This document shows positions 1 through 64,000 of a stretch of 64,000 nucleotides of DNA, piece by piece. Both the position numbers and the translations under genes were made by a program. The notes under the pieces are model-generated. The model worked only from the letters and a program-made list of their open reading frames with translations, searched no databases and was not told the origin of the DNA. Each line of letters begins with the position of its first letter. The stretch's first letter is position 1. The DNA comes from Terriglobia bacterium (GTDB lineage: Bacteria; Acidobacteriota; Terriglobia; Terriglobales; Acidobacteriaceae): contig JAIQGK010000007.1 in assembly GCA_020072645.1 (NCBI GenBank), forward strand, positions 186,001 to 250,000, read 5' to 3'.

Positions 1-139
1 TGATCAGGGTTGACTTGCCCGAACCGTTTGGGCCCAGCAGTCCAATACAACGACCTGACAGCGCGCCGTTCAACTGGTTCAGGATTACCCTGTTGCCCAG
101 CCGCACCGTCAGGTTTTGCATTTCAATGGTTGCAGGCAT
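1..139 (-). CDS. ABC transporter ATP-binding protein, N-terminal fragment
   Basis: This is the first 46 codons of an ABC-type ATPase that runs off the window edge. The start codon is the ATG at 139, and the product begins [16 protein letters not shown]. The Walker A motif GPNGSGKST is visible at about residues 37-45. It lies 8 bp downstream of the stop of the FecR-type anti-sigma gene on the same strand, so the two are probably co-transcribed with the sigma gene upstream. The short N-terminus before Walker A and the lack of membrane segments fit a stand-alone ATPase with a separate permease, which would lie beyond the edge. Family is certain; substrate cannot be told. Confidence 0.85.
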
Positions 140-147
140 TCGGCCTC

Positions 148-2778
148 TTACCGAGAAAGCGCTCCATGCGCTCGTGAAGGCTGCACCACATTCATTAATG
201 TGGTGAGAGCCAATGTGTTCAAGTCAAAGCCGAAGAGCCGGCTGCTGCTGGCCACGCGTATGGCATTGCTTTCACCATAAGCGCAGACTACGCTGGGTTT
301 GGTCTCCGCTGCAATCTGTTTGAGTGATTGCAATTGCGAAGCGCTAAGCTGTTGTGCGATCGGCTGGATCACCGGCGCAAGGTTCTGATAGAGCACGGCG
401 GAAACGTCAGGCTGTTCGTCCTGAGGCAGGAGCGCGCGGAAATCCGCTGAGTGTGCCAGCGAGTTCCCGTTCTGGTGGATGGCAATCGCATTCATAACCA
501 GCGCCCTGCTTGGACCAAGAATCATGTATCCGTCAGTAAATGTATACGTAGCCTCGAATGGTTTTGTTTCATCGAGATGGCGGATTGTATAGAACGTCAA
601 TCCATTGGCCGAAGTCTGTTCCAGCGCCAGGCCTGGATGCTCGCCCTTGACGTGATCATTTACATCCGTAACCAACTGTTGGATCGTGGATTGCAAGCGG
701 CCGGGATCTTTCACCTCAGCCACAATCTTCCATGATGGCGTCGGTAGGATTGGGCCATCCAGCGCGATGGTAACTTCGCCGCCGAGCGTATCGGCCAGGT
801 CACGATGGAACTGGATCTTCAGCTCGGACTCGCCCTGTGCAATTTTTGCCGAACCGTTATTCCCACTAGCATCGGCAAGGTTCAGGACATCATCCAGCAT
901 GTCCGCCGGGTCCTTGGAGATGAACGCGGCCACGGCGCCGGCATCGGTGGAAACGAAGTCCAGTCCGCCGATTGGCGCAGGCGCAGCCAGCCATGAAGCC
1001 AGTCCATGGCGCTGGTTGGCGAACGTTAGTTGCGCGTGGTTCTGTACCTGCGAACCACTTCCCTTTCGCTCAGCAATCAGGTATTCAACGTCAGCAAGGC
1101 CAGTAAGCTGATAGCGCGAGGTCTGTTCCGGACTTTGCGGCCTATGCGCTGAGGTCATCACTGCCAGGTTCGCGCCAAACAGGATATCCGCGCCATTCTT
1201 GTACTGCGCAGCCATACGCTGGCCAAATGGTGTGCCGGCAAAGCCGCCTCCACCGCTGTTTAGTCCGGCAACAAATTGTTTGAGCGTTGCGGCATCGCCG
1301 GCCGCGGCAACAAAGTCAGAGCGGACCAGGATCAGCAACTGCTTCCCTTTCTGCGCTGGAATCTGGTTCAGCTCCTGTTCGTCGACGACCCGTATGTGCT
1401 CTTTTGTGCCTGCATACTTTGCCGCTTCCTGCTGGATGAATTGCTTCAGGCCGTCATGCTGCACCTGAGCGACCACCAGAGGCTCGCCGTCGTGCCCGTT
1501 CAGCGCGACGGAGAAAACAATTTCATCACCCAGATACTGTCCAAGATCGTGGACGTAGTTGATCAGTTCGTCAAACTCGGGGCCGTTCTTCTTCCCTGCC
1601 TGCACTTGCTGCCACCACTCGCGTAGCACGGCGGACTCCTGTAATTCCTGCTGGAAAAGTTTATTGGCTTGCTGGACTGCATCGCCCAGGTTGGGAATGC
1701 CGGCAAAGACAACGGTGTTCGCGGGCAGCGTTGGCAGTACATTGCTCTTGAAGCGCAAGCCCGGCATCTGTACGGTTTCCAGCTTGTTGCTCAAGTGAGC
1801 AAACTCCGCCAGCAGCGCCAGATGTTTATCCAGGTTCTGGCTCCACGCTATTTCCTGCTTTACTGGGACCGTTCCCAGGCTGGCGTTGGTCGTAAGCTGA
1901 TCGCCGGGATGCAGTACCTTCTCCGCTCCGGCTTCCGCCACACGCACTTCGCCTTCAATCACAGAAACGCGTGATCCTTTCATGCCGGCATTGACAGAAA
2001 ATACTGTTCCAGTCACCGAGACGCGGCAATCACGCGCAGCTACATAAAGATGGCCGCTGGTCCGTTTTGCCGCTTGAATGATGATGTTTCCGCGTTCAAG
2101 CTGGATAGTCGTGTCCTTGCGGCCCATGGAAACGCCGAATTCGGCGCGCTCATTCATCTCGACGACTGAGCCATCGCGCAGGCGCAACATGGCATGTGAT
2201 CCGCCGCCGGTGCGGACCATCTGTCCTTCACTGACTTCATCGCCCACTTTGAGCGCCTGATCACCGCTATATCCCACGCGGGTCAGTACACCGTTCAGTG
2301 ATTCCACACGGGCGCGCATGCCCTGCGGTCCGGAAAAGAACTTGTCCTGCACAAAGTAAGTCGCCACGGCAAAAATGACGATTGCAGCTGCGGCAGCGAC
2401 CCAGCGGAAGCCGGTGTTTGCCACCTGCGGAAGTTCCTGCTTCCACGGCGCAAGAGCGCTGCGCTCGCGTTTGCCGTTGTCAGCTTCACGGCGGCAAGCA
2501 ACGCATTCATGCAGATGGGATTCCACCAGCAATGCGCGCGCTGGAGCGAGCGTCCCGTTGCGATACTGCGGCAGCAATGAGCGCACGTCTTCACATCCGC
2601 GGATAGAGGCTACCTGCGCGGTGGAAGGAAAAGCGGCTTCCTGGCTTACGCGCTGCCACACGCGCTCTCCGGCGGCGTTCATGGTTTCTTGATCAGGCTG
2701 CTCGGCGCGCATGGCGTTAAGCGCATGGTCGAGCCTTTCGCCTGGATTGATGGCGCGATTCTTTTCGTCCGGCTTCAT
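148..2778 (-). CDS. Anti-sigma factor-like protein with zinc finger and FecR domain
   Basis: An 876-aa single-pass membrane protein. Residues 62-95 carry a putative zinc-finger anti-sigma motif (C62, HLH at 88-90, C92 and C95), as in ZAS-type anti-sigma factors. One transmembrane helix spans about 125-143, followed by a periplasmic FecR-like domain (about 150-310). The long C-terminal region (about 330-870) has no motif I recognise; it resembles the DUF3352-like tails of other FecR proteins. The start overlaps the stop of the ECF sigma gene by 4 bp, so the pair is translationally coupled. The likely role is to hold the partner sigma factor at the membrane and release it on an envelope signal. 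The sigma/anti-sigma pairing is strong; the signal is unknown. Confidence 0.85.
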
Positions 2779-3317
2779 CGGGCACCTCTCGTCAGTCCTT
2801 TAAAATCCTTCTTGAGTTGAGCACGCGTACGATGCAGCACCACAGCAACTACCGCAGCCGATGTATTCATAAGTCCGGCTATTTCACGATTGCTGTAATC
2901 CTCTATAAATCGAAGCACAAACATTTCCGCCCAGCGTGGATTCAGTTTTGCCAGTGCGTGGCGCAACCAGTCCCGAAGTTCAGCCGAATGGGGTCCATGA
3001 TCTGTGGACACCACTTCAGTCTGGTTCGGGTCTTCATCCAGGGAAAAGGTTTCCTTTTTCCCGCGCAGCAAGTCCAGAGACGCATTCACCGCGGAACGGT
3101 GCAGATAACCTGGAAGGTTGGAGATTTCCGGAAATTTTTCCAACCGCACCAGCCGCAGAAAAACGGTTTGCAACACATCCTCTGCGTCGCTCGAATTGCC
3201 GGTAACGCGATAGGCCGCCCGGTAAACAAGCTCTTTGTGCTCCAGAAATATCTGCTCCAGCCCCGGCCTGTAACTGTCTCCGGCCATGACTGCCATATTC
3301 GCCTGCGCTATTTGCAT
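2775..3317 (-). CDS. ECF-type RNA polymerase sigma factor
   Basis: About 180 aa with the two usual sigma-70 modules. Region 2 lies near residues 25-90 (LVYRAAYRVTGN, then DAEDVLQTVFLRL). Region 4 near 125-175 has a helix-turn-helix around FIEDYSNREIAGLMN. The frame stays open upstream to a TTG at 3329; the ATG at 3317 is taken, and ATGs at 3296 and 3287 are possible. The stop overlaps the start of the FecR-type anti-sigma gene by 4 bp, the standard arrangement for a sigma factor and its antagonist. It probably directs its own operon and envelope genes; no target promoter could be defined from the sequence. Confidence 0.9.
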   Translation of the reverse strand: MQIAQANMAVMAGDSYRPGLEQIFLEHKELVYRAAYRVTGNSSDAEDVLQTVFLRLVRLEKFPEISNLPGYLHRSAVNASLDLLRGKKETFSLDEDPNQTEVVSTDHGPHSAELRDWLRHALAKLNPRWAEMFVLRFIEDYSNREIAGLMNTSAAVVAVVLHRTRAQLKKDFKGLTRGAR

Positions 3318-3547
3318 TGTGGCCTGCAATTTAGTACGGTGCTCCTCTCAAGATGTCAGACGAGAGAAGAACCCTGTTATTAACCGGAATGGCAAAATTA
3401 TCACGCTTTGCGCTTCCCGGCTGGCAATAGTTACGGCTGGGAAGGCGCATAAGTTCCGGTTATATTAGGTAAATCCTGAATCGGGAGCTTTCATACAAGC
3501 CGCTGATTCCGCGAGGGTTAGATCTACTGGCGTCGCAGATTCCACTG

Positions 3548-5143
3548 ATGGACAAGATGAAATCAATCCAGCTGCCGACGATTTTTAACGTCGCGACCTA
3601 TTTTGTTGACCGCCACATTGCCGAAGACCGGGGCGACAGAATTGCCTATGAATGCGGCGACGAGCGCGTCACCTACCGGCAGCTCTTTGAAAGGGTCAAT
3701 CGCGCGGGCAATGCGCTCAAAAAACTAGGCGTCCGGCAGGAAGAGCGCGTGGGCCTATTGCTGCTGGATACACCGGAATTTCCTTATTGCTTTTTTGGCG
3801 CTATCAAAATCGGCGCCGTTCCCATCCCGATCAATACGCTCCTGAAGCCGAGCGAGTATGAATACATCCTGAATGATTCGCGTGTGCGTGTGTTGATTGT
3901 GAGCGAATCTCTGCTGTCACATATACGGGCCATTGCCCGAGAAAAGTTGTGCTATCTAAAGACGATCGTTGTGTTTGGCAACGCGCAGGATGGCACGGAG
4001 TCACTGCAAGACCTTCTGAATGAAAGTTCTCCTGACCTGGCTCCGGAACAGACAACAAAAGACGATGCCGCATTCTGGCTGTACTCTTCCGGCAGCACTG
4101 GCTTCCCTAAAGGCTGCGTGCATCTGCACCATGACATGGTGGTATGCGCTGAACTTTATGCCAGGAACATTCTGCAGATCACCCAAGATGACCGGTTTTT
4201 CAGCGTGGCTAAAATGTTCTTTGCCTATGGCCTGGGCAACGGACTGTATTTTGCTCTCTCCGTGGGAGCAACCAGCATTCTCTGGCCAGGATCGCCGTCA
4301 CCTCCTAACATTTTCTCCGTGATTGAAAAGCACAAGCCGACGCTGTTCTTTTCCGTGCCTTCAAACTATTCGACGCTGCTTTCTTATAAACGCGAAGGCG
4401 GCCCGGACTTTGATCTCTCAACCGTGCGGTACGCCGTTTCCGCCGGTGAGCCGCTGGCCGCCACGCTGTACCATCGCTTCAAGCAACGCTTTAACGTTGA
4501 GATTCTGGACGCCATCGGATCCACCGAAGCGCTGCACATGTTTATCGCCAACCGGCCGGGAGCGGTGCGTCCGGGTTCAAGCGGGCAGATCATGCCTGGA
4601 TACGAAGCGCGTATCGTGGACGAAAACGGCAACGACCTTCCCGACGGCGAGGTCGGCAGCCTTTTAATTAAGGGCGATTCCGTCTGCGCGTTTTACTGGA
4701 ACCAGCACGAGAAAACAAAAGAAACCATTGAGGGCCATTGGATCCGCACCGGCGACAAATACTATCGCGATCCGGACGGCTATTACTGGTACGTGGGCCG
4801 CAATGACGACATGATGAAGGTGAAGGGAATGTGGGTGAGCCCCATCGAAATTGAGAACGTGTTGATGGAGCATCCCATGGTGCAGGAGGCCGCGGCCATC
4901 GGCAACGCAGACGGCAATAATCTAGTGAAGCCCGCAGCTTACGTGGTGCTCAAGAAAGACGCGAGCAATACACCGCAATTGATTGAAGAGATTCGGCAGC
5001 ATGTTGTCGGCAGACTTGCGGCGTACAAATGTCCGCAGGTATTTGAGGTGGTCACAGACCTTCCCAAGACGGCCACGGGAAAGATCCAGCGTTACAAGCT
5101 GCGGCAATCGGCATCTGGCGCAACGAACATTCCATCAAAATAA
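3548..5143 (+). CDS. Benzoate-CoA ligase family acyl-CoA synthetase
   Basis: A 531-aa member of the ANL adenylating superfamily. The ATP/AMP-binding loop YSSGSTGFPKGCVH is near residue 180, the A5-type motif near 325 (AIGSTEALHMF), the hinge Asp motif near 400 (TGDKYYRDPDGYYWYVGR), and the catalytic C-terminal Lys in PKTATGKIQRYKLR near 517. The spacing and the HLHHD element following the loop resemble benzoate-CoA ligases, which make benzoyl-CoA from benzoate, ATP and CoA. It stands alone, with no benzoyl-CoA degradation genes beside it, so an aromatic or short acyl substrate is likely but the exact acid is not fixed. An in-frame ATG three codons downstream is an alternative start. Confidence 0.85.
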   Translation: MDKMKSIQLPTIFNVATYFVDRHIAEDRGDRIAYECGDERVTYRQLFERVNRAGNALKKLGVRQEERVGLLLLDTPEFPYCFFGAIKIGAVPIPINTLLKPSEYEYILNDSRVRVLIVSESLLSHIRAIAREKLCYLKTIVVFGNAQDGTESLQDLLNESSPDLAPEQTTKDDAAFWLYSSGSTGFPKGCVHLHHDMVVCAELYARNILQITQDDRFFSVAKMFFAYGLGNGLYFALSVGATSILWPGSPSPPNIFSVIEKHKPTLFFSVPSNYSTLLSYKREGGPDFDLSTVRYAVSAGEPLAATLYHRFKQRFNVEILDAIGSTEALHMFIANRPGAVRPGSSGQIMPGYEARIVDENGNDLPDGEVGSLLIKGDSVCAFYWNQHEKTKETIEGHWIRTGDKYYRDPDGYYWYVGRNDDMMKVKGMWVSPIEIENVLMEHPMVQEAAAIGNADGNNLVKPAAYVVLKKDASNTPQLIEEIRQHVVGRLAAYKCPQVFEVVTDLPKTATGKIQRYKLRQSASGATNIPSK

Positions 5144-5206
5144 GTTTGCAACTTCCAGGAACCTTTTCCGTTCTTCCGGCGTATATACAACGCAAGGAGA
5201 CGTGTA

Positions 5207-5800
5207 ATGAAAAGACTCCTGCTTCTTTTTCTCGCGCTTTCTGCGTCCCTGACCTGGGGACAACCGCAAGCCAATCATGAGCGGCGCTATGAGCTTCGGC
5301 CTGATCCCAACTGGCCGCTGGTGATAGACCTTGGCTCTGGCGATTACCAGATTGTCGCAAGCGCCTCCGATAGCATTGCCGTTGTGTACGATGACAGCGA
5401 TGCAGACGCCGTACGCAAAGTGAAGGTAGAGATCGATTCAGGACATGGGCAGAACCACGTGAAGATTGCCGGACCGAAAACAAATTTTCATGCCATCATT
5501 GAAGTCCCGCACAAGACCGATTTGCGCGTGCGCATGAGCGCCGGCGGACTCAGCATTGGCGATGTTGAGGGCAATAAGGATATAGAAATCCTCGCCGGCA
5601 ATCTGGACCTAAATTCCCTGCACCCACAGGATTATGCCCAGGCAGATTTCTCTGTCCGCATCGGCGATATGTATGGTCCGTTATTCAAAACTGCGAAGAC
5701 CAGACTGTCACGATCATTCAAGACCGCTGGCCCCGGCAAATATCGCTTGCATGCGCATGTGGGAGTAGGCGACCTGATGTTGAGTGCGACAGGGATTTAG
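5207..5800 (+). CDS. Secreted protein of unknown function
   Basis: A 197-aa protein with a clear signal peptide (MKRLLLLFLALSASLTWGQ, cleavage near residue 20) and a good ribosome binding site (AGGAG) 8 bp before the ATG. The mature part is beta-rich with alternating hydrophobic residues, including VRMSAGGLSIGDVEGNKD and FSVRIGDMYGPL, like the adhesin/DUF4097-type repeated-strand folds of exported proteins. I recognise no catalytic motif. It sits 63 bp downstream of the acyl-CoA synthetase on the same strand but has its own translation signal. A periplasmic or cell-surface location is inferred from the signal peptide only. Confidence 0.7.
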   Translation: MKRLLLLFLALSASLTWGQPQANHERRYELRPDPNWPLVIDLGSGDYQIVASASDSIAVVYDDSDADAVRKVKVEIDSGHGQNHVKIAGPKTNFHAIIEVPHKTDLRVRMSAGGLSIGDVEGNKDIEILAGNLDLNSLHPQDYAQADFSVRIGDMYGPLFKTAKTRLSRSFKTAGPGKYRLHAHVGVGDLMLSATGI

Positions 5801-5848
5801 CGGCATAGGCTTCTTTGTAATGTCTGGGGCGATAGCGACGGAGCACGA

Positions 5849-7006
5849 TTATTCAATGGCAGACAAGACCCTGCGTAGCCCTTCGCTGAAATCTTGTGTT
5901 GGAGTAATTAAGCTCACGATAAGGTATCCGTCGCCCGAAAACTCATAGAAGTGCCCCGGATGAAGATACACATCGTGCGATTGCAGCAGTTCAATCGCAA
6001 GCACTTCATCCGAACGCGTAGCTGGAATGCGAAGGACCGCATACCAGCCTCCCTCAACAACCAAACGGCTCACGTGCTGGTTGTCCGCAAGCTGCGCATC
6101 CAGCTCTGCAAGATTGGCGTGCACACGGGCCATCAACTGCTCTTGAAACTTTTTCCGCTGCTGCAACAAGACGGTCGCAGCCAACTGGATCGGAGCATTC
6201 AATGAAAGATACGTATCCGCAATCATCTCCAATCTAGCCACCGCTTCCCTTTTTTCTGCTTCCGGGCCGCTGACAGCAAGCCATGCAAATTTCATCTGTG
6301 GCAGGCCGGAAATTTTGGAGATGCCGCTCATGGTGAACGTCAGTGCTCCGTTGTTCGCGACAAAGCTCTTTTGCACGGCGCCGAGCGAAAAATCAAGAAA
6401 CACTTCATCAGCGATGATGGCCATCTGGTTGGCGGTACATATCTGGTTGAGCTCCGCAACTTCTTCTGGCTTGGTGAAATGTCCAGTAGGGTTATTCGGA
6501 TGGACAACAATGACTCCCCGTGAACGCGGAGTGATTGTCTGCTTTAGAGCGTGCATGTCGATATGCCACCCGTGGTCATAGAAAAGAGGATAGTGAACCA
6601 GTCTCACGTCATTCACGTCCGCCAGAAAATCAAACAACGGATAGCCTGGCGTGGGAATCAGCAGTTCGTCGCCCGGATTGCACAGCAACCGAAAGATGAA
6701 AGAGTAGGCCTCGCTGGTGCTTGCAGTCAGGATAAGATCTTCGACCGAGACGCCATCGCCGTGCTCCGCATAGTAATCCCTCACGGCCTGCCTCGCGGAT
6801 TGCAAGCCTTTTGGATCAGGATGATATTGCAGTGATGCGGGAGCACAAAGTGAGCGCATGATGGCCGGTGCGTCATACTTGAATCCACATTCGGTAGGAT
6901 TCGACGCGCTCAGATCAAGCAGTCGTCGGCCGCTCGATCTATGGCGCTCCAGCGCTATGGCCAGCCGGTTTGGTTTCAGGTTCCAGTCAGTGCGCGATGC
7001 GAACAT
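5849..7006 (-). CDS. PLP-dependent aminotransferase, class I/II
   Basis: About 385 aa of fold-type I aminotransferase. Visible landmarks are the cofactor ring-stacking region (TASTSEAYSFIFRL), the HPNNPTG loop that binds the substrate carboxylate, DEVFLDF with the Asp that contacts the pyridine nitrogen, and SGISKISGLPQMK containing the Schiff-base lysine. It transfers amino groups between an amino acid and a 2-oxo acid in the cytoplasm; the amino donor cannot be told. The frame opens at a GTG at 7039, but similarity to the family begins at the ATG at 7006 (MFASRTDWNLKPNRLA), so that start is used. It is monocistronic by context. Confidence 0.85.
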   Translation of the reverse strand: MFASRTDWNLKPNRLAIALERHRSSGRRLLDLSASNPTECGFKYDAPAIMRSLCAPASLQYHPDPKGLQSARQAVRDYYAEHGDGVSVEDLILTASTSEAYSFIFRLLCNPGDELLIPTPGYPLFDFLADVNDVRLVHYPLFYDHGWHIDMHALKQTITPRSRGVIVVHPNNPTGHFTKPEEVAELNQICTANQMAIIADEVFLDFSLGAVQKSFVANNGALTFTMSGISKISGLPQMKFAWLAVSGPEAEKREAVARLEMIADTYLSLNAPIQLAATVLLQQRKKFQEQLMARVHANLAELDAQLADNQHVSRLVVEGGWYAVLRIPATRSDEVLAIELLQSHDVYLHPGHFYEFSGDGYLIVSLITPTQDFSEGLRRVLSAIE

Positions 7007-7107
7007 TAGATGAGTTATATCAGGTTCGTTGTTTATCACATGACTCAGTCAGCCGCTCGATCGCCGCAGCGCTCGACGCGCAGGTTTTGTGTTCAGTTCC
7101 ACCACTT

Positions 7108-7359
7108 CTACTGGATCGTCGGTTCTGCCGGTGCCACCTTCATTCGGACCGGTTTCCCCAAGCCATACTGTTGGGCAGCTTTCTCCTGGGCTTGCCGCAA
7201 GCCATCAGCAAACTCCTCTGCCGAAAGCGTTCCCAATTCACCGTGCTTACGACAGCGGAACCGAACAGTCGTCGCCCCTGACGCCATCTCCAGCTCTCCC
7301 CCGCACTCCGTGCATAACATCAGCATCTGGACGGTCTTCCCGTCCTTTTTAATCTTCAT
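7108..7359 (-). CDS. Small zinc-ribbon-like protein
   Basis: An 83-aa protein with a Cys-x2-Cys pair (CTECGG) at residues 16-19 and a second possible ligand pair Cys-x2-His (CRKHGE) near 36-39, arranged like a short zinc ribbon. The C-terminal half is a predicted amphipathic helix (EEFADGLRQAQEKAAQQYG). The ribosome binding site is weak (GGGAAA, too far upstream), so the start is uncertain. The paired metal-binding motifs are the main reason to accept it as a gene. Function is unknown. Confidence 0.5.
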   Translation of the reverse strand: MKIKKDGKTVQMLMLCTECGGELEMASGATTVRFRCRKHGELGTLSAEEFADGLRQAQEKAAQQYGLGKPVRMKVAPAEPTIQ

Positions 7360-7577
7360 CGAAAACTTGATTTCCCATCACGTTACCTTTCCCTGTTGGC
7401 TGTTTCATCGCAGTTTACCGTATGTTCGCCTACAAAACAATAGCGAATCGGCTCGGAGCCTTTTTTGCGCCTGGTTGCTCGCACTGCATAGTCAGGGGAC
7501 AGCGTCCCTAATAAACGATTGAAAAATACAAGCAGGATTTCGCTCGCGCGAATCATTTAAAATCACTTCCGACCAAA

Positions 7578-8066
7578 ATGCTCATGCCCTTCCGCTACTA
7601 TCTCCGCGTGCGTTACGGTGAATGCGACACCCAGAAGGTTGTCTTCAACGCACGCTATGCCGAATACGTCGACTTGGCCACCACAGAATTCCTGCGTGCG
7701 CTTGGCTATGGCGAGCAGCTCTTCAGCGGCGAACTCGACTTCCAACTCGTTAAACAAACCATCGAATGGAAGGCCCCGGCGCGCTTTGATCAGGTACTGG
7801 AAATTTCTGTTTTTGCCAAGGTCCTCGGCAACACTTCATTCACGCTGGCCGCCGAATTCCGCATTGCCGGTCATGATCGCCCGATCGCCGCGGCGGAAAC
7901 CGTCTACGTGCTGGTAACACAGCACACGCTCACCAAAACGCCTCTGTCAGCTGATCTCCGCGCGGCCATGCAGAAAGGAGCGGCGGGCGTTACCACCAAC
8001 CATGCGGGCTACGTCAGCCAAACGATGAAGGCTCAACAATCCGGAGAGAAAATTATGAAAGAGTGA
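7578..8066 (+). CDS. Acyl-CoA thioesterase, hot-dog fold (YbgC/4HBT family)
   Basis: A 162-aa single hot-dog-domain protein. The N-terminal strand and helix carry the family signature VRYGECDTQKVVFNARYAEYVDLA, the region that holds the catalytic acidic residue in 4-hydroxybenzoyl-CoA-type thioesterases. The core ends with the usual ETVYVLVTQ strand. It probably hydrolyses a short or medium acyl-CoA thioester in the cytoplasm. A second ATG two codons in is an equally good start. It is not adjacent to a biosynthetic cluster, and substrate is unknown. Confidence 0.8.
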   Translation: MLMPFRYYLRVRYGECDTQKVVFNARYAEYVDLATTEFLRALGYGEQLFSGELDFQLVKQTIEWKAPARFDQVLEISVFAKVLGNTSFTLAAEFRIAGHDRPIAAAETVYVLVTQHTLTKTPLSADLRAAMQKGAAGVTTNHAGYVSQTMKAQQSGEKIMKE

Positions 8067-8161
8067 TCAAGGAGTGAAGGTTGCTTCACCCATGACTGTC
8101 AATCCTATGTCATGCCGGGCCAGGACGGTCTCACTATGCTGCCAAATTCCTTTTTCCGATT

Positions 8162-8196
8162 TCCTTTGCGACCTTCGCGTCCTTTGCGGTGAATCA
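8162..8196. repeat. Intergenic boilerplate repeat, copy 1
   Basis: A short tract of the form CCTTTGCGACCTTCGCGTCC followed by TTTGCGG. A diverged copy occurs at 57024-57058, differing mainly by C-to-T changes at CpG positions. Both copies lie between genes. I infer a dispersed non-coding repeat family; a genome-wide count would settle it. Confidence 0.55.
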
Positions 8197-8202
8197 TGTG
8201 CT

Positions 8203-10680
8203 TTATACCATCACTTTGCTCAGCTTCTCAATCGCCGGGCCCAGTTCCTGCAGCTTCTTCAATACGCCGGCAAACAAATCGCCCACGCGCTCAAAGCGCC
8301 GCAGCACATTCGCAATGTGAAACTGCGCCGGTTTCAGCCCTGGCACAACTTCATCCCACTTAAGCGGCGTCGCCACGGGCGCTCCCGGATGTGCCCGTAG
8401 AACGTATGGAGCAGAAATCGTCTTGCCGCTGGCGTTTTGCAGATAGTCGAAATAAACCTTGCCCTTTTCCCGCGAAGAAACGTTTCGCGGTGTGGTAAAT
8501 AGATCAGGCCGCTCGGCCGCCACCCATCGCGCCAGTATTTCTGCAAATTGCCGCGTCTGTGCCGAACTGTAAATTGGTTCCACCGGAACATAGACATGCA
8601 TGCCGTCTCCGCCGGTGGTCTTGGGATATCCCATCAACCCGATCAGCCGCAGCTTTTCCCGGATGAGCTGCGCCGCTTCCACAATTCGGTCATAACCGCA
8701 GTGATACGGATCAAGATCGATCAGAATAAAGTCCGGATGCTCCAGCGTTTCCATCCGGCTCATGTACGGGTTCTGGTCAATGCAGCCCAAGTTGGCTAGA
8801 TAAAGGAGAGAAGCTTTGTCGTCGCAGATCACGCGCATTTTGGATTCTTCGTCATCCTCCAGCTCTGCCCGATGCAGCCAGTCAGGAAATCCGGAAGCAT
8901 CTTTCTGGAAGAAATAATCCTGGTCAATGCCGTTGGGATACCTCTTGAGCGAAAGCGGACGGCCTTGCAAATGCGGCACCAGCAGATCGGCAACCGCGGC
9001 GTAAAAATTGATGACGTCGCGCTTTGTATAACCGTCTGCCGGATAGAAAACTTTATTAAGGTTGGTGAATTTCAGCCGATGGCCATCGATATCGAGCGTG
9101 ATCTCAGTTTTGTCCGCAGGCAATAAGACTTCTGGCGTAGACTCCGGCTGCGATTCTTGGTCCGCCAGCAACCCTGTTTCCCGCACCACCTCTTCAGGCG
9201 CGACCTCAGTCCGCAATCCTATAAAAACAGGAGCGCGCAGGCGGTCGTCTTTTGTCCAGGACGTAAACTTCACCAGGCAGACCAGCTCGGGCTTTACCCA
9301 TGTGACCTCGCCGATTTCTTTCGGCACATCGCTCAGCACCGGCTTCTTCGTGATCAGCGGTTTGATCTTCTCAAACAGGCTCTTAAGCGATTGCTGCGTA
9401 AACCCCGAGCCCACATTGCCCGCGTAAACAAGCTTCTTGTCTTTGTGATAACCCAGCACCAACGAGCCAAACGGTTCGCGCTCGCCCAGAATGTATCCGC
9501 AGACAACAAAATCCTGCTGTGTGGTGACCTTGATCTTGATCCAGCTGCCACTGCGCTTCGATTCGTAGCGGCTCTGCGCCTGTTTGGCAATGATTCCTTC
9601 CAAGCCCTTGGCGCGCACGGCATTCAGCAGTTCGTCACCCTTGCCAACAAAATGTTCTGAATATCGCACGATGTCGCTAGGCAGCAGGATTGACATCAAC
9701 AGTTGCCGCCGGTCAATCAGTGCGGCTTTCCGCAGGTCGTATCCGTTGAGATACAGCAGATCGAATGCAAAGAAGTTCAGGTTCGGTGGCGCCATACCCT
9801 TGAGGGCTGGTTTGGTGCCGAACCCAGTGAGGTTTTGCAGATGCTGAAAGCTTGGATTGCCATTGTCATCCAGGGCAACCACTTCGCCGTCAATGATCGC
9901 CGTGTCTGCTTTCACGCTCTGTGCCAGCGCCTGCGCCACAGGTGCAAACTGCTTATCCAGTTTGGTGCCCCGCCGCGAGAGCATCCGCACTTTGCCAGCC
10001 TCAATGAAGCACAGAGCACGATATCCGTCCCACTTGACTTCATAGAGCCAGTCACTACCGGCAGGCACCGCATTACCGAGCGTCGCCAGCATCGGCTCTA
10101 GCGCAGTCGGCATGTCGGCTTTGACCGCGCCTTCAGTCGAAGAAATGTCTCCAGGCCCTTGCAGAACGCTACGCGTGTCGGCTTCCGGGTCCCAGCCTTC
10201 ACGCACGGCAAAATCCTTTTTCTTGATCAGCAGCCAGTCTTTCCCTTTGGCGCGATTGGTGCGCACCAGAGCAAACTCGCCCACGATCTTGTGTCCATGA
10301 AAGCGCAGCTTGAGATCGCCCGACTCCCACATCTGCTCCGGCGTCTTGGGGCCGAGCCATTCATACGTGCCGCGGTCCCACAACGTGACGCTACCCGCGC
10401 CGTAATTGCCGCTGGGAATCGTGCCTTCAAAGCTGCCATAATCCAGCGGATGGTCTTCCACATGGACCGCCAGACGCTTGATCGCCGGATCAAGTGTTGG
10501 CCCGTGCGGCAGCGCCCAGGACTTCAGTACACCGTCCATTTCCAGCCTCAAGTCATAGTGGAGACGTCGGGCACTATGTCTCTGAATAAAAAAGCGGTTA
10601 CCCTCCTCGCCGCTCGGCTTGTCCGGAGGCTCCGGTGTCCTGGAAAAGACTCTTTTTCGCCGGTATTCTTCTAGTGACAT
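8203..10680 (-). CDS. ligD: Multifunctional ATP-dependent DNA ligase LigD
   Basis: An 825-aa non-homologous end-joining ligase with all three domains, in the order found in Pseudomonas LigD. A 3'-phosphoesterase domain occupies about 1-165 (HSARRLHYDLRLEMDG, EDHPLDYGSFEG). An ATP-dependent ligase domain covers about 195-490, with the nucleotidyl-acceptor lysine in YEVKWDGYR (K216). A primase-polymerase domain spans about 525-825, with metal-binding acidic residues in ILIDLDPYHCG. The enzyme cleans 3' ends, fills gaps and seals breaks recruited by Ku. The ku gene starts 75 bp away on the opposite strand, so the pair shares one divergent promoter region. Confidence 0.97.
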   Translation of the reverse strand: MSLEEYRRKRVFSRTPEPPDKPSGEEGNRFFIQRHSARRLHYDLRLEMDGVLKSWALPHGPTLDPAIKRLAVHVEDHPLDYGSFEGTIPSGNYGAGSVTLWDRGTYEWLGPKTPEQMWESGDLKLRFHGHKIVGEFALVRTNRAKGKDWLLIKKKDFAVREGWDPEADTRSVLQGPGDISSTEGAVKADMPTALEPMLATLGNAVPAGSDWLYEVKWDGYRALCFIEAGKVRMLSRRGTKLDKQFAPVAQALAQSVKADTAIIDGEVVALDDNGNPSFQHLQNLTGFGTKPALKGMAPPNLNFFAFDLLYLNGYDLRKAALIDRRQLLMSILLPSDIVRYSEHFVGKGDELLNAVRAKGLEGIIAKQAQSRYESKRSGSWIKIKVTTQQDFVVCGYILGEREPFGSLVLGYHKDKKLVYAGNVGSGFTQQSLKSLFEKIKPLITKKPVLSDVPKEIGEVTWVKPELVCLVKFTSWTKDDRLRAPVFIGLRTEVAPEEVVRETGLLADQESQPESTPEVLLPADKTEITLDIDGHRLKFTNLNKVFYPADGYTKRDVINFYAAVADLLVPHLQGRPLSLKRYPNGIDQDYFFQKDASGFPDWLHRAELEDDEESKMRVICDDKASLLYLANLGCIDQNPYMSRMETLEHPDFILIDLDPYHCGYDRIVEAAQLIREKLRLIGLMGYPKTTGGDGMHVYVPVEPIYSSAQTRQFAEILARWVAAERPDLFTTPRNVSSREKGKVYFDYLQNASGKTISAPYVLRAHPGAPVATPLKWDEVVPGLKPAQFHIANVLRRFERVGDLFAGVLKKLQELGPAIEKLSKVMV

Positions 10681-10755
10681 AGCCTGTTCGGAAGATTGTA
10701 TTGCACCGCTTTTTGTGCTCTCATAACCCCTACGCCCTTATCTGGAGAACATGAA

Positions 10756-11607
10756 ATGGCCAGCACAGTTTGGAAGGGACATCTTACTTTTGGTCTGCTG
10801 TCGCTTCCCGTCAAATTGTACAGCGCAGCCCGTAGTGAATCCGTCGGCTTCAACCAACTCCACAAGCATGACAACTCTCGCGTCAAGAACGTGCTTTATT
10901 GCCAGGCTGAAGATAAGCCCATTTCGCGCTCGGAAGTCGTCAAGGGCTATGAATACGAGAAAGACAAATATGTAGTGATTGACGACGAGGACATCAAGAA
11001 GGTCGCGCCGAAGACCGCCAAGACCATGGAAGTTCTGGAGTTTGTGAAGGCCACTGAAGTCGATGCCATTTTCTTTGAAAGCTCCTATTACATGGCGCCC
11101 GATGAAGCCGGCGAAAAGCCCTATGCCCTTCTTTTTGAAGCGCTACGCCAAAGCGGGTGCGTGGGTGTGGCCAAGATTGCCATGCATAATCGCGAACACA
11201 TCGTGGTGCTGCGGCCGGGACCAAAAGGGATTCTGCTGCACACCATGTATTATCCCGACGAAATCCGGCAGGTGGAAGAGTTCCGCACCGACACCAGCAT
11301 TGTGAAAGAAAAAGAGCTGGCCATGGCCAAGATGCTGATTGATTCCCTGCTGGCCGAATTCGAGCCTCAGAAATACCACGATGCCTATCGCGAAAACCTG
11401 ATGGCCATGATCCAGGCCAAGGTTGAAGGCAAGCAGATTGTGGAAACCGTTGAAACCAAGCACAAGGCGCCTGTGGTCGATATTCTTGAAGCGCTCAAGA
11501 TGAGCCTGGCCGAAGTGAAGAAACCGATCCGCTCTTCAACTGGGACGCCTGCGGTTCCGGTGGAAGAAGACCGCCCGGCGCGGAAAAGCCGCAAAACCGG
11601 CGGTTAA
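10756..11607 (+). CDS. ku: Non-homologous end-joining protein Ku
   Basis: A 283-aa bacterial Ku that binds DNA ends as a homodimer and recruits LigD. The N-terminus MASTVWKGHLTFGLLSLPVK is the family signature. The frame extends 20 codons upstream, but the start at 10756 is chosen because GGAG at 10744-10747 lies 8 bp before it and family similarity begins exactly there. The core beta-barrel and bridge regions follow (KVLYCQAEDK-like segment, then ILHTMYYPDEIR). A basic, low-complexity tail (RPARKSRKTGG) ends the protein, as in other Ku proteins that contact LigD and DNA. It is divergent from ligD. Confidence 0.97.
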   Translation: MASTVWKGHLTFGLLSLPVKLYSAARSESVGFNQLHKHDNSRVKNVLYCQAEDKPISRSEVVKGYEYEKDKYVVIDDEDIKKVAPKTAKTMEVLEFVKATEVDAIFFESSYYMAPDEAGEKPYALLFEALRQSGCVGVAKIAMHNREHIVVLRPGPKGILLHTMYYPDEIRQVEEFRTDTSIVKEKELAMAKMLIDSLLAEFEPQKYHDAYRENLMAMIQAKVEGKQIVETVETKHKAPVVDILEALKMSLAEVKKPIRSSTGTPAVPVEEDRPARKSRKTGG

Positions 11608-11647
11608 ATTCAGCGATCCTGGGTGTGCTAACTCAAGATGATCAGCT

Positions 11648-12400
11648 CTACTGCGCCTTGCCCTGCGTAACCGTTGTTGCCTTGTTTTTCTCAAAAACCA
11701 CGGTTACCGGTTTGCCGGCATTGGCAAACTCAATCGTCCGATTGCCGTAATCTCCTTCACTTGCGCTCATGTTCGCTCCCAGCGCAAAGCTGGCCTGCAA
11801 TTCGCTCATACCCTGCTTGGCCTGGTGCTGATCAATGGCGTTCCATGTATCTGCAGGCCAGTGCTTGTAGAGCTCGTGCGGATCCTCGAAAAAGAAGTTG
11901 TCGTTTACCGTGAATGTATAGTCATCGCTGGTGTTTGATCCAATGGCAGCAGCAAACGTTCCGGGCTCTCCTGCTTTTTCAAAGACCGCCATGATCTTCT
12001 TCTGGACAACCGTGACCTCGCCGACTTTAGGTGGCGCCGCGTCGCGGGCAAGCACCACGTCTTTGACTTGCAACTTGGCGATGGGAGGTAAGAGTCCCTC
12101 CTGGCGCTTAAAGTTCACCGCATGGGCCGCTGCATCGTAGGGATAATACGGCAGGACGTTTCCGGTCTTCACCCACATCGGCTTGCCCACCAGCTCTTTC
12201 TTGGCGGACTCCACGTTGTAAGGAAAAATCTTATGCGGGGTCACATAATCATCCATGTTCGATGAGTATGTTGTCTCTGGCTTTTTGGGCCCTCCACCTG
12301 TGTCTCGCCGGGCATAAAAGATGAATCCCACCCGAATACCCGCGATCACAATAAATACTAGCAGACTTATTTGAAGTTTCTTTTTAAGATCAGCATCCAT
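11648..12400 (-). CDS. Membrane-anchored protein of unknown function
   Basis: A 250-aa protein with one N-terminal transmembrane helix (LQISLLVFIVIAGIRVGFIF, residues 9-28) followed by a soluble, probably periplasmic domain. The domain contains the segments NVLPYYPYDAAAHAVNF and NFFFEDPHELYKHWPADTW, with no catalytic motif that I recognise. It lies 67 bp downstream of the YeiH-type exporter on the same strand and converges with ku. I do not know its function. Confidence 0.7.
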   Translation of the reverse strand: MDADLKKKLQISLLVFIVIAGIRVGFIFYARRDTGGGPKKPETTYSSNMDDYVTPHKIFPYNVESAKKELVGKPMWVKTGNVLPYYPYDAAAHAVNFKRQEGLLPPIAKLQVKDVVLARDAAPPKVGEVTVVQKKIMAVFEKAGEPGTFAAAIGSNTSDDYTFTVNDNFFFEDPHELYKHWPADTWNAIDQHQAKQGMSELQASFALGANMSASEGDYGNRTIEFANAGKPVTVVFEKNKATTVTQGKAQ

Positions 12401-12467
12401 CGTGCAATAAATGTAACACGCGCAAGGCTGCCTAACGCCAGGTACGAAGACAGCCCAGCAACCTGTG

Positions 12468-13553
12468 TCACAGCTTCACAAGTTTGCTCGCCCCCAGCAC
12501 AAGCCCCAGCGTAATTGCCGCGATCACAACCTCGCCCAGCGCTCCCACAATGAACGGCCGCAATCCCTGTTTCTTCATCTCCTTGAAATTGATGCGCAAG
12601 CCTACGCCGGCAAACGTAAGCAGGAACGCCCACTTGGACAAGTTGGCGAGGTTATTCACCTGGTCCTTGTTGAAGATGCTCAGGCTCGCCAGCAGCGAGA
12701 TCAGCAGGAATCCCAGCACAAACTTGGGAAACTTCTGCCACAGGAACGCCGCCTTGTTCCCAACAGCCTGTCGGCCTTCGCGCGCGGCCCAATACAGCGC
12801 GTATCCCAGAACTACAAAGCCGATCATCGCATTACGCGTAGTCTTGGCCAGCACAGCGATCTTTGCTGCCGCATCAGAATAGAGCGCTCCCGCCGCCACC
12901 GCTTCCGCTGTATTGTCCACTCCGGTTCCGGACCACAGGCCGTAAATGCGGTCGCTCATTCCCAGCCAGTGCCCAATAGGTGGAAAGGTGAACAGCGCAA
13001 GCGCGCCCAGAGCCAGGATTGCCGCAATGGCAAAGGAGGCATCTTCGTCGTCCGCTTCAATCGCGCCTTTCGTGGCGATAATCGCCGATACGCCGCAAAT
13101 CGAACTGCCGACGGCGAGCAGACTCGTCAACTTGGGACTGAGCCCAAAAATGCGGCCCAGAAGCGTCATGAACCCGATCGAGAGAATAAGCTCTATCAGG
13201 ACCAAAGTCAGGCTGACCGCGCCCAGCTTTAAAACGTCCGCCAAGAGAAAACGCGCCCCCAGCAACACAATGCCGGTCTTGAGCCAGAATTCATAGGTTG
13301 CAATTCCGGGTTTAAAAACTTCAGCCACGCCGATCGTGTTTGAGATCAAGAGGCCAATCAGGATCGCCCACAAAACGTATTCGATATTAGGAACCACCAG
13401 ATGATGGGCTTTGGTATAGGTAGCGATCGACTTCTCCAGGACCTTTCCGCCCAATCCCACAATGGTCAACAAGCCAATGCCTGGCAGCATGGCCAGAAAT
13501 TTGCGCGGCAATTGAATTGGTTCTGCTCTCAATACGGTTGTAGTACTTGCCAT
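12468..13553 (-). CDS. YeiH family putative sulfate exporter (UPF0324)
   Basis: A 361-aa integral membrane protein with about ten transmembrane helices. The family hallmark GSSICGVSAIIATKGAI lies near residue 155, and SGTGVDNTAEAVAAGALYS is a second conserved block. The start at 13553 (MASTTTVLRAEP) is preferred over the upstream ATG at 13571 because GGAGG lies 8 bp before 13553; the upstream ATG would place that GGAGG inside the coding region. Members are annotated as sulfate or anion exporters, but biochemical support is thin. It is preceded by a 41-aa membrane-protein gene and a structured leader, which suggests regulated expression. Confidence 0.85.
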   Translation of the reverse strand: MASTTTVLRAEPIQLPRKFLAMLPGIGLLTIVGLGGKVLEKSIATYTKAHHLVVPNIEYVLWAILIGLLISNTIGVAEVFKPGIATYEFWLKTGIVLLGARFLLADVLKLGAVSLTLVLIELILSIGFMTLLGRIFGLSPKLTSLLAVGSSICGVSAIIATKGAIEADDEDASFAIAAILALGALALFTFPPIGHWLGMSDRIYGLWSGTGVDNTAEAVAAGALYSDAAAKIAVLAKTTRNAMIGFVVLGYALYWAAREGRQAVGNKAAFLWQKFPKFVLGFLLISLLASLSIFNKDQVNNLANLSKWAFLLTFAGVGLRINFKEMKKQGLRPFIVGALGEVVIAAITLGLVLGASKLVKL

Positions 13554-13583
13554 TGCTAATCCTCCAGTCAATCTTGTTGCGCG

Positions 13584-13709
13584 TTACCAACCCACATGTT
13601 TCAAGGCGCCCAACTTCACGAGCGCTGCCAGCAGCAAGGCAATACCTACGGCCCAGCCGTCTAGCGAAAGGCCTCTCTTTGATTTTTCCTGTGTCACTTG
13701 ATCCGCCAT
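13584..13709 (-). CDS. Small membrane protein upstream of the YeiH-type exporter
   Basis: A 41-codon gene reading MADQVTQEKSKRGLSLDGWA and ending VKLGALKHVGW. GGAGG lies 10 bp upstream of the ATG at 13709. Residues 17-36 form one hydrophobic helix (GWAVGIALLLAALVKLGAL). It stops 30 bp before the start of the exporter gene on the same strand, so the two form an operon. A short hydrophobic partner in front of a transporter suggests a subunit or stabiliser, but this is inference from position and hydropathy. Confidence 0.8.
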   Translation of the reverse strand: MADQVTQEKSKRGLSLDGWAVGIALLLAALVKLGALKHVGW

Positions 13710-13762
13710 CTGCTTAGTCCTCCTCTATATTGCGTTGTTCAAATGTGTACGATTGTTCCCAC

Positions 13763-13799
13763 AAAACAAAAAGCCCACTCACGTCTGGTGAGTGGGCTT
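13763..13799 (-). terminator. Intrinsic terminator in front of the exporter operon
   Basis: AAGCCCACTCAC (13771-13782) pairs perfectly with GTGAGTGGGCTT (13788-13799) around a 5-nt loop. On the minus strand the hairpin is followed by TTTTTGTTTTG. The plus strand has no T-tract after the stem, so it acts on minus-strand transcripts. Its place upstream of the small gene and exporter suggests attenuation or an sRNA end. Confidence 0.8.
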
Positions 13800-13918
13800 C
13801 AGCAACTTTCCTAAATTATTGCCTTAATGAAATCACCCGCCAGATGTGCCGAACAAGACGCACGAACAACATGAGTTGTTCATACACATCGGCATCTGGC
13901 GAAGAGTTGTCATTCGAA
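13763..13918 (-). ncRNA. Candidate small RNA or attenuator leader upstream of the exporter operon
   Basis: About 155 nt on the minus strand, from a predicted start near 13918 to a strong intrinsic terminator. It contains a 9-bp stem (CGCCAGATG at 13838-13846 with CATCTGGCG at 13893-13901) enclosing a perfect hairpin (GAACAAC at 13864-13870 with GTTGTTC at 13875-13881). A 12-bp terminator hairpin with a T-rich tail follows. No convincing open frame is present. A strong promoter, a closed structured element and a terminator ending about 55 nt before the 41-aa gene fit either a free sRNA or a riboswitch-like attenuator. It does not match any class I can name (not SAM, TPP, cobalamin, GEMM or 6S by eye). 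Confidence 0.55.
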
Positions 13919-13924
13919 GAACGT

Positions 13925-13953
13925 ATCTTACGAGCGTGTTGGATGTTTGTCAA
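13925..13953 (-). promoter_or_regulatory. Sigma-70-like promoter for the leader RNA
   Basis: On the minus strand TTGACA (13953-13948) is separated by exactly 17 bp from TAAGAT (13930-13925). The -35 box is perfect and the -10 box matches at four of six positions including the key T, A and final T. Transcription would start near 13918, about 210 nt upstream of the 41-aa gene. Confidence 0.65.
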
Positions 13954-14100
13954 AACATAATCGATTCTCAACTTTTTTGGGGGGATAGACGGGTTCCCAA
14001 TTGGGACGAGTTACATCCATGGGCCGTGGCGCGAATGCGTCGAAGCCACCTGTGCTGCAAGCATTCGATGAGAAAAAGAAAAACTATGTTTCAAAGCACA

Positions 14101-14133
14101 AAAGAAAAGAGCCGAGTCGCAAGAACCCGGCTC
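14101..14133 (-). terminator. Intrinsic terminator after the phosphoesterase gene
   Basis: GAGCCG (14109-14114) pairs with CGGCTC (14128-14133), with two more internal pairs, and on the minus strand is followed by TTTTCTTTT (14108-14100). It lies 18 bp past the stop codon of the phosphoesterase. Confidence 0.7.
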
Positions 14134-14150
14134 CCTGAAAAATATCCAAC

Positions 14151-14999
14151 CTATTTAAAAGCGTTCGTGAAAGATGGCACTTTTTCTGTCTGTTTCAGCC
14201 GCGGCAACCCCAAAAGATCCTCGATTGTCGCAAGCAGTGACTGATGCTGATAAAACGTATTATCGGCAAATTTTTCCTTGACTTGCGGGCCTATCACAAC
14301 TGTGGTGATGTGCCCACCCCCGTGGCTGGAATCGCTCTTGGCTGCCTCATCAAAGGTAATGATGAGAACGCCGTCCTGCTGGAAGCCGGGATCTTCAAGC
14401 AGCGGGCCCACGCACTGTTTAAGCCAATCATCAGCTTCCTGTAGTGTGCCGTCATGTGCGTCATGGTCCTGATCGGGGATGACCATGCTGAAATCTGGAA
14501 GCGCTCCGCTTTTCAGGTCCTGCATGAACTGCTCGTATGGCACCAGATTCATGCGTTGTTTGTCATCGTCGCGAACATTGGTGAAATATGCCATGGGAAA
14601 ATGCTTCTTAACGAAAGGTTTCCGGTTGCCACCCACGTAACCCGCCCGCGGAATGCTTTGTCCGTATGCCTTCCACTGCTTGTTCGCCGCGATCAACTGC
14701 GAAACAAGATTCTCATCCTGGACAACACCCTTATAACCGTCATCGGTGCTGATGGTCTGCCCTGTTGTCATGGTGAAATAATTGCCCATGGAAGGATGAT
14801 GATTGGCGTAATAGTTGACCAGAATCGTATGTTTTTCTGCCAGCGATTTCAGATATGGCATTCCGCCCTGGGTGATCACGTTATCAAAGGAGTGGTTTTC
14901 TTCCACGATAACTACTACGTGCTTCGATTGTGGCATGGCCGCGAACGCTGCTGCGGCACAGCCCAGCATTAACAGAGCGATCCAAAGTTTATGTCTCAT
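14151..14999 (-). CDS. Secreted phosphoesterase (phospholipase C / acid phosphatase family)
   Basis: A 282-aa exported protein: signal peptide at 1-21 (LLMLGCAAAAFA), then a phosphoesterase domain. EENHSFDNV near residue 34 is the family's metal/nucleophile-region signature, and DQDHDAHDGT plus FDEAAKSDSSHGGGH carry the other metal-binding Asp and His residues seen in this alkaline-phosphatase-like superfamily. It probably cleaves phosphate esters or phospholipids in the periplasm or outside the cell. A GAGGG element lies 8 bp before the ATG. It has its own terminator, and a CRP/FNR-like palindrome lies 163 bp upstream (15162-15175), which suggests it belongs to the local regulon. Confidence 0.85.
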   Translation of the reverse strand: MRHKLWIALLMLGCAAAAFAAMPQSKHVVVIVEENHSFDNVITQGGMPYLKSLAEKHTILVNYYANHHPSMGNYFTMTTGQTISTDDGYKGVVQDENLVSQLIAANKQWKAYGQSIPRAGYVGGNRKPFVKKHFPMAYFTNVRDDDKQRMNLVPYEQFMQDLKSGALPDFSMVIPDQDHDAHDGTLQEADDWLKQCVGPLLEDPGFQQDGVLIITFDEAAKSDSSHGGGHITTVVIGPQVKEKFADNTFYQHQSLLATIEDLLGLPRLKQTEKVPSFTNAFK

Positions 15000-15161
15000 G
15001 CTTTCCCTCTTTTCTGTTTCCGCCGGAACGCCATAACAGGCAGCTCAGCAAAACACGCTTGATGGATTTCTGTCTGATTTACGTAGAGCACCTCGCCAGC
15101 CATTTTCACAAAAGTGCTACGCTCAAACATTCGATCATAAGGTCTTCGTGTCGCTCTGGCT

Positions 15162-15175
15162 GTGACACGCATCAC
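15162..15175. promoter_or_regulatory. CRP/FNR-like palindrome, site 1
   Basis: TGTGACACGCATCAC: half-sites GTGA and TCAC separated by six bases, with an outer T. It lies between the sortase gene end and the phosphoesterase start, upstream of the latter. It is one of six such sites between 15.1 and 27 kb. Confidence 0.55.
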
Positions 15176-15249
15176 TCGGTTGAGTGACGCGCGCTGGCTT
15201 GGAGTAAGCATTTTTCGACCCCTTGCCTATGATGTCTTGAGCCTTGCAG

Positions 15250-15930
15250 TTATTTTTCTGGTGAGGGGCTCGCGAGTTCTTTTATCGTCGCTTGCACCAC
15301 GAACCGCCGCGGCGCAGGCCCTACATAGTGGAATGGATAACAAGTAACCAGCGTGAGTGACTGTGAGTTGCGTGGCTGCAGGACGCTGAGGTCATCTTCA
15401 CCCGTAACCAGGATACGGTCCACAACATATATCTCTAAGGTCGTGGTGGTTTCAAGTTCGATCTCATCACCTCGGTTCACCTCTTTTAGGTTCTGGAAAA
15501 AACTGTCGCGATGGCCCGCTATTCCGATGTTACCTTTTCGTCCTGGCGCAGCCGTTCCGGCAATCCTCCCGACGCCACGGTTCAAAGTGATATCGTCCGT
15601 GCTGCCAAAAACCGGGACATCGAGGTGGATGCGGGGTATCCGCAAGATCGCAAGAGGCACTGTCCATGATCGATGGGCGGACGCTGCGGGACTTCCCCGT
15701 CCTTCGGAGCCTAGCGACCTTGCGTTCTCCGCAGAAGAGCCTGGAACTCCTTCTTCTGCGCCAGTCTCTTTGATTTGAGAATCCGTCATGCTGGCAGCTG
15801 CCTGGCGCCTTGCATCTTCAAAGCTCTTCATGCCCACGCGTACCATCACCATACGGTGAAGATAAGCGGCCAGGTACACGGCTAGCAAAGCAAGACCAAT
15901 CACTAGAAGAAAATTCGACATCCAGCGCAT
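15250..15930 (-). CDS. Class D sortase
   Basis: About 226 aa. One N-terminal membrane helix (FLLVIGLALLAVYLAAYL) and a variable linker precede the sortase fold. The catalytic triad is visible: His in GIAGHRDSFF, Cys in LVTCYPFHYVG, and Arg in APRRFVV. The frame opens at 16005, but the ATG at 15930 is preferred because GGAAG lies 7 bp before it and the upstream residues are unconserved-looking and Arg-rich. The enzyme is a transpeptidase acting on a C-terminal sorting signal. The next gene upstream encodes a protein ending in LPQTA plus a membrane helix, its evident substrate. A terminator and a CRP/FNR-like site separate the two, so each has its own promoter. Confidence 0.88.
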   Translation of the reverse strand: MRWMSNFLLVIGLALLAVYLAAYLHRMVMVRVGMKSFEDARRQAAASMTDSQIKETGAEEGVPGSSAENARSLGSEGRGSPAASAHRSWTVPLAILRIPRIHLDVPVFGSTDDITLNRGVGRIAGTAAPGRKGNIGIAGHRDSFFQNLKEVNRGDEIELETTTTLEIYVVDRILVTGEDDLSVLQPRNSQSLTLVTCYPFHYVGPAPRRFVVQATIKELASPSPEK

Positions 15931-16040
15931 GAATTTACTTCCAAACCGTGCTCTTGTCCGGCCTGTTCGAAGTACTGGTTCAGTGCGCCGCATCGGAATT
16001 CCCATGCACTAACCATAGAAGAACGGGATTAACAGCTACC

Positions 16041-16054
16041 GTGACGTGGATCAC
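16041..16054. promoter_or_regulatory. CRP/FNR-like palindrome, site 2
   Basis: CCGTGACGTGGATCACGG: GTGA-N6-TCAC extended by matching CC/GG flanks. It lies about 110 bp upstream of the preferred sortase start, in the right place to control that gene. Confidence 0.6.
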
Positions 16055-16100
16055 GGCAAACAAAAGGCATTGTGTGGCCTGCTTCGCACGAAGTAACAGC

Positions 16101-16131
16101 AAAAAAAGACCCACCAGATTGAATCTGGTGG
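16101..16131 (-). terminator. Intrinsic terminator after the LPQTA protein gene
   Basis: CCACCAGAT (16111-16119) pairs with ATCTGGTGG (16123-16131) over a 3-nt loop and is followed on the minus strand by a run of seven T (16107-16101). It lies 36 bp past the stop of the sortase substrate gene. Confidence 0.85.
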
Positions 16132-16166
16132 ATCTGACAAGCCCGAGGTGGTGGGCTTTAGGTCGT

Positions 16167-17486
16167 TCAACGTCCTTTACGGAATCGACGGATGCCAAGT
16201 CCAGTGAGCACGGAGCCCAGGCCCAGGAGTCCAAACAGCGGCAGCGGAGAAGCCGTTTGTGGCAGAGCAGCTGTCATTTCAGGCTCAATTGCTCCGGTAA
16301 GATGGACTGAGGCAGTCTGCGTATCAGAGCCACCGCAAATATTAGTGGCACTGATGGTGTAGGTTTTGGTCTCATCCACGACTCCGAGTCCAGTCTGAGA
16401 TGGAACCAATGTTAGAGGCTCGGTGCCGTTTGCGCCGGTTACTGGCCCAATTGGATCAATGCGCACCTGATCGGCGTTGGCAGCAGTCCAAGCGAGGTTG
16501 GAAGAGCCTTGTTCAACTACTTTGTCTCCTACTTTGTTAAACGTGACATCAGCCGGCGTAGCGGTTAAAGACGTCTTTACGGTGGTATCCACGTTGACAG
16601 TGGTACTTTGCGTAACGATCCCGCCGGGGCCCGTTGCGCGGAGTTCATACGTCGTAGTCTGTAATGGCCGCAGTTTTTGATCTCCGTTTAGAGGAGAATT
16701 AAAAAGAGGCTTGCCATTTTCCGTAATGACCACATCGGCTGCTTCAGCTGAAGTCCACCCGAGCTGGACATAATCACCACAGGCAATCTGCGTCTTGTCC
16801 AATCCGATGCTGGCCTTTACTGGAGCCACGGCAATATCGGCCGTCTTGCTGCCTGCCTCAAACCGTTTGAAGGGCTCATGATCTTCGCCTCTTTTCCACG
16901 GCTTGTAGGTGCGCGTGTTCTCTTTTGTAGCAACGTCGACAATGACTCTCTCGTTGGCTCGAACCTCAACCTGCCCGTTGAAGAAAGGTGTGGTTTCTTT
17001 TGGGTTAACCAGGATCAGTTGATAGGTGCCCACAGGAACAATCAGGCGCTGCTTGGCCAGAACACTGTTGTTCATCTCATCCACATGTCCAACAAAATAA
17101 TCCGGGGTTGTGCCGTTGAGGAAGACTGCGGCCTTGTCGTTAACATTACCTTCGATCTGAATGCGTCCCCATGGGCCGGTAACCATTCCCGGAACTTCGA
17201 CCAATCTTGCATTGATCTCCGGATTGTCACCTGCTTTCAAGGTGAGCTTCTGGACCTGTGGCACAAACCCATAGTTGTACACGCCAATTGTGTACTCTCC
17301 AGGAGCGAGCCTGAGAGTGGCGCTGCGATGGGTATAAGGCTGCCCATCAATGAAAATGTATGCCTCACTCGGAGTAACGTTCACCCGAATTTTGGCGTTC
17401 TCTGGTTTTTCCGCAAAAGCCATGGATGCGCTAATTGCAACCACGGTCAAGAGAACGAATAAACGTCGGAATAGTAAAGATTTCAT
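16167..17486 (-). CDS. Cell-surface PEGA-domain protein with LPQTA sorting signal
   Basis: A 439-aa exported protein and probable sortase substrate. Order: signal peptide 1-25; a PEGA domain about 32-105 (VTPSEAYIFIDGQPYTHRS, then LAPGEYTIGVYNYGF); a second beta-sandwich about 105-190; two Ig-like repeats about 220-390 (TQIACGDYVQLGWTSAEA; VVEQGSSNLAWTAANADQ); and a C-terminal signal of LPQTA at about 408-412, a hydrophobic stretch (LPLFGLLGLGSVLTGLGI) and RRFRKGR. That tripartite end is the canonical sortase recognition signal. GGAGGAG lies just before the ATG. The class D sortase gene follows on the same strand. In a Gram-negative cell the attachment partner is unknown. Confidence 0.85.
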   Translation of the reverse strand: MKSLLFRRLFVLLTVVAISASMAFAEKPENAKIRVNVTPSEAYIFIDGQPYTHRSATLRLAPGEYTIGVYNYGFVPQVQKLTLKAGDNPEINARLVEVPGMVTGPWGRIQIEGNVNDKAAVFLNGTTPDYFVGHVDEMNNSVLAKQRLIVPVGTYQLILVNPKETTPFFNGQVEVRANERVIVDVATKENTRTYKPWKRGEDHEPFKRFEAGSKTADIAVAPVKASIGLDKTQIACGDYVQLGWTSAEAADVVITENGKPLFNSPLNGDQKLRPLQTTTYELRATGPGGIVTQSTTVNVDTTVKTSLTATPADVTFNKVGDKVVEQGSSNLAWTAANADQVRIDPIGPVTGANGTEPLTLVPSQTGLGVVDETKTYTISATNICGGSDTQTASVHLTGAIEPEMTAALPQTASPLPLFGLLGLGSVLTGLGIRRFRKGR

Positions 17487-17670
17487 TGCTCCTCCTCGAG
17501 AGTTGCCCTGTTTCCGACGATGGAGTCCTAATGCCAGGGCAATCTTCTTAATGTGTTCACTACGACATTACTAAGACTTTGCCTTCCAAGACTGTGCGCC
17601 TGATCACACCCTCCAGTGACAACATCTGGCAGAAGTACCAGTTGCTGAGGGAAGACGGTCGGATCAGGAT

Positions 17671-17684
17671 GTGACACGTATCAC
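17671..17684. promoter_or_regulatory. CRP/FNR-like palindrome, site 3
   Basis: TGTGACACGTATCACGG: GTGA-N6-TCAC. It lies in the divergent gap 63 bp before the ABC exporter start and 185 bp before the LPQTA protein start, so it could control either or both. Confidence 0.6.
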
Positions 17685-17746
17685 GGAAGCGTTGGTCGCC
17701 TTCAGCTACAAAAGAGAGGCGGAAGCATCAGTAGCGAGACAGCGGC

Positions 17747-19618
17747 ATGTCAGATCACTACAAAGAATTGACGCAGCGAGAGCTTGAAAAAGATTTCACG
17801 GTGGCACATATCTTGCAACCGCACTGGAAAGGGCTGTTCATAGGGTTGTTAGCTGTTGCCGCCGAAACTGTTGCCGGACTTCTGGAACCATGGCCACTCA
17901 AGATTGTGCTTGATAGCGTTCTCCACACAAAAAAATCTCCAGATTGGCTATCACGTCTGATTGCTGCCACGCTAGGCCATGACAGCCTGGCCATTCTCAA
18001 ATTTACGGCCCTGGCCGTTATCGCAATTGCCGCAGTAGGAGCCATCGGCACTTATGTTGAAAAACGAACAATTACCGCGGTAGGCCAGCAGGTAATGCAT
18101 GGATTACGACGGATGTTTTACTGGCACGTCCAGCGACTCTCCATGTCTTACCACGATAACAAGCGGACAGGAGAAGTCATCAGCACGGTAACTAACGATA
18201 TTGACTCCATCCAGAGCGCCGTCAGTTCTGGCATCCTGGATGCTTTGTATTACACGCTGACCCTGCTGGGCATGATTGGGATCATGATGTATCTGGACTG
18301 GCGTTTCACGTTGGTCGCGCTATCTGTGCTCCCGGCCCTGTTTCTTGTTGTTTACACGTTCACCAAGCGCATTAAGGCGGCTTCACGCGCATTGCGCAAA
18401 AAAGAAGCCGAGATGGTCTCGACTCTGCAGGAAGTGTTGTCCTCAATTCGCATTGTGAAAGCTTTCGGCCGCGAAGAGTATGAGCAAAAGCGCTTCGAAG
18501 ACGAGAGCATTGAAAGTGTGGATCTGGCACTTAAAGCGCGCGATATCAAAGCTAAGCTCTCGCCGGCAGTGGAAATCATTGTGGCCTGCGGCACCGCCCT
18601 GGTGCTGTGGTTCGGATCAAGACAGGTTCTGAGCGGCGCGCTGACGCCTGGCGTCTTGGTCGTTTTCTTTCTGTACCTGGGCAAGATGTATAAGCCGATA
18701 CGCGAACTTTCAAAAATGTCAGACACCTACTCGAAAGCGCTGATTGGTTGGGAGCGGATCAAAGATTTCCTTGCCATTGATCTTCAGGTACGAGATTTGC
18801 CCGGCGCCCAGCCTGCACCTGACTTCCAGGGTGAGATTGAAATGGAGCACGTGAATTTCGGCTACCTGCCAGATCGCATGGTGCTGAAAGATATAAGCAT
18901 CAGAGTTCAGCCCGGACAAATGGCCGCCTTGGTGGGCGCTACCGGATCTGGAAAGAGTACGTTGATCAGCCTTATTCCCCGCTTCTACGATCCGGCAACC
19001 GGCGCGGTCAAAATTGACGGCGTAGACGTGCGCAAGTACCAGCGCAAGACAGTTCGACAACAAATGAGCCTGGTCTTGCAGGAAACACTGCTCTTTCGCG
19101 CTCCCATCTGGCAAAACATCGCCTATGGCAAGCCGGAAGCCACCCAGAGCGACATTGTGAGGGCTGCCTGCCTTGCCAACGCGGACGAATTTATCGACCG
19201 CTTGCCCGATGGTTACAACACAATGATTGGAGAACGCGGCGTAACTCTTTCCGGCGGGCAGCGCCAGCGAATCGCCATTGCTCGCGCAATCATTCGAAAC
19301 AGCCCAATCCTCCTGCTTGACGAGCCCTCCACCGGACTGGATGCGGCTTCAGAAAAGCTGGTCCTGGAAGGGCTCGCTCATCTCATGGAAAACAGGACCA
19401 CCATCATGGTTGCGCATCGGTTGGCGACCATTCAGAAGGCGGACGTTATTTTCGTGTTGCAGGATGGCGTCATCGCCGAGCGTGGAAGCCATCAGGAATT
19501 GCTCGCCGCCGGCGGGCTCTATGCGCAGTTCTACCAGTTGCAATCGCAAAAAGAAGATCAAGAAAAAGAGTCACAAGCCAATCCGCTCCTGGGCGGAGTT
19601 ACGTGCGAAGTCAGTTGA
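17747..19618 (+). CDS. ABC exporter, fused permease and ATPase (MsbA-like)
   Basis: A 623-aa half-transporter. Six membrane helices occupy about 30-330. The nucleotide-binding domain covers about 360-600 with Walker A GATGSGKST, Q-loop VLQETLLF, signature LSGGQRQR, Walker B ILLLDEPS and the H-loop MVAHRLAT. It works as a homodimer that exports a lipid, glycan or peptide across the inner membrane. It heads a run of five genes on the plus strand (gaps 18, 43, overlap, 50 bp) whose other members are predicted envelope or secreted proteins. A CRP/FNR-like site lies 63 bp upstream and an intrinsic terminator follows the fifth gene. The substrate is unknown. Confidence 0.9.
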   Translation: MSDHYKELTQRELEKDFTVAHILQPHWKGLFIGLLAVAAETVAGLLEPWPLKIVLDSVLHTKKSPDWLSRLIAATLGHDSLAILKFTALAVIAIAAVGAIGTYVEKRTITAVGQQVMHGLRRMFYWHVQRLSMSYHDNKRTGEVISTVTNDIDSIQSAVSSGILDALYYTLTLLGMIGIMMYLDWRFTLVALSVLPALFLVVYTFTKRIKAASRALRKKEAEMVSTLQEVLSSIRIVKAFGREEYEQKRFEDESIESVDLALKARDIKAKLSPAVEIIVACGTALVLWFGSRQVLSGALTPGVLVVFFLYLGKMYKPIRELSKMSDTYSKALIGWERIKDFLAIDLQVRDLPGAQPAPDFQGEIEMEHVNFGYLPDRMVLKDISIRVQPGQMAALVGATGSGKSTLISLIPRFYDPATGAVKIDGVDVRKYQRKTVRQQMSLVLQETLLFRAPIWQNIAYGKPEATQSDIVRAACLANADEFIDRLPDGYNTMIGERGVTLSGGQRQRIAIARAIIRNSPILLLDEPSTGLDAASEKLVLEGLAHLMENRTTIMVAHRLATIQKADVIFVLQDGVIAERGSHQELLAAGGLYAQFYQLQSQKEDQEKESQANPLLGGVTCEVS

Positions 19619-19636
19619 ACCAAGAATGGAGTAATT

Positions 19637-20599
19637 ATGTTGAGCAATAGAAACACCTTGGCCAAGTCAGTCCTGATTATTCTTCTTGCGTGTGCCGTGA
19701 ATTCTCTGGCCGCGGATGGAAAGAAAAAAAGCAAGGGAGATCTTCCGAAGCTGGGAAGTGCGCCTGCCGTGCTTTGGCGCGAGCCAGTGGACATCAAGAC
19801 ACGAGACTTGTTCTACGGACAGGGTGGCCCGGACCACATGCCGAACGGCAAGCTGACGTTCATTGAAGAAAAGTTTAATGGAGTAAATCCCAAGTTCGAT
19901 GTTCGTGACGAATCTGGTATCCGCTGGGGCGTGAAAATGGGCAATGAAGCCAAGCCTGAAACGGCCGCCACGCGCTTGATATGGGCCGTGGGCTATTTCA
20001 CCAATGAGGATTATTACCTGCCTGAATTGAAGGTGGGGGACCTAGCTCTCACTCGCGGCCAAAACCGGATCAAAAACAGCAAGATCGATGGAGTCAGACT
20101 GAAACGCCACAACAAGGGTGAGCACCAGGTTGCCGACTGGTCATGGGACAAGAATCCATTTGTTGGAACAAAAGAGCTCGATGGTCTGAAGATCATGATG
20201 GAAATCATTTGCAACACGGATTTAAAGACCGTGCAGCAGCACGTGTATGACGTGAAGGGCGTGGAACAACGCTATGTGGCTGCTGACGTGGGAGGAAGTT
20301 TCGGAAAAGCAGGCAAAGGCTTTATGCGCACAAAGGGCAAGCTCTCTGACTATCAGGCATTGCCTTTGATCAAGAATGCTGGTCCCGAATACATAGATTT
20401 CTGGCATTTCAAACATATTCCACGCGCCAATGCCATTTGGATTGGCGGCTACCTGACCCAGCTCTCAGATCAGCAACTCCGTGATGCTTTTCGAGCAGGC
20501 GGATTTTCGGATGCGGAAATCGATGGGTTTAGCCGCAAGGTCCGAGACAAGATCAATGAACTCGTAAGCCTTCAGAGTCCCTCAGCTCGTCTTGATTGA
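19637..20599 (+). CDS. Exported protein of unknown function, second gene of exporter operon
   Basis: A 320-aa protein with a signal peptide (LIILLACAVNSLA, cleavage near residue 25) and GGAG 6 bp before the ATG. Notable segments are LIWAVGYFTNEDYY, WDKNPFVGTKELDGLK, MEIICNTDLKTVQQ and AADVGGSFGKAGKG. The spacing of an N-T-D and a later D-x-GGSFG recalls kinase-like folds, but I would not assign that. A C-terminal helical region (LSDQQLRDAFRAGGFSD) ends the protein. It lies 18 bp downstream of the ABC exporter, so the two are almost certainly co-expressed. Function is unknown. Confidence 0.7.
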   Translation: MLSNRNTLAKSVLIILLACAVNSLAADGKKKSKGDLPKLGSAPAVLWREPVDIKTRDLFYGQGGPDHMPNGKLTFIEEKFNGVNPKFDVRDESGIRWGVKMGNEAKPETAATRLIWAVGYFTNEDYYLPELKVGDLALTRGQNRIKNSKIDGVRLKRHNKGEHQVADWSWDKNPFVGTKELDGLKIMMEIICNTDLKTVQQHVYDVKGVEQRYVAADVGGSFGKAGKGFMRTKGKLSDYQALPLIKNAGPEYIDFWHFKHIPRANAIWIGGYLTQLSDQQLRDAFRAGGFSDAEIDGFSRKVRDKINELVSLQSPSARLD

Positions 20600-20642
20600 T
20601 AGCGCTTGAAGGACTTCTTTTCGATCGGAATAGGGAGCGGTT

Positions 20643-21266
20643 ATGAAAAAAGGAAAACGGCTGCGCCAAGGTCCTTATGTTGCTTCGGTCATCATTGCGG
20701 TGCTCACAGGCCTTGGCTGTTACATGGGCAGCGGTGAAAACCAGGAGCACCGGCATGATGCTCGTGCTCTGCACAACTTCAATGAGCGCGTGGAAGCCTA
20801 CGTGCGGGTGCATCACAAGGCTGAAGACACGTTTCATCTTCCTCACCTCAAACCTACGGGATCGATCAGGAAAATCCAGCAGCGCCAGCGCGCAATGGCA
20901 CGCCATATAGGAGAACTACGCAGGAACGCTCGTGAAGGCGACATCTTTACCCCGGAGGTAAAGGCTTACTTTGAGCGGGCCTTGGCGGCAGCGTATGGCG
21001 CAAACTCTGAAGGCATTCTCGCAAATTTGGTCTGCATATCGGAAGAGGACCGGAAGTTGCAGCCTAATGATGTTTACCCGGCAACGTGGGAATACAACCC
21101 CATGCCCCCAACCATTCTGCTTCATCTTCCCCGGCTCCCCGAAGAAGTGGAGTATCGGATTGTAAATAAAGACCTCATTCTGCTTGACGTGGAAGCGGAC
21201 ATGGTCGTGGACATACTCAGGAATTCGATTGCGCTGCCCGCGGGGAGGGGGTCTTGCGACGACTAG
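20643..21266 (+). CDS. Membrane-anchored or lipoprotein-like protein of unknown function, third gene of exporter operon
   Basis: A 207-aa protein whose N-terminus is a hydrophobic segment ending VLTGLGCYMGS, which could serve as a signal anchor or a lipobox-like cleavage site (Cys 26). The rest is helical and charged, with ENQEHRHDARALHNFNERV and a proline-rich stretch PMPPTILLHLPRLPEEVEYR near 160. No catalytic motif is recognised. Its end overlaps the start of the next gene by 13 bp, showing translational coupling. Confidence 0.65.
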   Translation: MKKGKRLRQGPYVASVIIAVLTGLGCYMGSGENQEHRHDARALHNFNERVEAYVRVHHKAEDTFHLPHLKPTGSIRKIQQRQRAMARHIGELRRNAREGDIFTPEVKAYFERALAAAYGANSEGILANLVCISEEDRKLQPNDVYPATWEYNPMPPTILLHLPRLPEEVEYRIVNKDLILLDVEADMVVDILRNSIALPAGRGSCDD

Positions 21267-22153
21267 TAAACAAATCGCGCATGGTGGGACGGTTCCTTTT
21301 GCTGGCTGCATTGTTCATGGTCGCGGCAGCACGAAAAGCAAATGCACAGGAAGATACGTACTTTGTTACGGAACACCATCATCTGCACGAGGCTGGGAAT
21401 CTAGGGATTTCCAATTACTCGGTTCTGGGCGCGCCGAAGAAAGGAAATGAATTTCTTGGCTCGCAGATGGAGCTTGAATATCGCATAACGGCCTTTTGGG
21501 CTACCGAAGTGCAGGTCGACGGGCAGACAACGAGGAACGATAGCACGATCTTTACCGGGTATAGCTGGACGAATAAATTCAAGCTCTTTCCATCCAATCG
21601 CTGGCTTAACTCCGCATTTGTTGTCAGTTGGGAGGATGGCAATGCCGCTGACAAATGCATTGCTGAAATTGAAGGACACGGCTCGGAAGAGGATTTTGCG
21701 TTGTCCAACAGCGTTACAAGGAAGATCCATGAACACGAAGTTGAAATGAAGCTGATTGTTTCACGTGATCACAAAGGCTGGAACTTTGCTGGGAACGTGA
21801 TGGCTGCAAAGGACCTGGCAGGGGAGCCGTGGGAATTCGGCTATTCGCTCGGGACCAGCCGCCCTCTCTCTACGGCTGAAAAGGACAGACATTGCGTTTT
21901 TTGTCGCAGAAGCATTAGCGCGGGAGTGGAATTTTATGGCGGATTGGGTGATGCGCGCTCCTTCGGTTTGCAGAACACCCCTCAATATCTGGGGCCGGAG
22001 ATGTCATGGAAACTGAGCGAACGTCTCGCAATCAAGGCCGGACCACACTTTGGGTTAACGCGCAGCAGCCAGCACGTCCTGGTGCATTTTGGCGTTGTTT
22101 ATGACATCCCGGATTTCAACAAACAGATGACTGAGCTGTTTCATGGTCGCTGA
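21254..22153 (+). CDS. Predicted outer-membrane beta-barrel-like protein, fourth gene of exporter operon
   Basis: About 299 aa, starting at a TTG at 21254 after the purine-rich GGGGAGGGGG; the ATG at 21281 is an alternative. A signal peptide (FLLLAALFMVAAARKANAQ) is followed by strands of alternating polar and hydrophobic residues (MELEYRITAFWATEVQVDGQ, LAIKAGPHFGLTR, VLVHFGVVYDIPDF), as in outer-membrane barrels. A Cys pair (HCVFCRR) sits near residue 217. It overlaps the preceding gene by 13 bp. With the exporter it may form an envelope-spanning export or surface-assembly system, but the barrel call is by pattern only. Confidence 0.6.
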   Translation: MRRLVNKSRMVGRFLLLAALFMVAAARKANAQEDTYFVTEHHHLHEAGNLGISNYSVLGAPKKGNEFLGSQMELEYRITAFWATEVQVDGQTTRNDSTIFTGYSWTNKFKLFPSNRWLNSAFVVSWEDGNAADKCIAEIEGHGSEEDFALSNSVTRKIHEHEVEMKLIVSRDHKGWNFAGNVMAAKDLAGEPWEFGYSLGTSRPLSTAEKDRHCVFCRRSISAGVEFYGGLGDARSFGLQNTPQYLGPEMSWKLSERLAIKAGPHFGLTRSSQHVLVHFGVVYDIPDFNKQMTELFHGR

Positions 22154-22203
22154 GATCCCCATCCCGAAACAGCAACAAATGCTTTGACGAATTGGAGAAT
22201 ATT

Positions 22204-23007
22204 GTGAATAAAACAAATAGAAGTTATAGAGCTGCTTCCACTTTCCTGGCGGTGAGCCAGACACTTGTGGTTGGTGGTCTGCTGTTCCTGCACCCTGGTG
22301 CGATCGCGCAACAGGCCGGCGACGGCAGTCGCGCCGCATCGTCAGCAGGCAGCAGCACAGATAATTCCGCTCCGTTGCAGGTGTCCAGCTCGGCAGTACA
22401 ACTGCTGCCGGCGGCAGAGCCCACGGTAGAGTCTCCTCGCAATTTCAAGGAACGCTTTCAGGATTATCGGTCGGCAACTTTTTCTCCGTGGGCAGTGGTT
22501 ATGCCTGCTTTTGGCGCTGGCTTGAGCCAGTGGAGAAACTATCCGCCGGAGTGGAACCAGGGCGCGGAAGGTTTCGGTAAACGAGTAGCCTCGGCTTATG
22601 GAGGCTCAGTACTTGAGGATACGATTAGTTTTGGCGTCGCCACACTCGATCATGAAGACCTGCGCTATCCGCTATCCACCTATCCCAAGAACGCGTTCCT
22701 GAAGCGCGCGGGCCACACCCTTTCATACACGTTTATTCCCAAAAAAGAGGGTGGAGGGCGCAGCTTCGGATGGTCACGGCTTGTTGGCGCGTACGGATCG
22801 GGATTCATTGCGAATACCTGGTATCCAGCGCAACACTCTGACCTGCATAACGCCGTTGTACTGGGTTCGATGAATCTGGCTGGCGATCTGGCGATCAATC
22901 TGTTGAAAGAGTTTATCCGTCCCCACGTGCAATTTGGCAGTACGAAAAAAACGCCCAGCACCAAAACCGCCAGCACCAGGAAAGAAGAAGATAGGAAAGG
23001 CAACTGA
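22204..23007 (+). CDS. Exported protein of unknown function, fifth gene of exporter operon
   Basis: A 267-aa protein starting at GTG 22204, chosen because GGAG lies 6 bp before it; a TTG four codons upstream would put that element inside the gene. A signal peptide ends near AIAQQ. A Ser/Ala-rich linker follows, then a domain with FSPWAVVMPAFGAGLSQWRN, DHEDLRYPLS and a helical hydrophobic segment (AVVLGSMNLAGDLAINLLKE). The tail is Lys/Thr-rich. I have seen no catalytic motif. It is the last gene before a strong terminator at 23169-23196. Confidence 0.65.
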   Translation: MNKTNRSYRAASTFLAVSQTLVVGGLLFLHPGAIAQQAGDGSRAASSAGSSTDNSAPLQVSSSAVQLLPAAEPTVESPRNFKERFQDYRSATFSPWAVVMPAFGAGLSQWRNYPPEWNQGAEGFGKRVASAYGGSVLEDTISFGVATLDHEDLRYPLSTYPKNAFLKRAGHTLSYTFIPKKEGGGRSFGWSRLVGAYGSGFIANTWYPAQHSDLHNAVVLGSMNLAGDLAINLLKEFIRPHVQFGSTKKTPSTKTASTRKEEDRKGN

Positions 23008-23075
23008 AATCGCCATCGAGTCGAGCCTCGCGACACATTCAGGGGCGGCCTTGCATCGATTATTGGTCTGTAGCC

Positions 23076-24128
23076 TTAGTGCCGGGTTGTGTGGGCCGCA
23101 TGCAATGCCAGGACGTCAGAAACCCAGTGTTTTACCAACTGGTAATCTCGTGAGTGGCGCGTCATCTGAAAAAACCTCTTGGTCGAGGTTTTTTTTACTT
23201 CGCGATTATGCCGGATAATATGATCAACCTGGCTCGCCATTACTGCGTCCGCATGGAACGCTTTGCCTCGCACAATCTCACATAAGACTCTTTCCATGAT
23301 CTCAAGATCGTGCCAGATGCCAATCGTACGCTGGAGAGTTTTTAACCAGTTCAATGCGTCAATGGTTCCCGCGATATGCAATTTGTTCATTACCTCCGCA
23401 AGATAACGCAGCCTTTTGGCGGCAATCCGCATGCGGTGGATGACATGCTCGCAGGGATCATGGTGTGATCTCTCCACTGCGTCGGTAAATTCACGCCAAT
23501 GCCTGTCGAGCGAACGGACAATACGGGCGTAAATGACAGTCACCTCCGGATGAATCTCGGGCCTGTCCTCATGACTATTGTTTGCGATCTCCTCCGGGCC
23601 CATTGCAAAATCTCGCTTCAAACGCAGGTAAGGGACTGAAAGGTTGACGCGTCCGAGCTTTTCCAAAGATCTAGCGGCAATCTGCGCTCGAACGGACTGC
23701 AGGTGCGCTCTGAGGACCTGCCACGCTTCGCTGTCCGGGCCTCGTGTGGCAATAGAATTGTCCGCCGCTGCAAGCAGAGCGTCACAATTGCGAAGCTTTC
23801 CCAGGGTTTGTCTGCACAACTTCACGCGGCGCCGGAGTTTCCTAATGTGGCGTGGCCGCGGCTTAACATAGATTAGATCCAGTACCTCCTCAAGTCTGCG
23901 GCAATACACGCGCATACGATTGACGGCGGTGAGGTCTTCATCCCGCAGCACAACTGGAATCAGATCAATAAACTTGTCCATCTGACGCAAAGCAATTTTG
24001 CGTAGTTTCGTCCATTCCCAGAAAGGCTGTCCTCCACCATTTTGATTGCCATGCGGTCCCTCGTTCTGCAATTTGGCCAGCGGTAGCCGTACCTCTGCAT
24101 TGACGGCGATATTTGTGGAAGAACTCAT
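23076..24128 (-). CDS. CHAD domain protein
   Basis: A 350-aa all-helical protein with the conserved histidine and basic helices of CHAD domains: INRMRVYCRRLEEVLDL-like near residue 70 and the repeat HRMRIAAKRLRYLAE near 230. CHAD proteins bind inorganic polyphosphate and are often found on polyphosphate granules; this protein lacks the CYTH triphosphatase partner. GGGGAG lies 8 bp before the ATG. A CRP/FNR-like site (24253-24266) lies 125 bp upstream. An intrinsic terminator for the opposite strand is embedded in its last 40 codons, around the KKTSTKRFF residues. Confidence 0.85.
   Translation of the reverse strand: MSSSTNIAVNAEVRLPLAKLQNEGPHGNQNGGGQPFWEWTKLRKIALRQMDKFIDLIPVVLRDEDLTAVNRMRVYCRRLEEVLDLIYVKPRPRHIRKLRRRVKLCRQTLGKLRNCDALLAAADNSIATRGPDSEAWQVLRAHLQSVRAQIAARSLEKLGRVNLSVPYLRLKRDFAMGPEEIANNSHEDRPEIHPEVTVIYARIVRSLDRHWREFTDAVERSHHDPCEHVIHRMRIAAKRLRYLAEVMNKLHIAGTIDALNWLKTLQRTIGIWHDLEIMERVLCEIVRGKAFHADAVMASQVDHIIRHNREVKKTSTKRFFQMTRHSRDYQLVKHWVSDVLALHAAHTTRH
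23169..23196 (+). terminator. Intrinsic terminator of the five-gene exporter operon
   Basis: AAAAAACCTC (23169-23178) pairs with GAGGTTTTTT (23185-23194) over a 6-nt loop and ends in a run of eight T. It lies 160 bp past the last operon gene on the plus strand. It also lies inside the 3' coding part of the convergent CHAD gene; read on the minus strand it has a T-tract as well. Confidence 0.8.
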
Positions 24129-24252
24129 CGTGAACTCCCCTTGTAGCTAACCTATTGAAACCTTAGGCTCTTGTGCTCCGGGCTCGTTCCATGAAAGCTG
24201 CCGGACTTGCGCTGTCCACTTTCCATTGTGCCTTTCAAGCGAGAGATGCTCA

Positions 24253-24266
24253 GTGATAAGGATCAC
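24253..24266. promoter_or_regulatory. CRP/FNR-like palindrome, site 4
   Basis: CAGTGATAAGGATCACAGTG: GTGA-N6-TCAC. It lies in the divergent gap between the CHAD gene and the second ECF sigma gene, about 125 bp from each start. Confidence 0.55.
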
Positions 24267-24384
24267 AGTGAAATGACAAAGATTGGCACAAACTGTCGAT
24301 GGATCTCTCAACGGCATTGACCTGGGTGATTAGAGGGGGCCCGGCAAAAACTAGACAGGTGTTCTTCACCGACTGGAGTCTTGC

Positions 24385-24966
24385 ATGAATTGGTCAGGGG
24401 AAACCGAGAAAAAGGTGATCGGAAGGGCGCGGGCTGGCGATTTGCACGCCTTTGGCATGCTCTATGACAATTACAGCAAAAATGTCTATAGCAGATGCCT
24501 TCGACTGACTAAAGACCCTGACACCGCTGAAGACCTGAGACAGGATGTATTTATTCAGGCATGGAAGAAAATTTCTGATTTTCGTGGCGATTCCCGATTC
24601 GGTACCTGGCTCCATCGGGTGACAACAAATATTGTATTTATGCATTTCCGCAAGAAAAAACGCCATCTTGAAGAAAACCAAATCAGCCGGCGCGTTAAGG
24701 ACCAATGGTCATTTGAGGAACTACTCTCATCAGGACCGCCGCAGCTCGATAATCGGCTGCTGCTCACCCAGGCGGTTTCGGCCCTTCGGCCCGGATATCG
24801 TGCGGTATTAATGTTGCATGACGTTGACGGTTATAAACACAACGAGATAGCTCGAATCCTAGGCATTCCTCCAGGAACCAGCAAATCTAATCTTTACCGG
24901 GCCCATCGCCAGATTCGATCGTGTTTGAACCGGTCGTCTCAGCCGCAAGTGGCTTGGTCGCGTTAA
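24385..24966 (+). CDS. ECF-type RNA polymerase sigma factor
   Basis: A 193-aa sigma factor with region 2 at about 20-90 (LYDNYSKNVYSRCLRLTKD, DLRQDVFIQAWKKI) and region 4 at about 125-180 (ALRPGYRAVLMLHDVDGYKH, then EIARILGIPPGTSKSNLYRA). No anti-sigma gene is adjacent; a ZnuC-like ABC gene follows after 22 bp on the same strand, so they may be co-transcribed. A CRP/FNR-like palindrome lies upstream in the gap shared with the CHAD gene. Its targets are unknown. Confidence 0.9.
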   Translation: MNWSGETEKKVIGRARAGDLHAFGMLYDNYSKNVYSRCLRLTKDPDTAEDLRQDVFIQAWKKISDFRGDSRFGTWLHRVTTNIVFMHFRKKKRHLEENQISRRVKDQWSFEELLSSGPPQLDNRLLLTQAVSALRPGYRAVLMLHDVDGYKHNEIARILGIPPGTSKSNLYRAHRQIRSCLNRSSQPQVAWSR

Positions 24967-24988
24967 TTTCGTCTCCTTGTAAAGGAAT

Positions 24989-25801
24989 GTGCCGGCATGG
25001 CATTTGCAAAAACCGATGAAGCACCAGGCAGACATCGAACGGACAGGCGCGACCGCCAGTGAAATGACGGTTAATCCCCATGTGAAGCAAATTCGGGGGG
25101 AACCCATTGTCTCTGTCTCGAACCTCTCAATCGAAATTGGTGGCCGTTGCATCATCCGGGATGCAAATTTCACGATACCCCGAGGCTCGGGTCTGGCAGT
25201 GATCGGCCCTAACGGCTCAGGAAAAACCGTGCTATTGAAAGCACTTCTCGGGTTACTCCCCTCCACCGGCGTCATTCGCTGGGCACCTGGCTCAAGGCAA
25301 GGCTACGTTCCCCAGAAAGTGTCGGCTGATCCTAACCTGCCCATAAGAGTGAGGGAAATCCTGAAGGCCAAGGCGTTTGTGCAAAAACTGACGGCCGGCA
25401 ATGTTGAAGACGCCGTGGCATGGGCCGCGATTGGCGGCCTGCTTGAGCAGCGTCTGGGTGCGCTTTCCAGCGGTCAATTGCAACGGGTGCTGCTGGCGAT
25501 GGCGATGATGGGCGCTCCCGACGTACTCCTGGTGGACGAACCAACCGCGAGCCTGGATGAAGGCTCAGAAGAACACGTTTTTCAATTGCTTGAAACTACA
25601 AGAAAGTCGCGTGGCACCACCATTATTATTGTGTCGCACGATCTTGCGCTCGTAGGCCATCTGGCTACCCACGTCATCTGTGTCAATGCCGGTGTCGCGT
25701 CTTTTGGAACCGCCAGGACCATGCTCCGGCAAGACGTTCTTGAATCCTCTTTCGGTGCGCCTTTACGCTTCCATTCTCACAATCTGGAAAATAAACCATG
25801 A
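24989..25801 (+). CDS. Metal ABC transporter ATP-binding protein (ZnuC/MntB-like)
   Basis: A 270-aa ABC ATPase with Walker A GPNGSGKT, a Q-loop at YVPQK, signature LSSGQLQRVLLA, Walker B VLLVDEPTASLD and the H-loop VSHDLALVGHLATHV. The Q-loop followed by a short helical segment and the SSGQ signature fit the zinc/manganese family. It starts at GTG 24989 after AAAGGAAT; the ATG at 25016 is possible. Its stop overlaps the next gene's start by 4 bp, giving a ZnuC-ZnuB pair. No periplasmic metal-binding protein gene is adjacent, so the intact importer needs a partner from elsewhere or has another role. Confidence 0.85.
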   Translation: MPAWHLQKPMKHQADIERTGATASEMTVNPHVKQIRGEPIVSVSNLSIEIGGRCIIRDANFTIPRGSGLAVIGPNGSGKTVLLKALLGLLPSTGVIRWAPGSRQGYVPQKVSADPNLPIRVREILKAKAFVQKLTAGNVEDAVAWAAIGGLLEQRLGALSSGQLQRVLLAMAMMGAPDVLLVDEPTASLDEGSEEHVFQLLETTRKSRGTTIIIVSHDLALVGHLATHVICVNAGVASFGTARTMLRQDVLESSFGAPLRFHSHNLENKP

Positions 25802-26580
25802 GGCTCGCCTCCGGTCAGATATACGAGTTTGCTGCTGCCGTAATGGTGGCAATAGCCGCAGGACTGGTCGGCTCATTTGCACTGATGAAGAGAATGAGCC
25901 TGGCAAGTGATGTCGTTTCTCATCTCGCGCTTCCCGGCATAGGCATTGCGTTGGCGCTTCGTCTAAATCCTGTCCTGGGAGCAGCTTCCACGCTCTTGAT
26001 TGGCACTTTGCTGGTTTGGGGAGTCGAAAAGAAAACCGGGATTGCCACGGAAGCCGTAATTGGCGTGGTGTTTGCTGCGTCACTTGCTGTCGGCGCTCTT
26101 ATTACTCCACGGGAGGAACTCGAAGAAGTCTTATTCGGGAGCATGCGGCCGTTGGGGTTGTTGGAATTCATTGTGGGATGCTCTGCGGCTGCAGGCGTGA
26201 TCACTGTGGTTCTGGTTCGCAGGCATCACTTGGCTCTTGCGCTCTTTTCTCCCGATATCGCGGCTGCCAGTGGTATCAATCTGAGTGGTCTCAGTCTTGA
26301 ATTTCTTCTTCTGTTCAGTCTTACGATTCTTCTGAGCCTGAAGTTTCTTGGAGCACTGCTTGCGGGCGCGCTGCTCATGATCCCCGCGGCTACGGGACGA
26401 AGACTGGCGACGAGTCTCAGCTCTTTCCTGGCATTTTCTGCGGTCGCCGGCGCAACCGCAGTAATCATCGGCCTGGCAATTTCTTCTGGATTTCAAGGGA
26501 TGGGGGCCAGCGGGCCAGCGGTAGTCCTGGTTTCTGCCGCTACTTTTGTGTTTGCTTCATTCACCCGTAAACAGGTTTGA
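25798..26580 (+). CDS. Metal ABC transporter permease (ZnuB/MntC-like)
   Basis: A 260-aa membrane protein with about eight hydrophobic helices and the family block GSFALMKRMSLASDVVSHLAL-type near residue 25-45, followed by ALLAGALLMIPAATGRRLA near 185. It overlaps the ATPase gene by 4 bp. Together they would make the membrane core of a Zn/Mn-type importer, or of a related system lacking its solute-binding protein. The gene ends before a 440-bp stretch that contains a minus-strand small gene. Confidence 0.85.
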   Translation: MRLASGQIYEFAAAVMVAIAAGLVGSFALMKRMSLASDVVSHLALPGIGIALALRLNPVLGAASTLLIGTLLVWGVEKKTGIATEAVIGVVFAASLAVGALITPREELEEVLFGSMRPLGLLEFIVGCSAAAGVITVVLVRRHHLALALFSPDIAAASGINLSGLSLEFLLLFSLTILLSLKFLGALLAGALLMIPAATGRRLATSLSSFLAFSAVAGATAVIIGLAISSGFQGMGASGPAVVLVSAATFVFASFTRKQV

Positions 26581-26649
26581 AAACCGGCACAGTTCCCTGC
26601 TCTTGCAGGTAGCTTGTGAGCATAGAGACGTTTCGCGGCGGAAGCTTGG

Positions 26650-26805
26650 TTATGCCCTGGAGGCGCTGACTAAGAGCAACAGCAGGTGCAATGCAACGAG
26701 CAGATACCAAAGCCCAATGCGTTCATGGGAGCAAACGTTGTGTGGCAGCACCGCAGTTTCCCGGGGATGGCTAAATGCTTGCCTGGCTCTTGCTAACAAT
26801 CGCAT
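26650..26805 (-). CDS. Small membrane protein divergent from uspA
   Basis: A 51-aa frame starting at ATG 26805, with GGAGG five bases upstream. The product begins MRLLARARQAFSHPRE and ends with a hydrophobic helix (GLWYLLVALHLLLLLVSA, about residues 31-48) followed by SRA and a stop. A cytoplasmic basic N-terminus and one C-terminal helix suggest an inner-membrane tail-anchored protein. A CRP/FNR-like palindrome lies 76 bp upstream, in the gap shared with the UspA gene. The strong ribosome site, the helix and the operator position support it as a gene; homologues are unknown to me. Confidence 0.65.
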   Translation of the reverse strand: MRLLARARQAFSHPRETAVLPHNVCSHERIGLWYLLVALHLLLLLVSASRA

Positions 26806-26880
26806 TGTAGCCTCCTATCGGCCGTGCTCGGCTGGACAAAAATCCAGAGACAATGATGATCGCTTAACCGGTTTGCTGCG

Positions 26881-26894
26881 GTGATCCAGATCAC
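26881..26894. promoter_or_regulatory. CRP/FNR-like palindrome, site 5
   Basis: GTGATCCAGATCAC: a perfect ten-base inverted repeat GTGAT...ATCAC. It lies 76 bp upstream of the 51-aa membrane protein (minus) and 129 bp upstream of UspA (plus). Confidence 0.6.
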
Positions 26895-26964
26895 GTGGCC
26901 AGGGTAACTCGAAATGGACTTCGCCGTTTGATATGAGCTATGCGGTCAATGAGATCTGCGATGT

Positions 26965-26978
26965 GTGATAGCCGTCAC
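26965..26978. promoter_or_regulatory. CRP/FNR-like palindrome, site 6
   Basis: TGTGATAGCCGTCACTG: GTGA-N6-TCAC, ending 44 bp before the UspA start. Position suggests control of uspA. Confidence 0.55.
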
Positions 26979-27022
26979 TGTTTGCCGGGATTGCAGCGCA
27001 CATAGTAAGAGTGGAGATGATT

Positions 27023-27928
27023 ATGAATGCCGTCGCCATTCCCGTGCTTCCTGCCGTCCGGTTAAAAAATATTCTTTATACGACTGATTTCTCAAAACCG
27101 TCACGGGCCGCGCTGCCTATTGTTGCGGCCATTGCTCGGAAATACGGTTCCAGGATCTTTGCCGCGCACGTTTGGGCTCCTCTCCCTTATTCCATGGTGA
27201 CGCCTGAGGCGCTTTCCGTGCTTGAACATAAGGAGGAAAGCGATGCCCGGGAGGTGCTCGAGCAATTCATGCAAACCAAGGAACTTGAAGGTTTGCCTGT
27301 CACGCCGATCTTGAAATGTGGCGAAGCAACACGGGAGCTTAGCCGGATTGTGCACCAGCACCATATTGATCTGGCCATCTTGAGCACACATGGACGAACA
27401 GGATTTAAACGGCTCTTGATGGGATCGGTGGCGGAAGAACTCTTCCGTAGCCTGCCTTGCCCGGTGCTGACTGTGGGGCCGAATATTTCAAGTCGGTTCG
27501 ATAATCAATCAGAAATCAAACAGATCTTGTTCCCGACGGACCTTTCCCAGGAGTCAGCTGCGGTGTTTCCATATCTTGCGGCTGTGGCAGCCGAGTACGC
27601 GGCCTGCATCACGCTGTTACACGTTGTCCCGGTGGAGGATCGGAGACACCCTGCCGCCATGGATCAACCTGACAGTCTGCGGAGCGCGATGCAACGCATG
27701 TTTGCTCCACAAATTGATCCACGTTGCGAAGTTAAGCTGATAGTCGAAGCCGGTGATCCTACTGAGAGGATATTGACTCATGCGCGCGCCGAAAAGGTAG
27801 ACTTAATTGGTTTCGGGGTCAAGAAAGCTGGAGAAATTACTACTCATTTCCGAAACACGGTTCCCTACAAGGTCGTGCTGGAATCGGAATGTCCGGTGCT
27901 GACCTCTCATTTCGGCGATGGGTGGTAA
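27023..27928 (+). CDS. Tandem universal stress protein (UspA family)
   Basis: A 302-aa protein with two Usp domains (about 10-150 and 155-295). The first carries the ATP-binding pattern STHGRTGFKRLLMGSVAEE, including the G-x2-G-x9-GS arrangement. The second keeps the fold (ILFPTDLSQESAAVFP) but its loop is degenerate. The start ATG at 27023 is chosen because GGAG (27013-27016) lies 6 bp before it; the frame opens at a GTG 12 bp earlier. UspA proteins respond to stress and low energy. Two CRP/FNR-like sites lie directly upstream, and the lipid-modifying genes follow 81 bp downstream. Confidence 0.88.
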   Translation: MNAVAIPVLPAVRLKNILYTTDFSKPSRAALPIVAAIARKYGSRIFAAHVWAPLPYSMVTPEALSVLEHKEESDAREVLEQFMQTKELEGLPVTPILKCGEATRELSRIVHQHHIDLAILSTHGRTGFKRLLMGSVAEELFRSLPCPVLTVGPNISSRFDNQSEIKQILFPTDLSQESAAVFPYLAAVAAEYAACITLLHVVPVEDRRHPAAMDQPDSLRSAMQRMFAPQIDPRCEVKLIVEAGDPTERILTHARAEKVDLIGFGVKKAGEITTHFRNTVPYKVVLESECPVLTSHFGDGW

Positions 27929-28009
27929 CCGGATCAGGGACAACTAAAGTTTGTAGTTGGTACCTCGAATATATTAGGTAGTACATCTTTTCTGTAGTGG
28001 AGTGGTTGC

Positions 28010-29233
28010 ATGCCACACAAAAAGCTTGACCGCCGTTTGCTAAGCAGTATCCATAAGCTCACCGGATCAGCACGGGTCCGCATGGAACTGGGCTTTTCGT
28101 CGAGACAAATGTCTCTATGTCCAACGCTGCCCGTCGTGCGCCTGAAGGACAGAAAAACACTTATTGCCGTGCTCTTGAACCCTGAAATGAATTTCGGGGA
28201 TCTATACAGCCAGGGTGACATTGATGTGGAGGGTGACCTCGTCAAGGCGCTGGAGGCTCTCTACCATGCACCCGACCGTCTTATTACGCGCCTGATTTCG
28301 CGCTGGCTTGGATGGGTTCAGTCCTGCGGGCTGAGCGCTGCGCGCAAGAATATCCATCACCACTACGATATCTCGACCGATTTTTACAAACTCTGGCTTG
28401 ATCCAAAGCTTGTATATACATGCGCTTACTTCCCAGGTGAGAACACAACTCTGGAAGACGCGCAGAAGGCAAAAATGGACCTGGTCTGCCGCAAGCTCTG
28501 GTTGCAACCAGGTGAAACCGTGGTGGAAGCTGGTTGCGGCTGGGGCGCACTAAGCCTCCACATGGCCCGCGAATACGGCGTACGGGTAAAAGCTTTCAAC
28601 ATCTCACATGAGCAGATTGTATTTGCCCGGGAACAGGCAAAACGTGAAGGACTGGAGAGCAGAGTTGAATTTATTGAAGATGATTACCGTAATATCGCTG
28701 CTCATTATGACGCGTTCGTCTCAGTGGGAATGTTAGAGCACATTGGCCGCGAGCATTATCAAGAATTAGGGCAGATTATCCATCGGTCGATTGGTGATAC
28801 GGGCCGCGGCCTTTTGCATTTCATCGGAAAAAACCAGCCGCAGCCATTCAGCGTCTGGATCAGGAAACGCATATTTCCCGGCGCTTATACACCTACTCTG
28901 CGGGAGGCAATCGACGTACTTGAACCGCATGACTTCAGCGTACTTGATGTTGAAAATCTGCGCATGCACTATGCGCGGACGATTGAGTTCTGGTTGCAGC
29001 GTTATGAACGCCACTTTGATCAAGTGGTGGAGCACTTTGGCCTGACTTTTGCCCGAATGTGGCGGCTGTATCTAGCCGGTTCCATCGCCGGTTTTAGAGT
29101 GGGCACTCTACAATTATTCCAACTTGTATTTGCCGGCCGGTCTTGTAAGTCGCAGCCGTTGACTCGGGCCCACCTCTACAATGCAATTGAACAGGATTCA
29201 CAGGATGTGCAATGGACTCGTGCGATGTCCTAA
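28010..29233 (+). CDS. cfa: Cyclopropane-fatty-acyl-phospholipid synthase
   Basis: A 407-aa SAM-dependent methyltransferase of the Cfa family. The substrate-proximal motif HHYDISTDFYKLWLD is near residue 125, the SAM-binding glycine motif VVEAGCGWGALSLHMA near 175, and the conserved SVGMLEHIGREHY near 240. It adds a methylene bridge (or a methyl group, in related enzymes) to unsaturated acyl chains of membrane phospholipids. GGAG lies 8 bp before the ATG. Its 3' end overlaps the following flavoprotein gene by 22 bp, so the two work as a unit, as in lipid-methylating systems where a methylene intermediate is reduced. Confidence 0.9.
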   Translation: MPHKKLDRRLLSSIHKLTGSARVRMELGFSSRQMSLCPTLPVVRLKDRKTLIAVLLNPEMNFGDLYSQGDIDVEGDLVKALEALYHAPDRLITRLISRWLGWVQSCGLSAARKNIHHHYDISTDFYKLWLDPKLVYTCAYFPGENTTLEDAQKAKMDLVCRKLWLQPGETVVEAGCGWGALSLHMAREYGVRVKAFNISHEQIVFAREQAKREGLESRVEFIEDDYRNIAAHYDAFVSVGMLEHIGREHYQELGQIIHRSIGDTGRGLLHFIGKNQPQPFSVWIRKRIFPGAYTPTLREAIDVLEPHDFSVLDVENLRMHYARTIEFWLQRYERHFDQVVEHFGLTFARMWRLYLAGSIAGFRVGTLQLFQLVFAGRSCKSQPLTRAHLYNAIEQDSQDVQWTRAMS

Positions 29234-30300
29234 TCGTAGGCGGAGGTCCCGCAGGATCATCTTGCGCCTGGGCTTTGCGCTCTTCGGGATTGCACGTTGT
29301 GATCCTGGATAAAGCGAGCTTCCCGCGTAACAAGGTGTGCGGAGGCTGGATCACTCCGTGGGTCTTGCAGGCGCTTGAGATCGACGCCGCAGATTACTCC
29401 CTGGACCGAACCATGCAAGAGATTCGCGGCTTTCGCGTGAGCTCAATGGGAGCGCAGGAAGTCGGAATCCCATATGACCGCGTCATCAGCTATGGCATCC
29501 GGCGTTGCGAGTTTGACGAGTACCTGCTCCGCCGCTCGGGTTCTGAGATACGTGAAGGGACGGGGATCAGTAAGATCGAGCGCTCTGGCGAGCACTGGAT
29601 CATTAATGGCGCAATCAAAGCCAAGATGCTGGTCGGGGCTGGGGGACATTTCTGTCCAGTGGCGCGGCACATGGGAAATAGCAATTCAGATGAACCGGTG
29701 GTAGCGCAGGAGATTGAGTTTGAGATGTCTCCTGACGAAGCGCGTCTCTGCGGCATCCAGGGGGAGATCCCTGAACTCTATTTTTGTCCGGATTTACAAG
29801 GCTATGGCTGGTGTTTTCGCAAAGGTAATTTTTTGAATATAGGACTGGGCCGGCTTGACCAGCACGCGCTTTCCAAGCACGTGGCTGATTTCCTTGGGTT
29901 CCTGCGCGCCACAGGCAAAGTAGTTTTTGATCTTCCCGGCAAATTCTGCGGACACGCTTACCTGCTTTTCGGCTACAGCAAGCGGAAGGTAATGGCTGAT
30001 TCGGTGATGCTCATCGGAGATGCTGCTGGCCTTGCATTCCCTCAAAGTGGCGAAGGCATCCGGCCTGCGGTGGAATCAGGATTGCTTGCGGCGAGCGTGA
30101 TCAAGGCGGCGGACGGACAGTACGACGCGGAGAGCCTGCGAGCTTATCCCGCACTGCTTAGTAAGCAATTTGGCGGTCATAGGTCCGCCGCAGCGCTGGC
30201 TTACGTGCCTCATTGGTTGCGCAATGGCTTTGCGCACTTTTTGCTAAAGACACAATGGTTCTGCCGTCGCGTGGTGGTGGAGAATTGGTTTCTTCGTTGA
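29212..30300 (+). CDS. FAD-dependent oxidoreductase (geranylgeranyl reductase-like)
   Basis: A 362-aa flavoprotein. The N-terminal dinucleotide-binding motif is LIVGGGPAGSSCAWALRSSG, followed by DKASFPRNKVCGGWITP. The second FAD contact is in MLIGDAAGLAFPQSGEGIRP near residue 265, as in the geranylgeranyl reductase and lipid-reductase group. It overlaps the Cfa gene by 22 bp, which suggests it reduces or modifies the same acyl chain, for example the methylene intermediate of methyl-branched fatty acids. Substrate is inferred from context only. Confidence 0.82.
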   Translation: MDSCDVLIVGGGPAGSSCAWALRSSGLHVVILDKASFPRNKVCGGWITPWVLQALEIDAADYSLDRTMQEIRGFRVSSMGAQEVGIPYDRVISYGIRRCEFDEYLLRRSGSEIREGTGISKIERSGEHWIINGAIKAKMLVGAGGHFCPVARHMGNSNSDEPVVAQEIEFEMSPDEARLCGIQGEIPELYFCPDLQGYGWCFRKGNFLNIGLGRLDQHALSKHVADFLGFLRATGKVVFDLPGKFCGHAYLLFGYSKRKVMADSVMLIGDAAGLAFPQSGEGIRPAVESGLLAASVIKAADGQYDAESLRAYPALLSKQFGGHRSAAALAYVPHWLRNGFAHFLLKTQWFCRRVVVENWFLR

Positions 30301-30377
30301 TGCGGCGGCAAAACTATTTTCCGCAACCAGATACAGGACAGTGGTAAGTGTATTCGGGTGCGTCTCTGCAATGCAGG

Positions 30378-31274
30378 CTATAGCGGTTTTGATAGCCTTG
30401 CCGTTCCTTCGGCATCGCCAGCCTGTTGAGCGGTGAACATTCCATCCCGAGCGGGTATCGATGATGCTAAATCGCCGTTGCGTCGCCCAACTTTGATCGC
30501 TCGCATCAAGTCAGCCAGAAAAAGAAGAATTGGGGGATCGGTTGGCAAAGGTGCGCGCAAGATGAGATCGGTATCGCCAGAGACGTCATCTTCGGACACA
30601 CGGATGGCTTGTCCACCAGCGCGCAAAACCGAATCATGGCAGAAACAGTCGCGAGCCTGGATTGGGAGTTCCATCCCAAGAGCAAACAGGAAAGACTTGC
30701 CCTGTGGAACACCCTGCATATAGTAGTCGCCATTCGGTGCGGCAATCGTGCAAGCCAGCGGCTTGGATTGTGGAATCGGGGCAGAAAAGAGACCGAGGCA
30801 GACAATTCCCTTGAAACCGTCCGGCAATATCACGCGTCCTGAAAAACCGGGACCGGCAGCAAGTCTGGCGTGCGGAGCCGGCAAGCTCTGGTGATCGCGT
30901 ATGGCGTGGCGCGGCGATTGCGCCAGGGCGCGAAATTGGCGCGGTGAAACGCCAAAGGAGCCGGTAAATCTCCGCGTGAAAGTACCTACGCTGCTGTAGC
31001 CCACGTCATAGCAGATGTCTATGACCTTGCTGCGGGTGTGCAAAAGCAAATCGCGTGCGGCGTCCAGACGCAACGCAGAAAGAAAATGAAGTGGCGGCAG
31101 GCCGGTGACACTTCGAAAAGTCCGCGTGAAATGATACGGGCTGGCAAAGCCGATTTTAGCCAGCGAGCGCAATGACATTGGCTGCCCCATCTGCCCGCGC
31201 ATGGCGGCGATGGCACGCTTTACCGATTCATAGTGCAGCCTCGTCGTTGATTCACGTACTACTGCCTGGTCCAT
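30378..31274 (-). CDS. AraC family transcriptional regulator
   Basis: A 298-aa regulator with the two helix-turn-helix motifs of AraC/XylS proteins at the N-terminus rather than the usual C-terminus: MSLRSLAKIGFASPYHFTRT and ICYDVGYSSVGTFTRRFTGS, ending in SPRQFR near residue 115. A C-terminal domain of about 180 residues (GFKGIVCLGLFSAPIPQSKP, GDYYMQGVPQGKSFLFA) could bind a ligand. It lies 39 bp downstream of the PKS-associated thioesterase on the same strand, with AAAGGA before its ATG, so it may be the last gene of the polyketide operon and its regulator. Confidence 0.85.
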   Translation of the reverse strand: MDQAVVRESTTRLHYESVKRAIAAMRGQMGQPMSLRSLAKIGFASPYHFTRTFRSVTGLPPLHFLSALRLDAARDLLLHTRSKVIDICYDVGYSSVGTFTRRFTGSFGVSPRQFRALAQSPRHAIRDHQSLPAPHARLAAGPGFSGRVILPDGFKGIVCLGLFSAPIPQSKPLACTIAAPNGDYYMQGVPQGKSFLFALGMELPIQARDCFCHDSVLRAGGQAIRVSEDDVSGDTDLILRAPLPTDPPILLFLADLMRAIKVGRRNGDLASSIPARDGMFTAQQAGDAEGTARLSKPL

Positions 31275-31313
31275 ATCGTTATCCTTTCCGCGTCGCTGAA
31301 ATATGCCTCGTCA

Positions 31314-31748
31314 TCAGTGGGAAGCAACTGGCTCAAGGAACCCAGCCAGGGCCCGACGCAGACACTCAGGAACAGGCGATGGCGTAAGACGCCCTTCATC
31401 ACGGCGCATGCACGCTATCTGCTGTTCCCCGCGCGCAACCAGCACCGGTTCCGCTCCGTCCCGCCAGTATTCAAAACGCATTGTGATCCTGTTCTGCTGG
31501 ATCTCTTCCAGGAACATTCGCACGGTCACCTCTTCAAAGGCCTTCAATTCATCCAGAAAAGTGCATGAGCAATGCAGAGTAATGAGCGCAAGCCCTTCCT
31601 CCAATTGCTGAAGGATTTCAGGAGCGTATTCGCGAAGAAAATACTCGCGCGCTCTTCCCTGCCAGTGGAAGTAATTGGTGAAATAGACGTTCCCTGTCAG
31701 GTTCGTCTCTTCGAATCCAATCACCTGCTTGTATTCATAAAACTTCAT
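31314..31748 (-). CDS. Enediyne/polyene-type PKS thioesterase (hot-dog fold)
   Basis: A 144-aa hot-dog thioesterase of the type that releases the polyene from enediyne synthases. The N-terminal signature FYEYKQVIGFEETNLTGNVY followed by FTNYFHWQGRAREYFLRE matches the E10 group (for example SgcE10 and DynE7) as I know it. The frame opens at 31856, but similarity begins at the ATG 31748, so that start is used. It overlaps the 3' end of the synthase gene by 14 bp, showing coupling. In known clusters this enzyme hydrolyses the linear polyene from the synthase ACP. Confidence 0.88.
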   Translation of the reverse strand: MKFYEYKQVIGFEETNLTGNVYFTNYFHWQGRAREYFLREYAPEILQQLEEGLALITLHCSCTFLDELKAFEEVTVRMFLEEIQQNRITMRFEYWRDGAEPVLVARGEQQIACMRRDEGRLTPSPVPECLRRALAGFLEPVASH

Positions 31749-34700
31749 GGCGCTGTTGGGCGATAAAGGCAAATGCAACTCCGTCCTTGAAACCTTGAAT
31801 CGACGTTCGAAAAGTCGCGGCCTGCAATTCTCCTGATGAAAAAATGGTCCAGCCATCTGTAGTCCGGGTGCTAACTTGCAGATGCTGGTCGAAGGCGGCC
31901 CCGCATTTTCTTAAGCTTTCTTTCAAAGCCCAGACCTGAGTGGCCGTGTTTTGCAGCGGAATATTTGTTTCAGTCGCAATCAACTGCGCTACAGAAAACC
32001 ACTGTTCACCCAGCAATGCTCTCCATGACGCCTCATCGCGTTCTGTACACTGTTCCATATCGCAACCCACGGGCTGTTGCGAGCGTGCTGTGAGAATCAA
32101 ACTTCCGCAGTGCGAACGGGAAACTTGCGTTTCTGGGTGTGCTTCTTCTTCCGGCTTGCCGTCCGGCCTATGGCAGGAACCTTTGGAATCCTGATTCGTT
32201 GCAGCTTCATTCAAAGAAATACGTAGATCGGCGGATGGCACGATGTCGGCCAGTCGACGCTCCAGATAGGGCGCAAGCAAAGCCGCCGGCCAGGCATATT
32301 GCATCTCAATGGGCGCAACAGCATGCAGTCGCAACCCACTCCAGCGCTCGCAAATTTGGCCATTTGAATTTTCGACTTCTACGTCATAAATGAAATCATC
32401 GCCATTGTGCTCCCGTTCTTCGGCTGTAACGATAGCTGCCTGAGTTGTCCATGTTGCGCTGGTCGAGACCGAATCTACTCCGGTCGGCAGAACGGTTTTG
32501 TGAGGAATACAGGCTTGAACACAATGGATGACTGCGTCTCGCATGGCTGCATCGCCCAGCAGCATGTCGCCGGGAAGGTAACGCGCGAACCACTGCTGTT
32601 TTACGGAGCCGGAGATCCCCGCAACACAGCGCTTCGCTTGGAGCTCGTGATATGCAGTGATACGGCAGAAGCGCCCCTGATGAAAAAGAATGCGATCGTA
32701 AAGATCTCCCTCAGGACTGAGTGGAAGAATTTGCCGTTGAGTCAAACCGCCTACGGTGAGCTCCATGTCTCCATCCGACGGAGCGCCGTAAACACACTCG
32801 CCGGTGAAGTGATCGACATGAAAGGACGTGGTTGAACTGCGCACCGCGACTGCAATCACTCCGGGTCGGCGGCGCACAGCAGCCACCCGCAGCACAATCG
32901 ATTTCCCCGGAGGAACAACGATGGGTCGATTAAAGCGGAGCTTGTGAAACTGCGGCAATTGTTTAGTCTCTTCCAGCGCGCTTGCCACCTGCGCCATCGC
33001 TTCCATGCCCATTACGGCCGGCAAGATTTGATCTCCCCGGAAGCAGTGATCTTTCAGATACGGATCTGTGTCGGCAGAAATTTCCGCATCGGCAATCAGC
33101 TCAATGCCGGGATAGTGCAGGCGCACATTTTCCAGAAACCGCAGGAAAGGCAAATCAGAATGGCCAAAGCCAAGCGTCGGCGAGTTGCCGGTTCGCGCTG
33201 TAACAATGCAGGATGCAGGCGCATTTTCCCATGCAAGCATTTCCGGTAAGCAGCTAAGCGCTTGATCAAGCGGCAGCGGCACAATTCCCTGTTGTTGCAA
33301 AGACTCTAAAACGCCCAGACGCTGGCCCATTCCCACGCCCGCCCAGACTGACCATTCCAGGTTCAAACAACGGCAAGCAGGGTGCTGACGTTGCCAATTT
33401 TCCACTTCCATCCTGAGCCATTCGTTGGCGAGCCCATAATGCCCTTCGCCCTGGAGCCCGCTCCTGCCGATAATGGAGCCAAAGGTAAGCAGCAGGCGAA
33501 GATTGTGTGCCCCGAGAGCTCTTAATATATTGCGCAGCGCAGCTACTTTTACTTCCAATGTGGTGCGCAGGTCGCGCTCTGTCAGATCTTCCATCTGTTT
33601 AGGATTGTTGATGCCCGCTCCGTGAAGCACAGCCGTCACGGTTCCCACTTCAGACTGGATTCGTTGAATGGTCTCAGACGCAGCCGCTTCATCGGTGACA
33701 TCGGCCGAAAAATATCCGAATTTTACGTTGGCATTGCGGAAACGGTTCAGGTTGTTCTGCAGTTCTTCATCGTGCTTCGGATGCGAACGTCCCAGCAAGG
33801 CCAGACGGCACCCGGAAGAGCGGGCCAGAGTGAGGGCACACTCAGCCGTAATTCCCTTGCCGCCCCCTGAAACCAGCAACAAGTCATCTACGCCCAGGGC
33901 TTTCGTTGTGTCATTCCGCTCGGGCCAAAGCGCTTTTAACTGTGGCTCGCGGCGAATGCCATTCGCGTCGTAAAGAGCTTCCGTAAAGCCCGATGCGCCC
34001 ATCGCCTCGCGCGCAATCAACTCAGCCGCATGTGCGGACGCTCCAGGAACATCAACCACTGCGACGGTCATTTCGCGATGTTCAAGGAACAATGAACGAG
34101 CAAGGGCTCCGGCACCGCCCCCATTCTGGACAAAAACAATATGGTCAATCTTCTCTTTCAAACATTGCTGCGCAGATCGCAGCAGAAACTTCGCTGAGTC
34201 CGTGCTTCGCTCGCGAGGGACGCAGCAAATAACTCCTCTACCGGAAACCGATTCAAACTGCTGAGCCAGCGATTGTGTGAAATCTCCTTGCTCCATTGCC
34301 ATTACCTGCCACTGACTCGATCCACTTTGCGGCGAAGGGCGAGTTCGAAGCGGTTTTTCCACGAACTCGACTTCCAAAGTTCGAATCCACGGCTCCGCTC
34401 CTGCCGGATACTTTTGCTCGCTGCGCGAGGCTGTATGATGCCGGTTCTGTTCCAATATCTCCGCGGCTTCTGCCAGAGTGGCATTCGTAAATTCTGCCGG
34501 AGAGAGCGGCGCAACCGATCCCGACTGCGCGGCGGCTTCCAACACGATTTGGCTTATGCTGATCGAGTTAAGATGAAGATCGTCCAGAAAACGGTTTTCA
34601 GGCAGGATCGTCTCCAAAGGAAGTTCTGCCCGTTGCGCGACCAGCCTGCGTAGTCCTTCCAGGACCGATGTTGACGAGGGTGTGACAACCGGCAGCGGCT

Positions 34701-37482
34701 TGGCGACCACTGGCAGAACGGGTGCGACCGCGGGAGCAAAGCTCGTATTCGGAACGCTTTCGCAGGGGTTCTGCAGGAATTTGTGCTTATGCAGCAAGTC
34801 AATTGGCCGGTAAAAGCGATCGGCAAAAAGAGCCTTCGGATGAACGCTTGCGCCAAGTGCAAATGCAGCTCCAGCCGCGGCCAGCAATCCTCGCAGCGAA
34901 TCGCCTCCAACATTGAGCGCCACGGCAGGCAAACCAAACTGCTGTGACATGATATCCGTCAGTATCGATCCTGGTCCCACTTCAATGAGAAGATCTGCTT
35001 CCGCAGCCATGCGTCCAGCGGCCTTTGAGAACAGTACCGGCATCGTAAGCTGGTCAGTGAGTAGTTGCCGCAGATCGGCATTTTCTTCTACAACGGTTCC
35101 CGTTACTGTGCTGAATACGCGGCGTTCTTTGTGCATATACCCCAGGCGTTCCGACTCCAGATACCGGGAGAATGCCATGGCCGCATCCGCCATCAGCGGT
35201 GAATGAAAAGCGTGCGAAACGGGAAGCATGGTAGCCGTGACTCCGTCAGCGGTCAGGTGGCTTAGAAAACGCTTTACGGCAAATGCCTTTCCAGAGACGA
35301 CCGTCTGTGTCGGTGCATTGTCCGCAGCCACAACAATAGGATCGCCATTCAACCTGTGCCTTACATCTTCACAGGCTGCTTGAATGGATGCCATACTGCC
35401 AGTAGGATCGCCCAGTTGGGACATCAAGCGTCCACGTTCTGCAACCATACGCAACAGCGTTTTTTCATCCATGGCTTCGGCCCAGCACAAAGAGACCAGC
35501 TCTCCCAGGCTATGACCGGCGGCCATGTTTGCTTCGATTCCCAACGAGCGCAGCAGCAGCAGTCCAGCAAGTGAAGCCGTAACAATGCAGGGCTGAGCGA
35601 CCTCAGTGTCAGCACTCCGCACCTGTGGAAGATGGGCACGCTTGTATAGGTCGCGAACATCACTGAACCGCCGCGACCAAATTCCGCCATCGGCATAAAC
35701 AGGCGAAGCTTGTCCGGGAAAAAGGAAGCCGATGCGCGGTGGCGCATCACCGCTGTTTAGAAATACTCCGTGACTACAATCCATTAGCGTCGTGCTGCCC
35801 GATGCGCAACAATCGCGCAGCACCTGAATGGCGTGCCCAAGTTCTTGTGGGGTCGCCGCGACACATGTCGCCCGCACTGGCTTATGGCCGCTATCCAATT
35901 TATTGGCGAGATGAGCCGCCAGGTCGGTCATCTCCGCATAGGAAATCTCCTTGGCAAGCATGAGGATTTCATCCAGCTGAGCTGCCAATTCGTTTAGGTC
36001 TGAAGCTTGCAGGAGAAAAAGTTCGCAATCCTGCACGGACGAAAGCCGCTGCTGCTCATAGCCCGTAAAGCTCTTGCGACGGGAACGATCTGCAGCCTCA
36101 AGCGTGATATGGGTATTGATCCCGCCAAAACCAAATGCGCTTACACCAGCGCGCGCCGGCGCTTCGTCCGGCCACAGCTCAGCTTCACGCATGATGCGTA
36201 GCGCAGGCCGCTCTCCATTGAGTTCGGAATGAGGACGGTCGCAGCCTGTAGTCGGAGGAATGACTTTTGCCTGTAAGACCATCGCAGCCTTGATCAAGCC
36301 GGCCACCCCGGCTGCCGCTTTGGTGTGTCCGATATTGGCTTTTATTGATCCGATGGCCGCCGCTGGAGCGTGATCGCTAGCTGCTCGCCTTGCCTGCGAG
36401 AGCGCCTGTAACTCGACGGCGTCACCAATAGAGGTTCCTGTTCCATGACCTTCAAAATAACTAATGGAATCGATGCCGTATCCTGCACGACGATAAGCTC
36501 TATCGAGTGCAAGAATCTGTCCTGACGACTCCGGTCGCGTGATGCCGCCGCTGCCGTCGGAAGAAATTCCCCAACCGCGAATCACAGCGCGAACGGCATG
36601 CTGTTGCGCCACTGCTTCTTCATGTCGCATCAGCACCACAAATCCGCAACCTTCGCCCGGCCAGAAGCCTGACGAGTGTTCATCGAATACGCGCATCTTA
36701 TCTCCGGCCAGCGCGCCAAGCTTGGAAAAACCGGCCAGTTCAAATGGATCCAGGCTCAGGTCAACACCGCCCGCGAGAGCCACATCAACATCGTCGGCTT
36801 GCAGCGCGGAACAGGCATTGGCAATTGCAAGCAGGCTGGAGGCGCAAGCACCATCCACTACGTAGCCGCCACCTTTCAGGTCAAAGTAATTGCAGATCCT
36901 GCCGGCAATCGTATTGGAAAGGCCTCCGGCCAGAGAGTCTTCAGTCGTGGCGGGAAAAGGACTTTTGTAGAGCGACTCAATCTCGGCGATCAGGCGCGCG
37001 TAATCGCCAGGAAGCTTTTTCCCGCCATTCTGGAGCGCAGCGCTGATCACGCGCCGAACGTAAGGCCAACGCAAGCGCATCAGGTTGGCGCGTGAGAACT
37101 CTCCAGTCAGCGTATTGCCAACAAAAACGCCGGTTCTCTCACGTTGACTGGCGCTGTCATTCGTCATCCCCGCATCCGTTAGAGCTCGCTCCGCGACATC
37201 AAGGGCCAACCAATGCGCGAGATCGGTGGAGAGAAACGTGTCGCCGGAAACTCGAAAACGCACACGGTCGAATTCGTAATCCTCCAGCACCGCCGCCATG
37301 GTCACGGAAATAGTGTCTTCATTCTGTTGTGGCGCGGAATAATCGGCAACATTAAGACGCAGGCGAGGAATGCGGCGGAAGGAGCGCCGCTGCGCCAGCA
37401 CGTTCTCCCACAATTCACGTGGAGAACGGGCCTCGGCATAGCGGCACGCCATACCGACAAGGGCAATTTCACTCATGCCCAA
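31735..37482 (-). CDS. Enediyne-type iterative type I polyketide synthase (PKSE-like)
   Basis: A 1915-aa synthase with the domain order of enediyne PKSE. KS about 3-465: Cys213 in VDGACASS, His346 in EGHGTGT, His386 in NIGHTK. AT about 585-895: Ser658 in GHSLGE, His760 in SHAFHS. ACP about 935-1010: Ser973 in DDLHLNSIS. KR about 1200-1440: GGGKGITA, catalytic Ser1336 and Tyr1349. DH about 1455-1725: His1479 in YLKDHCFRGDQILPAVMG, and Asp in LGDAAMRDAVIH. C-terminal phosphopantetheinyl transferase about 1795-1915: GCDME and WALKES. All catalytic residues look intact, and the AT is not a typical modular one. It should make a linear polyene from malonyl units. It is the third gene of an antiterminator-DUF1702-PKS-thioesterase operon. 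Confidence 0.92.
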   Translation of the reverse strand: MGMSEIALVGMACRYAEARSPRELWENVLAQRRSFRRIPRLRLNVADYSAPQQNEDTISVTMAAVLEDYEFDRVRFRVSGDTFLSTDLAHWLALDVAERALTDAGMTNDSASQRERTGVFVGNTLTGEFSRANLMRLRWPYVRRVISAALQNGGKKLPGDYARLIAEIESLYKSPFPATTEDSLAGGLSNTIAGRICNYFDLKGGGYVVDGACASSLLAIANACSALQADDVDVALAGGVDLSLDPFELAGFSKLGALAGDKMRVFDEHSSGFWPGEGCGFVVLMRHEEAVAQQHAVRAVIRGWGISSDGSGGITRPESSGQILALDRAYRRAGYGIDSISYFEGHGTGTSIGDAVELQALSQARRAASDHAPAAAIGSIKANIGHTKAAAGVAGLIKAAMVLQAKVIPPTTGCDRPHSELNGERPALRIMREAELWPDEAPARAGVSAFGFGGINTHITLEAADRSRRKSFTGYEQQRLSSVQDCELFLLQASDLNELAAQLDEILMLAKEISYAEMTDLAAHLANKLDSGHKPVRATCVAATPQELGHAIQVLRDCCASGSTTLMDCSHGVFLNSGDAPPRIGFLFPGQASPVYADGGIWSRRFSDVRDLYKRAHLPQVRSADTEVAQPCIVTASLAGLLLLRSLGIEANMAAGHSLGELVSLCWAEAMDEKTLLRMVAERGRLMSQLGDPTGSMASIQAACEDVRHRLNGDPIVVAADNAPTQTVVSGKAFAVKRFLSHLTADGVTATMLPVSHAFHSPLMADAAMAFSRYLESERLGYMHKERRVFSTVTGTVVEENADLRQLLTDQLTMPVLFSKAAGRMAAEADLLIEVGPGSILTDIMSQQFGLPAVALNVGGDSLRGLLAAAGAAFALGASVHPKALFADRFYRPIDLLHKHKFLQNPCESVPNTSFAPAVAPVLPVVAKPLPVVTPSSTSVLEGLRRLVAQRAELPLETILPENRFLDDLHLNSISISQIVLEAAAQSGSVAPLSPAEFTNATLAEAAEILEQNRHHTASRSEQKYPAGAEPWIRTLEVEFVEKPLRTRPSPQSGSSQWQVMAMEQGDFTQSLAQQFESVSGRGVICCVPRERSTDSAKFLLRSAQQCLKEKIDHIVFVQNGGGAGALARSLFLEHREMTVAVVDVPGASAHAAELIAREAMGASGFTEALYDANGIRREPQLKALWPERNDTTKALGVDDLLLVSGGGKGITAECALTLARSSGCRLALLGRSHPKHDEELQNNLNRFRNANVKFGYFSADVTDEAAASETIQRIQSEVGTVTAVLHGAGINNPKQMEDLTERDLRTTLEVKVAALRNILRALGAHNLRLLLTFGSIIGRSGLQGEGHYGLANEWLRMEVENWQRQHPACRCLNLEWSVWAGVGMGQRLGVLESLQQQGIVPLPLDQALSCLPEMLAWENAPASCIVTARTGNSPTLGFGHSDLPFLRFLENVRLHYPGIELIADAEISADTDPYLKDHCFRGDQILPAVMGMEAMAQVASALEETKQLPQFHKLRFNRPIVVPPGKSIVLRVAAVRRRPGVIAVAVRSSTTSFHVDHFTGECVYGAPSDGDMELTVGGLTQRQILPLSPEGDLYDRILFHQGRFCRITAYHELQAKRCVAGISGSVKQQWFARYLPGDMLLGDAAMRDAVIHCVQACIPHKTVLPTGVDSVSTSATWTTQAAIVTAEEREHNGDDFIYDVEVENSNGQICERWSGLRLHAVAPIEMQYAWPAALLAPYLERRLADIVPSADLRISLNEAATNQDSKGSCHRPDGKPEEEAHPETQVSRSHCGSLILTARSQQPVGCDMEQCTERDEASWRALLGEQWFSVAQLIATETNIPLQNTATQVWALKESLRKCGAAFDQHLQVSTRTTDGWTIFSSGELQAATFRTSIQGFKDGVAFAFIAQQRHEVL

Positions 37483-37506
37483 ACCACGATCAGAGCTGCC
37501 GCAATT

Positions 37507-38505
37507 TTAGTCAGGTTTTGTCGAAACCAACGATTGGACGAGTTCAGAATCATGTGAGTTCCCTCGTACTGGAGTTCGTGAAGTTGAAAAGTAGTTCTGT
37601 ACCAGCTCTCGCCATTGCTGATATGGAGAGGAAGAGTTTTTGTTGACATGTGCCAGCGCACGGTCACACAGGGTAGCGGCCTGCTCTGTTTTTATCCCGG
37701 CCAAAACAGCACACGCCTCTTCCGTATGCGCGGCTTTATTACCTGCCAGTTGCCTGGCTTTGGCGGCAAAAGCAGCGCCCTGCGCAAGAGCAGAAGTGAA
37801 GCAGCCCGCGAGTGATACTGCATCTTTCATTTCCGCAGCCCGCGCGCCGCCAGCATAGGCGCAGGCCAAACCAATGCCGCTCCAAGCATCGCTTTGATAT
37901 ATGTCGGGGAAACCGGAGATCGTTATCGCGATCTGATGAAAATCACAACCATGGACAAACCACAAGCTGCGCCCGAATCCTTGATAAAAAACATGGCGAG
38001 CATCCGCAGAGAGGCGTTTAACGGCATTGATTACGGGTTCTTTGTAATGGAAGTACCCCTGGTGAAATCCATAGCCATCCAGAACCAGCCAGCGCAGTAC
38101 AGGATCGAATTTGCAGATAACTTTCTCTATGCGCCAGCGCAACCACGGCAACCGGGCGCACGCCCATCCTGCACCGACGTGAAGCATATAGATGTGTCTT
38201 TTGCCTGCACCTTTTATAAATTCTGCAAAAAGGTTCGAGCCGGGGACTAAGGCATCGCGAAGCGCCAGCGCCATGGCCGCACCTTCATAAGCAAAGCCTA
38301 GATACTCCAACTCGACTCGCTCAAGCTTTTCAGTGAGCCTTTGCAACCTATTTTCCTGCAGGGCCTCGTGATATCCCACAAGAAAAATCGTACCCACATG
38401 CTCCAGTCGGTCGCGGACCTCGGGTTTTACAACGAAAAATCCGCGACGCGCGAATGTAACTTCGCGGCGGTCGATGACTAACAATTTGTTTAGAATCGGC
38501 AACAT
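37507..38505 (-). CDS. DUF1702 family protein (enediyne cassette)
   Basis: A 332-aa protein with the DUF1702 landmarks: ELEYLGFAYEGAAMALALRD near residue 65, HVGAGWACARLP, LVLDGYGFHQGYFH, and YQGFGRSLWFVHGCDFHQI followed by FPDIYQSDAWSGIGLACAYAGG. These proteins recur next to enediyne PKSE genes, where they belong to the conserved cassette; their biochemical role is unresolved. It starts only two bases after the stop of the NusG-like gene and ends 24 bp before the synthase start. Its presence is the best evidence, besides the PKS itself, that this is an enediyne-type and not a generic polyketide locus. Confidence 0.88.
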   Translation of the reverse strand: MLPILNKLLVIDRREVTFARRGFFVVKPEVRDRLEHVGTIFLVGYHEALQENRLQRLTEKLERVELEYLGFAYEGAAMALALRDALVPGSNLFAEFIKGAGKRHIYMLHVGAGWACARLPWLRWRIEKVICKFDPVLRWLVLDGYGFHQGYFHYKEPVINAVKRLSADARHVFYQGFGRSLWFVHGCDFHQIAITISGFPDIYQSDAWSGIGLACAYAGGARAAEMKDAVSLAGCFTSALAQGAAFAAKARQLAGNKAAHTEEACAVLAGIKTEQAATLCDRALAHVNKNSSSPYQQWRELVQNYFSTSRTPVRGNSHDSELVQSLVSTKPD

Positions 38506-38507
38506 TG

Positions 38508-39131
38508 CTAACGCCGAGTACCGGATGAAATGCGTGGAAGATCGATTGGTTCATCCTCTGACATCTGGACAGGAAACTTTTGCGGCAATGGTCTATCGAT
38601 AACCAAGGGCGTGCTCTTGAGTGTGCGCACTGATTCGAGATCGACTTCAACTGCAAACGCTCGCCCAATGGAATCAAGCGAAACTACGACACGAGTGTTG
38701 TTCACCTTGCGAACCAGAATTCCCTTGAGTCCCGCAAGGGCGCCAGCGGTAATCACAACACGCTGTCCCTCATTCAGACATTCATGCGGCACTGCATTGC
38801 CGGACTTCAACCCGCGTCCAATCCACGCAATTTCTTCATCACTGAGGACCGCGGGAGAACTGCCCGAACCAACAAAATAGAGCACATTTGGCAGTGTGAG
38901 CACGCGCATGCGTTCCGCATGCGGCAGATGGACAAAGACGTAGCCGGGAAATAAGGGCACATCAAGCGTAACCCGGCGGTCTTTCCACTGCCGAAGCGAC
39001 CGAAAGCACGGAAGAAAGTGTTTTACTTGTAGATGATCGAGCCGGGACGCAGTTGTCTTTTCCTGATTTGTGCGGACGAACAGCACAAACCATTGCGGCT
39101 GAAATGAGTCAAATGGAGGGAGGGTGCCCAC
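38508..39131 (-). CDS. Specialised NusG paralogue (LoaP/UpxY/RfaH-type antiterminator)
   Basis: A 207-aa protein, GTG start at 39131. The N-terminal NGN domain (WFVLFVRTNQEKTTASRLDH, LFPGYVFVHLPHAERM, VLYFVGSGSSPAVLSDEE) binds RNA polymerase, and a KOW domain follows (EGQRVVITAGALAGLKGILV near 130-150). The C-terminal tail after KOW is longer than in housekeeping NusG. It is the first gene of the PKS operon, only two bases from the next gene, which is the position taken by LoaP and UpxY proteins at the operon they serve. It probably suppresses termination so the 8-kb operon is fully transcribed. Confidence 0.88.
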   Translation of the reverse strand: MGTLPPFDSFQPQWFVLFVRTNQEKTTASRLDHLQVKHFLPCFRSLRQWKDRRVTLDVPLFPGYVFVHLPHAERMRVLTLPNVLYFVGSGSSPAVLSDEEIAWIGRGLKSGNAVPHECLNEGQRVVITAGALAGLKGILVRKVNNTRVVVSLDSIGRAFAVEVDLESVRTLKSTPLVIDRPLPQKFPVQMSEDEPIDLPRISSGTRR

Positions 39132-39541
39132 GATTGTATTGATTGGCTAAACGAGTGAAGGATGAAGCTTCGCCCCGTCACTTACAGGGATGTGTGACCT
39201 GGACCCCTTCTTGCGGTGAGAAAAGACGCAGTCTTTGAAAGTGCAAGCAGGCGAACGGAAATATTGACCTGCTGCCGGCTGCGAGCGAGCTGATTAAAGT
39301 TTCTCCTCCCGGAGCCGCCCTATCAGCCCCAGGATTAGAGAAATCCACATTACGACTTGAGAATTGCATTAGCAATAGGCAAACAAAACGGTATGAAAAA
39401 TTTTTTTGGTTTTGTTCCAAAACGGGAAGGTCACATCGCAGCCAGAGAAGCCGCCGGTGTTCGGCGGGAGCAAGCGGCGCGCTTGCTCGAATGCAAGAAG
39501 CGCGCCGCCCGTACAGGTGTTCTATTCCTTGATCTCTACTC
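39132..39541 (-). promoter_or_regulatory. Leader and promoter region of the PKS operon
   Basis: About 410 bp without a supported gene, upstream of the NusG-like gene. A perfect short hairpin lies at 39222-39236 (AAAGAC, GCA loop, GTCTTT), of the size that LoaP-type proteins recognise in leaders, though I cannot show it is the site. A long GC-rich inverted repeat (GGCGCGCTTGC near 39477 with its complement near 39498) and an AT-rich hairpin around 39403-39422 lie further upstream. No convincing -10/-35 pair was found. Confidence 0.35.
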
Positions 39542-40336
39542 TCACTGGGCAGAGATGCAAGTAGCTATAGCAGTCGCGGAGCCGGTGGGTCCGTTACTCA
39601 AAGTCGCGGCGGCGGGTGACTGCGGGCTAGCAGGCTGGACCCCAGAGCTACACTTGCTCGGCACCACTGGATGCGGCCCATTATGTACCGGCCTTGGGTA
39701 TATACCGCCCGACGGAAATGTTGAGGAGGATGGGTATCCGGCAGGCGGCGTTGTTGTGTAAGTGGAGTTCGTGGAACTCAGTGAGATCGTTTTGGCTGCC
39801 TGATGCCCAACGTAATTCGCTGAATTTGTAACGCTGGTGCCGGCCTTCACAAAAATCACATCCGCATTTACGTTGAAGCTGGAGTCAAACGTGCCGTCCG
39901 TGCGGACCGTCATGGTCCCAGTGGATCCGGAAAGAGAATCCGGCTGCGGCAATACGCTGGTGGAAACTTTTCCACCGGAATTGTTGATGGTCACGTATAC
40001 ATCCACCTGCTGTCCGTTGAAGGTAACAGAGGAAGCGCTCTTCATGAACAATGCGGTTACTTCCAATGGTACCGTTCCACCGCCCTGAGGCACGTCCTGT
40101 GTGCGATGCATGATCGTGTCAGTGGTTCCCGTACCGCCCTGAATTGGCACGCCATTCAGAGGCACGTTGCCCAAATTGACCGAGCTAAGATCGATGGAAG
40201 CACCTGACCCGGTTTGCAACAGGTCGTAGCCAGCCGTTTGCGCCGAGGCGAATACAGAAACGGCAAATATCGACAGCACCAACAAACTCTTTGACACGAA
40301 CGATCTTGTCAACATACTGGACAGCGGATTTTTCAT
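39542..40336 (-). CDS. Secreted protein of unknown function
   Basis: A 264-aa exported protein with a signal peptide (LLVLSIFAVSVFASAQ, cleavage near residue 33). The mature part is Ser/Thr/Gly-rich and beta-type, with LSSVNLGNVPLNGVPIQGGT and VTALFMKSASSVTFNGQQVD, then a Ser/Thr/Pro-rich C-terminal third (STNSTYTTTPPAGYPSSST). There is no enzymatic motif. Low complexity and secretion suggest a surface or matrix protein. It is separated from the PKS operon by 410 bp and is not obviously part of it. Confidence 0.65.
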   Translation of the reverse strand: MKNPLSSMLTRSFVSKSLLVLSIFAVSVFASAQTAGYDLLQTGSGASIDLSSVNLGNVPLNGVPIQGGTGTTDTIMHRTQDVPQGGGTVPLEVTALFMKSASSVTFNGQQVDVYVTINNSGGKVSTSVLPQPDSLSGSTGTMTVRTDGTFDSSFNVNADVIFVKAGTSVTNSANYVGHQAAKTISLSSTNSTYTTTPPAGYPSSSTFPSGGIYPRPVHNGPHPVVPSKCSSGVQPASPQSPAAATLSNGPTGSATAIATCISAQ

Positions 40337-40488
40337 AGATTTCAGTCTCCTTGAGATGAGACTTGATTAGAAACTTCAGGGCCAGCGACATTCTTCTCCT
40401 GGATTGCGAAAAGTGAAAATCTTCTAAATAAGCGTCCCAGCAGTTTCAAAATGGAACTTTGAAAGGGACTATGAGAGAAGTCCGGCGT

Positions 40489-42153
40489 TCAACGTGACGG
40501 AAGCACAGCGTCATAGGAGATTGGCTTTAGCTGGCGTGTCAATCTTTCGCTCGCGTTTACAACAAGCTCCTGGCCCAGATCCTCTACACCGTTCAGAATC
40601 CCAGGATCCATCCAGGCATTGGGAGCAATGCTCTCAAAAGCAAACAATCGATAGCTGCCCGGTGGAACTCCTTTGAAAATGAATGCGCCACGGCTATCAG
40701 TGGGAGTAAAGCGATATGCATGTGGCGAAAGCCGCAGCTCTGCTTCCAAGGGAACAAGCACCACGGTCGCTTGCCGCGGCTGCTCCTCGTCTGCCACGAT
40801 GCCCGAAACCTGGCCGCCATTTGCGGCCAAGACAACACGCAAAGGTCCTCGCGCGCCCGCCGGGAGGTTCAACTGCCCGCCAGCGGAGCGTATATCACCG
40901 AAGCTAACGTTCTTCATCCAGATGTTTTCCGGCAAATGTTCAACTGACAGCGTCCAGGTTCCCGGCAATACTCCGGAAAGGCGAATGCTTCCGTCTGAAT
41001 TAACCGCGGCAGACGGCGGAGGACCAGGCAATAGTCCTTCGACCGGCAACAATCGCACCACAAGATTATTGGGAAGCGGCGAGCCGTCGTCCATCAACAC
41101 GGTTCCATGGGCCTCTACTGCCGGCGACATGTGGATTGGCACCTCTTCTGGAGGGACGCCTGACGTAACTTCAACGGGCACTCTGGTGGAGAATACTTGG
41201 CCGTTGCCTAACTGCGAAGCCACCAGAAAATACGATCCCGGAGCAACACGTCTTATTTCAAACTTTCCCGTAGCCGGATCCACTACGGCCGTTGACCGAT
41301 CAATGTAAGACGCGAAGCCATGATCATTGTGCGCAAGGACGACCTGGACCTGGTTTGAGTCAAACTTCATAGGACCGGAGACGCGCCCGCGCACTGTGGA
41401 TGCACGAACGCTTTGCAAGCGAAAATCAATCTGCTGAACGTCACCGCCTTCAGGTACAGGAACCGCAGTTGCTGATTCGAGATCAACTACACCGGGATAA
41501 TAAAGGGGAACATAAGCGTCCTGAACTTCAGGGACGAGCGCACCCGCTTCCATCGGGTGAGATAGCGGCGAACCTTTAGGAATGGCAAGGACAAAGTAAC
41601 GGTCGGCTGGCAGATCGTAACAACGATATTCTCCGCGATCGTTAGAACTGGCGCCGGCCACGGGGATAAGTTGCCGGATGCCGCTCGAATAACTTACGCG
41701 TAAGACCTGAATTCCGACTCCCTGTAACGGGTCGCCGTCCTGATCGAACACTCGCCCAGACAGCGCGCCCAAAGGAGTGATTCGAAACGCGAGATCGTGA
41801 AGTTCCCGGCCTGATGAAACAGTCAGTATAGTTCCCGTACCTTCCGGAACAGATGAGCCGTAACTCTGGCGGGCAAACCCTTCCCTTTCCACCCACAAAC
41901 GATATGAACCTGGCTTGAGCTCAAGATGAAAATGACCTTGAATATCCGTGTCACGACTGATGGGCGAAGCAGCCGGATCACTGCCAGACGCGATTCTGGT
42001 GTATATCACGTGTGCTCCCTTTATGGGCGTGCTCGTCAGTTTGTTTATCACTGTTCCTTCCACCAGCACTTCAGGGTCAGATGGAAGCGCCCGCAGAGAA
42101 AGAGTCATAGAGAGAACGAACAGAAGAGAGAGAGCACGCGTGAGTACAAGCAT
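40489..42153 (-). CDS. Secreted carboxypeptidase-regulatory-like (CnaB-type) protein
   Basis: A 554-aa exported protein: signal peptide 1-22, then a series of beta-sandwich repeats of the carboxypeptidase-regulatory/CnaB type. Repeats start with V(E/S)G(T/R)V-like strands: VEGTVINKLTSTPIKGAHVI near 31, LSGRVFDQDGDPLQGVGIQV near 130, VRGRVSGPMKF near 255, and VSGIVADEEQPRQATVVLV near 450. Each closes with a LPPGSYRL-like turn (KPGSYRLWVEREGF, VPPGSYRLFAFE). Such domains are abundant in Acidobacteriota surface proteins and TonB-dependent receptors. No barrel or anchor follows, so a periplasmic or extracellular role is likely. Confidence 0.8.
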   Translation of the reverse strand: MLVLTRALSLLFVLSMTLSLRALPSDPEVLVEGTVINKLTSTPIKGAHVIYTRIASGSDPAASPISRDTDIQGHFHLELKPGSYRLWVEREGFARQSYGSSVPEGTGTILTVSSGRELHDLAFRITPLGALSGRVFDQDGDPLQGVGIQVLRVSYSSGIRQLIPVAGASSNDRGEYRCYDLPADRYFVLAIPKGSPLSHPMEAGALVPEVQDAYVPLYYPGVVDLESATAVPVPEGGDVQQIDFRLQSVRASTVRGRVSGPMKFDSNQVQVVLAHNDHGFASYIDRSTAVVDPATGKFEIRRVAPGSYFLVASQLGNGQVFSTRVPVEVTSGVPPEEVPIHMSPAVEAHGTVLMDDGSPLPNNLVVRLLPVEGLLPGPPPSAAVNSDGSIRLSGVLPGTWTLSVEHLPENIWMKNVSFGDIRSAGGQLNLPAGARGPLRVVLAANGGQVSGIVADEEQPRQATVVLVPLEAELRLSPHAYRFTPTDSRGAFIFKGVPPGSYRLFAFESIAPNAWMDPGILNGVEDLGQELVVNASERLTRQLKPISYDAVLPSR

Positions 42154-42571
42154 CTTGGAAAATCCCGCGCCATTATAAAGCGGCTACAACTGATGTGAGA
42201 CATTCCATGTAACTTCATTGCAGATTCCGAATGGATTGAGCACTACGAGCTTTTGACCCGCTCTGCCGCAGCCGCTATACTGTCAGCGCGCTAACATCCA
42301 CAACAAATTAGACGATTGCAACGCCGCGAAGCGCGCCTGCCTTACCCGGCAGGAAGTCCACGATTCGAGCTCGTCATCGCCGCCACGACGCTGCAAACCA
42401 TCTTTCCACGGGTCCGAATGCAGGCTGGACCGCTTGCGTCGCGGATTTCAGTGCCTTTCGAGCGGTGACAAAACGATACCTGGAGCGTCTCTTCAATAGC
42501 AAATACCATTTCAGGATACTATTTGTTCATAGTTTCGAAACTTATCCGGCATATTTACGTATCAATGAGGT
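42154..42571. other. Intergenic region with nothing recognisable
   Basis: 418 bp between a minus-strand surface-protein gene and a plus-strand ABC gene. A hairpin CCTGCC...GGCAGG near 42336 is visible. No gene, known regulatory motif or repeat was recognised. Confidence 0.3.
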
Positions 42572-43450
42572 ATGAGCATGGAACTAACCATCAAGAACCT
42601 TTCCAAGACTTATAAGAACGGCGTGAAAGCGCTGGATAACGTGTCGCTCACGATTCCGCGGGGCATGTATGGCCTGCTGGGGCCGAATGGCGCGGGCAAG
42701 TCCACCCTGATGCGGACGCTGGCCACGCTGCAGGAGCCGGACAGCGGCAGCGTCACGCTGGGCGACATCGACGTTCTCAAGCAAAAAGATGAGGTGCGCC
42801 GCCGCCTTGGCTATCTGCCGCAGGAATTTGGCGTGTACCCTCGCATTTCCGCCCAGGACATGTTGAGCCATCTGGCGCTGCTGAAAGGCATCACCAACTC
42901 ACGGGAGCGCAAAGACGTCGTGTCCGCCATGCTTCAGCGCTGCAATCTTTACGATGTCCGCAAGAAGGCGCTGACCGGGTTTTCCGGAGGCATGCGGCAG
43001 CGTTTTGGCATTGCCCAGGCGCTGCTTGGCAATCCGCAGCTGCTGATCGTGGATGAACCCACGGCGGGTCTTGATCCGGGCGAGCGCAATCGCTTCTACA
43101 ATTTGCTCGCCGAGGTTGGAGAGCAGGTCATCGTCATCCTCTCAACGCATATTGTGGAAGACGTGATGGACCTTTGCACCAACATGGCGATCATCCATGA
43201 AGGAAAAGTGCTTTATCAGGGAGAGCCGCAATCCGCGATTTCCAGATTGAATGGTCGGATCTGGCAACGTTCCATTGAAAAGGCAGAGCTGGCGCATTAC
43301 GAGCAGACCTTCCGCGTCGTCTCCAACAAGCTGGTTGGCGGGCGACCCTTCCTGCATGTCTTTGGAGAGCAGCTGCCTGGCGACGGGTTTCTGCCCATCC
43401 AGGCAGATCTGGAAGACGTTTTCTTTACAAAAATCCGGAACTGGGATTAG
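42572..43450 (+). CDS. ABC transporter ATP-binding protein
   Basis: A 292-aa ABC ATPase with Walker A GPNGAGKST, Q-loop LGYLPQEFGVYP, signature FSGGMRQRFGIAQ, Walker B LLIVDEPTAGLD and H-loop STHIVEDV. The C-terminal extension after about residue 215 is typical of ATPases paired with a separate permease of the drug or ABC-2 type. GAGG precedes the ATG. It stops 9 bp before a permease-peptidase fusion gene, its membrane partner. Together they are probably an exporter linked to peptide processing; the substrate is unknown. Confidence 0.9.
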   Translation: MSMELTIKNLSKTYKNGVKALDNVSLTIPRGMYGLLGPNGAGKSTLMRTLATLQEPDSGSVTLGDIDVLKQKDEVRRRLGYLPQEFGVYPRISAQDMLSHLALLKGITNSRERKDVVSAMLQRCNLYDVRKKALTGFSGGMRQRFGIAQALLGNPQLLIVDEPTAGLDPGERNRFYNLLAEVGEQVIVILSTHIVEDVMDLCTNMAIIHEGKVLYQGEPQSAISRLNGRIWQRSIEKAELAHYEQTFRVVSNKLVGGRPFLHVFGEQLPGDGFLPIQADLEDVFFTKIRNWD

Positions 43451-43459
43451 GAGCGATCA

Positions 43460-46400
43460 ATGTTTCTACGCATAGCGCTGTTCGAAATCCGCTTCTGGCT
43501 CCGGTCCTGGATGGTCTGGATTTTCCTGTTCCTCATCGCGTTGTTGATCTTCGGCGCGGTCAGCACTGACCAGATACAGGTAGGCAACTCTTTATCCAAC
43601 ACGTACCACAACGCGCCTTATGTCATCCAGAATTTTTATTCGTTCATTGGGCTGCTCACGCTGCTGATGTCCACGGCATTTGTAACTGCGGCCGCCATTC
43701 GTGATTTCAGCCACAATACCTATCAGATTATTTTTACCACGCCCCTCAAACGTTTTGATTTTCTGATAGGCCGTTTTATTGGCGCCACTCTTATCTCGGT
43801 GATACCCATGCTGGGTGTCTCTATTGGCATACTTCTGGCCAAGTACATGCCCTGGGCCGATGCTGATCGATGGGGACGGGTGAACTGGGCCGCGCACCTG
43901 AACGGCATTGTCATTTTTGCTTTGCCCAACGCATTTTTCATGGCGGCAGTTCTTTTTGCCATCGCCGTGCTGGCCCGCAATGAGATCGTTTCGTTTGTTG
44001 CGGCTTTGATACTGCTTACTGGGTATGGTGTCGCCGGCTATCTTCTGCAGGACATTCAACATGAGCAGATCGCCGCACTTCTCGATCCTTTTGGCACGCG
44101 CGCTTTTGATCTGGTCACACGTTACTGGACGGTCGCGGACAAAAACAGTCTCTCGATTGGGCTTCAGGGGCTGTTGTTCTGGAATCGCCTGCTTTGGGTC
44201 GGCGTTGGCTGCCTGACTTTTGCCGCAGCCTATTTTCGTTTCAGCTTTGCTGAAAGAAGCACCAAGCCCCGTCCCATTGAAGCCGATACTGAAGAAGCTA
44301 TCCAACCGGTCGCGATTGCTCTGCCCCGCCCGCAATTACACGATGCGCCGTGGGCCAAATTTGTAGGCTCATTCAAGATCCACTTCCTGGGTATGGCAAG
44401 AAGCACATTCTTTGTTGTGATTGCTGTTGCATCACTCTTGAATTGCATTCCCAGCCTTGCCTTGAGCGCTACTGAAGGCTATGGCAACCAGACGCTTCCG
44501 GTCACGTATTGGATTCTCGACCTCATACGGGGCACGCTGTATCTGTTTGTGATCATCGTGATTACCTACTATGCCGGCGTGCTTGTCTGGAAAGACCGTG
44601 ATGAACGCATGGACGAAATTGCTGATTCCACGCCCGCTCCCGACTGGATTTCCTATGCCTCGCGCCTGCTCACGTTAATTTTGATGATTATGCTGATGCA
44701 GAGCGCGGCATTGCTGGGCGGCGTAATGGTACAGGCCTGGCATGGTTACCATCGCTACCAGATTGGCCTCTATTTATATGAGCTTCTGGTTCGCGATGCA
44801 TCTGGTTTTCTATTTCTGAGCGTGCTGGCTTTCCTGATCCATGTATTTTCGCCCAACAAGTACCTTGGCTATTTTTTCTATATCGCTTTTATTGCAGCCA
44901 ACGCGTTTATATGGCGGCCTTTGAATGTAGCCACCAGGCTGGTGCAGTTCGGCGCCAGGTCAGCCGAAACTTATTCAGACATGTTTGGGGAAGCGCCGTA
45001 TCGCACCGCATGGAATTGGTACACGCTTTACTGGCTCATCTTCTGCGGGGTGCTGGCGATCCTTACCGTAATGTTCTGGCCGCGCGGCAAACAGGACCGC
45101 TGGCGGGGCCGGCGTCGTAATGCTGCGTTACGGTTCCACGGTGGCTGGATTTCGGCAACACTTCTGTGCCTGGTGGCCTTTGCCTGTACGGGCGTCTGGA
45201 TCTGGTATAACACCACGGTTATCAATCGCGTTGTTGGCCCCAAGACCCTGCAGCGCCGCCAGGCCGAATACGAAAAGAGTTACAAGCAGTTTGAGAAGCA
45301 ACTGCAGCCGCGTGTCCGCAGCGTGAAGTACGCCATTGACGTCTATCCAGAGTCACGCAACATAACGATGCGTGCGGAGCAGGTAATTCAAAACCCATAT
45401 CCGCAACCGCTTACCGAAATTCACTTCACCACTGGTCCCAACTATGTGACCGACATTGATATACCGGGAGCGTCCCTCAGCAAAGACGATGAGAAGCTCT
45501 ACTATCGGATTTACAAATTCGATTCACCTCTGCAGCCCGGTGAAAGCCGCACCATGCACTTCACGGTCAAGAGCAAAAATCGCGGCTTTGAAAATGAGTT
45601 GAGCACGGTGGAACTGGTGCAGAACGGGACCTTCTTCAATAACACGATTGGCCCGGTCATTGGTTATAACTCACAACGCCAGCTCTCTGATCCAAATGAT
45701 CGAAAAAAGTTTGGATTAAAAGACATCGATCTGATGCCGGTGCTTGAGCGCAACTGCACGACTGATTGCATGGAGACATACCTGGGCGGCCATTCCGATT
45801 GGGTGGATGTGCAGACGGTCATTAGCACTTCACCCGACCAGTTGGCAATTGCCCCGGGTTCGCTCCTGCGGGAATGGCAGGAGAATGGCCGCCGCTATTT
45901 TGAATACAAGCTCGATCACCAGTCGATGAACTTTTATTCCTTCATGTCTGCCCGCTATGAGGTGGCGCGGGAGGAATGGAATGGAATCAAGCTTGAGGTG
46001 TATTACGACCGGCAACATCCGTGGAACGTCCCGCGAATGATGAATTCGCTCAAGAAATCGCTGGATTATTACACAAAAAACTTCGGTCCTTATTACCATA
46101 AGGAAGCCCGCATTATTGAGTTTCCTCGCGTTGCCCGTTTTGCCCAGGCTTTCCCCGGCACCATGCCGTATTCAGAGGCCATCGGTTTTATCGCCAACAT
46201 CAACAAGCCCGACGATATCGATTTTGTCTTTTATGTGGTCGCGCATGAAATGGGCCATCAGTGGTGGGCGCACCAGGTGATTGGCGCGGATATGGAAGGA
46301 GCTACGCTGCTTTCTGAAACCCTGGCGCAGTATTCCGCGCTGATGGTGATGGAAAAAGAATATGGCCGCGACACGATGCGCAAATTCCTTAAGTATGAGA

Positions 46401-47041
46401 TGGACAATTATCTGCGCTCCCGGGGCGCGGAACGGTTAAAGGAGCGCCCTTTGCTGACGGTGGAGGCGAACCAGGGATACATTCACTATCGCAAAGGAAG
46501 CGTGGTGTTGTATTACCTCAAGGAGATGATTGGCGAAGAAGCGGTCAACCGGGCGTTGCGCAAAGTGATCCAGCAGTATGCGTATGCGCAGCCGCCTTAT
46601 CCCACGTCACATGCGCTGGTGGATGCATTACAAGAGCAAACGCCACCGCAGTTGCAATATTTGATCAAGGACCTGTTTGAAGACATCACTATTTTTTCCA
46701 ACCGTACGCTTGACGCTACAGCCCATTCACGCGCCGACGGTAAGTATGACGTGACGATAAAAGTGGAAGCACGCAAATACAAAGCTGACGCAAAGGGAAA
46801 TGAGACCGAAGTCCCGATCAACGACTACATCGACATTGGCGCATTCGCCAAGCCTGCCAAGGGCAAAAAGTATGGTGACACGCTTTATCGCGAACGAGAG
46901 CACATCACGCAAACTGCCGCGACTTTTACATTTGTGACGAACTCGCTGCCGGAAAAAGCCGGAATAGACCCGTTCGCCTTGCTGATAGACCGTGTGCCGG
47001 ATGACAACACAAAGACTGTGAGCCTGGTAGGCGGCAAATGA
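43460..47041 (+). CDS. ABC-2 type permease fused to M1 family zinc aminopeptidase
   Basis: A 1193-aa fusion. The N-terminal half (about 1-580) has a dozen hydrophobic helices in two groups, as in an ABC-2 permease. The C-terminal half (about 620-1193) is an M1 metallopeptidase: HEMGHQWW at residues 929-936 with zinc ligands His929 and His933 and catalytic Glu930, and the third ligand Glu in SETLAQYSALMVMEKEYG. AGGAG lies before the ATG, 9 bp after the ATPase gene. Export and peptide trimming are linked in one polypeptide, with the peptidase predicted on the outer face. Such fusions are known in Acidobacteriota and Bacteroidota. Confidence 0.88.
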   Translation: MFLRIALFEIRFWLRSWMVWIFLFLIALLIFGAVSTDQIQVGNSLSNTYHNAPYVIQNFYSFIGLLTLLMSTAFVTAAAIRDFSHNTYQIIFTTPLKRFDFLIGRFIGATLISVIPMLGVSIGILLAKYMPWADADRWGRVNWAAHLNGIVIFALPNAFFMAAVLFAIAVLARNEIVSFVAALILLTGYGVAGYLLQDIQHEQIAALLDPFGTRAFDLVTRYWTVADKNSLSIGLQGLLFWNRLLWVGVGCLTFAAAYFRFSFAERSTKPRPIEADTEEAIQPVAIALPRPQLHDAPWAKFVGSFKIHFLGMARSTFFVVIAVASLLNCIPSLALSATEGYGNQTLPVTYWILDLIRGTLYLFVIIVITYYAGVLVWKDRDERMDEIADSTPAPDWISYASRLLTLILMIMLMQSAALLGGVMVQAWHGYHRYQIGLYLYELLVRDASGFLFLSVLAFLIHVFSPNKYLGYFFYIAFIAANAFIWRPLNVATRLVQFGARSAETYSDMFGEAPYRTAWNWYTLYWLIFCGVLAILTVMFWPRGKQDRWRGRRRNAALRFHGGWISATLLCLVAFACTGVWIWYNTTVINRVVGPKTLQRRQAEYEKSYKQFEKQLQPRVRSVKYAIDVYPESRNITMRAEQVIQNPYPQPLTEIHFTTGPNYVTDIDIPGASLSKDDEKLYYRIYKFDSPLQPGESRTMHFTVKSKNRGFENELSTVELVQNGTFFNNTIGPVIGYNSQRQLSDPNDRKKFGLKDIDLMPVLERNCTTDCMETYLGGHSDWVDVQTVISTSPDQLAIAPGSLLREWQENGRRYFEYKLDHQSMNFYSFMSARYEVAREEWNGIKLEVYYDRQHPWNVPRMMNSLKKSLDYYTKNFGPYYHKEARIIEFPRVARFAQAFPGTMPYSEAIGFIANINKPDDIDFVFYVVAHEMGHQWWAHQVIGADMEGATLLSETLAQYSALMVMEKEYGRDTMRKFLKYEMDNYLRSRGAERLKERPLLTVEANQGYIHYRKGSVVLYYLKEMIGEEAVNRALRKVIQQYAYAQPPYPTSHALVDALQEQTPPQLQYLIKDLFEDITIFSNRTLDATAHSRADGKYDVTIKVEARKYKADAKGNETEVPINDYIDIGAFAKPAKGKKYGDTLYREREHITQTAATFTFVTNSLPEKAGIDPFALLIDRVPDDNTKTVSLVGGK

Positions 47042-47203
47042 CAGCGGTAGTGGGTTCGAAGCGACCAGCTAGTCAGGACACGGATCGGTGTTTTCGGCCT
47101 GGCTGCCACCGGCTTTCGGCAGCCCTGGCGCGCAGAAATTCCCGATCTTTTGCGAATCGTTATCGGCCTTTTTTAATTTGGTATAAATTTCATCGCACGG
47201 CCA

Positions 47204-47455
47204 TTAACTACTTCGCTGCGATGGCCGTAAAAAGTCCGGCTTGGGCGGCGAACAGACAGATTCAAACCATCTGCTAATGTAAACCTGAGCATGGGCCTCT
47301 CCGCAATAGTGCCTCGCGCCCGCTGCATTGGCCGCCTCGGAATCCCATTTGATGACAGTCAGGGTCGAGTTTCCGCATTGAATCACAAACCAGTGCTTGG
47401 GATCGGTCGTTTCCCTCCCGCAGATTTCACAACGGAATTCTCTTATTGAGGTCAT
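47204..47455 (-). CDS. Small Cys/His-rich protein, probable zinc-binding
   Basis: An 83-aa protein beginning MTSIREFRCEICGRETT, a Cys-x2-Cys pair at residues 9-12, with a second cluster HYCGEAHAQVYISRW that supplies Cys and His. The hydrophobic core between them (WFVIQCGNSTLTVIKW) and these paired ligands look like a small treble-clef or zinc-ribbon protein. The ribosome binding site is poor. I have no function for it. It lies alone between the permease-peptidase gene and the membrane protein gene. Confidence 0.5.
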   Translation of the reverse strand: MTSIREFRCEICGRETTDPKHWFVIQCGNSTLTVIKWDSEAANAAGARHYCGEAHAQVYISRWFESVCSPPKPDFLRPSQRSS

Positions 47456-47590
47456 AGCTTGTTATTGTAAGCTGCCGGCCGGATTTATTTGCGCGCAAGA
47501 TGAACAGATCCGTGGCTGGCTTTTCGGCAAGTCAGACAAACGCGCTTCTGAACCAGTGGGCGGATGGCTAGAAGAAGGGTTGGTCAAAAT

Positions 47591-48826
47591 TTACCCAAGC
47601 GGAAGCAGGTTCTTCGATACAAGCCAATCGAAAATGGCCTTACCCACCGGATACGCCACAGCACTTAGTACCGGAATAATGTAAGCGGTGAGGAACTTGC
47701 GCAGTGTACCTGCATCAAAAGGCCAGACCGGGAGTTCGTCAATAATAGCGCCGATCCTTCGAAGGCGGTCAATGAGCTCTTCGTCCTCTTTTGCAATTAT
47801 TCCTGCTGGCAGTTTTTGGCGGAGCCTCTCCAATTCAATACGAAGTCGTTGTGCAACTTCTCCCATGAGCAGATTTTTTGTTTGCAACATGCCGGCACGG
47901 AACGGCAGTAGCGGGCCGATGAAGACCAGCGGGCCAAACAGCAAGTAAGCCGCTACTGCCGCGGCAATCAACGAGGCGAGATAGCCCGGCACGTTAAAAT
48001 AATGGAAAGAGACAATAATCAGCAGCACAACATTGATCCCAAAAAAGGTAAGAACGTACTGATTGCGCATGCCAATCCGTCCGACTGACCGCAGCCCTCC
48101 ACACCGGTCCGGGTGAAAAGGCAGGAGATGGAGCTCCGCTTTGGATACCACGTCTTTGAGGAAAAAGAAAAAACCGAGGCAGCGAATGATAAAGAGCGGC
48201 ACAAACGCGTAGCAGAAAGCACAGCACACCAGGAACACGTATCCAACCGAGACCAGTTTGCCATCCGGCCCAGCCCAGAAACCCACGGGGGCTTGCACAT
48301 ACACCTTGTAATTCCACCAGGCAATTGTGATTCCGGTAAGAATGCCGATTACCTGAGCCGCTACATTGATAGCGCGAAATCTCCGCTCCCAGCGAGTTCT
48401 AAGGCCCTGAGCGGCATCTCGTGACATGATCAACACTTTTTCCAGTTGCACCTGCCGGAGCGCCGAGGTAAGCACTTCCTGGTCCGTCACTATGATCCCG
48501 ATCAAGACCGGAAATGAAACCAGGAACATGAAGGCCACATTCACATCGTAAAGAAAGGGCAGATGCAGTGACATTGACGGCTTCGCCAAAGGAAGACCGC
48601 TGGCCACCGCAGCCAGATACATCGGAACGTAGGTTAGCAATATGATCGTCAGGTAAACTCTAATTCCCACGGGCGATTGCCCATCTTGCCCCCCTGCGAA
48701 GTATCTGGCGAGGCGATGTGGAATGGATCCTGAAGTGGTCTCCAGGCTAAACGGGGCGCTCCCTGCTTTTGCGTAGTTGGGTTCCAGAACAGCGGATTTT
48801 GCAGCGATGCCGGATTTAGATGCCAT
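47591..48826 (-). CDS. Integral membrane protein of unknown function
   Basis: About 411 aa starting at ATG 48826; a GTG 36 bp upstream is an alternative. About seven hydrophobic helices are visible, grouped at about 60-130 and 150-330, with the tails in the cytoplasm. No catalytic motif was recognised, and the pattern does not match a known transporter family by eye. A charged amphipathic region (GEVAQRLRIELERLRQKLP) separates the last helix pair. The neighbouring genes give no clue to its role. Confidence 0.65.
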   Translation of the reverse strand: MASKSGIAAKSAVLEPNYAKAGSAPFSLETTSGSIPHRLARYFAGGQDGQSPVGIRVYLTIILLTYVPMYLAAVASGLPLAKPSMSLHLPFLYDVNVAFMFLVSFPVLIGIIVTDQEVLTSALRQVQLEKVLIMSRDAAQGLRTRWERRFRAINVAAQVIGILTGITIAWWNYKVYVQAPVGFWAGPDGKLVSVGYVFLVCCAFCYAFVPLFIIRCLGFFFFLKDVVSKAELHLLPFHPDRCGGLRSVGRIGMRNQYVLTFFGINVVLLIIVSFHYFNVPGYLASLIAAAVAAYLLFGPLVFIGPLLPFRAGMLQTKNLLMGEVAQRLRIELERLRQKLPAGIIAKEDEELIDRLRRIGAIIDELPVWPFDAGTLRKFLTAYIIPVLSAVAYPVGKAIFDWLVSKNLLPLG

Positions 48827-48980
48827 TTGAAGCCGACTTTCTAAGAGTTGTGCTAATGGCACCTTTCAGAAGGGACGATTAGCCAGGGGAGTGGGGTACA
48901 CCATTGACATTTAGCAGGTCGTTGAGGAGATGTCCGTGATCTTCGTCACTCATTCTTGACCCGTTCGACCGCTCAAATTC

Positions 48981-48995
48981 ATTAGAAATTCTAAT
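48981..48995. promoter_or_regulatory. Palindrome upstream of the small exported protein gene
   Basis: ATTAGAAATTCTAAT is a perfect 15-bp palindrome; an imperfect relative (ATTA...TTCTAAT) lies at 49001-49017. The pair sits 61-97 bp before the downstream start, which suggests an operator for an unknown regulator. Confidence 0.35.
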
Positions 48996-49077
48996 CTTGC
49001 ATTAAGGATCTTCTAATGCCAATTGAGCAGACTTGTACATCGCCAAAATGCTGTTTGGCGACTTGTGTAACAACACT

Positions 49078-49401
49078 ATGAAACCGCTGTTCATCAGATA
49101 TCTTCGTGGCGCCGTACTTGGCATGATGCTGCTGCTTTCAGGCATGGCCGGTATGGTGTGTTTTTCCTACGATGCGGACGGCGACGACAGCACGCCTCCG
49201 GTGACGGTTGAGTTCAACGGTGTTGTTCCCAGCAAAAAAGGTATCCAGGTTTCCAGTCCGCGTTCGAGCACTGTTGCCCAGCACGTTGGCAACGTTCAGC
49301 CTGCTTCCACCGAACTTCTGGCATCTGTAAATTACCTTTCCATTCCGGCCACGGATATGGACAAGGGATCTCCGCAACTTGTTGTTCCGCTCAGGCGCTA
49401 A
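49078..49401 (+). CDS. Small exported protein of unknown function
   Basis: A 107-aa protein starting at ATG 49078, beginning MKPLFIRYLRGAVLG with a signal-anchor helix (LGMMLLLSGMAGMVCF). The mature part is short and acidic to polar, with DADGDDSTPP and a Ser-rich stretch. The frame opens 45 bp earlier, but that start lacks a better ribosome site and would add a poor N-terminus. Function is unknown. Confidence 0.5.
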   Translation: MKPLFIRYLRGAVLGMMLLLSGMAGMVCFSYDADGDDSTPPVTVEFNGVVPSKKGIQVSSPRSSTVAQHVGNVQPASTELLASVNYLSIPATDMDKGSPQLVVPLRR

Positions 49402-49835
49402 TTCTCGTTCCAATTTCTCTTTTCGTCGTAGCTAATTCCGAAGAACGCTTGTTCCCTGCTCTATAACGGGAAAGCCAACAGAACCAGGACCCAGACAAGT
49501 ACCAACTGGACCTGAATGTTCTGAATCGGAAGCAAACGCAGAACCTGCTGCTACGACAAAACATAAGCACAACAGCACTTGGATCGCGCATTTTGGGAAT
49601 TGCAGCACTTGTCCCTGAATGATCCATGACTTGATGCCCGCCGTTTCCAGGAGAGCTCTGCATGCGACGCAGACCTGCCCCGGACACGGGTGAGCTTGTA
49701 AACCAGTGTCACTTTCAGTGAAGAACAATTTGAGGTCAGCGATTTTTTCGCCGGGGACCTCAAGAGGAGGACTCAGAGAATAGAAGCGAATTTTTTTCTC
49801 CTAAATTAAAACTTCACAAAGTCCTATTGTTGGGC
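49402..49835. other. Long leader region before the tandem surface proteins
   Basis: 434 bp without a supported gene. It contains a near-perfect inverted repeat TTGAGGTC (49730-49737) with GACCTCAA (49756-49763), enclosing GCGA...TCGC. A strong terminator hairpin follows at 49837-49863. Together these suggest a structured 5' leader, but no known riboswitch class was matched. Confidence 0.35.
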
Positions 49836-49836
49836 A

Positions 49837-49863
49837 GCCGGGCCATTAGGCCCGGCCTTTTTT
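49837..49863 (+). terminator. Terminator-like hairpin directly upstream of the first surface-protein gene
   Basis: GCCGGGCC (49837-49844) pairs perfectly with GGCCCGGC (49849-49856) across a 4-nt loop, followed by CTTTTTT. It ends 72 bp before the start of a plus-strand gene, so it either ends an upstream leader RNA or acts as an attenuator. Confidence 0.75.
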
Positions 49864-49935
49864 CCTCTGCTCTTAGCCACAACTTCCGGGGGCCAAGAGA
49901 TGCAACAAAGAACAAATAAAAACAGGAAGGTACAA

Positions 49936-52794
49936 ATGACATCCCCCTCGACTAAAGACGCACAGCGCTCAGGTGCGCAGTATTCTCTTCAGATCATGTG
50001 GCTCTGCCTCATGATTGCTCTTGTCGCCGCGACTTCAGCGAGCGCTCAAACACCAGTGAATCCCACCACGAACACGATCTTGTTCTCCGGCCAGGCCGCT
50101 CAGGATCCGCAAGATCACAACACCAATCCTGTGGCAGGCATCATCCTGCAAGGCACCGCCACGAGCCAGTTCACAGGACAGCCCGTGCGCCATTTGTGGG
50201 TGGCGGACAGCTTTGACAGTATCTGCCGCATGGACCCGGAAATTGACGCTCCCGGTCCCTGGCACATGAGCGATAGTACTTGCGAGTTTTTCATTATCAG
50301 CGGCGGCGCCGCGATCCCGTTTGGCGGACAGTTTGCCTATGACCCGGCAAAACACTTCCTATATTTTGTAGACGACGTTGCTGCCGGCCAGGGCGTTATT
50401 CGTATTGGCTTCAATCCAAGTGGAGATAGTGGTCATGGGGCGATTGATTTGACCACCGCACTAACTTTAGGCAGTAGCGCAGGGGCCAACCACTTTCTGG
50501 GTGGTACTGGCTGCATATTGCCTACGACCGGCACTCAGCCGAGCGGTGCGGCGCTAAGCCCTCTGGGTGATCTCTACGTTGGCTTTTTGGATAGCGGCGA
50601 CATTCTGCGTTTCAACAGTCCCGGCACAGCGTCAGAAACCGGGTTCAGCACATGCGCTCAATTCGTACAAAAAGTGGCAACAACGCCGGACGGCGCCACC
50701 AGCAACGGTCTGGCATGGATCGGTCACGACCTTTGGGGCGGCGATGGAACTTCTCCATTTGTCATTCCCAATGCCGATACAACCTGCCTGGTTCCTCCCA
50801 GCGTTGATTGCACAACGGCAAATGGAACGGTTATACCCACACTGGCCGCGGTGGGGGCAACGGGCCCCCTGGTTGGAGATCAGTTCTTTCCCCAGACCAA
50901 TGGCAACAATCTTTACTTTGGGGTGGGAGCACAGATTGCCTGGGTTGGTAATGTGGCGGGAGGCCCGGCCGGTCAGACTCTTACAGTAACTTATATCACT
51001 GATCCGGCGCCCGTTCCTCCGCTCGCAGGCGTCGTTGGCCTGGCAGTGGATGGGACAGATCCGGCGAACCTGGTGGTCTACTCGGCTGAAGATCCAGGGC
51101 CAGTTGTGGTACCGCCATTGTTGGGCCAGGCGCGCTGGTGGCAGACAACGCAAACCTCCGCTGGCCCCGCGGCTCCAGGAACACCTCTGGATGTCATCGC
51201 CGTGGCTGGCAATGCGCAAGCCACAGTGAGCTGGAGTCCGGCGCAAATCGCGCAGCCGGTGACCAGTTACACCGTGCGGAACAGCTTCATCTCGGTCGGC
51301 GCGCCTTTGGCGGATATCGTCGTCAATCCCGCGCCTGGCTCCATCTATCCGCCGACTTCGCTTGTAATCCCCGGACTGACGAACGGTGTTTCTTACGCCT
51401 TTGAAGTTTCGGCGACGAACGGCAACGGTACCAGCGCGTTCTCCGCGCAAAGCAATACGATCACACCTCCGGGTATCGGCGTGCCAAGCGCTCCCACGGG
51501 CGCAACTGCTGTTGCGGGAGATACCGAAGCGTTCGTTACCTGGACCGTTTCCGCCAGCAATGGCGGCTCGCCCATCACCAGCTACACGGTCAACGTATTG
51601 GATAACGGAGTTGGCACTGCAATCTTTGTCACGGTTCCGCCGCCGGCTTTCGGATCGAACACTGACAGCGCGCTGGTTGGCGGCCTGACCAACGGCCATA
51701 CTTACACGTTCACGGTGCAAGCGACGAACATCGCGGGATTCAGCGCTGCGTCGAATCTGTCGAATGCGGTCATTCCTTCGGCGGCAAATCTGCCCACGGT
51801 ATCCATCGCAATGTCAGGGCCGACTTCAGTAACCTCCACGCCGACGCAACTGACTTACAACATCACGGTGACAAACACATCGCCGTTCCCAGCTTCAAAC
51901 ATCACAGTGGTGGATACGGTGAACACAGTTCCGGCCAGCATAGCCAGCGCTTCACGCGATGCCAACGGAGTTGTAACGATCACCCTGACAGCGCCTCGAG
52001 CATTCGCCTTTGGCCAAACAGTAACCGTTGCCGGCGTTGCTGATCCATCCTTCAACGGCACGTTCCCGATTGCCACTGTTCCGTCCAACACCAGCTTTAC
52101 TTATTCGCAGGCTGGCTTGGTGGCGAATAGCGTGTCAGGCACGGCTACTATTCAGCCGCTGGTAAATATTGTTGCGGGCAGCGGACCTGTAGCGTGTACC
52201 GGCGGAGGCGCTGGTGTATTCACCGTGGCCTGCTCCGTGGGCTCGCTGGCTCCGGGCGGCGTCGCACGGATCAACGTGCTCGTGCAAATGCAAAACCAGA
52301 CCATCACCAACTCCGCCACGGTAAGCGGAACTGACACAGCAGGCACTGCCTTGGTAAGCAGCAGCGCCAGCGTCACAACCGCTGAGCCTCCGCCTCCGCC
52401 TTCAACCACCGGGGTTACAACCGATCTTGCTATCACCGGCAAGGCGGCGCACGGTAGCGGCAAGGTGAATTCAACCAACGCCTACACCTGGACGATCAGC
52501 AACAAAGGTGTGGACGCGCCCAATACAACGTTCAGGCAGGTCATACCCAGTGGCCTGCGCTTCACTTCAGCAACTACCACTCTGGGAGCTTGCACCACAC
52601 CGCCAGTCAACTCGCTGGGCGGGACGGTGACTTGCACCGCTCCCACTCTGGCAAATGCCGGCACAATTACCGTTACGGTGAACGTGGTCATCAATGCCGT
52701 GGGAACTTTCAACAGCACCGGTTCGGTTTCATTTGATGGCATTGAAGCCAAGCCGGGCAACGAGTCCTTCACGGTAAAAATTGTGGGACAGTAG
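49936..52794 (+). CDS. Large secreted protein with fibronectin type III and DUF11-like repeats, copy 1
   Basis: About 952 aa. The start ATG 49936 is chosen because AGGAAGG lies 5 bp before it; the frame opens at 49900. A signal peptide (LCLMIALVAATSASA) precedes an N-terminal domain of about 340 residues (PVRHLWVADSFDSICRMDP, GLAWIGHDLW) shared with the next gene. Two fibronectin type III domains follow (PLDVIAVAGNAQATVSWSP; PTGATAVAGDTEAFVTWTV), then DUF11-like repeats (VTNTSPFPASNITVVDTV) and a Pro-rich spacer (AEPPPPPSTT). About 75 residues interrupt the first DUF11 repeat and are absent in the paralogue. The role is probably adhesion or matrix. Confidence 0.82.
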   Translation: MTSPSTKDAQRSGAQYSLQIMWLCLMIALVAATSASAQTPVNPTTNTILFSGQAAQDPQDHNTNPVAGIILQGTATSQFTGQPVRHLWVADSFDSICRMDPEIDAPGPWHMSDSTCEFFIISGGAAIPFGGQFAYDPAKHFLYFVDDVAAGQGVIRIGFNPSGDSGHGAIDLTTALTLGSSAGANHFLGGTGCILPTTGTQPSGAALSPLGDLYVGFLDSGDILRFNSPGTASETGFSTCAQFVQKVATTPDGATSNGLAWIGHDLWGGDGTSPFVIPNADTTCLVPPSVDCTTANGTVIPTLAAVGATGPLVGDQFFPQTNGNNLYFGVGAQIAWVGNVAGGPAGQTLTVTYITDPAPVPPLAGVVGLAVDGTDPANLVVYSAEDPGPVVVPPLLGQARWWQTTQTSAGPAAPGTPLDVIAVAGNAQATVSWSPAQIAQPVTSYTVRNSFISVGAPLADIVVNPAPGSIYPPTSLVIPGLTNGVSYAFEVSATNGNGTSAFSAQSNTITPPGIGVPSAPTGATAVAGDTEAFVTWTVSASNGGSPITSYTVNVLDNGVGTAIFVTVPPPAFGSNTDSALVGGLTNGHTYTFTVQATNIAGFSAASNLSNAVIPSAANLPTVSIAMSGPTSVTSTPTQLTYNITVTNTSPFPASNITVVDTVNTVPASIASASRDANGVVTITLTAPRAFAFGQTVTVAGVADPSFNGTFPIATVPSNTSFTYSQAGLVANSVSGTATIQPLVNIVAGSGPVACTGGGAGVFTVACSVGSLAPGGVARINVLVQMQNQTITNSATVSGTDTAGTALVSSSASVTTAEPPPPPSTTGVTTDLAITGKAAHGSGKVNSTNAYTWTISNKGVDAPNTTFRQVIPSGLRFTSATTTLGACTTPPVNSLGGTVTCTAPTLANAGTITVTVNVVINAVGTFNSTGSVSFDGIEAKPGNESFTVKIVGQ

Positions 52795-52806
52795 AACCGC
52801 TGCGCG

Positions 52807-52836
52807 GGCTTGCCTGGATCACTCGCCGGGCAAGCC
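52807..52836 (+). terminator. Hairpin after the first surface-protein gene
   Basis: GGCTTGCC (52807-52814) pairs with GGCAAGCC (52829-52836) over a 14-nt loop, 12 bp past the stop. It lacks a T-tract, so termination is uncertain. Confidence 0.3.
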
Positions 52837-53027
52837 TGCAACAGCAACTTACAGATGTTGCTTTAATCCTCCATACCTAGGGAACCAGCCACGGAGGATC
52901 TCAATCCTGAATTTTCGTGGTGTTCTGGCAATCTTCCGGCTGTCCCAAACAGTGTTGTCAGAGTGACGGGTGCTGCTTACATGAAGATCTCGAAGCCCTG
53001 AGCTTACGAGACAGAAAGGTACGTCAC

Positions 53028-55685
53028 TTGAACTCCTTGTCCAACTCCCCTGACAAGTCAGGCACTCGGAGTGTAAGAAACTCTTCCACTCACGTTTTGT
53101 ACTGCCTGGTTGCTTTCCTTGCTATCGCCAGTGCGGCGGCTAGCGCGCAAAACATTCTTAACGCCAACACCAATACGATCCAGTTGGCCGGGGCCCCTGA
53201 TGTCACGAGCCCGATCACAGCGGCCAAAGGCGGAATCGTGCTGTCTGGCACTGCAATCAACTCCAGTACAAGCCAGCCCGTTCGGCATTTGTGGGTAGCA
53301 GACGGAACGGCAGGCGTTTGCCGCGTTGATCCTGATCTGGATTCACCCGGGCCGTTTGCGATCAACAACAGCAGTTGCCCTCTTAGCTCGACCAAAGTTA
53401 CGGGCGGCAGCATGGCATTCGAGCCGGTAAATAACTTTCTGTACTTTGTGGATAACCGCTCCGCGACGCGAGGCGTTTTCCGTATTCAATACCTTCCCCA
53501 GGGTGACAGCGGCAACGGATCATTCGATTTCAGCAGCACGTTCTCACTGGGTGGCAACAGCACTACGGATGTATTTCCCGGCGGACAGACGGGCTGCGCT
53601 TTGCCCGGAAACCCGAGTTTACCCAACTCAGCGGTGCTTGATCCTAGGGGCAACCTCTGGGTCGGGTTTGGCAGAAGCGGCGTAATCATTCGCTTCAATA
53701 ATCCGGCGCTCGCCACTGCAACAGCGTTTGGCACATGCCAGGACTTCATTCAGGTAGTGTCATCAACGCCTGACAAGAAGCGTAGCAATGGCCTGGCCTG
53801 GATCGGCCACGATCTGTGGAGCGTTGACAGCAAATCGCCATTTTTCATCCGCAACGCAGATACGGCTTGTCTTGTTTCTCCCAATGCAGCGTGTACGGAC
53901 AAGAGCGCGACGAGCACTCTAACCGGCATTGGCGGAGCGAATGCTATGGTCGGCGATCAGGCCTATCCCGCCACCAACGGCAACAATCTTTATTTTGCGC
54001 TTGCAGCGAACAATGTGGCATGGGTGGGCAACGTGACGGGCGCTGCCGCAGGGCAGAGCCTCGATCTAACCTATATCGACTCAGCGCAAATTCCGGTTGC
54101 AGCGCCGCTCAGTGGCATTGGCGCTTTAGTCATAGACAGTACTGATCCGGCCAACCTGGTCCTATACAGTGGAGACGATCCCAGTGGTTTGGGCACGGCT
54201 GGAGCAGGCCGCCTATTCCAGACCAGCCAGACCACGGCAGCGCCTGACGTTCCCGGCGCTCCACTGAATGTGGTCGCTTCTGAAATCGGTACGAACGCCA
54301 TCGTCAGCTGGAGTCCTGCACAAGTTGCACAGCCGGTGACCGGCTACAGAGTGATTAACAACTTCGCATCCAACGGCCTGCCGCTCGCGGATGTGGCAAT
54401 CGCTCCAGCAAGTGGTGGGCTGTATCCTCCTACATCAGTCACCATCCCTGGACTGACCGCCGGAGTCGTTTACCAGTTCCAGGTCCTGGCCAGCAACGCG
54501 CAAGGAAGCAGTCCGCTTTCAGTTCCCAGCAACAGCGTACCGCTGGGGATTAGTCTTCCGGGTGTGCCTAGCGCTGTAGTGGCCACCGCAGGCGACGCGC
54601 AAGCTGCCGTGAGTTGGACGCTTCCACAAAGCGTAAATGGCATTACCAGTTACACCGTAACGGCCCGCATCAACGGAGTTGCCACAGCAATCAGCGCGAC
54701 GGTTCCACCGCCTGCTCCGGGATCGAGCACTGGTAGCGCCGTAGTTTCCGGCCTGTCGAATGGGACCGCCTACACATTCACTGTCCATGCAACCAACGCA
54801 GCGGGGAATGGTTTTGAGTCGGCGCCTTCTCTTTCCGTAACGCCGCTCATCACGAATGTACCGAACACGACAATCGTGGTGAACGGCCCCGCTGGCGTAG
54901 CTGCCACACCGACGCAGGTAACTTACGGAATCGTGGTTACAAACGCGTCACTGTTTCCAATCCAGAATATTGTAGTGAACAACATTCTCAGCAGCGTTGA
55001 TGGAGCATTCATCCTCTCGGTCCAACCGGATGCGGGAGCTTGCACCGCTGTGGGAGCAGGCGTTACGCAAACTATCTGCAACGTGGCCAGCATGGCCCCG
55101 GGACAGGTGCTTAACATCAGCGTAATTGCGCAAATGAACGGCGCAACCATCACTGATACTGCCGTTGTCACCGGGTTCGATGCGAACGGTGTCTCTTTGA
55201 CGTTCAGCAAGGCATTCCGGACTACTCAGCCTTCGCTCCCGCCTCCTCCACCTCCCGACATAAAGATTCCAGTCTCGGTTTCCGGCAGCGCTACACCTTC
55301 CACGGTCAAACCGGGAGGCACAGGGATCCTTACATGGACTGTCGGCAATAACTCATCCACAGCGGCCAATAATGTTGTTTTTACGATCACCATTGACAGC
55401 GTTCTGACCATCAATTCGGTGACCGTTACTCCATCCGATGGTGCGAACCCGGCTTCGTGCGGAGCACCAGCGCCAGGACTCGGCGGCAACATTATTCTCT
55501 GCACGATTGCGAGTCTGGGCGGTCCACCAGTCAATGGCGTGGCCGCAGTGCAAAAGATGATTGTCACCGTCGGCATCACTGCACCGAATCCGGCAAACCT
55601 GCAATTGCTGCCAAGCGGTACGGTCAAGTTTGACGGCATCGACAGCTCGAACCCAACGGCTACTATTGTTCTTCGAGTCCACTAA
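53028..55685 (+). CDS. Large secreted protein with fibronectin type III and DUF11-like repeats, copy 2
   Basis: About 885 aa. The start TTG 53028 is preferred over an upstream ATG at 52917 because AGAAAGGTACG before it matches AGGAAGGTACA before copy 1, and because it places the signal peptide (LVAFLAIASAAASAQ) near the N-terminus. The order is the same as in copy 1: a conserved N-terminal domain (PVRHLWVADGTAGVCRVDP, GLAWIGHDLWS), two fibronectin type III domains, DUF11-like repeats, and a Pro-rich spacer (TQPSLPPPPPPD). It is a tandem duplication, diverged in the middle. Confidence 0.82.
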   Translation: MNSLSNSPDKSGTRSVRNSSTHVLYCLVAFLAIASAAASAQNILNANTNTIQLAGAPDVTSPITAAKGGIVLSGTAINSSTSQPVRHLWVADGTAGVCRVDPDLDSPGPFAINNSSCPLSSTKVTGGSMAFEPVNNFLYFVDNRSATRGVFRIQYLPQGDSGNGSFDFSSTFSLGGNSTTDVFPGGQTGCALPGNPSLPNSAVLDPRGNLWVGFGRSGVIIRFNNPALATATAFGTCQDFIQVVSSTPDKKRSNGLAWIGHDLWSVDSKSPFFIRNADTACLVSPNAACTDKSATSTLTGIGGANAMVGDQAYPATNGNNLYFALAANNVAWVGNVTGAAAGQSLDLTYIDSAQIPVAAPLSGIGALVIDSTDPANLVLYSGDDPSGLGTAGAGRLFQTSQTTAAPDVPGAPLNVVASEIGTNAIVSWSPAQVAQPVTGYRVINNFASNGLPLADVAIAPASGGLYPPTSVTIPGLTAGVVYQFQVLASNAQGSSPLSVPSNSVPLGISLPGVPSAVVATAGDAQAAVSWTLPQSVNGITSYTVTARINGVATAISATVPPPAPGSSTGSAVVSGLSNGTAYTFTVHATNAAGNGFESAPSLSVTPLITNVPNTTIVVNGPAGVAATPTQVTYGIVVTNASLFPIQNIVVNNILSSVDGAFILSVQPDAGACTAVGAGVTQTICNVASMAPGQVLNISVIAQMNGATITDTAVVTGFDANGVSLTFSKAFRTTQPSLPPPPPPDIKIPVSVSGSATPSTVKPGGTGILTWTVGNNSSTAANNVVFTITIDSVLTINSVTVTPSDGANPASCGAPAPGLGGNIILCTIASLGGPPVNGVAAVQKMIVTVGITAPNPANLQLLPSGTVKFDGIDSSNPTATIVLRVH

Positions 55686-55700
55686 CTCAATTGGTGTTTT

Positions 55701-55724
55701 GCCGGGGTGCTCCTGCACTCCGGC
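55701..55724. terminator. Hairpin between convergent genes
   Basis: A 10-bp stem with one G-T pair (GCCGGGGTGC with GCACTCCGGC) closes a 4-nt loop in the 72-bp gap between copy 2 of the surface-protein gene and the isomerase gene. There is no T-tract on either strand, so a terminator is only probable. Confidence 0.4.
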
Positions 55725-55757
55725 AACCACCGTTGCTTAACGATCGAAATCCAGTTC

Positions 55758-56834
55758 CTACTTTGGCGGCGCAGTCTTCGTGCCTCCTGGCGGTATCGCG
55801 CGCGGCGGAATCCTCTGCGGCGGCGCTGCGTGGCGAAGGCTGAAGTACTGCTCATTCAGGTCAGACGTCACGCCGCTGGTGGCGGCTTTCAGGGCGTCAT
55901 CAATATTCTTCTGTGAAACTTCGCGGACAATCAATGCCTTTGCCTGTTCCATGGGCATCGTGTTCCGGCTGCGCACCTTATATATGTTGTATCCAGAAGG
56001 CTCAATCTCCACTTTCGTCACTTCGCCCGCCTTCAGCGCGTTAATGTCCTGCTCCACATTCGCCGGGAACGTAGGTTTCGGACTGGTGCTGAGCTCCGTT
56101 TGCGGCGGCTGGGCCTTCAGGCCCAAAGTTTTATATACCTCCACCTGCAGCGACGTAACGTCTTCACCGTGCGCTGCGCGTTCGCGGATATCATCGGCAA
56201 GCTTCCTCGCTTTTGCTTCAAACTCGGGCTTGCGGTCCTGCGGCCGCGTGGGATCCACTTTAGGAACGTGGATCCGGTCGATCTTCATCTGCTCAAACCT
56301 GCCCGCGTTCTGCTTGTAATAGGCTGCAATCTCGTCGTCTGAAGGGTTCGCGTATTTTTCCTGAATATAGCGGCGATAGGATTCCGCAAGTACGCGGGCG
56401 CGCGTGATCCTCATCAGGTCCTGGAAGCGCGGGTCTTTGTCCACGCCAACGGTTTCGCCGGCCTTGGCCAGCGCCAATATGTTGGCGTAGTTTGTGGCAA
56501 AGCCGCGCAGCGCCGGAGGCGGGTAGTTTGTATTGGCAACGTTCAGCGATGAGACCAGCGCTTCAAACTGCGCGCGCGTCAGCACCAGAGTGCATGCGTC
56601 TGGTTTGTCCGTGGGCTCCTTCTGTCCCGCCGGACAGACGCCATGCACCGTGAGCACAGGCGCATCCGGGGCAACGGGCGCTTGCGGCTGCACAGGCTGC
56701 GGCCTGTTTGCGACCGCCGGCGGCTGGGGGCTTTGCGCGGACTGCGGCGCTGGCTGCTGTGGCTGCTGAGCTTGGGCCTGCGCCAATATGGGCGCGATTG
56801 CTAACACACACACGAACGGCAGATGACGGATCAT
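55758..56834 (-). CDS. Exported peptidyl-prolyl cis-trans isomerase (SurA/PpiC-like)
   Basis: About 358 aa, starting at ATG 56834 (MIRHLPFVCVLAIAPILAQ), which gives a clean signal peptide; the frame opens 22 codons earlier. A Gln/Pro-rich linker (AQQPQQPAPQSAQSPQPP) follows, then a SurA-like N-terminal helical module (LTRAQFEALVSSLN) and a parvulin/PpiC-type domain with QMKIDRIHVPKVDP and GEVTKVEIEPSGYNIYKVRS. It probably helps fold outer-membrane or secreted proteins. The parvulin domain diverges from standard ones, so catalytic activity is uncertain. Confidence 0.75.
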   Translation of the reverse strand: MIRHLPFVCVLAIAPILAQAQAQQPQQPAPQSAQSPQPPAVANRPQPVQPQAPVAPDAPVLTVHGVCPAGQKEPTDKPDACTLVLTRAQFEALVSSLNVANTNYPPPALRGFATNYANILALAKAGETVGVDKDPRFQDLMRITRARVLAESYRRYIQEKYANPSDDEIAAYYKQNAGRFEQMKIDRIHVPKVDPTRPQDRKPEFEAKARKLADDIRERAAHGEDVTSLQVEVYKTLGLKAQPPQTELSTSPKPTFPANVEQDINALKAGEVTKVEIEPSGYNIYKVRSRNTMPMEQAKALIVREVSQKNIDDALKAATSGVTSDLNEQYFSLRHAAPPQRIPPRAIPPGGTKTAPPK

Positions 56835-57483
56835 TTTGGACAAATCAACCTCGGTTGAAAATGGATTACGACTGGCAAAATTTGGTGATTGATGGCCCAT
56901 AATAGCACACGTTTTCTTGGGTTTAGCCGTATCTCAAGGCCCGGGACTGGTGGTTGTGTTCAGCATTGCGCTCGTCGGTTGTTTCACCATTCGGACGCGA
57001 ACTTGACGTGGAGTTCACAGGCCCCCTTTGTGATCCTTCGTGTCCTTTGTGGTTAACGCTCTTACGGCCTTCTGCCTGCGTCCTGCAGCCATAGACCCCA
57101 CCCCCCCATAGCCCTTTGTTGTAAACAAAAGCCAAAGTGCAATTCGACCGAGCGGTGACCGACCGGTCGAAGCCTTTTTTTCGAGTTTTTCAGCGGTCGA
57201 ATCCGGCCCAATTTCAGCCTTCTTTTTCCATTTTTACTGTTCGGTCGGCAGAGGGTCGCAACCGCCCAAAGCCGCGCGGCGCAACAATCGCGCCCCCTCA
57301 AACTGTCATCGTGAGCGAACGGCGAAGCCGGGAGTCGAACGATCTGAATCAGGCGAAGCCTGTCCGGTTCTAGCTAGGAGCCAGCAGCTAGTAGTTAGCA
57401 GCTTATGTTGTCAAAGATCATGGCCCAGGACACACTTCAACCTGGGGCCGAATGCTATACTCTACCATTTGTTCGCCCATGTG
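56835..57483. other. Repeat-rich intergenic region
   Basis: About 650 bp without a gene. It contains the second copy of the boilerplate repeat (57024-57058), several CGGTCG repeats at 57147-57260, and an AGCTAGGAGCCAGCAGCTAG-like tract near 57371-57400. These low-complexity elements lie just downstream of a truncated restriction enzyme, suggesting a site of past deletion. Confidence 0.45.
57024..57058. repeat. Intergenic boilerplate repeat, copy 2
   Basis: CCCTTTGTGATCCTTCGTGT followed by CCTTTGTGGTTAACG. It matches the copy at 8162-8196 except for several C-to-T changes and one extra base, so the two share an origin. Confidence 0.55.
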
Positions 57484-58512
57484 TCAACAAAAAAAGAGCC
57501 GATTATTGAGTGTGTCGGCGTCTTCCAAACGCTTTCGAAAAGGGCGAACGACGGTGGGAAGAATCACCTTTTGAATATCCGCCTCGTTAGTGAAATGGGC
57601 GCCGTGGGCGTGACGTTCCTTTTGGTCCATGCTGTTTTGAAACAACGAACCAAACACCGCTGGCTGTACTTTGCCCCAGTCCTCATCTGCCGCTTGCATC
57701 AGCAAGAGGATTTCGCCCGAAGTTAATTCCATCGGATCAATTTCCTTGAAGAGACCTCCATTGAAATACGGAACGTCCTTGTACCGGCCTCCTTGCGCGG
57801 AACGTTCGCTGTTCATCTGTTTAAAGAGGTTCCCAATCAAATCGTACGACTTAGCTGCACTGTCACACTCTTCAAGAAGCTCTAGGAATATTCCATGTGG
57901 GAGTAGCCCAACGTCTTCCGACACCATGGCTACAAGGCATTGCAGAATAAAGCGCTGCGACTTCAGTCGATCCTTGGTGCGCCTCATAATCGAATTAAAC
58001 ACAACTGCCAGCTTGTCGGCAGCGGACCGAGTGACCGCGACGCGGTTGTTACCGAACCGTGGCTTCTTTTCCACCGGCAGGAGAAAGCTCAGCGCATCGC
58101 ATCGCTTAGGAAGGTCGAGGAGCCGCACTCGATCCATCGGTTCCTCCATCTGCTCATCAAATTCATAAATCCAGAACTCATCGAAATTGCACAAGACCAC
58201 ATACTTGGGTCTGCGAGGAACTGAATGAAGCCAATACTCGAACGCTTGCTGATAGTGATCTCTTAGATTCTCCTTCTTGCTTTTCATTTCGAGGATCAAT
58301 CTAGGCTTCCATACGAGATCGATGAACTTGGTGCGCTGCCCTCGCCGGTACTGACGGTCTTCAAGTGTTGCGCCTGCTTCTTTGTAGCCGTCGTGTCCGA
58401 ACGCTTTGAAAAGGCGATCACAGAACACTTGTGCCTCGCCCTTCTCATCGCCTTTTAGCTTCTGGGCGTACTCGACGAATTGCTGAAGGCGCTCAGCTTG
58501 AGCAGTTAGCAT
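57484..58512 (-). pseudogene. Truncated type IIG restriction-modification enzyme (MmeI-like), N-terminal part
   Basis: 342 residues that cover only the N-terminal half of an MmeI/YeeA-type enzyme of usually about 900 residues. The nuclease core is visible as FIDLVWKPRLILEMKSKK with Asp65, Glu75 and Lys77 of the PD-(D/E)xK motif. A helical linker and the block VFGSLFQNSMDQKERHAHGAHFTNE follow, which in complete proteins just precedes the methyltransferase. The protein then ends at NNRLFFC with none of the SAM-binding (GxG) or NPPY motifs. The next 650 bp contain repeats, not the missing part. A nuclease without its protective methylase would be dangerous, so it is probably dead. Confidence 0.75.
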
Positions 58513-58640
58513 AGTGGTTGATTAGAACATTTCCGTGTATCCCTCGACAATGAAGGCCCAGAAACTGGCGGCCTGGAAGCAGCCATGCGGGCTGAGGCGG
58601 CAGAATTGCGAGCAGAGTTTGCAGGGCGAACTGGTGTGAT

Positions 58641-59618
58641 CTACTTCTCCCCTGACCGTGACAGAAGCCGCCTGAAGCTGGCATGGCGCAGCCGCCCATG
58701 TGGCGTGCGTTCAACAAATTCAATTTCTGCCGGCTGCTCTGGTTTCAACCATTGCGTCTGCGCCATCACTTCTTCAGTCACTGCATGTTGGTGTTTTGAT
58801 TTATTCTCAGGCAGGTTCACGAATGGAACATCCTTCGTCTTGAGGTCTTGCAAAGCTTTGAAGATTTCTTGTCTGTTCCATTGGTTAAGTCCGGCCGTGA
58901 GACGTTTGACGTGGTACAGCTTGCCGTCTTCCCTGTATTCGCCAATCAGAAGTTCCCCGACGCCTCGAGGTCCCGGAATGTACCCGCCGATGAAAAACTT
59001 GTCTTCCTGATTGAAGCGCTGTTTCAGCCACAGGTCGGATTCGATGCCTGGCTGGTAATGGCTGCCTGCGCGTTTCGCCACCAGGCCCTCAATCTTGGTT
59101 TGGCGTACCACCGTGATCGCGGTTTCCAGATTTACGTCGCTCTCGAACACGATGATCGGCTGGATCGGTGTGATGAATCCCTGGGCGATTTCGGCCAGAT
59201 ATCGTTTCCGTTCTTCAATAGGCTTGTCCAGCAGGTCCCGGCCTTTGTAATGCAGGCAGTCGAAGGCAATGAAGTAAATGGGCAACTTGGTTGATTTGCG
59301 ATTTTGCAGGGCGTTGAAGTTTGGGCGGCCCGTTGGTTCAACCGCTACTATTTCGCCGTCTAGCGTCACCTTGTCGGACAGCATCTTGGTTATCGCGCCA
59401 TGGATTTCCGGAAACTCTGTGTTGTAAATCTTGGCGTCCATGCTGTACAGGTTGGCTTTCCCGCCTGTCTTGGTGGCGATGACCCGATAGCCGTCCAGCT
59501 TGGGCTCCAGCAGCCACTTGGCGCGATCGTCCGGGAGCTGGGGGACCATGGTCGGCTTCATCGGCTCGACGAAACGCGCCACGTTTTTGAGCGGCTTGTC
59601 TCGGACCCCTTTCTGCAT
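58641..59618 (-). CDS. ATP-dependent DNA ligase, LigD-like ligase domain only
   Basis: About 325 aa, starting at ATG 59618. It contains the ligase adenylation domain with the nucleotidyl-acceptor lysine in LLEPKLDGYRVIA, the DGEIVAVEP block, EGLVAKRAG, and the OB-fold region near PHGRLRHASFRRLL. It lacks the phosphoesterase and primase-polymerase parts of LigD. The frame opens at TTG 59678, but ATG 59618 avoids overlap with the divergent DUF3606 gene's control region. It may act in a repair pathway separate from the LigD/Ku pair at 8-11 kb. Confidence 0.87.
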   Translation of the reverse strand: MQKGVRDKPLKNVARFVEPMKPTMVPQLPDDRAKWLLEPKLDGYRVIATKTGGKANLYSMDAKIYNTEFPEIHGAITKMLSDKVTLDGEIVAVEPTGRPNFNALQNRKSTKLPIYFIAFDCLHYKGRDLLDKPIEERKRYLAEIAQGFITPIQPIIVFESDVNLETAITVVRQTKIEGLVAKRAGSHYQPGIESDLWLKQRFNQEDKFFIGGYIPGPRGVGELLIGEYREDGKLYHVKRLTAGLNQWNRQEIFKALQDLKTKDVPFVNLPENKSKHQHAVTEEVMAQTQWLKPEQPAEIEFVERTPHGRLRHASFRRLLSRSGEK

Positions 59619-59681
59619 ATTGAATTCGATGCTGCGTTCCTTTGTGTTGCAGCATCCAACACCGTGGAGGGGGACCAATAT

Positions 59682-59861
59682 ATGCCTGATGACAAAACGA
59701 ATCGCGGCCCGCAGGACAGATCGCGCGTCAGTTTAACGGAGGATTACGAGGTGCGGTACTGGACGAAAAAGTTTGGCGTTACAAAAGCCAAGTTGCAGGA
59801 ATTCGTGCGGAAGTATGGTCACTCCGTGAAAAAGATCGAGGAAGGCCTGAAGAAGAAATAA
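59682..59861 (+). CDS. DUF3606 domain protein
   Basis: A 59-aa protein with GGAGG 9 bp before the ATG. It begins MPDDKTNRGPQDRSRVSL and contains the family pattern DYEVRYWTKKFGVTKAKLQE followed by a basic tail (VKKIEEGLKKK). Its fold is a small helical bundle of unknown function, common in bacteria. It is divergent from the LigD-like ligase gene. Confidence 0.85.
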   Translation: MPDDKTNRGPQDRSRVSLTEDYEVRYWTKKFGVTKAKLQEFVRKYGHSVKKIEEGLKKK

Positions 59862-60216
59862 ACGCTATAGGAACGGCGCCGCGGTGCGTTAACCAAAGAC
59901 CTGAAGGGGCCATCGTCCCGCCTTCACTCCTGCAAAAAAATAGGCCAGAATCTTTCCGGAGACTGGCCTGTCAATTTAGAAGTGTGACGGATTTAGGAGG
60001 TGACGAATTAGGATGTGTCGGATGAACCTGCCTTTCATAGCAGTAGATTCGAAATGGCGCTAAAAAATATAGTGCGGCAAGGTGAATATCTTAATTTGTT
60101 TATAGGCTCTCTGGCTGCTCGGCAATGATGTCATTACCGCAAGGAGAGACCCTGGAATAATGTGCGCCGCGCGCGAGCGGCCGGCATCGTATTTAAGTGG
60201 GAGGAGGAGTCTTAAA
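59862..60216. other. Intergenic region with one terminator
   Basis: 355 bp without a gene. It contains the minus-strand terminator at 59933-59969 and two near-identical tracts around GACGGATTTAGGAGG (59987-60010). No known RNA was recognised, though the terminator implies a minus-strand transcript. Confidence 0.35.
59933..59969 (-). terminator. Intrinsic terminator on the minus strand
   Basis: AGGCCAG (59942-59948) pairs with CTGGCCT (59963-59969); on the minus strand the hairpin is followed by ATTTTTTTG. It would end a transcript coming from beyond 59970, where no minus-strand gene lies before 60540. Confidence 0.7.
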
Positions 60217-60543
60217 ATGGCTGCCCGGGGACCGCGGCTGTTCCTTGCAAAATCCGCTCCGGAAAAGACGGTGAAACCTCCCAGGTTTCATACCGATGAA
60301 ATAGTTCGCCAGAGCGGAAGTTACAAAGTCCGGCACAAGAAGCATCGGCTCCCGCATGAAGTTACTCTTCTAAGAGATCAGTATTTTCCCCGTTGCGCCC
60401 AATGCGGTACCGCGGTCGTCTTTGAACTGACGCAGGCCGCGCTGGATGAGGCCGAAGCCGGAACTTCCCGAATCCGGCTGTATGAACTTCCGGTAATCGA
60501 AGACGATACGCCGATGGAAGATGACACGCCGAAAGCCGGCTAA
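60217..60543 (+). CDS. Small protein with CxxC motif, unknown function
   Basis: A 108-aa protein starting at ATG 60217, where GGAGGAGG lies 8 bp upstream; the frame opens at 60160 but that start is poor. It has a basic stretch (SGSYKVRHKKHRLPHEV) followed by RCAQCGTAVVF, a Cys-x2-Cys zinc-ribbon-like half. The C-terminal part is acidic (IEDDTPMEDDTP). It converges with a minus-strand gene, and the ends overlap by 4 bp. Function is unknown. Confidence 0.65.
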   Translation: MAARGPRLFLAKSAPEKTVKPPRFHTDEIVRQSGSYKVRHKKHRLPHEVTLLRDQYFPRCAQCGTAVVFELTQAALDEAEAGTSRIRLYELPVIEDDTPMEDDTPKAG

Positions 60544-60785
60544 GCTTTTTCCTGCTGCGGATGGGCCAGATTTTCTAAATAAGTAGTGACGGCTGAGTAC
60601 GCGTCCTCAAACGTGTATTCCTGGCCCCATTGAATAATAGCGGCCGAACCCACCCGCTGCACGATCCAATGATAAATAGTGCCGTTTGGGCGAGCGTCCA
60701 GCAGAATGTCGGCAATATAGTCGCCAACGGAGAGTCTCGTGTTGGGTGGCTCTGGGGCCTGTTTGGCGGCGACCAATTGGCGCAT
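60540..60785 (-). CDS. Small protein of unknown function
   Basis: An 81-aa protein with a compact hydrophobic pattern (GDYIADILLDARPNGTIYHW, IVQRVGSAAIIQWGQEYTFE, DAYSAVTTYLENLA) typical of a folded alpha/beta domain. The even residue spread and lack of low complexity favour a real gene. It overlaps the converging gene by 4 bp. Function is unknown. Confidence 0.55.
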   Translation of the reverse strand: MRQLVAAKQAPEPPNTRLSVGDYIADILLDARPNGTIYHWIVQRVGSAAIIQWGQEYTFEDAYSAVTTYLENLAHPQQEKA

Positions 60786-61012
60786 CCTTTACGAACCCGG
60801 AAAACTGGTTCAATGGAAACTTGGGGGAAGAAAACACCTACCCACATTAAGATACATTAAGAATTGGAATGGTTGCCCAGCAGGGTATCTGAATATGTAC
60901 TAATGTTTAGCTTTGGGAACTAGTGCTTGCTTTCTTCGCACGATTCTTGCGGCGGCAGCGGCAGATCGGCGAGGATCCGCCTATCCCCGCCACTGATGAC
61001 AAAGGAAGTCCC

Positions 61013-61183
61013 TTACCACCCGGCGCCGGATGGAGCTGAAGACGAGTCACCGAAATCCGCTTTGAGGCGCTTATCCAGCTGCGCGTATAGGAACTCGGCT
61101 TCAAAAAAAGCGCAGACTCCGTCCTCAAAGTTCACGAGGATTCCCTTCTCCATTTCATTCACGCTTACAATCTTTATCTTCAT
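61013..61183 (-). CDS. Small protein of unknown function
   Basis: A 56-aa frame read from the ATG at 61183 (MKIKIVSVNEMEKG); an upstream start at 61240 is possible. The segment GILVNFEDGVCAFFEAEFL looks like the core of a small beta-strand protein. The ribosome binding site is weak, so the start and even the gene are not certain. Confidence 0.4.
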   Translation of the reverse strand: MKIKIVSVNEMEKGILVNFEDGVCAFFEAEFLYAQLDKRLKADFGDSSSAPSGAGW

Positions 61184-61361
61184 CTTCACGTTGGTATCGT
61201 CTCTCATTTTTCTGCCCATGTCAGTCCGACGCCAAACCAATGAAATCCACGCCTGGCATCATCCTTGATGCCCCATTGCATGGGCGCAAACTATCAGCCG
61301 TTCCTCTCAGGGTAAATTATCGCGCAGCGATGCAGTTACGGCGATGAAAATTACGTAAATG

Positions 61362-61715
61362 CTACTTTGCCGATCGCGTTTTATGATGCGTGATTTCCTT
61401 CACGTAGCTGAGGAATGATTGAGGGTCTCCAGAATCGTGGTTGTATTCGGCGGTTTTAAGAGGCGCGTCATTGGGGCGGCGCAGCGCCAGAATGGGCGTA
61501 TCGCACATTGCTCGTAATTGCGTGATAATCGCAGCTTTGTCTGCCGGAGGGATGGAGTGCCCCATGATCACCAGATCAAACTCCCCTTCTTTGCAAGCTT
61601 CAACGGCGGCGGAGAAGCCAACCGCCGATTCGACTTCAAATCCTTCGCGGCAGAGCATCAGCTCTCTGGTGTGCAATAACGCCTTGTCGTATGAGATGGA
61701 CAGTATGCGCGGCAT
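61362..61715 (-). CDS. Receiver-like protein lacking the phosphoacceptor Asp
   Basis: A 117-aa CheY-like protein starting at MPRILSISYDKALLH. The fold is a response-regulator receiver, with LLHTRELMLCREGFEVESA near residue 13 and FDLVIMGHSIPPADK near 52. In active receivers an Asp occupies the position here held by Gly or His (VIMGHSIP), so it cannot be phosphorylated in the usual way. Similar GHSIP-type receivers are common in Acidobacteriota and probably act as pseudo-receivers. It is not near a histidine kinase. The frame opens at 61835 but the receiver starts at 61715. Confidence 0.75.
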   Translation of the reverse strand: MPRILSISYDKALLHTRELMLCREGFEVESAVGFSAAVEACKEGEFDLVIMGHSIPPADKAAIITQLRAMCDTPILALRRPNDAPLKTAEYNHDSGDPQSFLSYVKEITHHKTRSAK

Positions 61716-61918
61716 AAGAAGGTGGGCTGATCCTGATATCAGCAGATCCGCCCGTACTGCCTGGGACTTTTGCTCGGTCCTTAAAGTTGAATTTAGAGAC
61801 GTGCAATATAGCACAGGAATGAACGTCCGTCGCAAGATGATGGAGATAAAAGTAGATTGACGAAAAAGGCATTCCTGCCGTTTTCAAAGGCTTATCGAAT
61901 AAAAAACAAAACAAGTTA

Positions 61919-61978
61919 TTGACAAGGTGATTACCGGCGTTCTACAGTTCTTTTATGGAGCGAATAACTAGCGAATAA
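61919..61978 (+). promoter_or_regulatory. Promoter and direct repeats before the ImuA-like gene
   Basis: TTGACA (61919-61924) lies 18 bp from TACAGT (61943-61948), a usable -35/-10 pair. Two direct copies of GCGAATAA (61960-61967 and 61971-61978) are 11 bp apart, one helical turn, just before the start. They could be an operator for a damage-response repressor; no LexA box I know matches. Confidence 0.4.
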
Positions 61979-61989
61979 TTTTACCAGCC

Positions 61990-62709
61990 ATGCCCTCTAT
62001 TGCTGAAATTCGTGCTCAAGTTGAACGCCAGATCCCCGGCGCCCTCAGTGTTTTTAAACGTTCAGCGCCAGAAGTCTTTCCGACTGGAATCGCGGCCCTC
62101 GATCGCGAACTGGGCGGCATTCCAAAAGGCGCTTTAACGCAGATATGCTCTCCGGCGGAAATTACCTCGGGCAGGACATCCATGCTGGTGTCGCTGCTGG
62201 CGCAAGTCACTGGCAAAGAACAGGTTTGCGCTGTTGTGGACGCAACGGATTGTTTCGATCCCGAATCTGCGGAAGCTAATGGAGTATGTCTCTCCCGTTT
62301 GCTCTGGGTGCGTTGCAGCGGCAGCAGGATGAAAGCTGTAGAACAGGCATTCAAGGCCGCCGACCTTCTGATTCAGAACGGCGGCTTTGGAATAATTGCA
62401 ATTGATCTGGGAGATGTGGATGAAAAGCTGATCAGGAAAATCCCGCTCACTACATGGTTCCGCTTTGCCCGCGTTATGGAACCGCTGCCGACGGCATTGG
62501 TAATGTTGCTGCCCTGCCCCGCGGCGCAGAACTGTGCGGCACTTACCCTGAATGTGAGTGCATCAGCGCAATGGAGTGGACCCGGCACGCTGCCCCATAA
62601 CCGCTTGCTCGCAAAAGTGGAATGCAAGGTTGAGGTTGTCCGCACACGCACCAGGAAAGCCGTTCAGGGCACAAGAAACAATTCCACCGAAATATCGCAA
62701 GGGACATGA
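61990..62709 (+). CDS. RecA-like ImuA-type protein with degenerate Walker A
   Basis: A 239-aa protein of the RecA superfamily close to ImuA/SulA-like proteins: FPTGIAALDRELGGIPKGAL near 30, then a nucleotide loop SPAEITSGRTSML where the Walker A Lys is replaced by Arg, and GIIAIDLGDVDE near 134, the Walker B equivalent. In typical damage-tolerance operons it is followed by ImuB (a Y-family polymerase) and DnaE2. Here no ImuB gene lies in the next 1.3 kb. It probably assists translesion synthesis, with partners elsewhere on the chromosome. Confidence 0.75.
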   Translation: MPSIAEIRAQVERQIPGALSVFKRSAPEVFPTGIAALDRELGGIPKGALTQICSPAEITSGRTSMLVSLLAQVTGKEQVCAVVDATDCFDPESAEANGVCLSRLLWVRCSGSRMKAVEQAFKAADLLIQNGGFGIIAIDLGDVDEKLIRKIPLTTWFRFARVMEPLPTALVMLLPCPAAQNCAALTLNVSASAQWSGPGTLPHNRLLAKVECKVEVVRTRTRKAVQGTRNNSTEISQGT

Positions 62710-62851
62710 ATCACGCCGCGGCCTGAGTGCCGGCGTGGACGCTCTATTCCCTTCTCGCGCTAGCCGTTAATTCGCCCTGACACTTGTGTCTGGGATGGAT
62801 ACGTGATCGTAGTAAGTAAAAAAACCAGATATGGTGCGGCAAACTGTGTGA

Positions 62852-62892
62852 AATCCCACCCTTCGCAAAGGTGGCGAAGGATGAGGCACCCA
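62852..62892. repeat. Inverted-repeat intergenic element
   Basis: CCTTCGC (62860-62866) pairs with GCGAAGG (62874-62880), flanked by CCCAC and GAGGCACCC, a form that I recall as a recurring intergenic element in Acidobacteriota. No gene lies here. It may be a REP-like unit. Confidence 0.45.
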
Positions 62893-62953
62893 CAGTATTG
62901 TCAGTCGAAGAACAAACCGGAAATGTGTGAGCATCCGTCAAAAGACCTCCCCA

Positions 62954-63772
62954 TCAAGGAACTTGGAAATGTGTTTTTTGTCGGCGCTCCCGCAAGAGCC
63001 ATGATCGCACAGGCATATCGTCGCTCTCCAATGCGAAGACGCAACGGTCAAGAGCTTCAAAGATGACACCCATCGCGTACTTGAGTTGCAAGAAATCCAC
63101 CCAAAACTCAGCGTACTTTAGCGTGGCAGCCTCATCGTCGGCATAGCGAAATGCTGTTCCCCGAGGGTCAATTTTGTCAAACTCAAGTATCCATTCTCTG
63201 ATCGGTGAACCGACTTTCTGCTTGTGACGTTTTTCTATATGGTCAAGGCATTCTCGGAGTGAATGGGTGGGTTCTTCGAGTCGCCCAATTATTTTCAGAT
63301 ATAGTTCTAAGGCATGACGGTATGCAAATAATACGGGATAGCCCCAATCACGTGCCTCCTCACCCCTCTTCAGTGCTGAGTCGAGAAGTGCATCTGCGCT
63401 TCGTTTGTAATTTCGGGCAAGTTCCAAATATCCGTCAACAAGCCCCCCATTCAACAAAAGGCCGTGTACCCTTGTTTCATCAAGGTCCTCCGGCGGCTCC
63501 TGCAATATGGGAGTGTTCCGATAAAGAAAATGCCGATAATCACCATAGCGCCCATCCAATCCGCATTGGATTGCTTCCATGTCAGGATCTTCTTCCCAGT
63601 GCAAGGCCACGTGGATCAACGCCAATACGTCAATGTCCGTGAACACCCTAGTAAGGCCCTTGCCGGGATTTGTCCCTTTGCTAAGATATTCCCTAAAGAG
63701 CCATGCCCACCTCTTAACCTGCTGAACATCAGTTCCGAGAATCTGGGCGACTTGAGATACGTTTCGATTCAT
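62954..63772 (-). CDS. MerR-like N-terminal protein with HEPN-like helical domain
   Basis: A 272-aa protein. Residues 1-50 look like a MerR-type winged helix (NVSQVAQILGTDVQQVKRWA). The middle (about 125-200) holds a helical segment GYPVLFAYRHALELYLKIIG, reminiscent of HEPN domains in abortive-infection and toxin proteins, though the RxxxxH signature is not convincing. The C-terminus is long and helical (KYAEFWVDFLQLKYAMGVIF). It may be a regulator or a phage-defence component. It stands alone near the window edge, 180 bp past the ImuA-like gene. Confidence 0.6.
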   Translation of the reverse strand: MNRNVSQVAQILGTDVQQVKRWAWLFREYLSKGTNPGKGLTRVFTDIDVLALIHVALHWEEDPDMEAIQCGLDGRYGDYRHFLYRNTPILQEPPEDLDETRVHGLLLNGGLVDGYLELARNYKRSADALLDSALKRGEEARDWGYPVLFAYRHALELYLKIIGRLEEPTHSLRECLDHIEKRHKQKVGSPIREWILEFDKIDPRGTAFRYADDEAATLKYAEFWVDFLQLKYAMGVIFEALDRCVFALESDDMPVRSWLLRERRQKTHFQVP

Positions 63773-64000
63773 CTTTTTTATACATCCTATGCTGCCATCA
63801 TTTTAATGATAAGCGAATTTATATCCCCTTAACGCGGCCAATTTCGCTGCGCTTACTCTCCCCTATAAAAGAGGGGCTGGGGGGGCGCTCTTTACCGAAA
63901 TCGGATTGCAGCAATTCGAAAACGGCTGTAAACGCCAAGACCCCTCAATTTGCCTATTGACTTCTGTTCGCCTTTCGTTTAGTATGCGCTTAAGGTTCTC

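What the first reader, a model, noticed from the sequence alone, without database searches (positions are those of the whole stretch)
31314..39131. Compact enediyne-type PKS operon led by its own NusG-type antiterminator in an acidobacterium
Seen: five co-oriented genes, in order NusG paralogue, DUF1702 protein, 1915-aa KS-AT-ACP-KR-DH-PPTase synthase, E10-type thioesterase and AraC regulator. The first four are spaced by 2 bp, 24 bp and a 14-bp overlap. Known: this PKS architecture, DUF1702 and the E10 thioesterase together mark the enediyne core cassette, mostly in Actinobacteria. Inferred: an acidobacterial cluster that makes an enediyne-like or linear polyene product, without the other warhead genes (UnbU and UnbV-type) in the window.
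Basis: partly seen in the sequence, partly recalled or inferred. Interest (0 to 1): 0.93.

Follow-up and report, generated by a model that had tools for sequence, protein, structure and literature searches.

The report
Split enediyne gene cassette, shared leader
A bacterium carries the core gene set that in actinomycetes builds enediyne DNA-cutting antibiotics, but two of the genes were deleted from its operon and a different pair sits on another contig behind the same leader sequence, which suggests that one transcription factor may tie the two halves together.

Summary
The five-gene operon is real. Its PKS is a true enediyne-type synthase: 45% identical to SgcE of C-1027 over 1,898 aligned residues, checked motifs kept, KS apart from PUFA synthases; the TE is closest to CalE7 among solved structures. 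UnbV and UnbU are not in the window but are in the genome, on contig C3, at least 413 kb away. In congener G401 the operon reads NusG-DUF1702-UnbV-UnbU-PKS-TE-AraC; in the window about 2.87 kb is gone, leaving a 70-bp UnbV stub. The C3 pair belongs to another UnbV/UnbU lineage; congener G397 has both pairs in one cluster, its first UnbU shortened. A leader element upstream of the NusG gene has exactly two sites in the 6.4-Mb genome: before this operon and before the C3 unit. In the family 17 of 22 full elements precede a NusG-type gene, and the genes behind them are mostly capsule-export ones where examined. Best reading: a capsule-type NusG module captured by an enediyne cassette that was then split, with the NusG protein acting on both halves. 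Gene identity, deletion and shared element are shown; action in trans, one common pathway and the product are inferred.

The parts
39167..39199 (-). Leader element GGTCAC-N-CCC-TGTAA-GTGAC-GGGGCGAAGC; its 3' end lies 36 bp upstream of the NusG start
   Evidence: Conserved in congeners G401 and G397 and, more divergent, upstream of the C3 UnbV-UnbU unit; exactly 2 sites in the whole genome; helix with one covarying pair; position
38508..39131 (-). NusG paralogue, UpxY subfamily, 207 aa, GTG start
   Evidence: NCBIfam UpxY 120.3 bits, cut-off 100; RfaH, LoaP and NusG models below cut-off; 86% and 59% identical to those of the G401 and G397 operons; dN/dS 0.095 against G401
37507..38505 (-). DUF1702 protein, 332 aa; its last residues are read from the UnbV stub after a 2-bp indel relative to G401
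   Evidence: PF08012 326 bits; one match in the genome; junction alignment
37480..37553 (-). Deletion scar: first 70 bp of a former UnbV gene (37484-37553) plus 4 bp; about 2.87 kb that carries UnbV and UnbU in congener G401 is missing
   Evidence: Window 37484 aligns with L128:9194 and window 37479 with L128:6322; start codons located
31735..37476 (-). Enediyne-type PKS KS-AT-ACP-KR-DH-PPTase, 1,913 aa from ATG 37476
   Evidence: 850 of 1,898 aligned residues identical to SgcE, checked motifs kept; KS tree; DynE8 AT structures match residues 485-906 of the 1,915-aa frame
31314..31748 (-). E7/E10-type hotdog thioesterase, 144 aa
   Evidence: Best solved structures: CalE7 1.1e-42; 4i4j 'ACP-polyene thioesterase' 9.4e-39; DynE7 4.8e-38
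30378..31274 (-). AraC-type regulator, 298 aa
   Evidence: PF12833 75.9 bits; homologues in the G257, G307, G152, G397 and G401 cassette loci, the last seen only in part

Best explanation
The window holds one half of a two-locus enediyne cassette. The C7 operon (NusG paralogue, DUF1702, PKS, TE, AraC) makes and releases the polyene chain. UnbV, UnbU and a small histidine-rich protein found in many enediyne clusters lie on contig C3, at least 413 kb away, and are thought to serve later core steps. The in-operon UnbV-UnbU pair was lost by a deletion of about 2.87 kb, and a pair from another cassette lineage took over. Both transcription units lie behind the same leader element. The NusG paralogue encoded first on C7 is proposed to load onto RNA polymerase at that element and carry it through both units, so the halves stay co-expressed. 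The NusG-element pair was probably captured from a capsule-export operon. Shown: gene identities, deletion scar, separate lineage of the C3 pair, two sites of the element, element-NusG linkage in the family. Inferred: loading at the element, action in trans, that both halves feed one product, and that the product is enediyne-like.
For: PKS: the C-1027 plasmid hit covers 99% of it at 44.4%; 850 of 1,898 aligned residues identical, checked motifs kept; KS apart from PfaA-type, modular and FabF rows in a 96-row tree. TE nearest CalE7. UnbU and UnbV on C3, 60% and 58% identical to those of G257, one match each. Among 9 genus genomes DUF1702 and UnbU occur in the same 5 (two of the other four are under 90% complete). 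Scar against G401. UnbU and UnbV trees: the C3 pair with G397's second pair and G257 (98/94 and 100/97), apart from the pair of G401, G399 and G397's first. dN/dS 0.095-0.207 for four C7 genes, 0.129 and 0.154 for C3 UnbV and UnbU with dS above 1.4. Element: 2 sites in the genome, reversed-pattern control 0; none in the 20-kb stretches around the other five NusG-family genes; 17 of 22 full elements, window included, have a NusG frame just downstream. Helix 98.2% paired; outer pair 11 C-G, 10 G-C, 1 other.
Against: The C3 element is the most divergent of the copies compared at the helix: it is the one sequence that breaks the covarying outer pair, and it breaks a second pair too. Five of 22 full elements have no NusG frame within 1.5 kb. 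Congener G257 has a complete cassette with no NusG hit beside it and no element site. Covariation rests on one pair: score and percentage paired beat all 500 shuffles, but the two measures that count pairs or pair types do not (reached in 500 and 472 of 500). The NusG tree does not cleanly separate the two element types, so the number of independent changes is unknown, and one row there (L219) was evidently a wrong frame. A second enediyne PKS elsewhere in this genome was not searched for; only DUF1702 was shown to be single. G238 has DUF1702-PKS-TE and only a weak UnbU match (9.3e-4, 27%); 13 of 80 fetched loci show the PKS with none of DUF1702, UnbV, UnbU, some on short contigs. dN/dS of the C3 small protein against G257 is high (0.58). 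No expression or product data.
Confidence: 0.62

Rival explanations
1. Polyene-only operon: after losing UnbV and UnbU the C7 operon makes a linear polyene as end product (pigment or protectant), and the C3 pair is a relic or serves something else.
For: Loci with the PKS but none of DUF1702, UnbV, UnbU in the fetched stretch exist (13 of 80; some contigs are short); G238 has DUF1702-PKS-TE and only a weak UnbU match. A Rhodococcus synthase whose KS resembles enediyne KS makes polyenes (passages of PMC11563203).
Against: The C3 pair is intact and conserved, DUF1702 and UnbU co-occur in the same 5 of 9 genus genomes, and the C3 unit carries the only other site of the operon's leader element.
Confidence: 0.22
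2. The leader element is a promoter or AraC binding site, not a NusG loading site.
For: It lies in a non-coding leader; both units could share a regulator; the operon carries an AraC gene.
Against: In the family the element precedes NusG genes and capsule-export genes, and an injection-system operon in G398; a helix with a covarying pair lies within it, which suits RNA or displaced single-stranded DNA.
Confidence: 0.2
3. Assembly or binning artefact: UnbV-UnbU were lost in assembly, or C3 belongs to another organism.
For: Draft genome of 42 contigs.
Against: The scar lies inside a 261-kb contig; no second UnbV or UnbU was found; completeness 99.14%, contamination 0.22%; window and C3 are closer in tetranucleotide use (0.072) than either is to 20-kb stretches of four other contigs (0.093-0.131), though a congener's stretch is about as close (0.09, 0.11), so this does not exclude a near relative; flanks of both loci match G401 at 82-89%.
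Confidence: 0.05

Closest known systems
Enediyne PKS cassette of C-1027 (Streptomyces globisporus C-1027 plasmid SGLP1)
   Same: DUF1702, CRTAC1/UnbV, RnfD-like/UnbU, PKS, a thioesterase of the same kind further downstream; also a homologue of the small histidine-rich protein
   Different: There UnbV-UnbU-PKS are contiguous; here the set is on two contigs, UnbV-UnbU come from another lineage, and a NusG paralogue leads the PKS operon. C-1027 tailoring genes were not sought genome-wide here.
LoaP and its dfn leader hairpin (Bacillus velezensis; passages of PMC12691694 seen)
   Same: NusG paralogue plus leader hairpin in front of polyketide operons; one paralogue serves more than one operon
   Different: Another NusG subfamily (LoaP model 64 bits, cut-off 125) and another hairpin
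UpxY antiterminators (Bacteroidetes, per PMC12691694 passage; capsule role recalled)
   Same: NCBIfam UpxY cut-off met; relatives in the family sit before capsule-export genes where examined
   Different: Target here is an enediyne cassette; a structured leader element is proposed here
RfaH and ops (passages of PMC12691694 seen; rest recalled)
   Same: Operon-specific NusG paralogue with a short leader element that can act on several loci
   Different: RfaH model not met (66.7 of 144.5 bits); ops itself was not searched for

Membership tests
Enediyne PKS (PKSE) | KS-AT-ACP-KR-DH-PPTase order with kept motifs | tested here: met
   Pfam for KS, AT, KR, DH; motifs for all six against SgcE
Enediyne PKS (PKSE) | KS groups with a characterised enediyne KS and apart from PUFA synthases | tested here: met
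   96-row tree, quick method; C-1027 inside the same 89-row side, PfaA (L164, 2,497 bits) outside
Enediyne core cassette | DUF1702 and E7/E10-type TE with the PKS | tested here: met
Enediyne core cassette | UnbV and UnbU in the same cluster | tested here: not met
   Deleted from the operon; a pair is on contig C3
Enediyne core cassette | UnbV and UnbU in the same genome | tested here: met
Enediyne core cassette | Product is an enediyne | not testable with these tools
   No chemistry available
PUFA synthase PfaA | TIGR02813 cut-off | tested here: not met
   475 of 1,010.1 bits
UpxY antiterminators | NCBIfam NF033644 cut-off | tested here: met
   120.3 of 100 bits
UpxY antiterminators | Leads a capsule or polysaccharide operon (recalled) | tested here: not met
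   Leads a PKS operon in the window; relatives do precede capsule-export genes where examined
UpxY antiterminators | Antitermination activity | not testable with these tools
   Needs transcription assays
LoaP | NCBIfam NF033641 cut-off | tested here: not met
   64 of 125 bits
RfaH | NCBIfam TIGR01955 cut-off | tested here: not met
   66.7 of 144.5 bits

The most novel reading that the evidence does not exclude
A previously undescribed structured leader element is the loading site of a UpxY-type NusG subfamily in this bacterial family. The pair is a portable read-through module found before capsule, contractile-injection and enediyne operons, and here it acts in trans to hold together an enediyne cassette split over two loci by deletion and displacement.
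Probability: 0.5. Interest if true: 0.9.

Novelty: new variant of a known kind. Interest (0 to 1): 0.82.

Why it matters
Enediyne core genes are normally sought as one cluster; a split cassette would be scored as incomplete and could be missed. The natural deletion, and the two-pair locus in G397, give a way to ask what UnbV and UnbU do. The leader element gives a short, testable sequence for how UpxY-type NusG paralogues choose their operons, and the capsule, injection-system and enediyne contexts suggest that such a control module can move between operons.

Tried and rejected
PUFA-type synthase: rejected. UnbV/UnbU absent from the genome: rejected. Known RNA family for the leader: 0 matches up to E 5 for window 39000-39700, and four matches far below their gathering scores for the C3 leader. 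H-type pseudoknot with the loop CCC: left open; 78.4% of cells paired and no covariation. Single-sequence RNA folding of four elements: only the window copy's best fold contains the covarying helix, the other three fold into a CCC/GGG hairpin, and z-scores run from 0.09 to -1.84. DNA folds of the GCGAAGC end were weak or empty; the stability of a d(GCGAAGC) mini-hairpin is recalled and is not used as evidence. One search used a wrong Pfam number from memory and says nothing about DUF1702. Structure prediction gave no result: DUF1702 was never accepted and the job for the small histidine-rich protein was unfinished. Host phylum was not established; a plasmid search with a neighbouring protein gave mixed phyla.
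Full report
OBSERVATION. The five genes are on the minus strand of the window in the stated order with the stated spacings. The likely PKS start is ATG 37476, not TTG 37482, and the likely TE is 31314-31748.

WHAT THE PKS IS. Against plasmid records 894 match; the 40 listed (39 Streptomyces, 1 Nonomuraea) cover 98-100% of the PKS at 42.7-44.6% identity, many with enediyne annotations, S. globisporus C-1027 among them. Aligned to the C-1027 synthase (SgcE; the name is in PMC8725005 passages, not in the record), 850 of 1,898 residues are identical and the KS, AT, ACP, KR, DH and PPTase motifs checked are kept. In a 96-row KS tree the window and C-1027 lie on one side of a 99% branch, with PfaA-type, modular and FabF rows outside; two further KS rows (L020, L022) were dropped before the tree. 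The tree used the quick method and several outgroup rows are long. The TE is nearest CalE7 among solved structures, then 4i4j (deposited as ACP-polyene thioesterase; SgcE10 by recall) and DynE7. Passages of PMC10308959 (12 of 15 places shown) report enediyne-type KS from several non-actinobacterial phyla; Acidobacteria is not in that list.

THE MISSING GENES. DUF1702 occurs in 12 of 396 genomes drawn from the phylum. Of these, G257, G307 and G152 have DUF1702, UnbV, UnbU, PKS and TE together, and G238 has DUF1702-PKS-TE. Among 80 named loci (the best 80 of 556), 48 show all five in the fetched stretch and 13 show the PKS with none of DUF1702, UnbV, UnbU. The window genome has one UnbU and one UnbV match, adjacent on contig C3 (ORFs 415750-416682 and 416679-418649), followed by a 199-aa protein related to one inside the G257 cassette and to a hypothetical protein of the C-1027 cluster (WP_010056327.1); relatives of it are in 19 of 95 loci searched, its own and G257's included. 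Its alignment shows invariant histidines (H44, H48, H83, H119, H123, H156 among them), which would suit a metal-binding membrane enzyme (inference). Contig ends put the two loci at least 413 kb apart.

THE DELETION. Congener G401 (PKS 83% identical, flanking genes syntenic) reads NusG-DUF1702-UnbV-UnbU-PKS-TE and the start of AraC. The window aligns to it on both sides of a gap of about 2.87 kb and keeps the first 70 bp of UnbV. G397 has the same order followed directly by a second UnbV-UnbU pair; its first UnbU lacks about 64 internal residues in frame. In both trees the C3 pair groups with G397's second pair and G257's pair, away from the G401/G399/G397-first pair (32 and 30 rows chosen from 67 and 66). 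For C3 from about 412.9 to 420.4 kb G401 gives only short matches to its own UnbV, while the flanks match on three of its contigs, so synteny across the stretch could not be judged. In the genus, DUF1702 and UnbU occur in the same 5 of 9 genomes.

SELECTION. Nei-Gojobori dN/dS (own script) against G401: NusG 0.095, DUF1702 0.207, PKS 0.163, TE 0.121; AraC was not computed. C3 UnbV and UnbU against G397: 0.129 and 0.154, with dS above 1.4. Small protein against G257: 0.58.

THE LEADER ELEMENT. Comparing leaders showed a block shared by the NusG operons of the window, G401 and G397 and by the C3 UnbV leader. A 31-position pattern with up to 3 mismatches gives exactly 2 sites in the 6.4-Mb genome, one each in G401, G397, G398 and G396, none in G257, G399, G400 and G402 (the G399 cassette contig ends before its leader), and no site for the reversed control pattern in any of the 9. 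In the 64-kb window the 20-base core with up to 3 mismatches is expected 0.01 times by chance. In 398 family genomes the core with up to 2 mismatches is in 63 genomes at 74 sites, against 20 genomes for the reversed control (my counts of sites and controls from the listing), so part of the 63 is chance. Of the 30 sites fetched as loci 18 have a NusG-family frame just downstream. Twenty-two full elements were aligned: the window, 20 loci with TCAC at the expected place, and L203 added by eye; 17 of them have a NusG frame downstream; the other five precede capsule-type genes (4) or UnbV (1). Behind the element, polysaccharide-export/SLBB genes were found by Pfam in L212, L214, L224 and L225, with Wzi next in three of them; L226 has a GNVR protein, L222 a TetR gene first, L210 a gene without match. 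The first large genes of 13 loci are related to one another by BLASTP. In G398 sheath, tube, Pvc16 and eCIS-core proteins follow. On the 22 elements the helix is 98.2% paired, the outer pair is C-G 11, G-C 10, other 1; for the whole structure given, covariation score and percentage paired are reached by 0 of 500 shuffles and exceed the slid versions, but pairs changed on both sides and further pair types are reached by 500 and 472 of 500; the exception at the outer pair is the C3 copy. A covariance model gives 12 strong hits in 32 sources (47-65 bits; next 13.4), all 12 being sites it was built from, and none in the stretches around the five other NusG-family genes; this shows specificity, not independent discovery.

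MECHANISM. Polyene assembly by the PKS with TE follows from work on other enediyne synthases (PMC8725005 passages). That the cassette leads to a diiodotetrayne is known here only from the title of Gui et al. 2024 in a reference list. NusG-paralogue control of polyketide operons through a leader hairpin has a precedent in LoaP (PMC12691694 passages). The rest is inference as marked.

IN PRINT. Searches for UpxY with Acidobacteri, and for UpxY with NusG and biosynthetic gene cluster, returned 0 papers. Enediyne with Acidobacteria and polyketide synthase returned 17, enediyne with Acidobacteriota 9, enediyne with DUF1702 1; passages of four were seen and none of those shown describes an acidobacterial enediyne cassette. 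The library holds open-licence papers only.

Noticed in passing
L178 (G398:C48:22000-38000): The same NusG subfamily and leader element sit in front of an extracellular contractile injection system operon in a congener without a DUF1702 or UnbU match.
   Followed up: partly
L017 (G391:C22:4500-24400): DUF1702, UnbV and UnbU relatives beside a different large PKS whose KS is only about 40% identical over 260 residues to the window's.
   Followed up: no
L018-L022: Distant DUF1702-like proteins, some beside other ketosynthases, in other genomes of the phylum.
   Followed up: no
G397:C8 (L127:12277-13092): First UnbU of the cluster has an in-frame internal loss of about 64 residues while a second UnbV-UnbU pair follows AraC.
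   Followed up: yes
window 19637-20599 and C3:419123-420112: Two proteins 66% identical over 300 residues, one upstream of the C3 UnbV unit (no Pfam match) and one in the window.
   Followed up: no
window 28010-30300: Cyclopropane-fatty-acid-synthase-like and geranylgeranyl-reductase-like genes converge on the AraC gene; link to the operon unknown.
   Followed up: no
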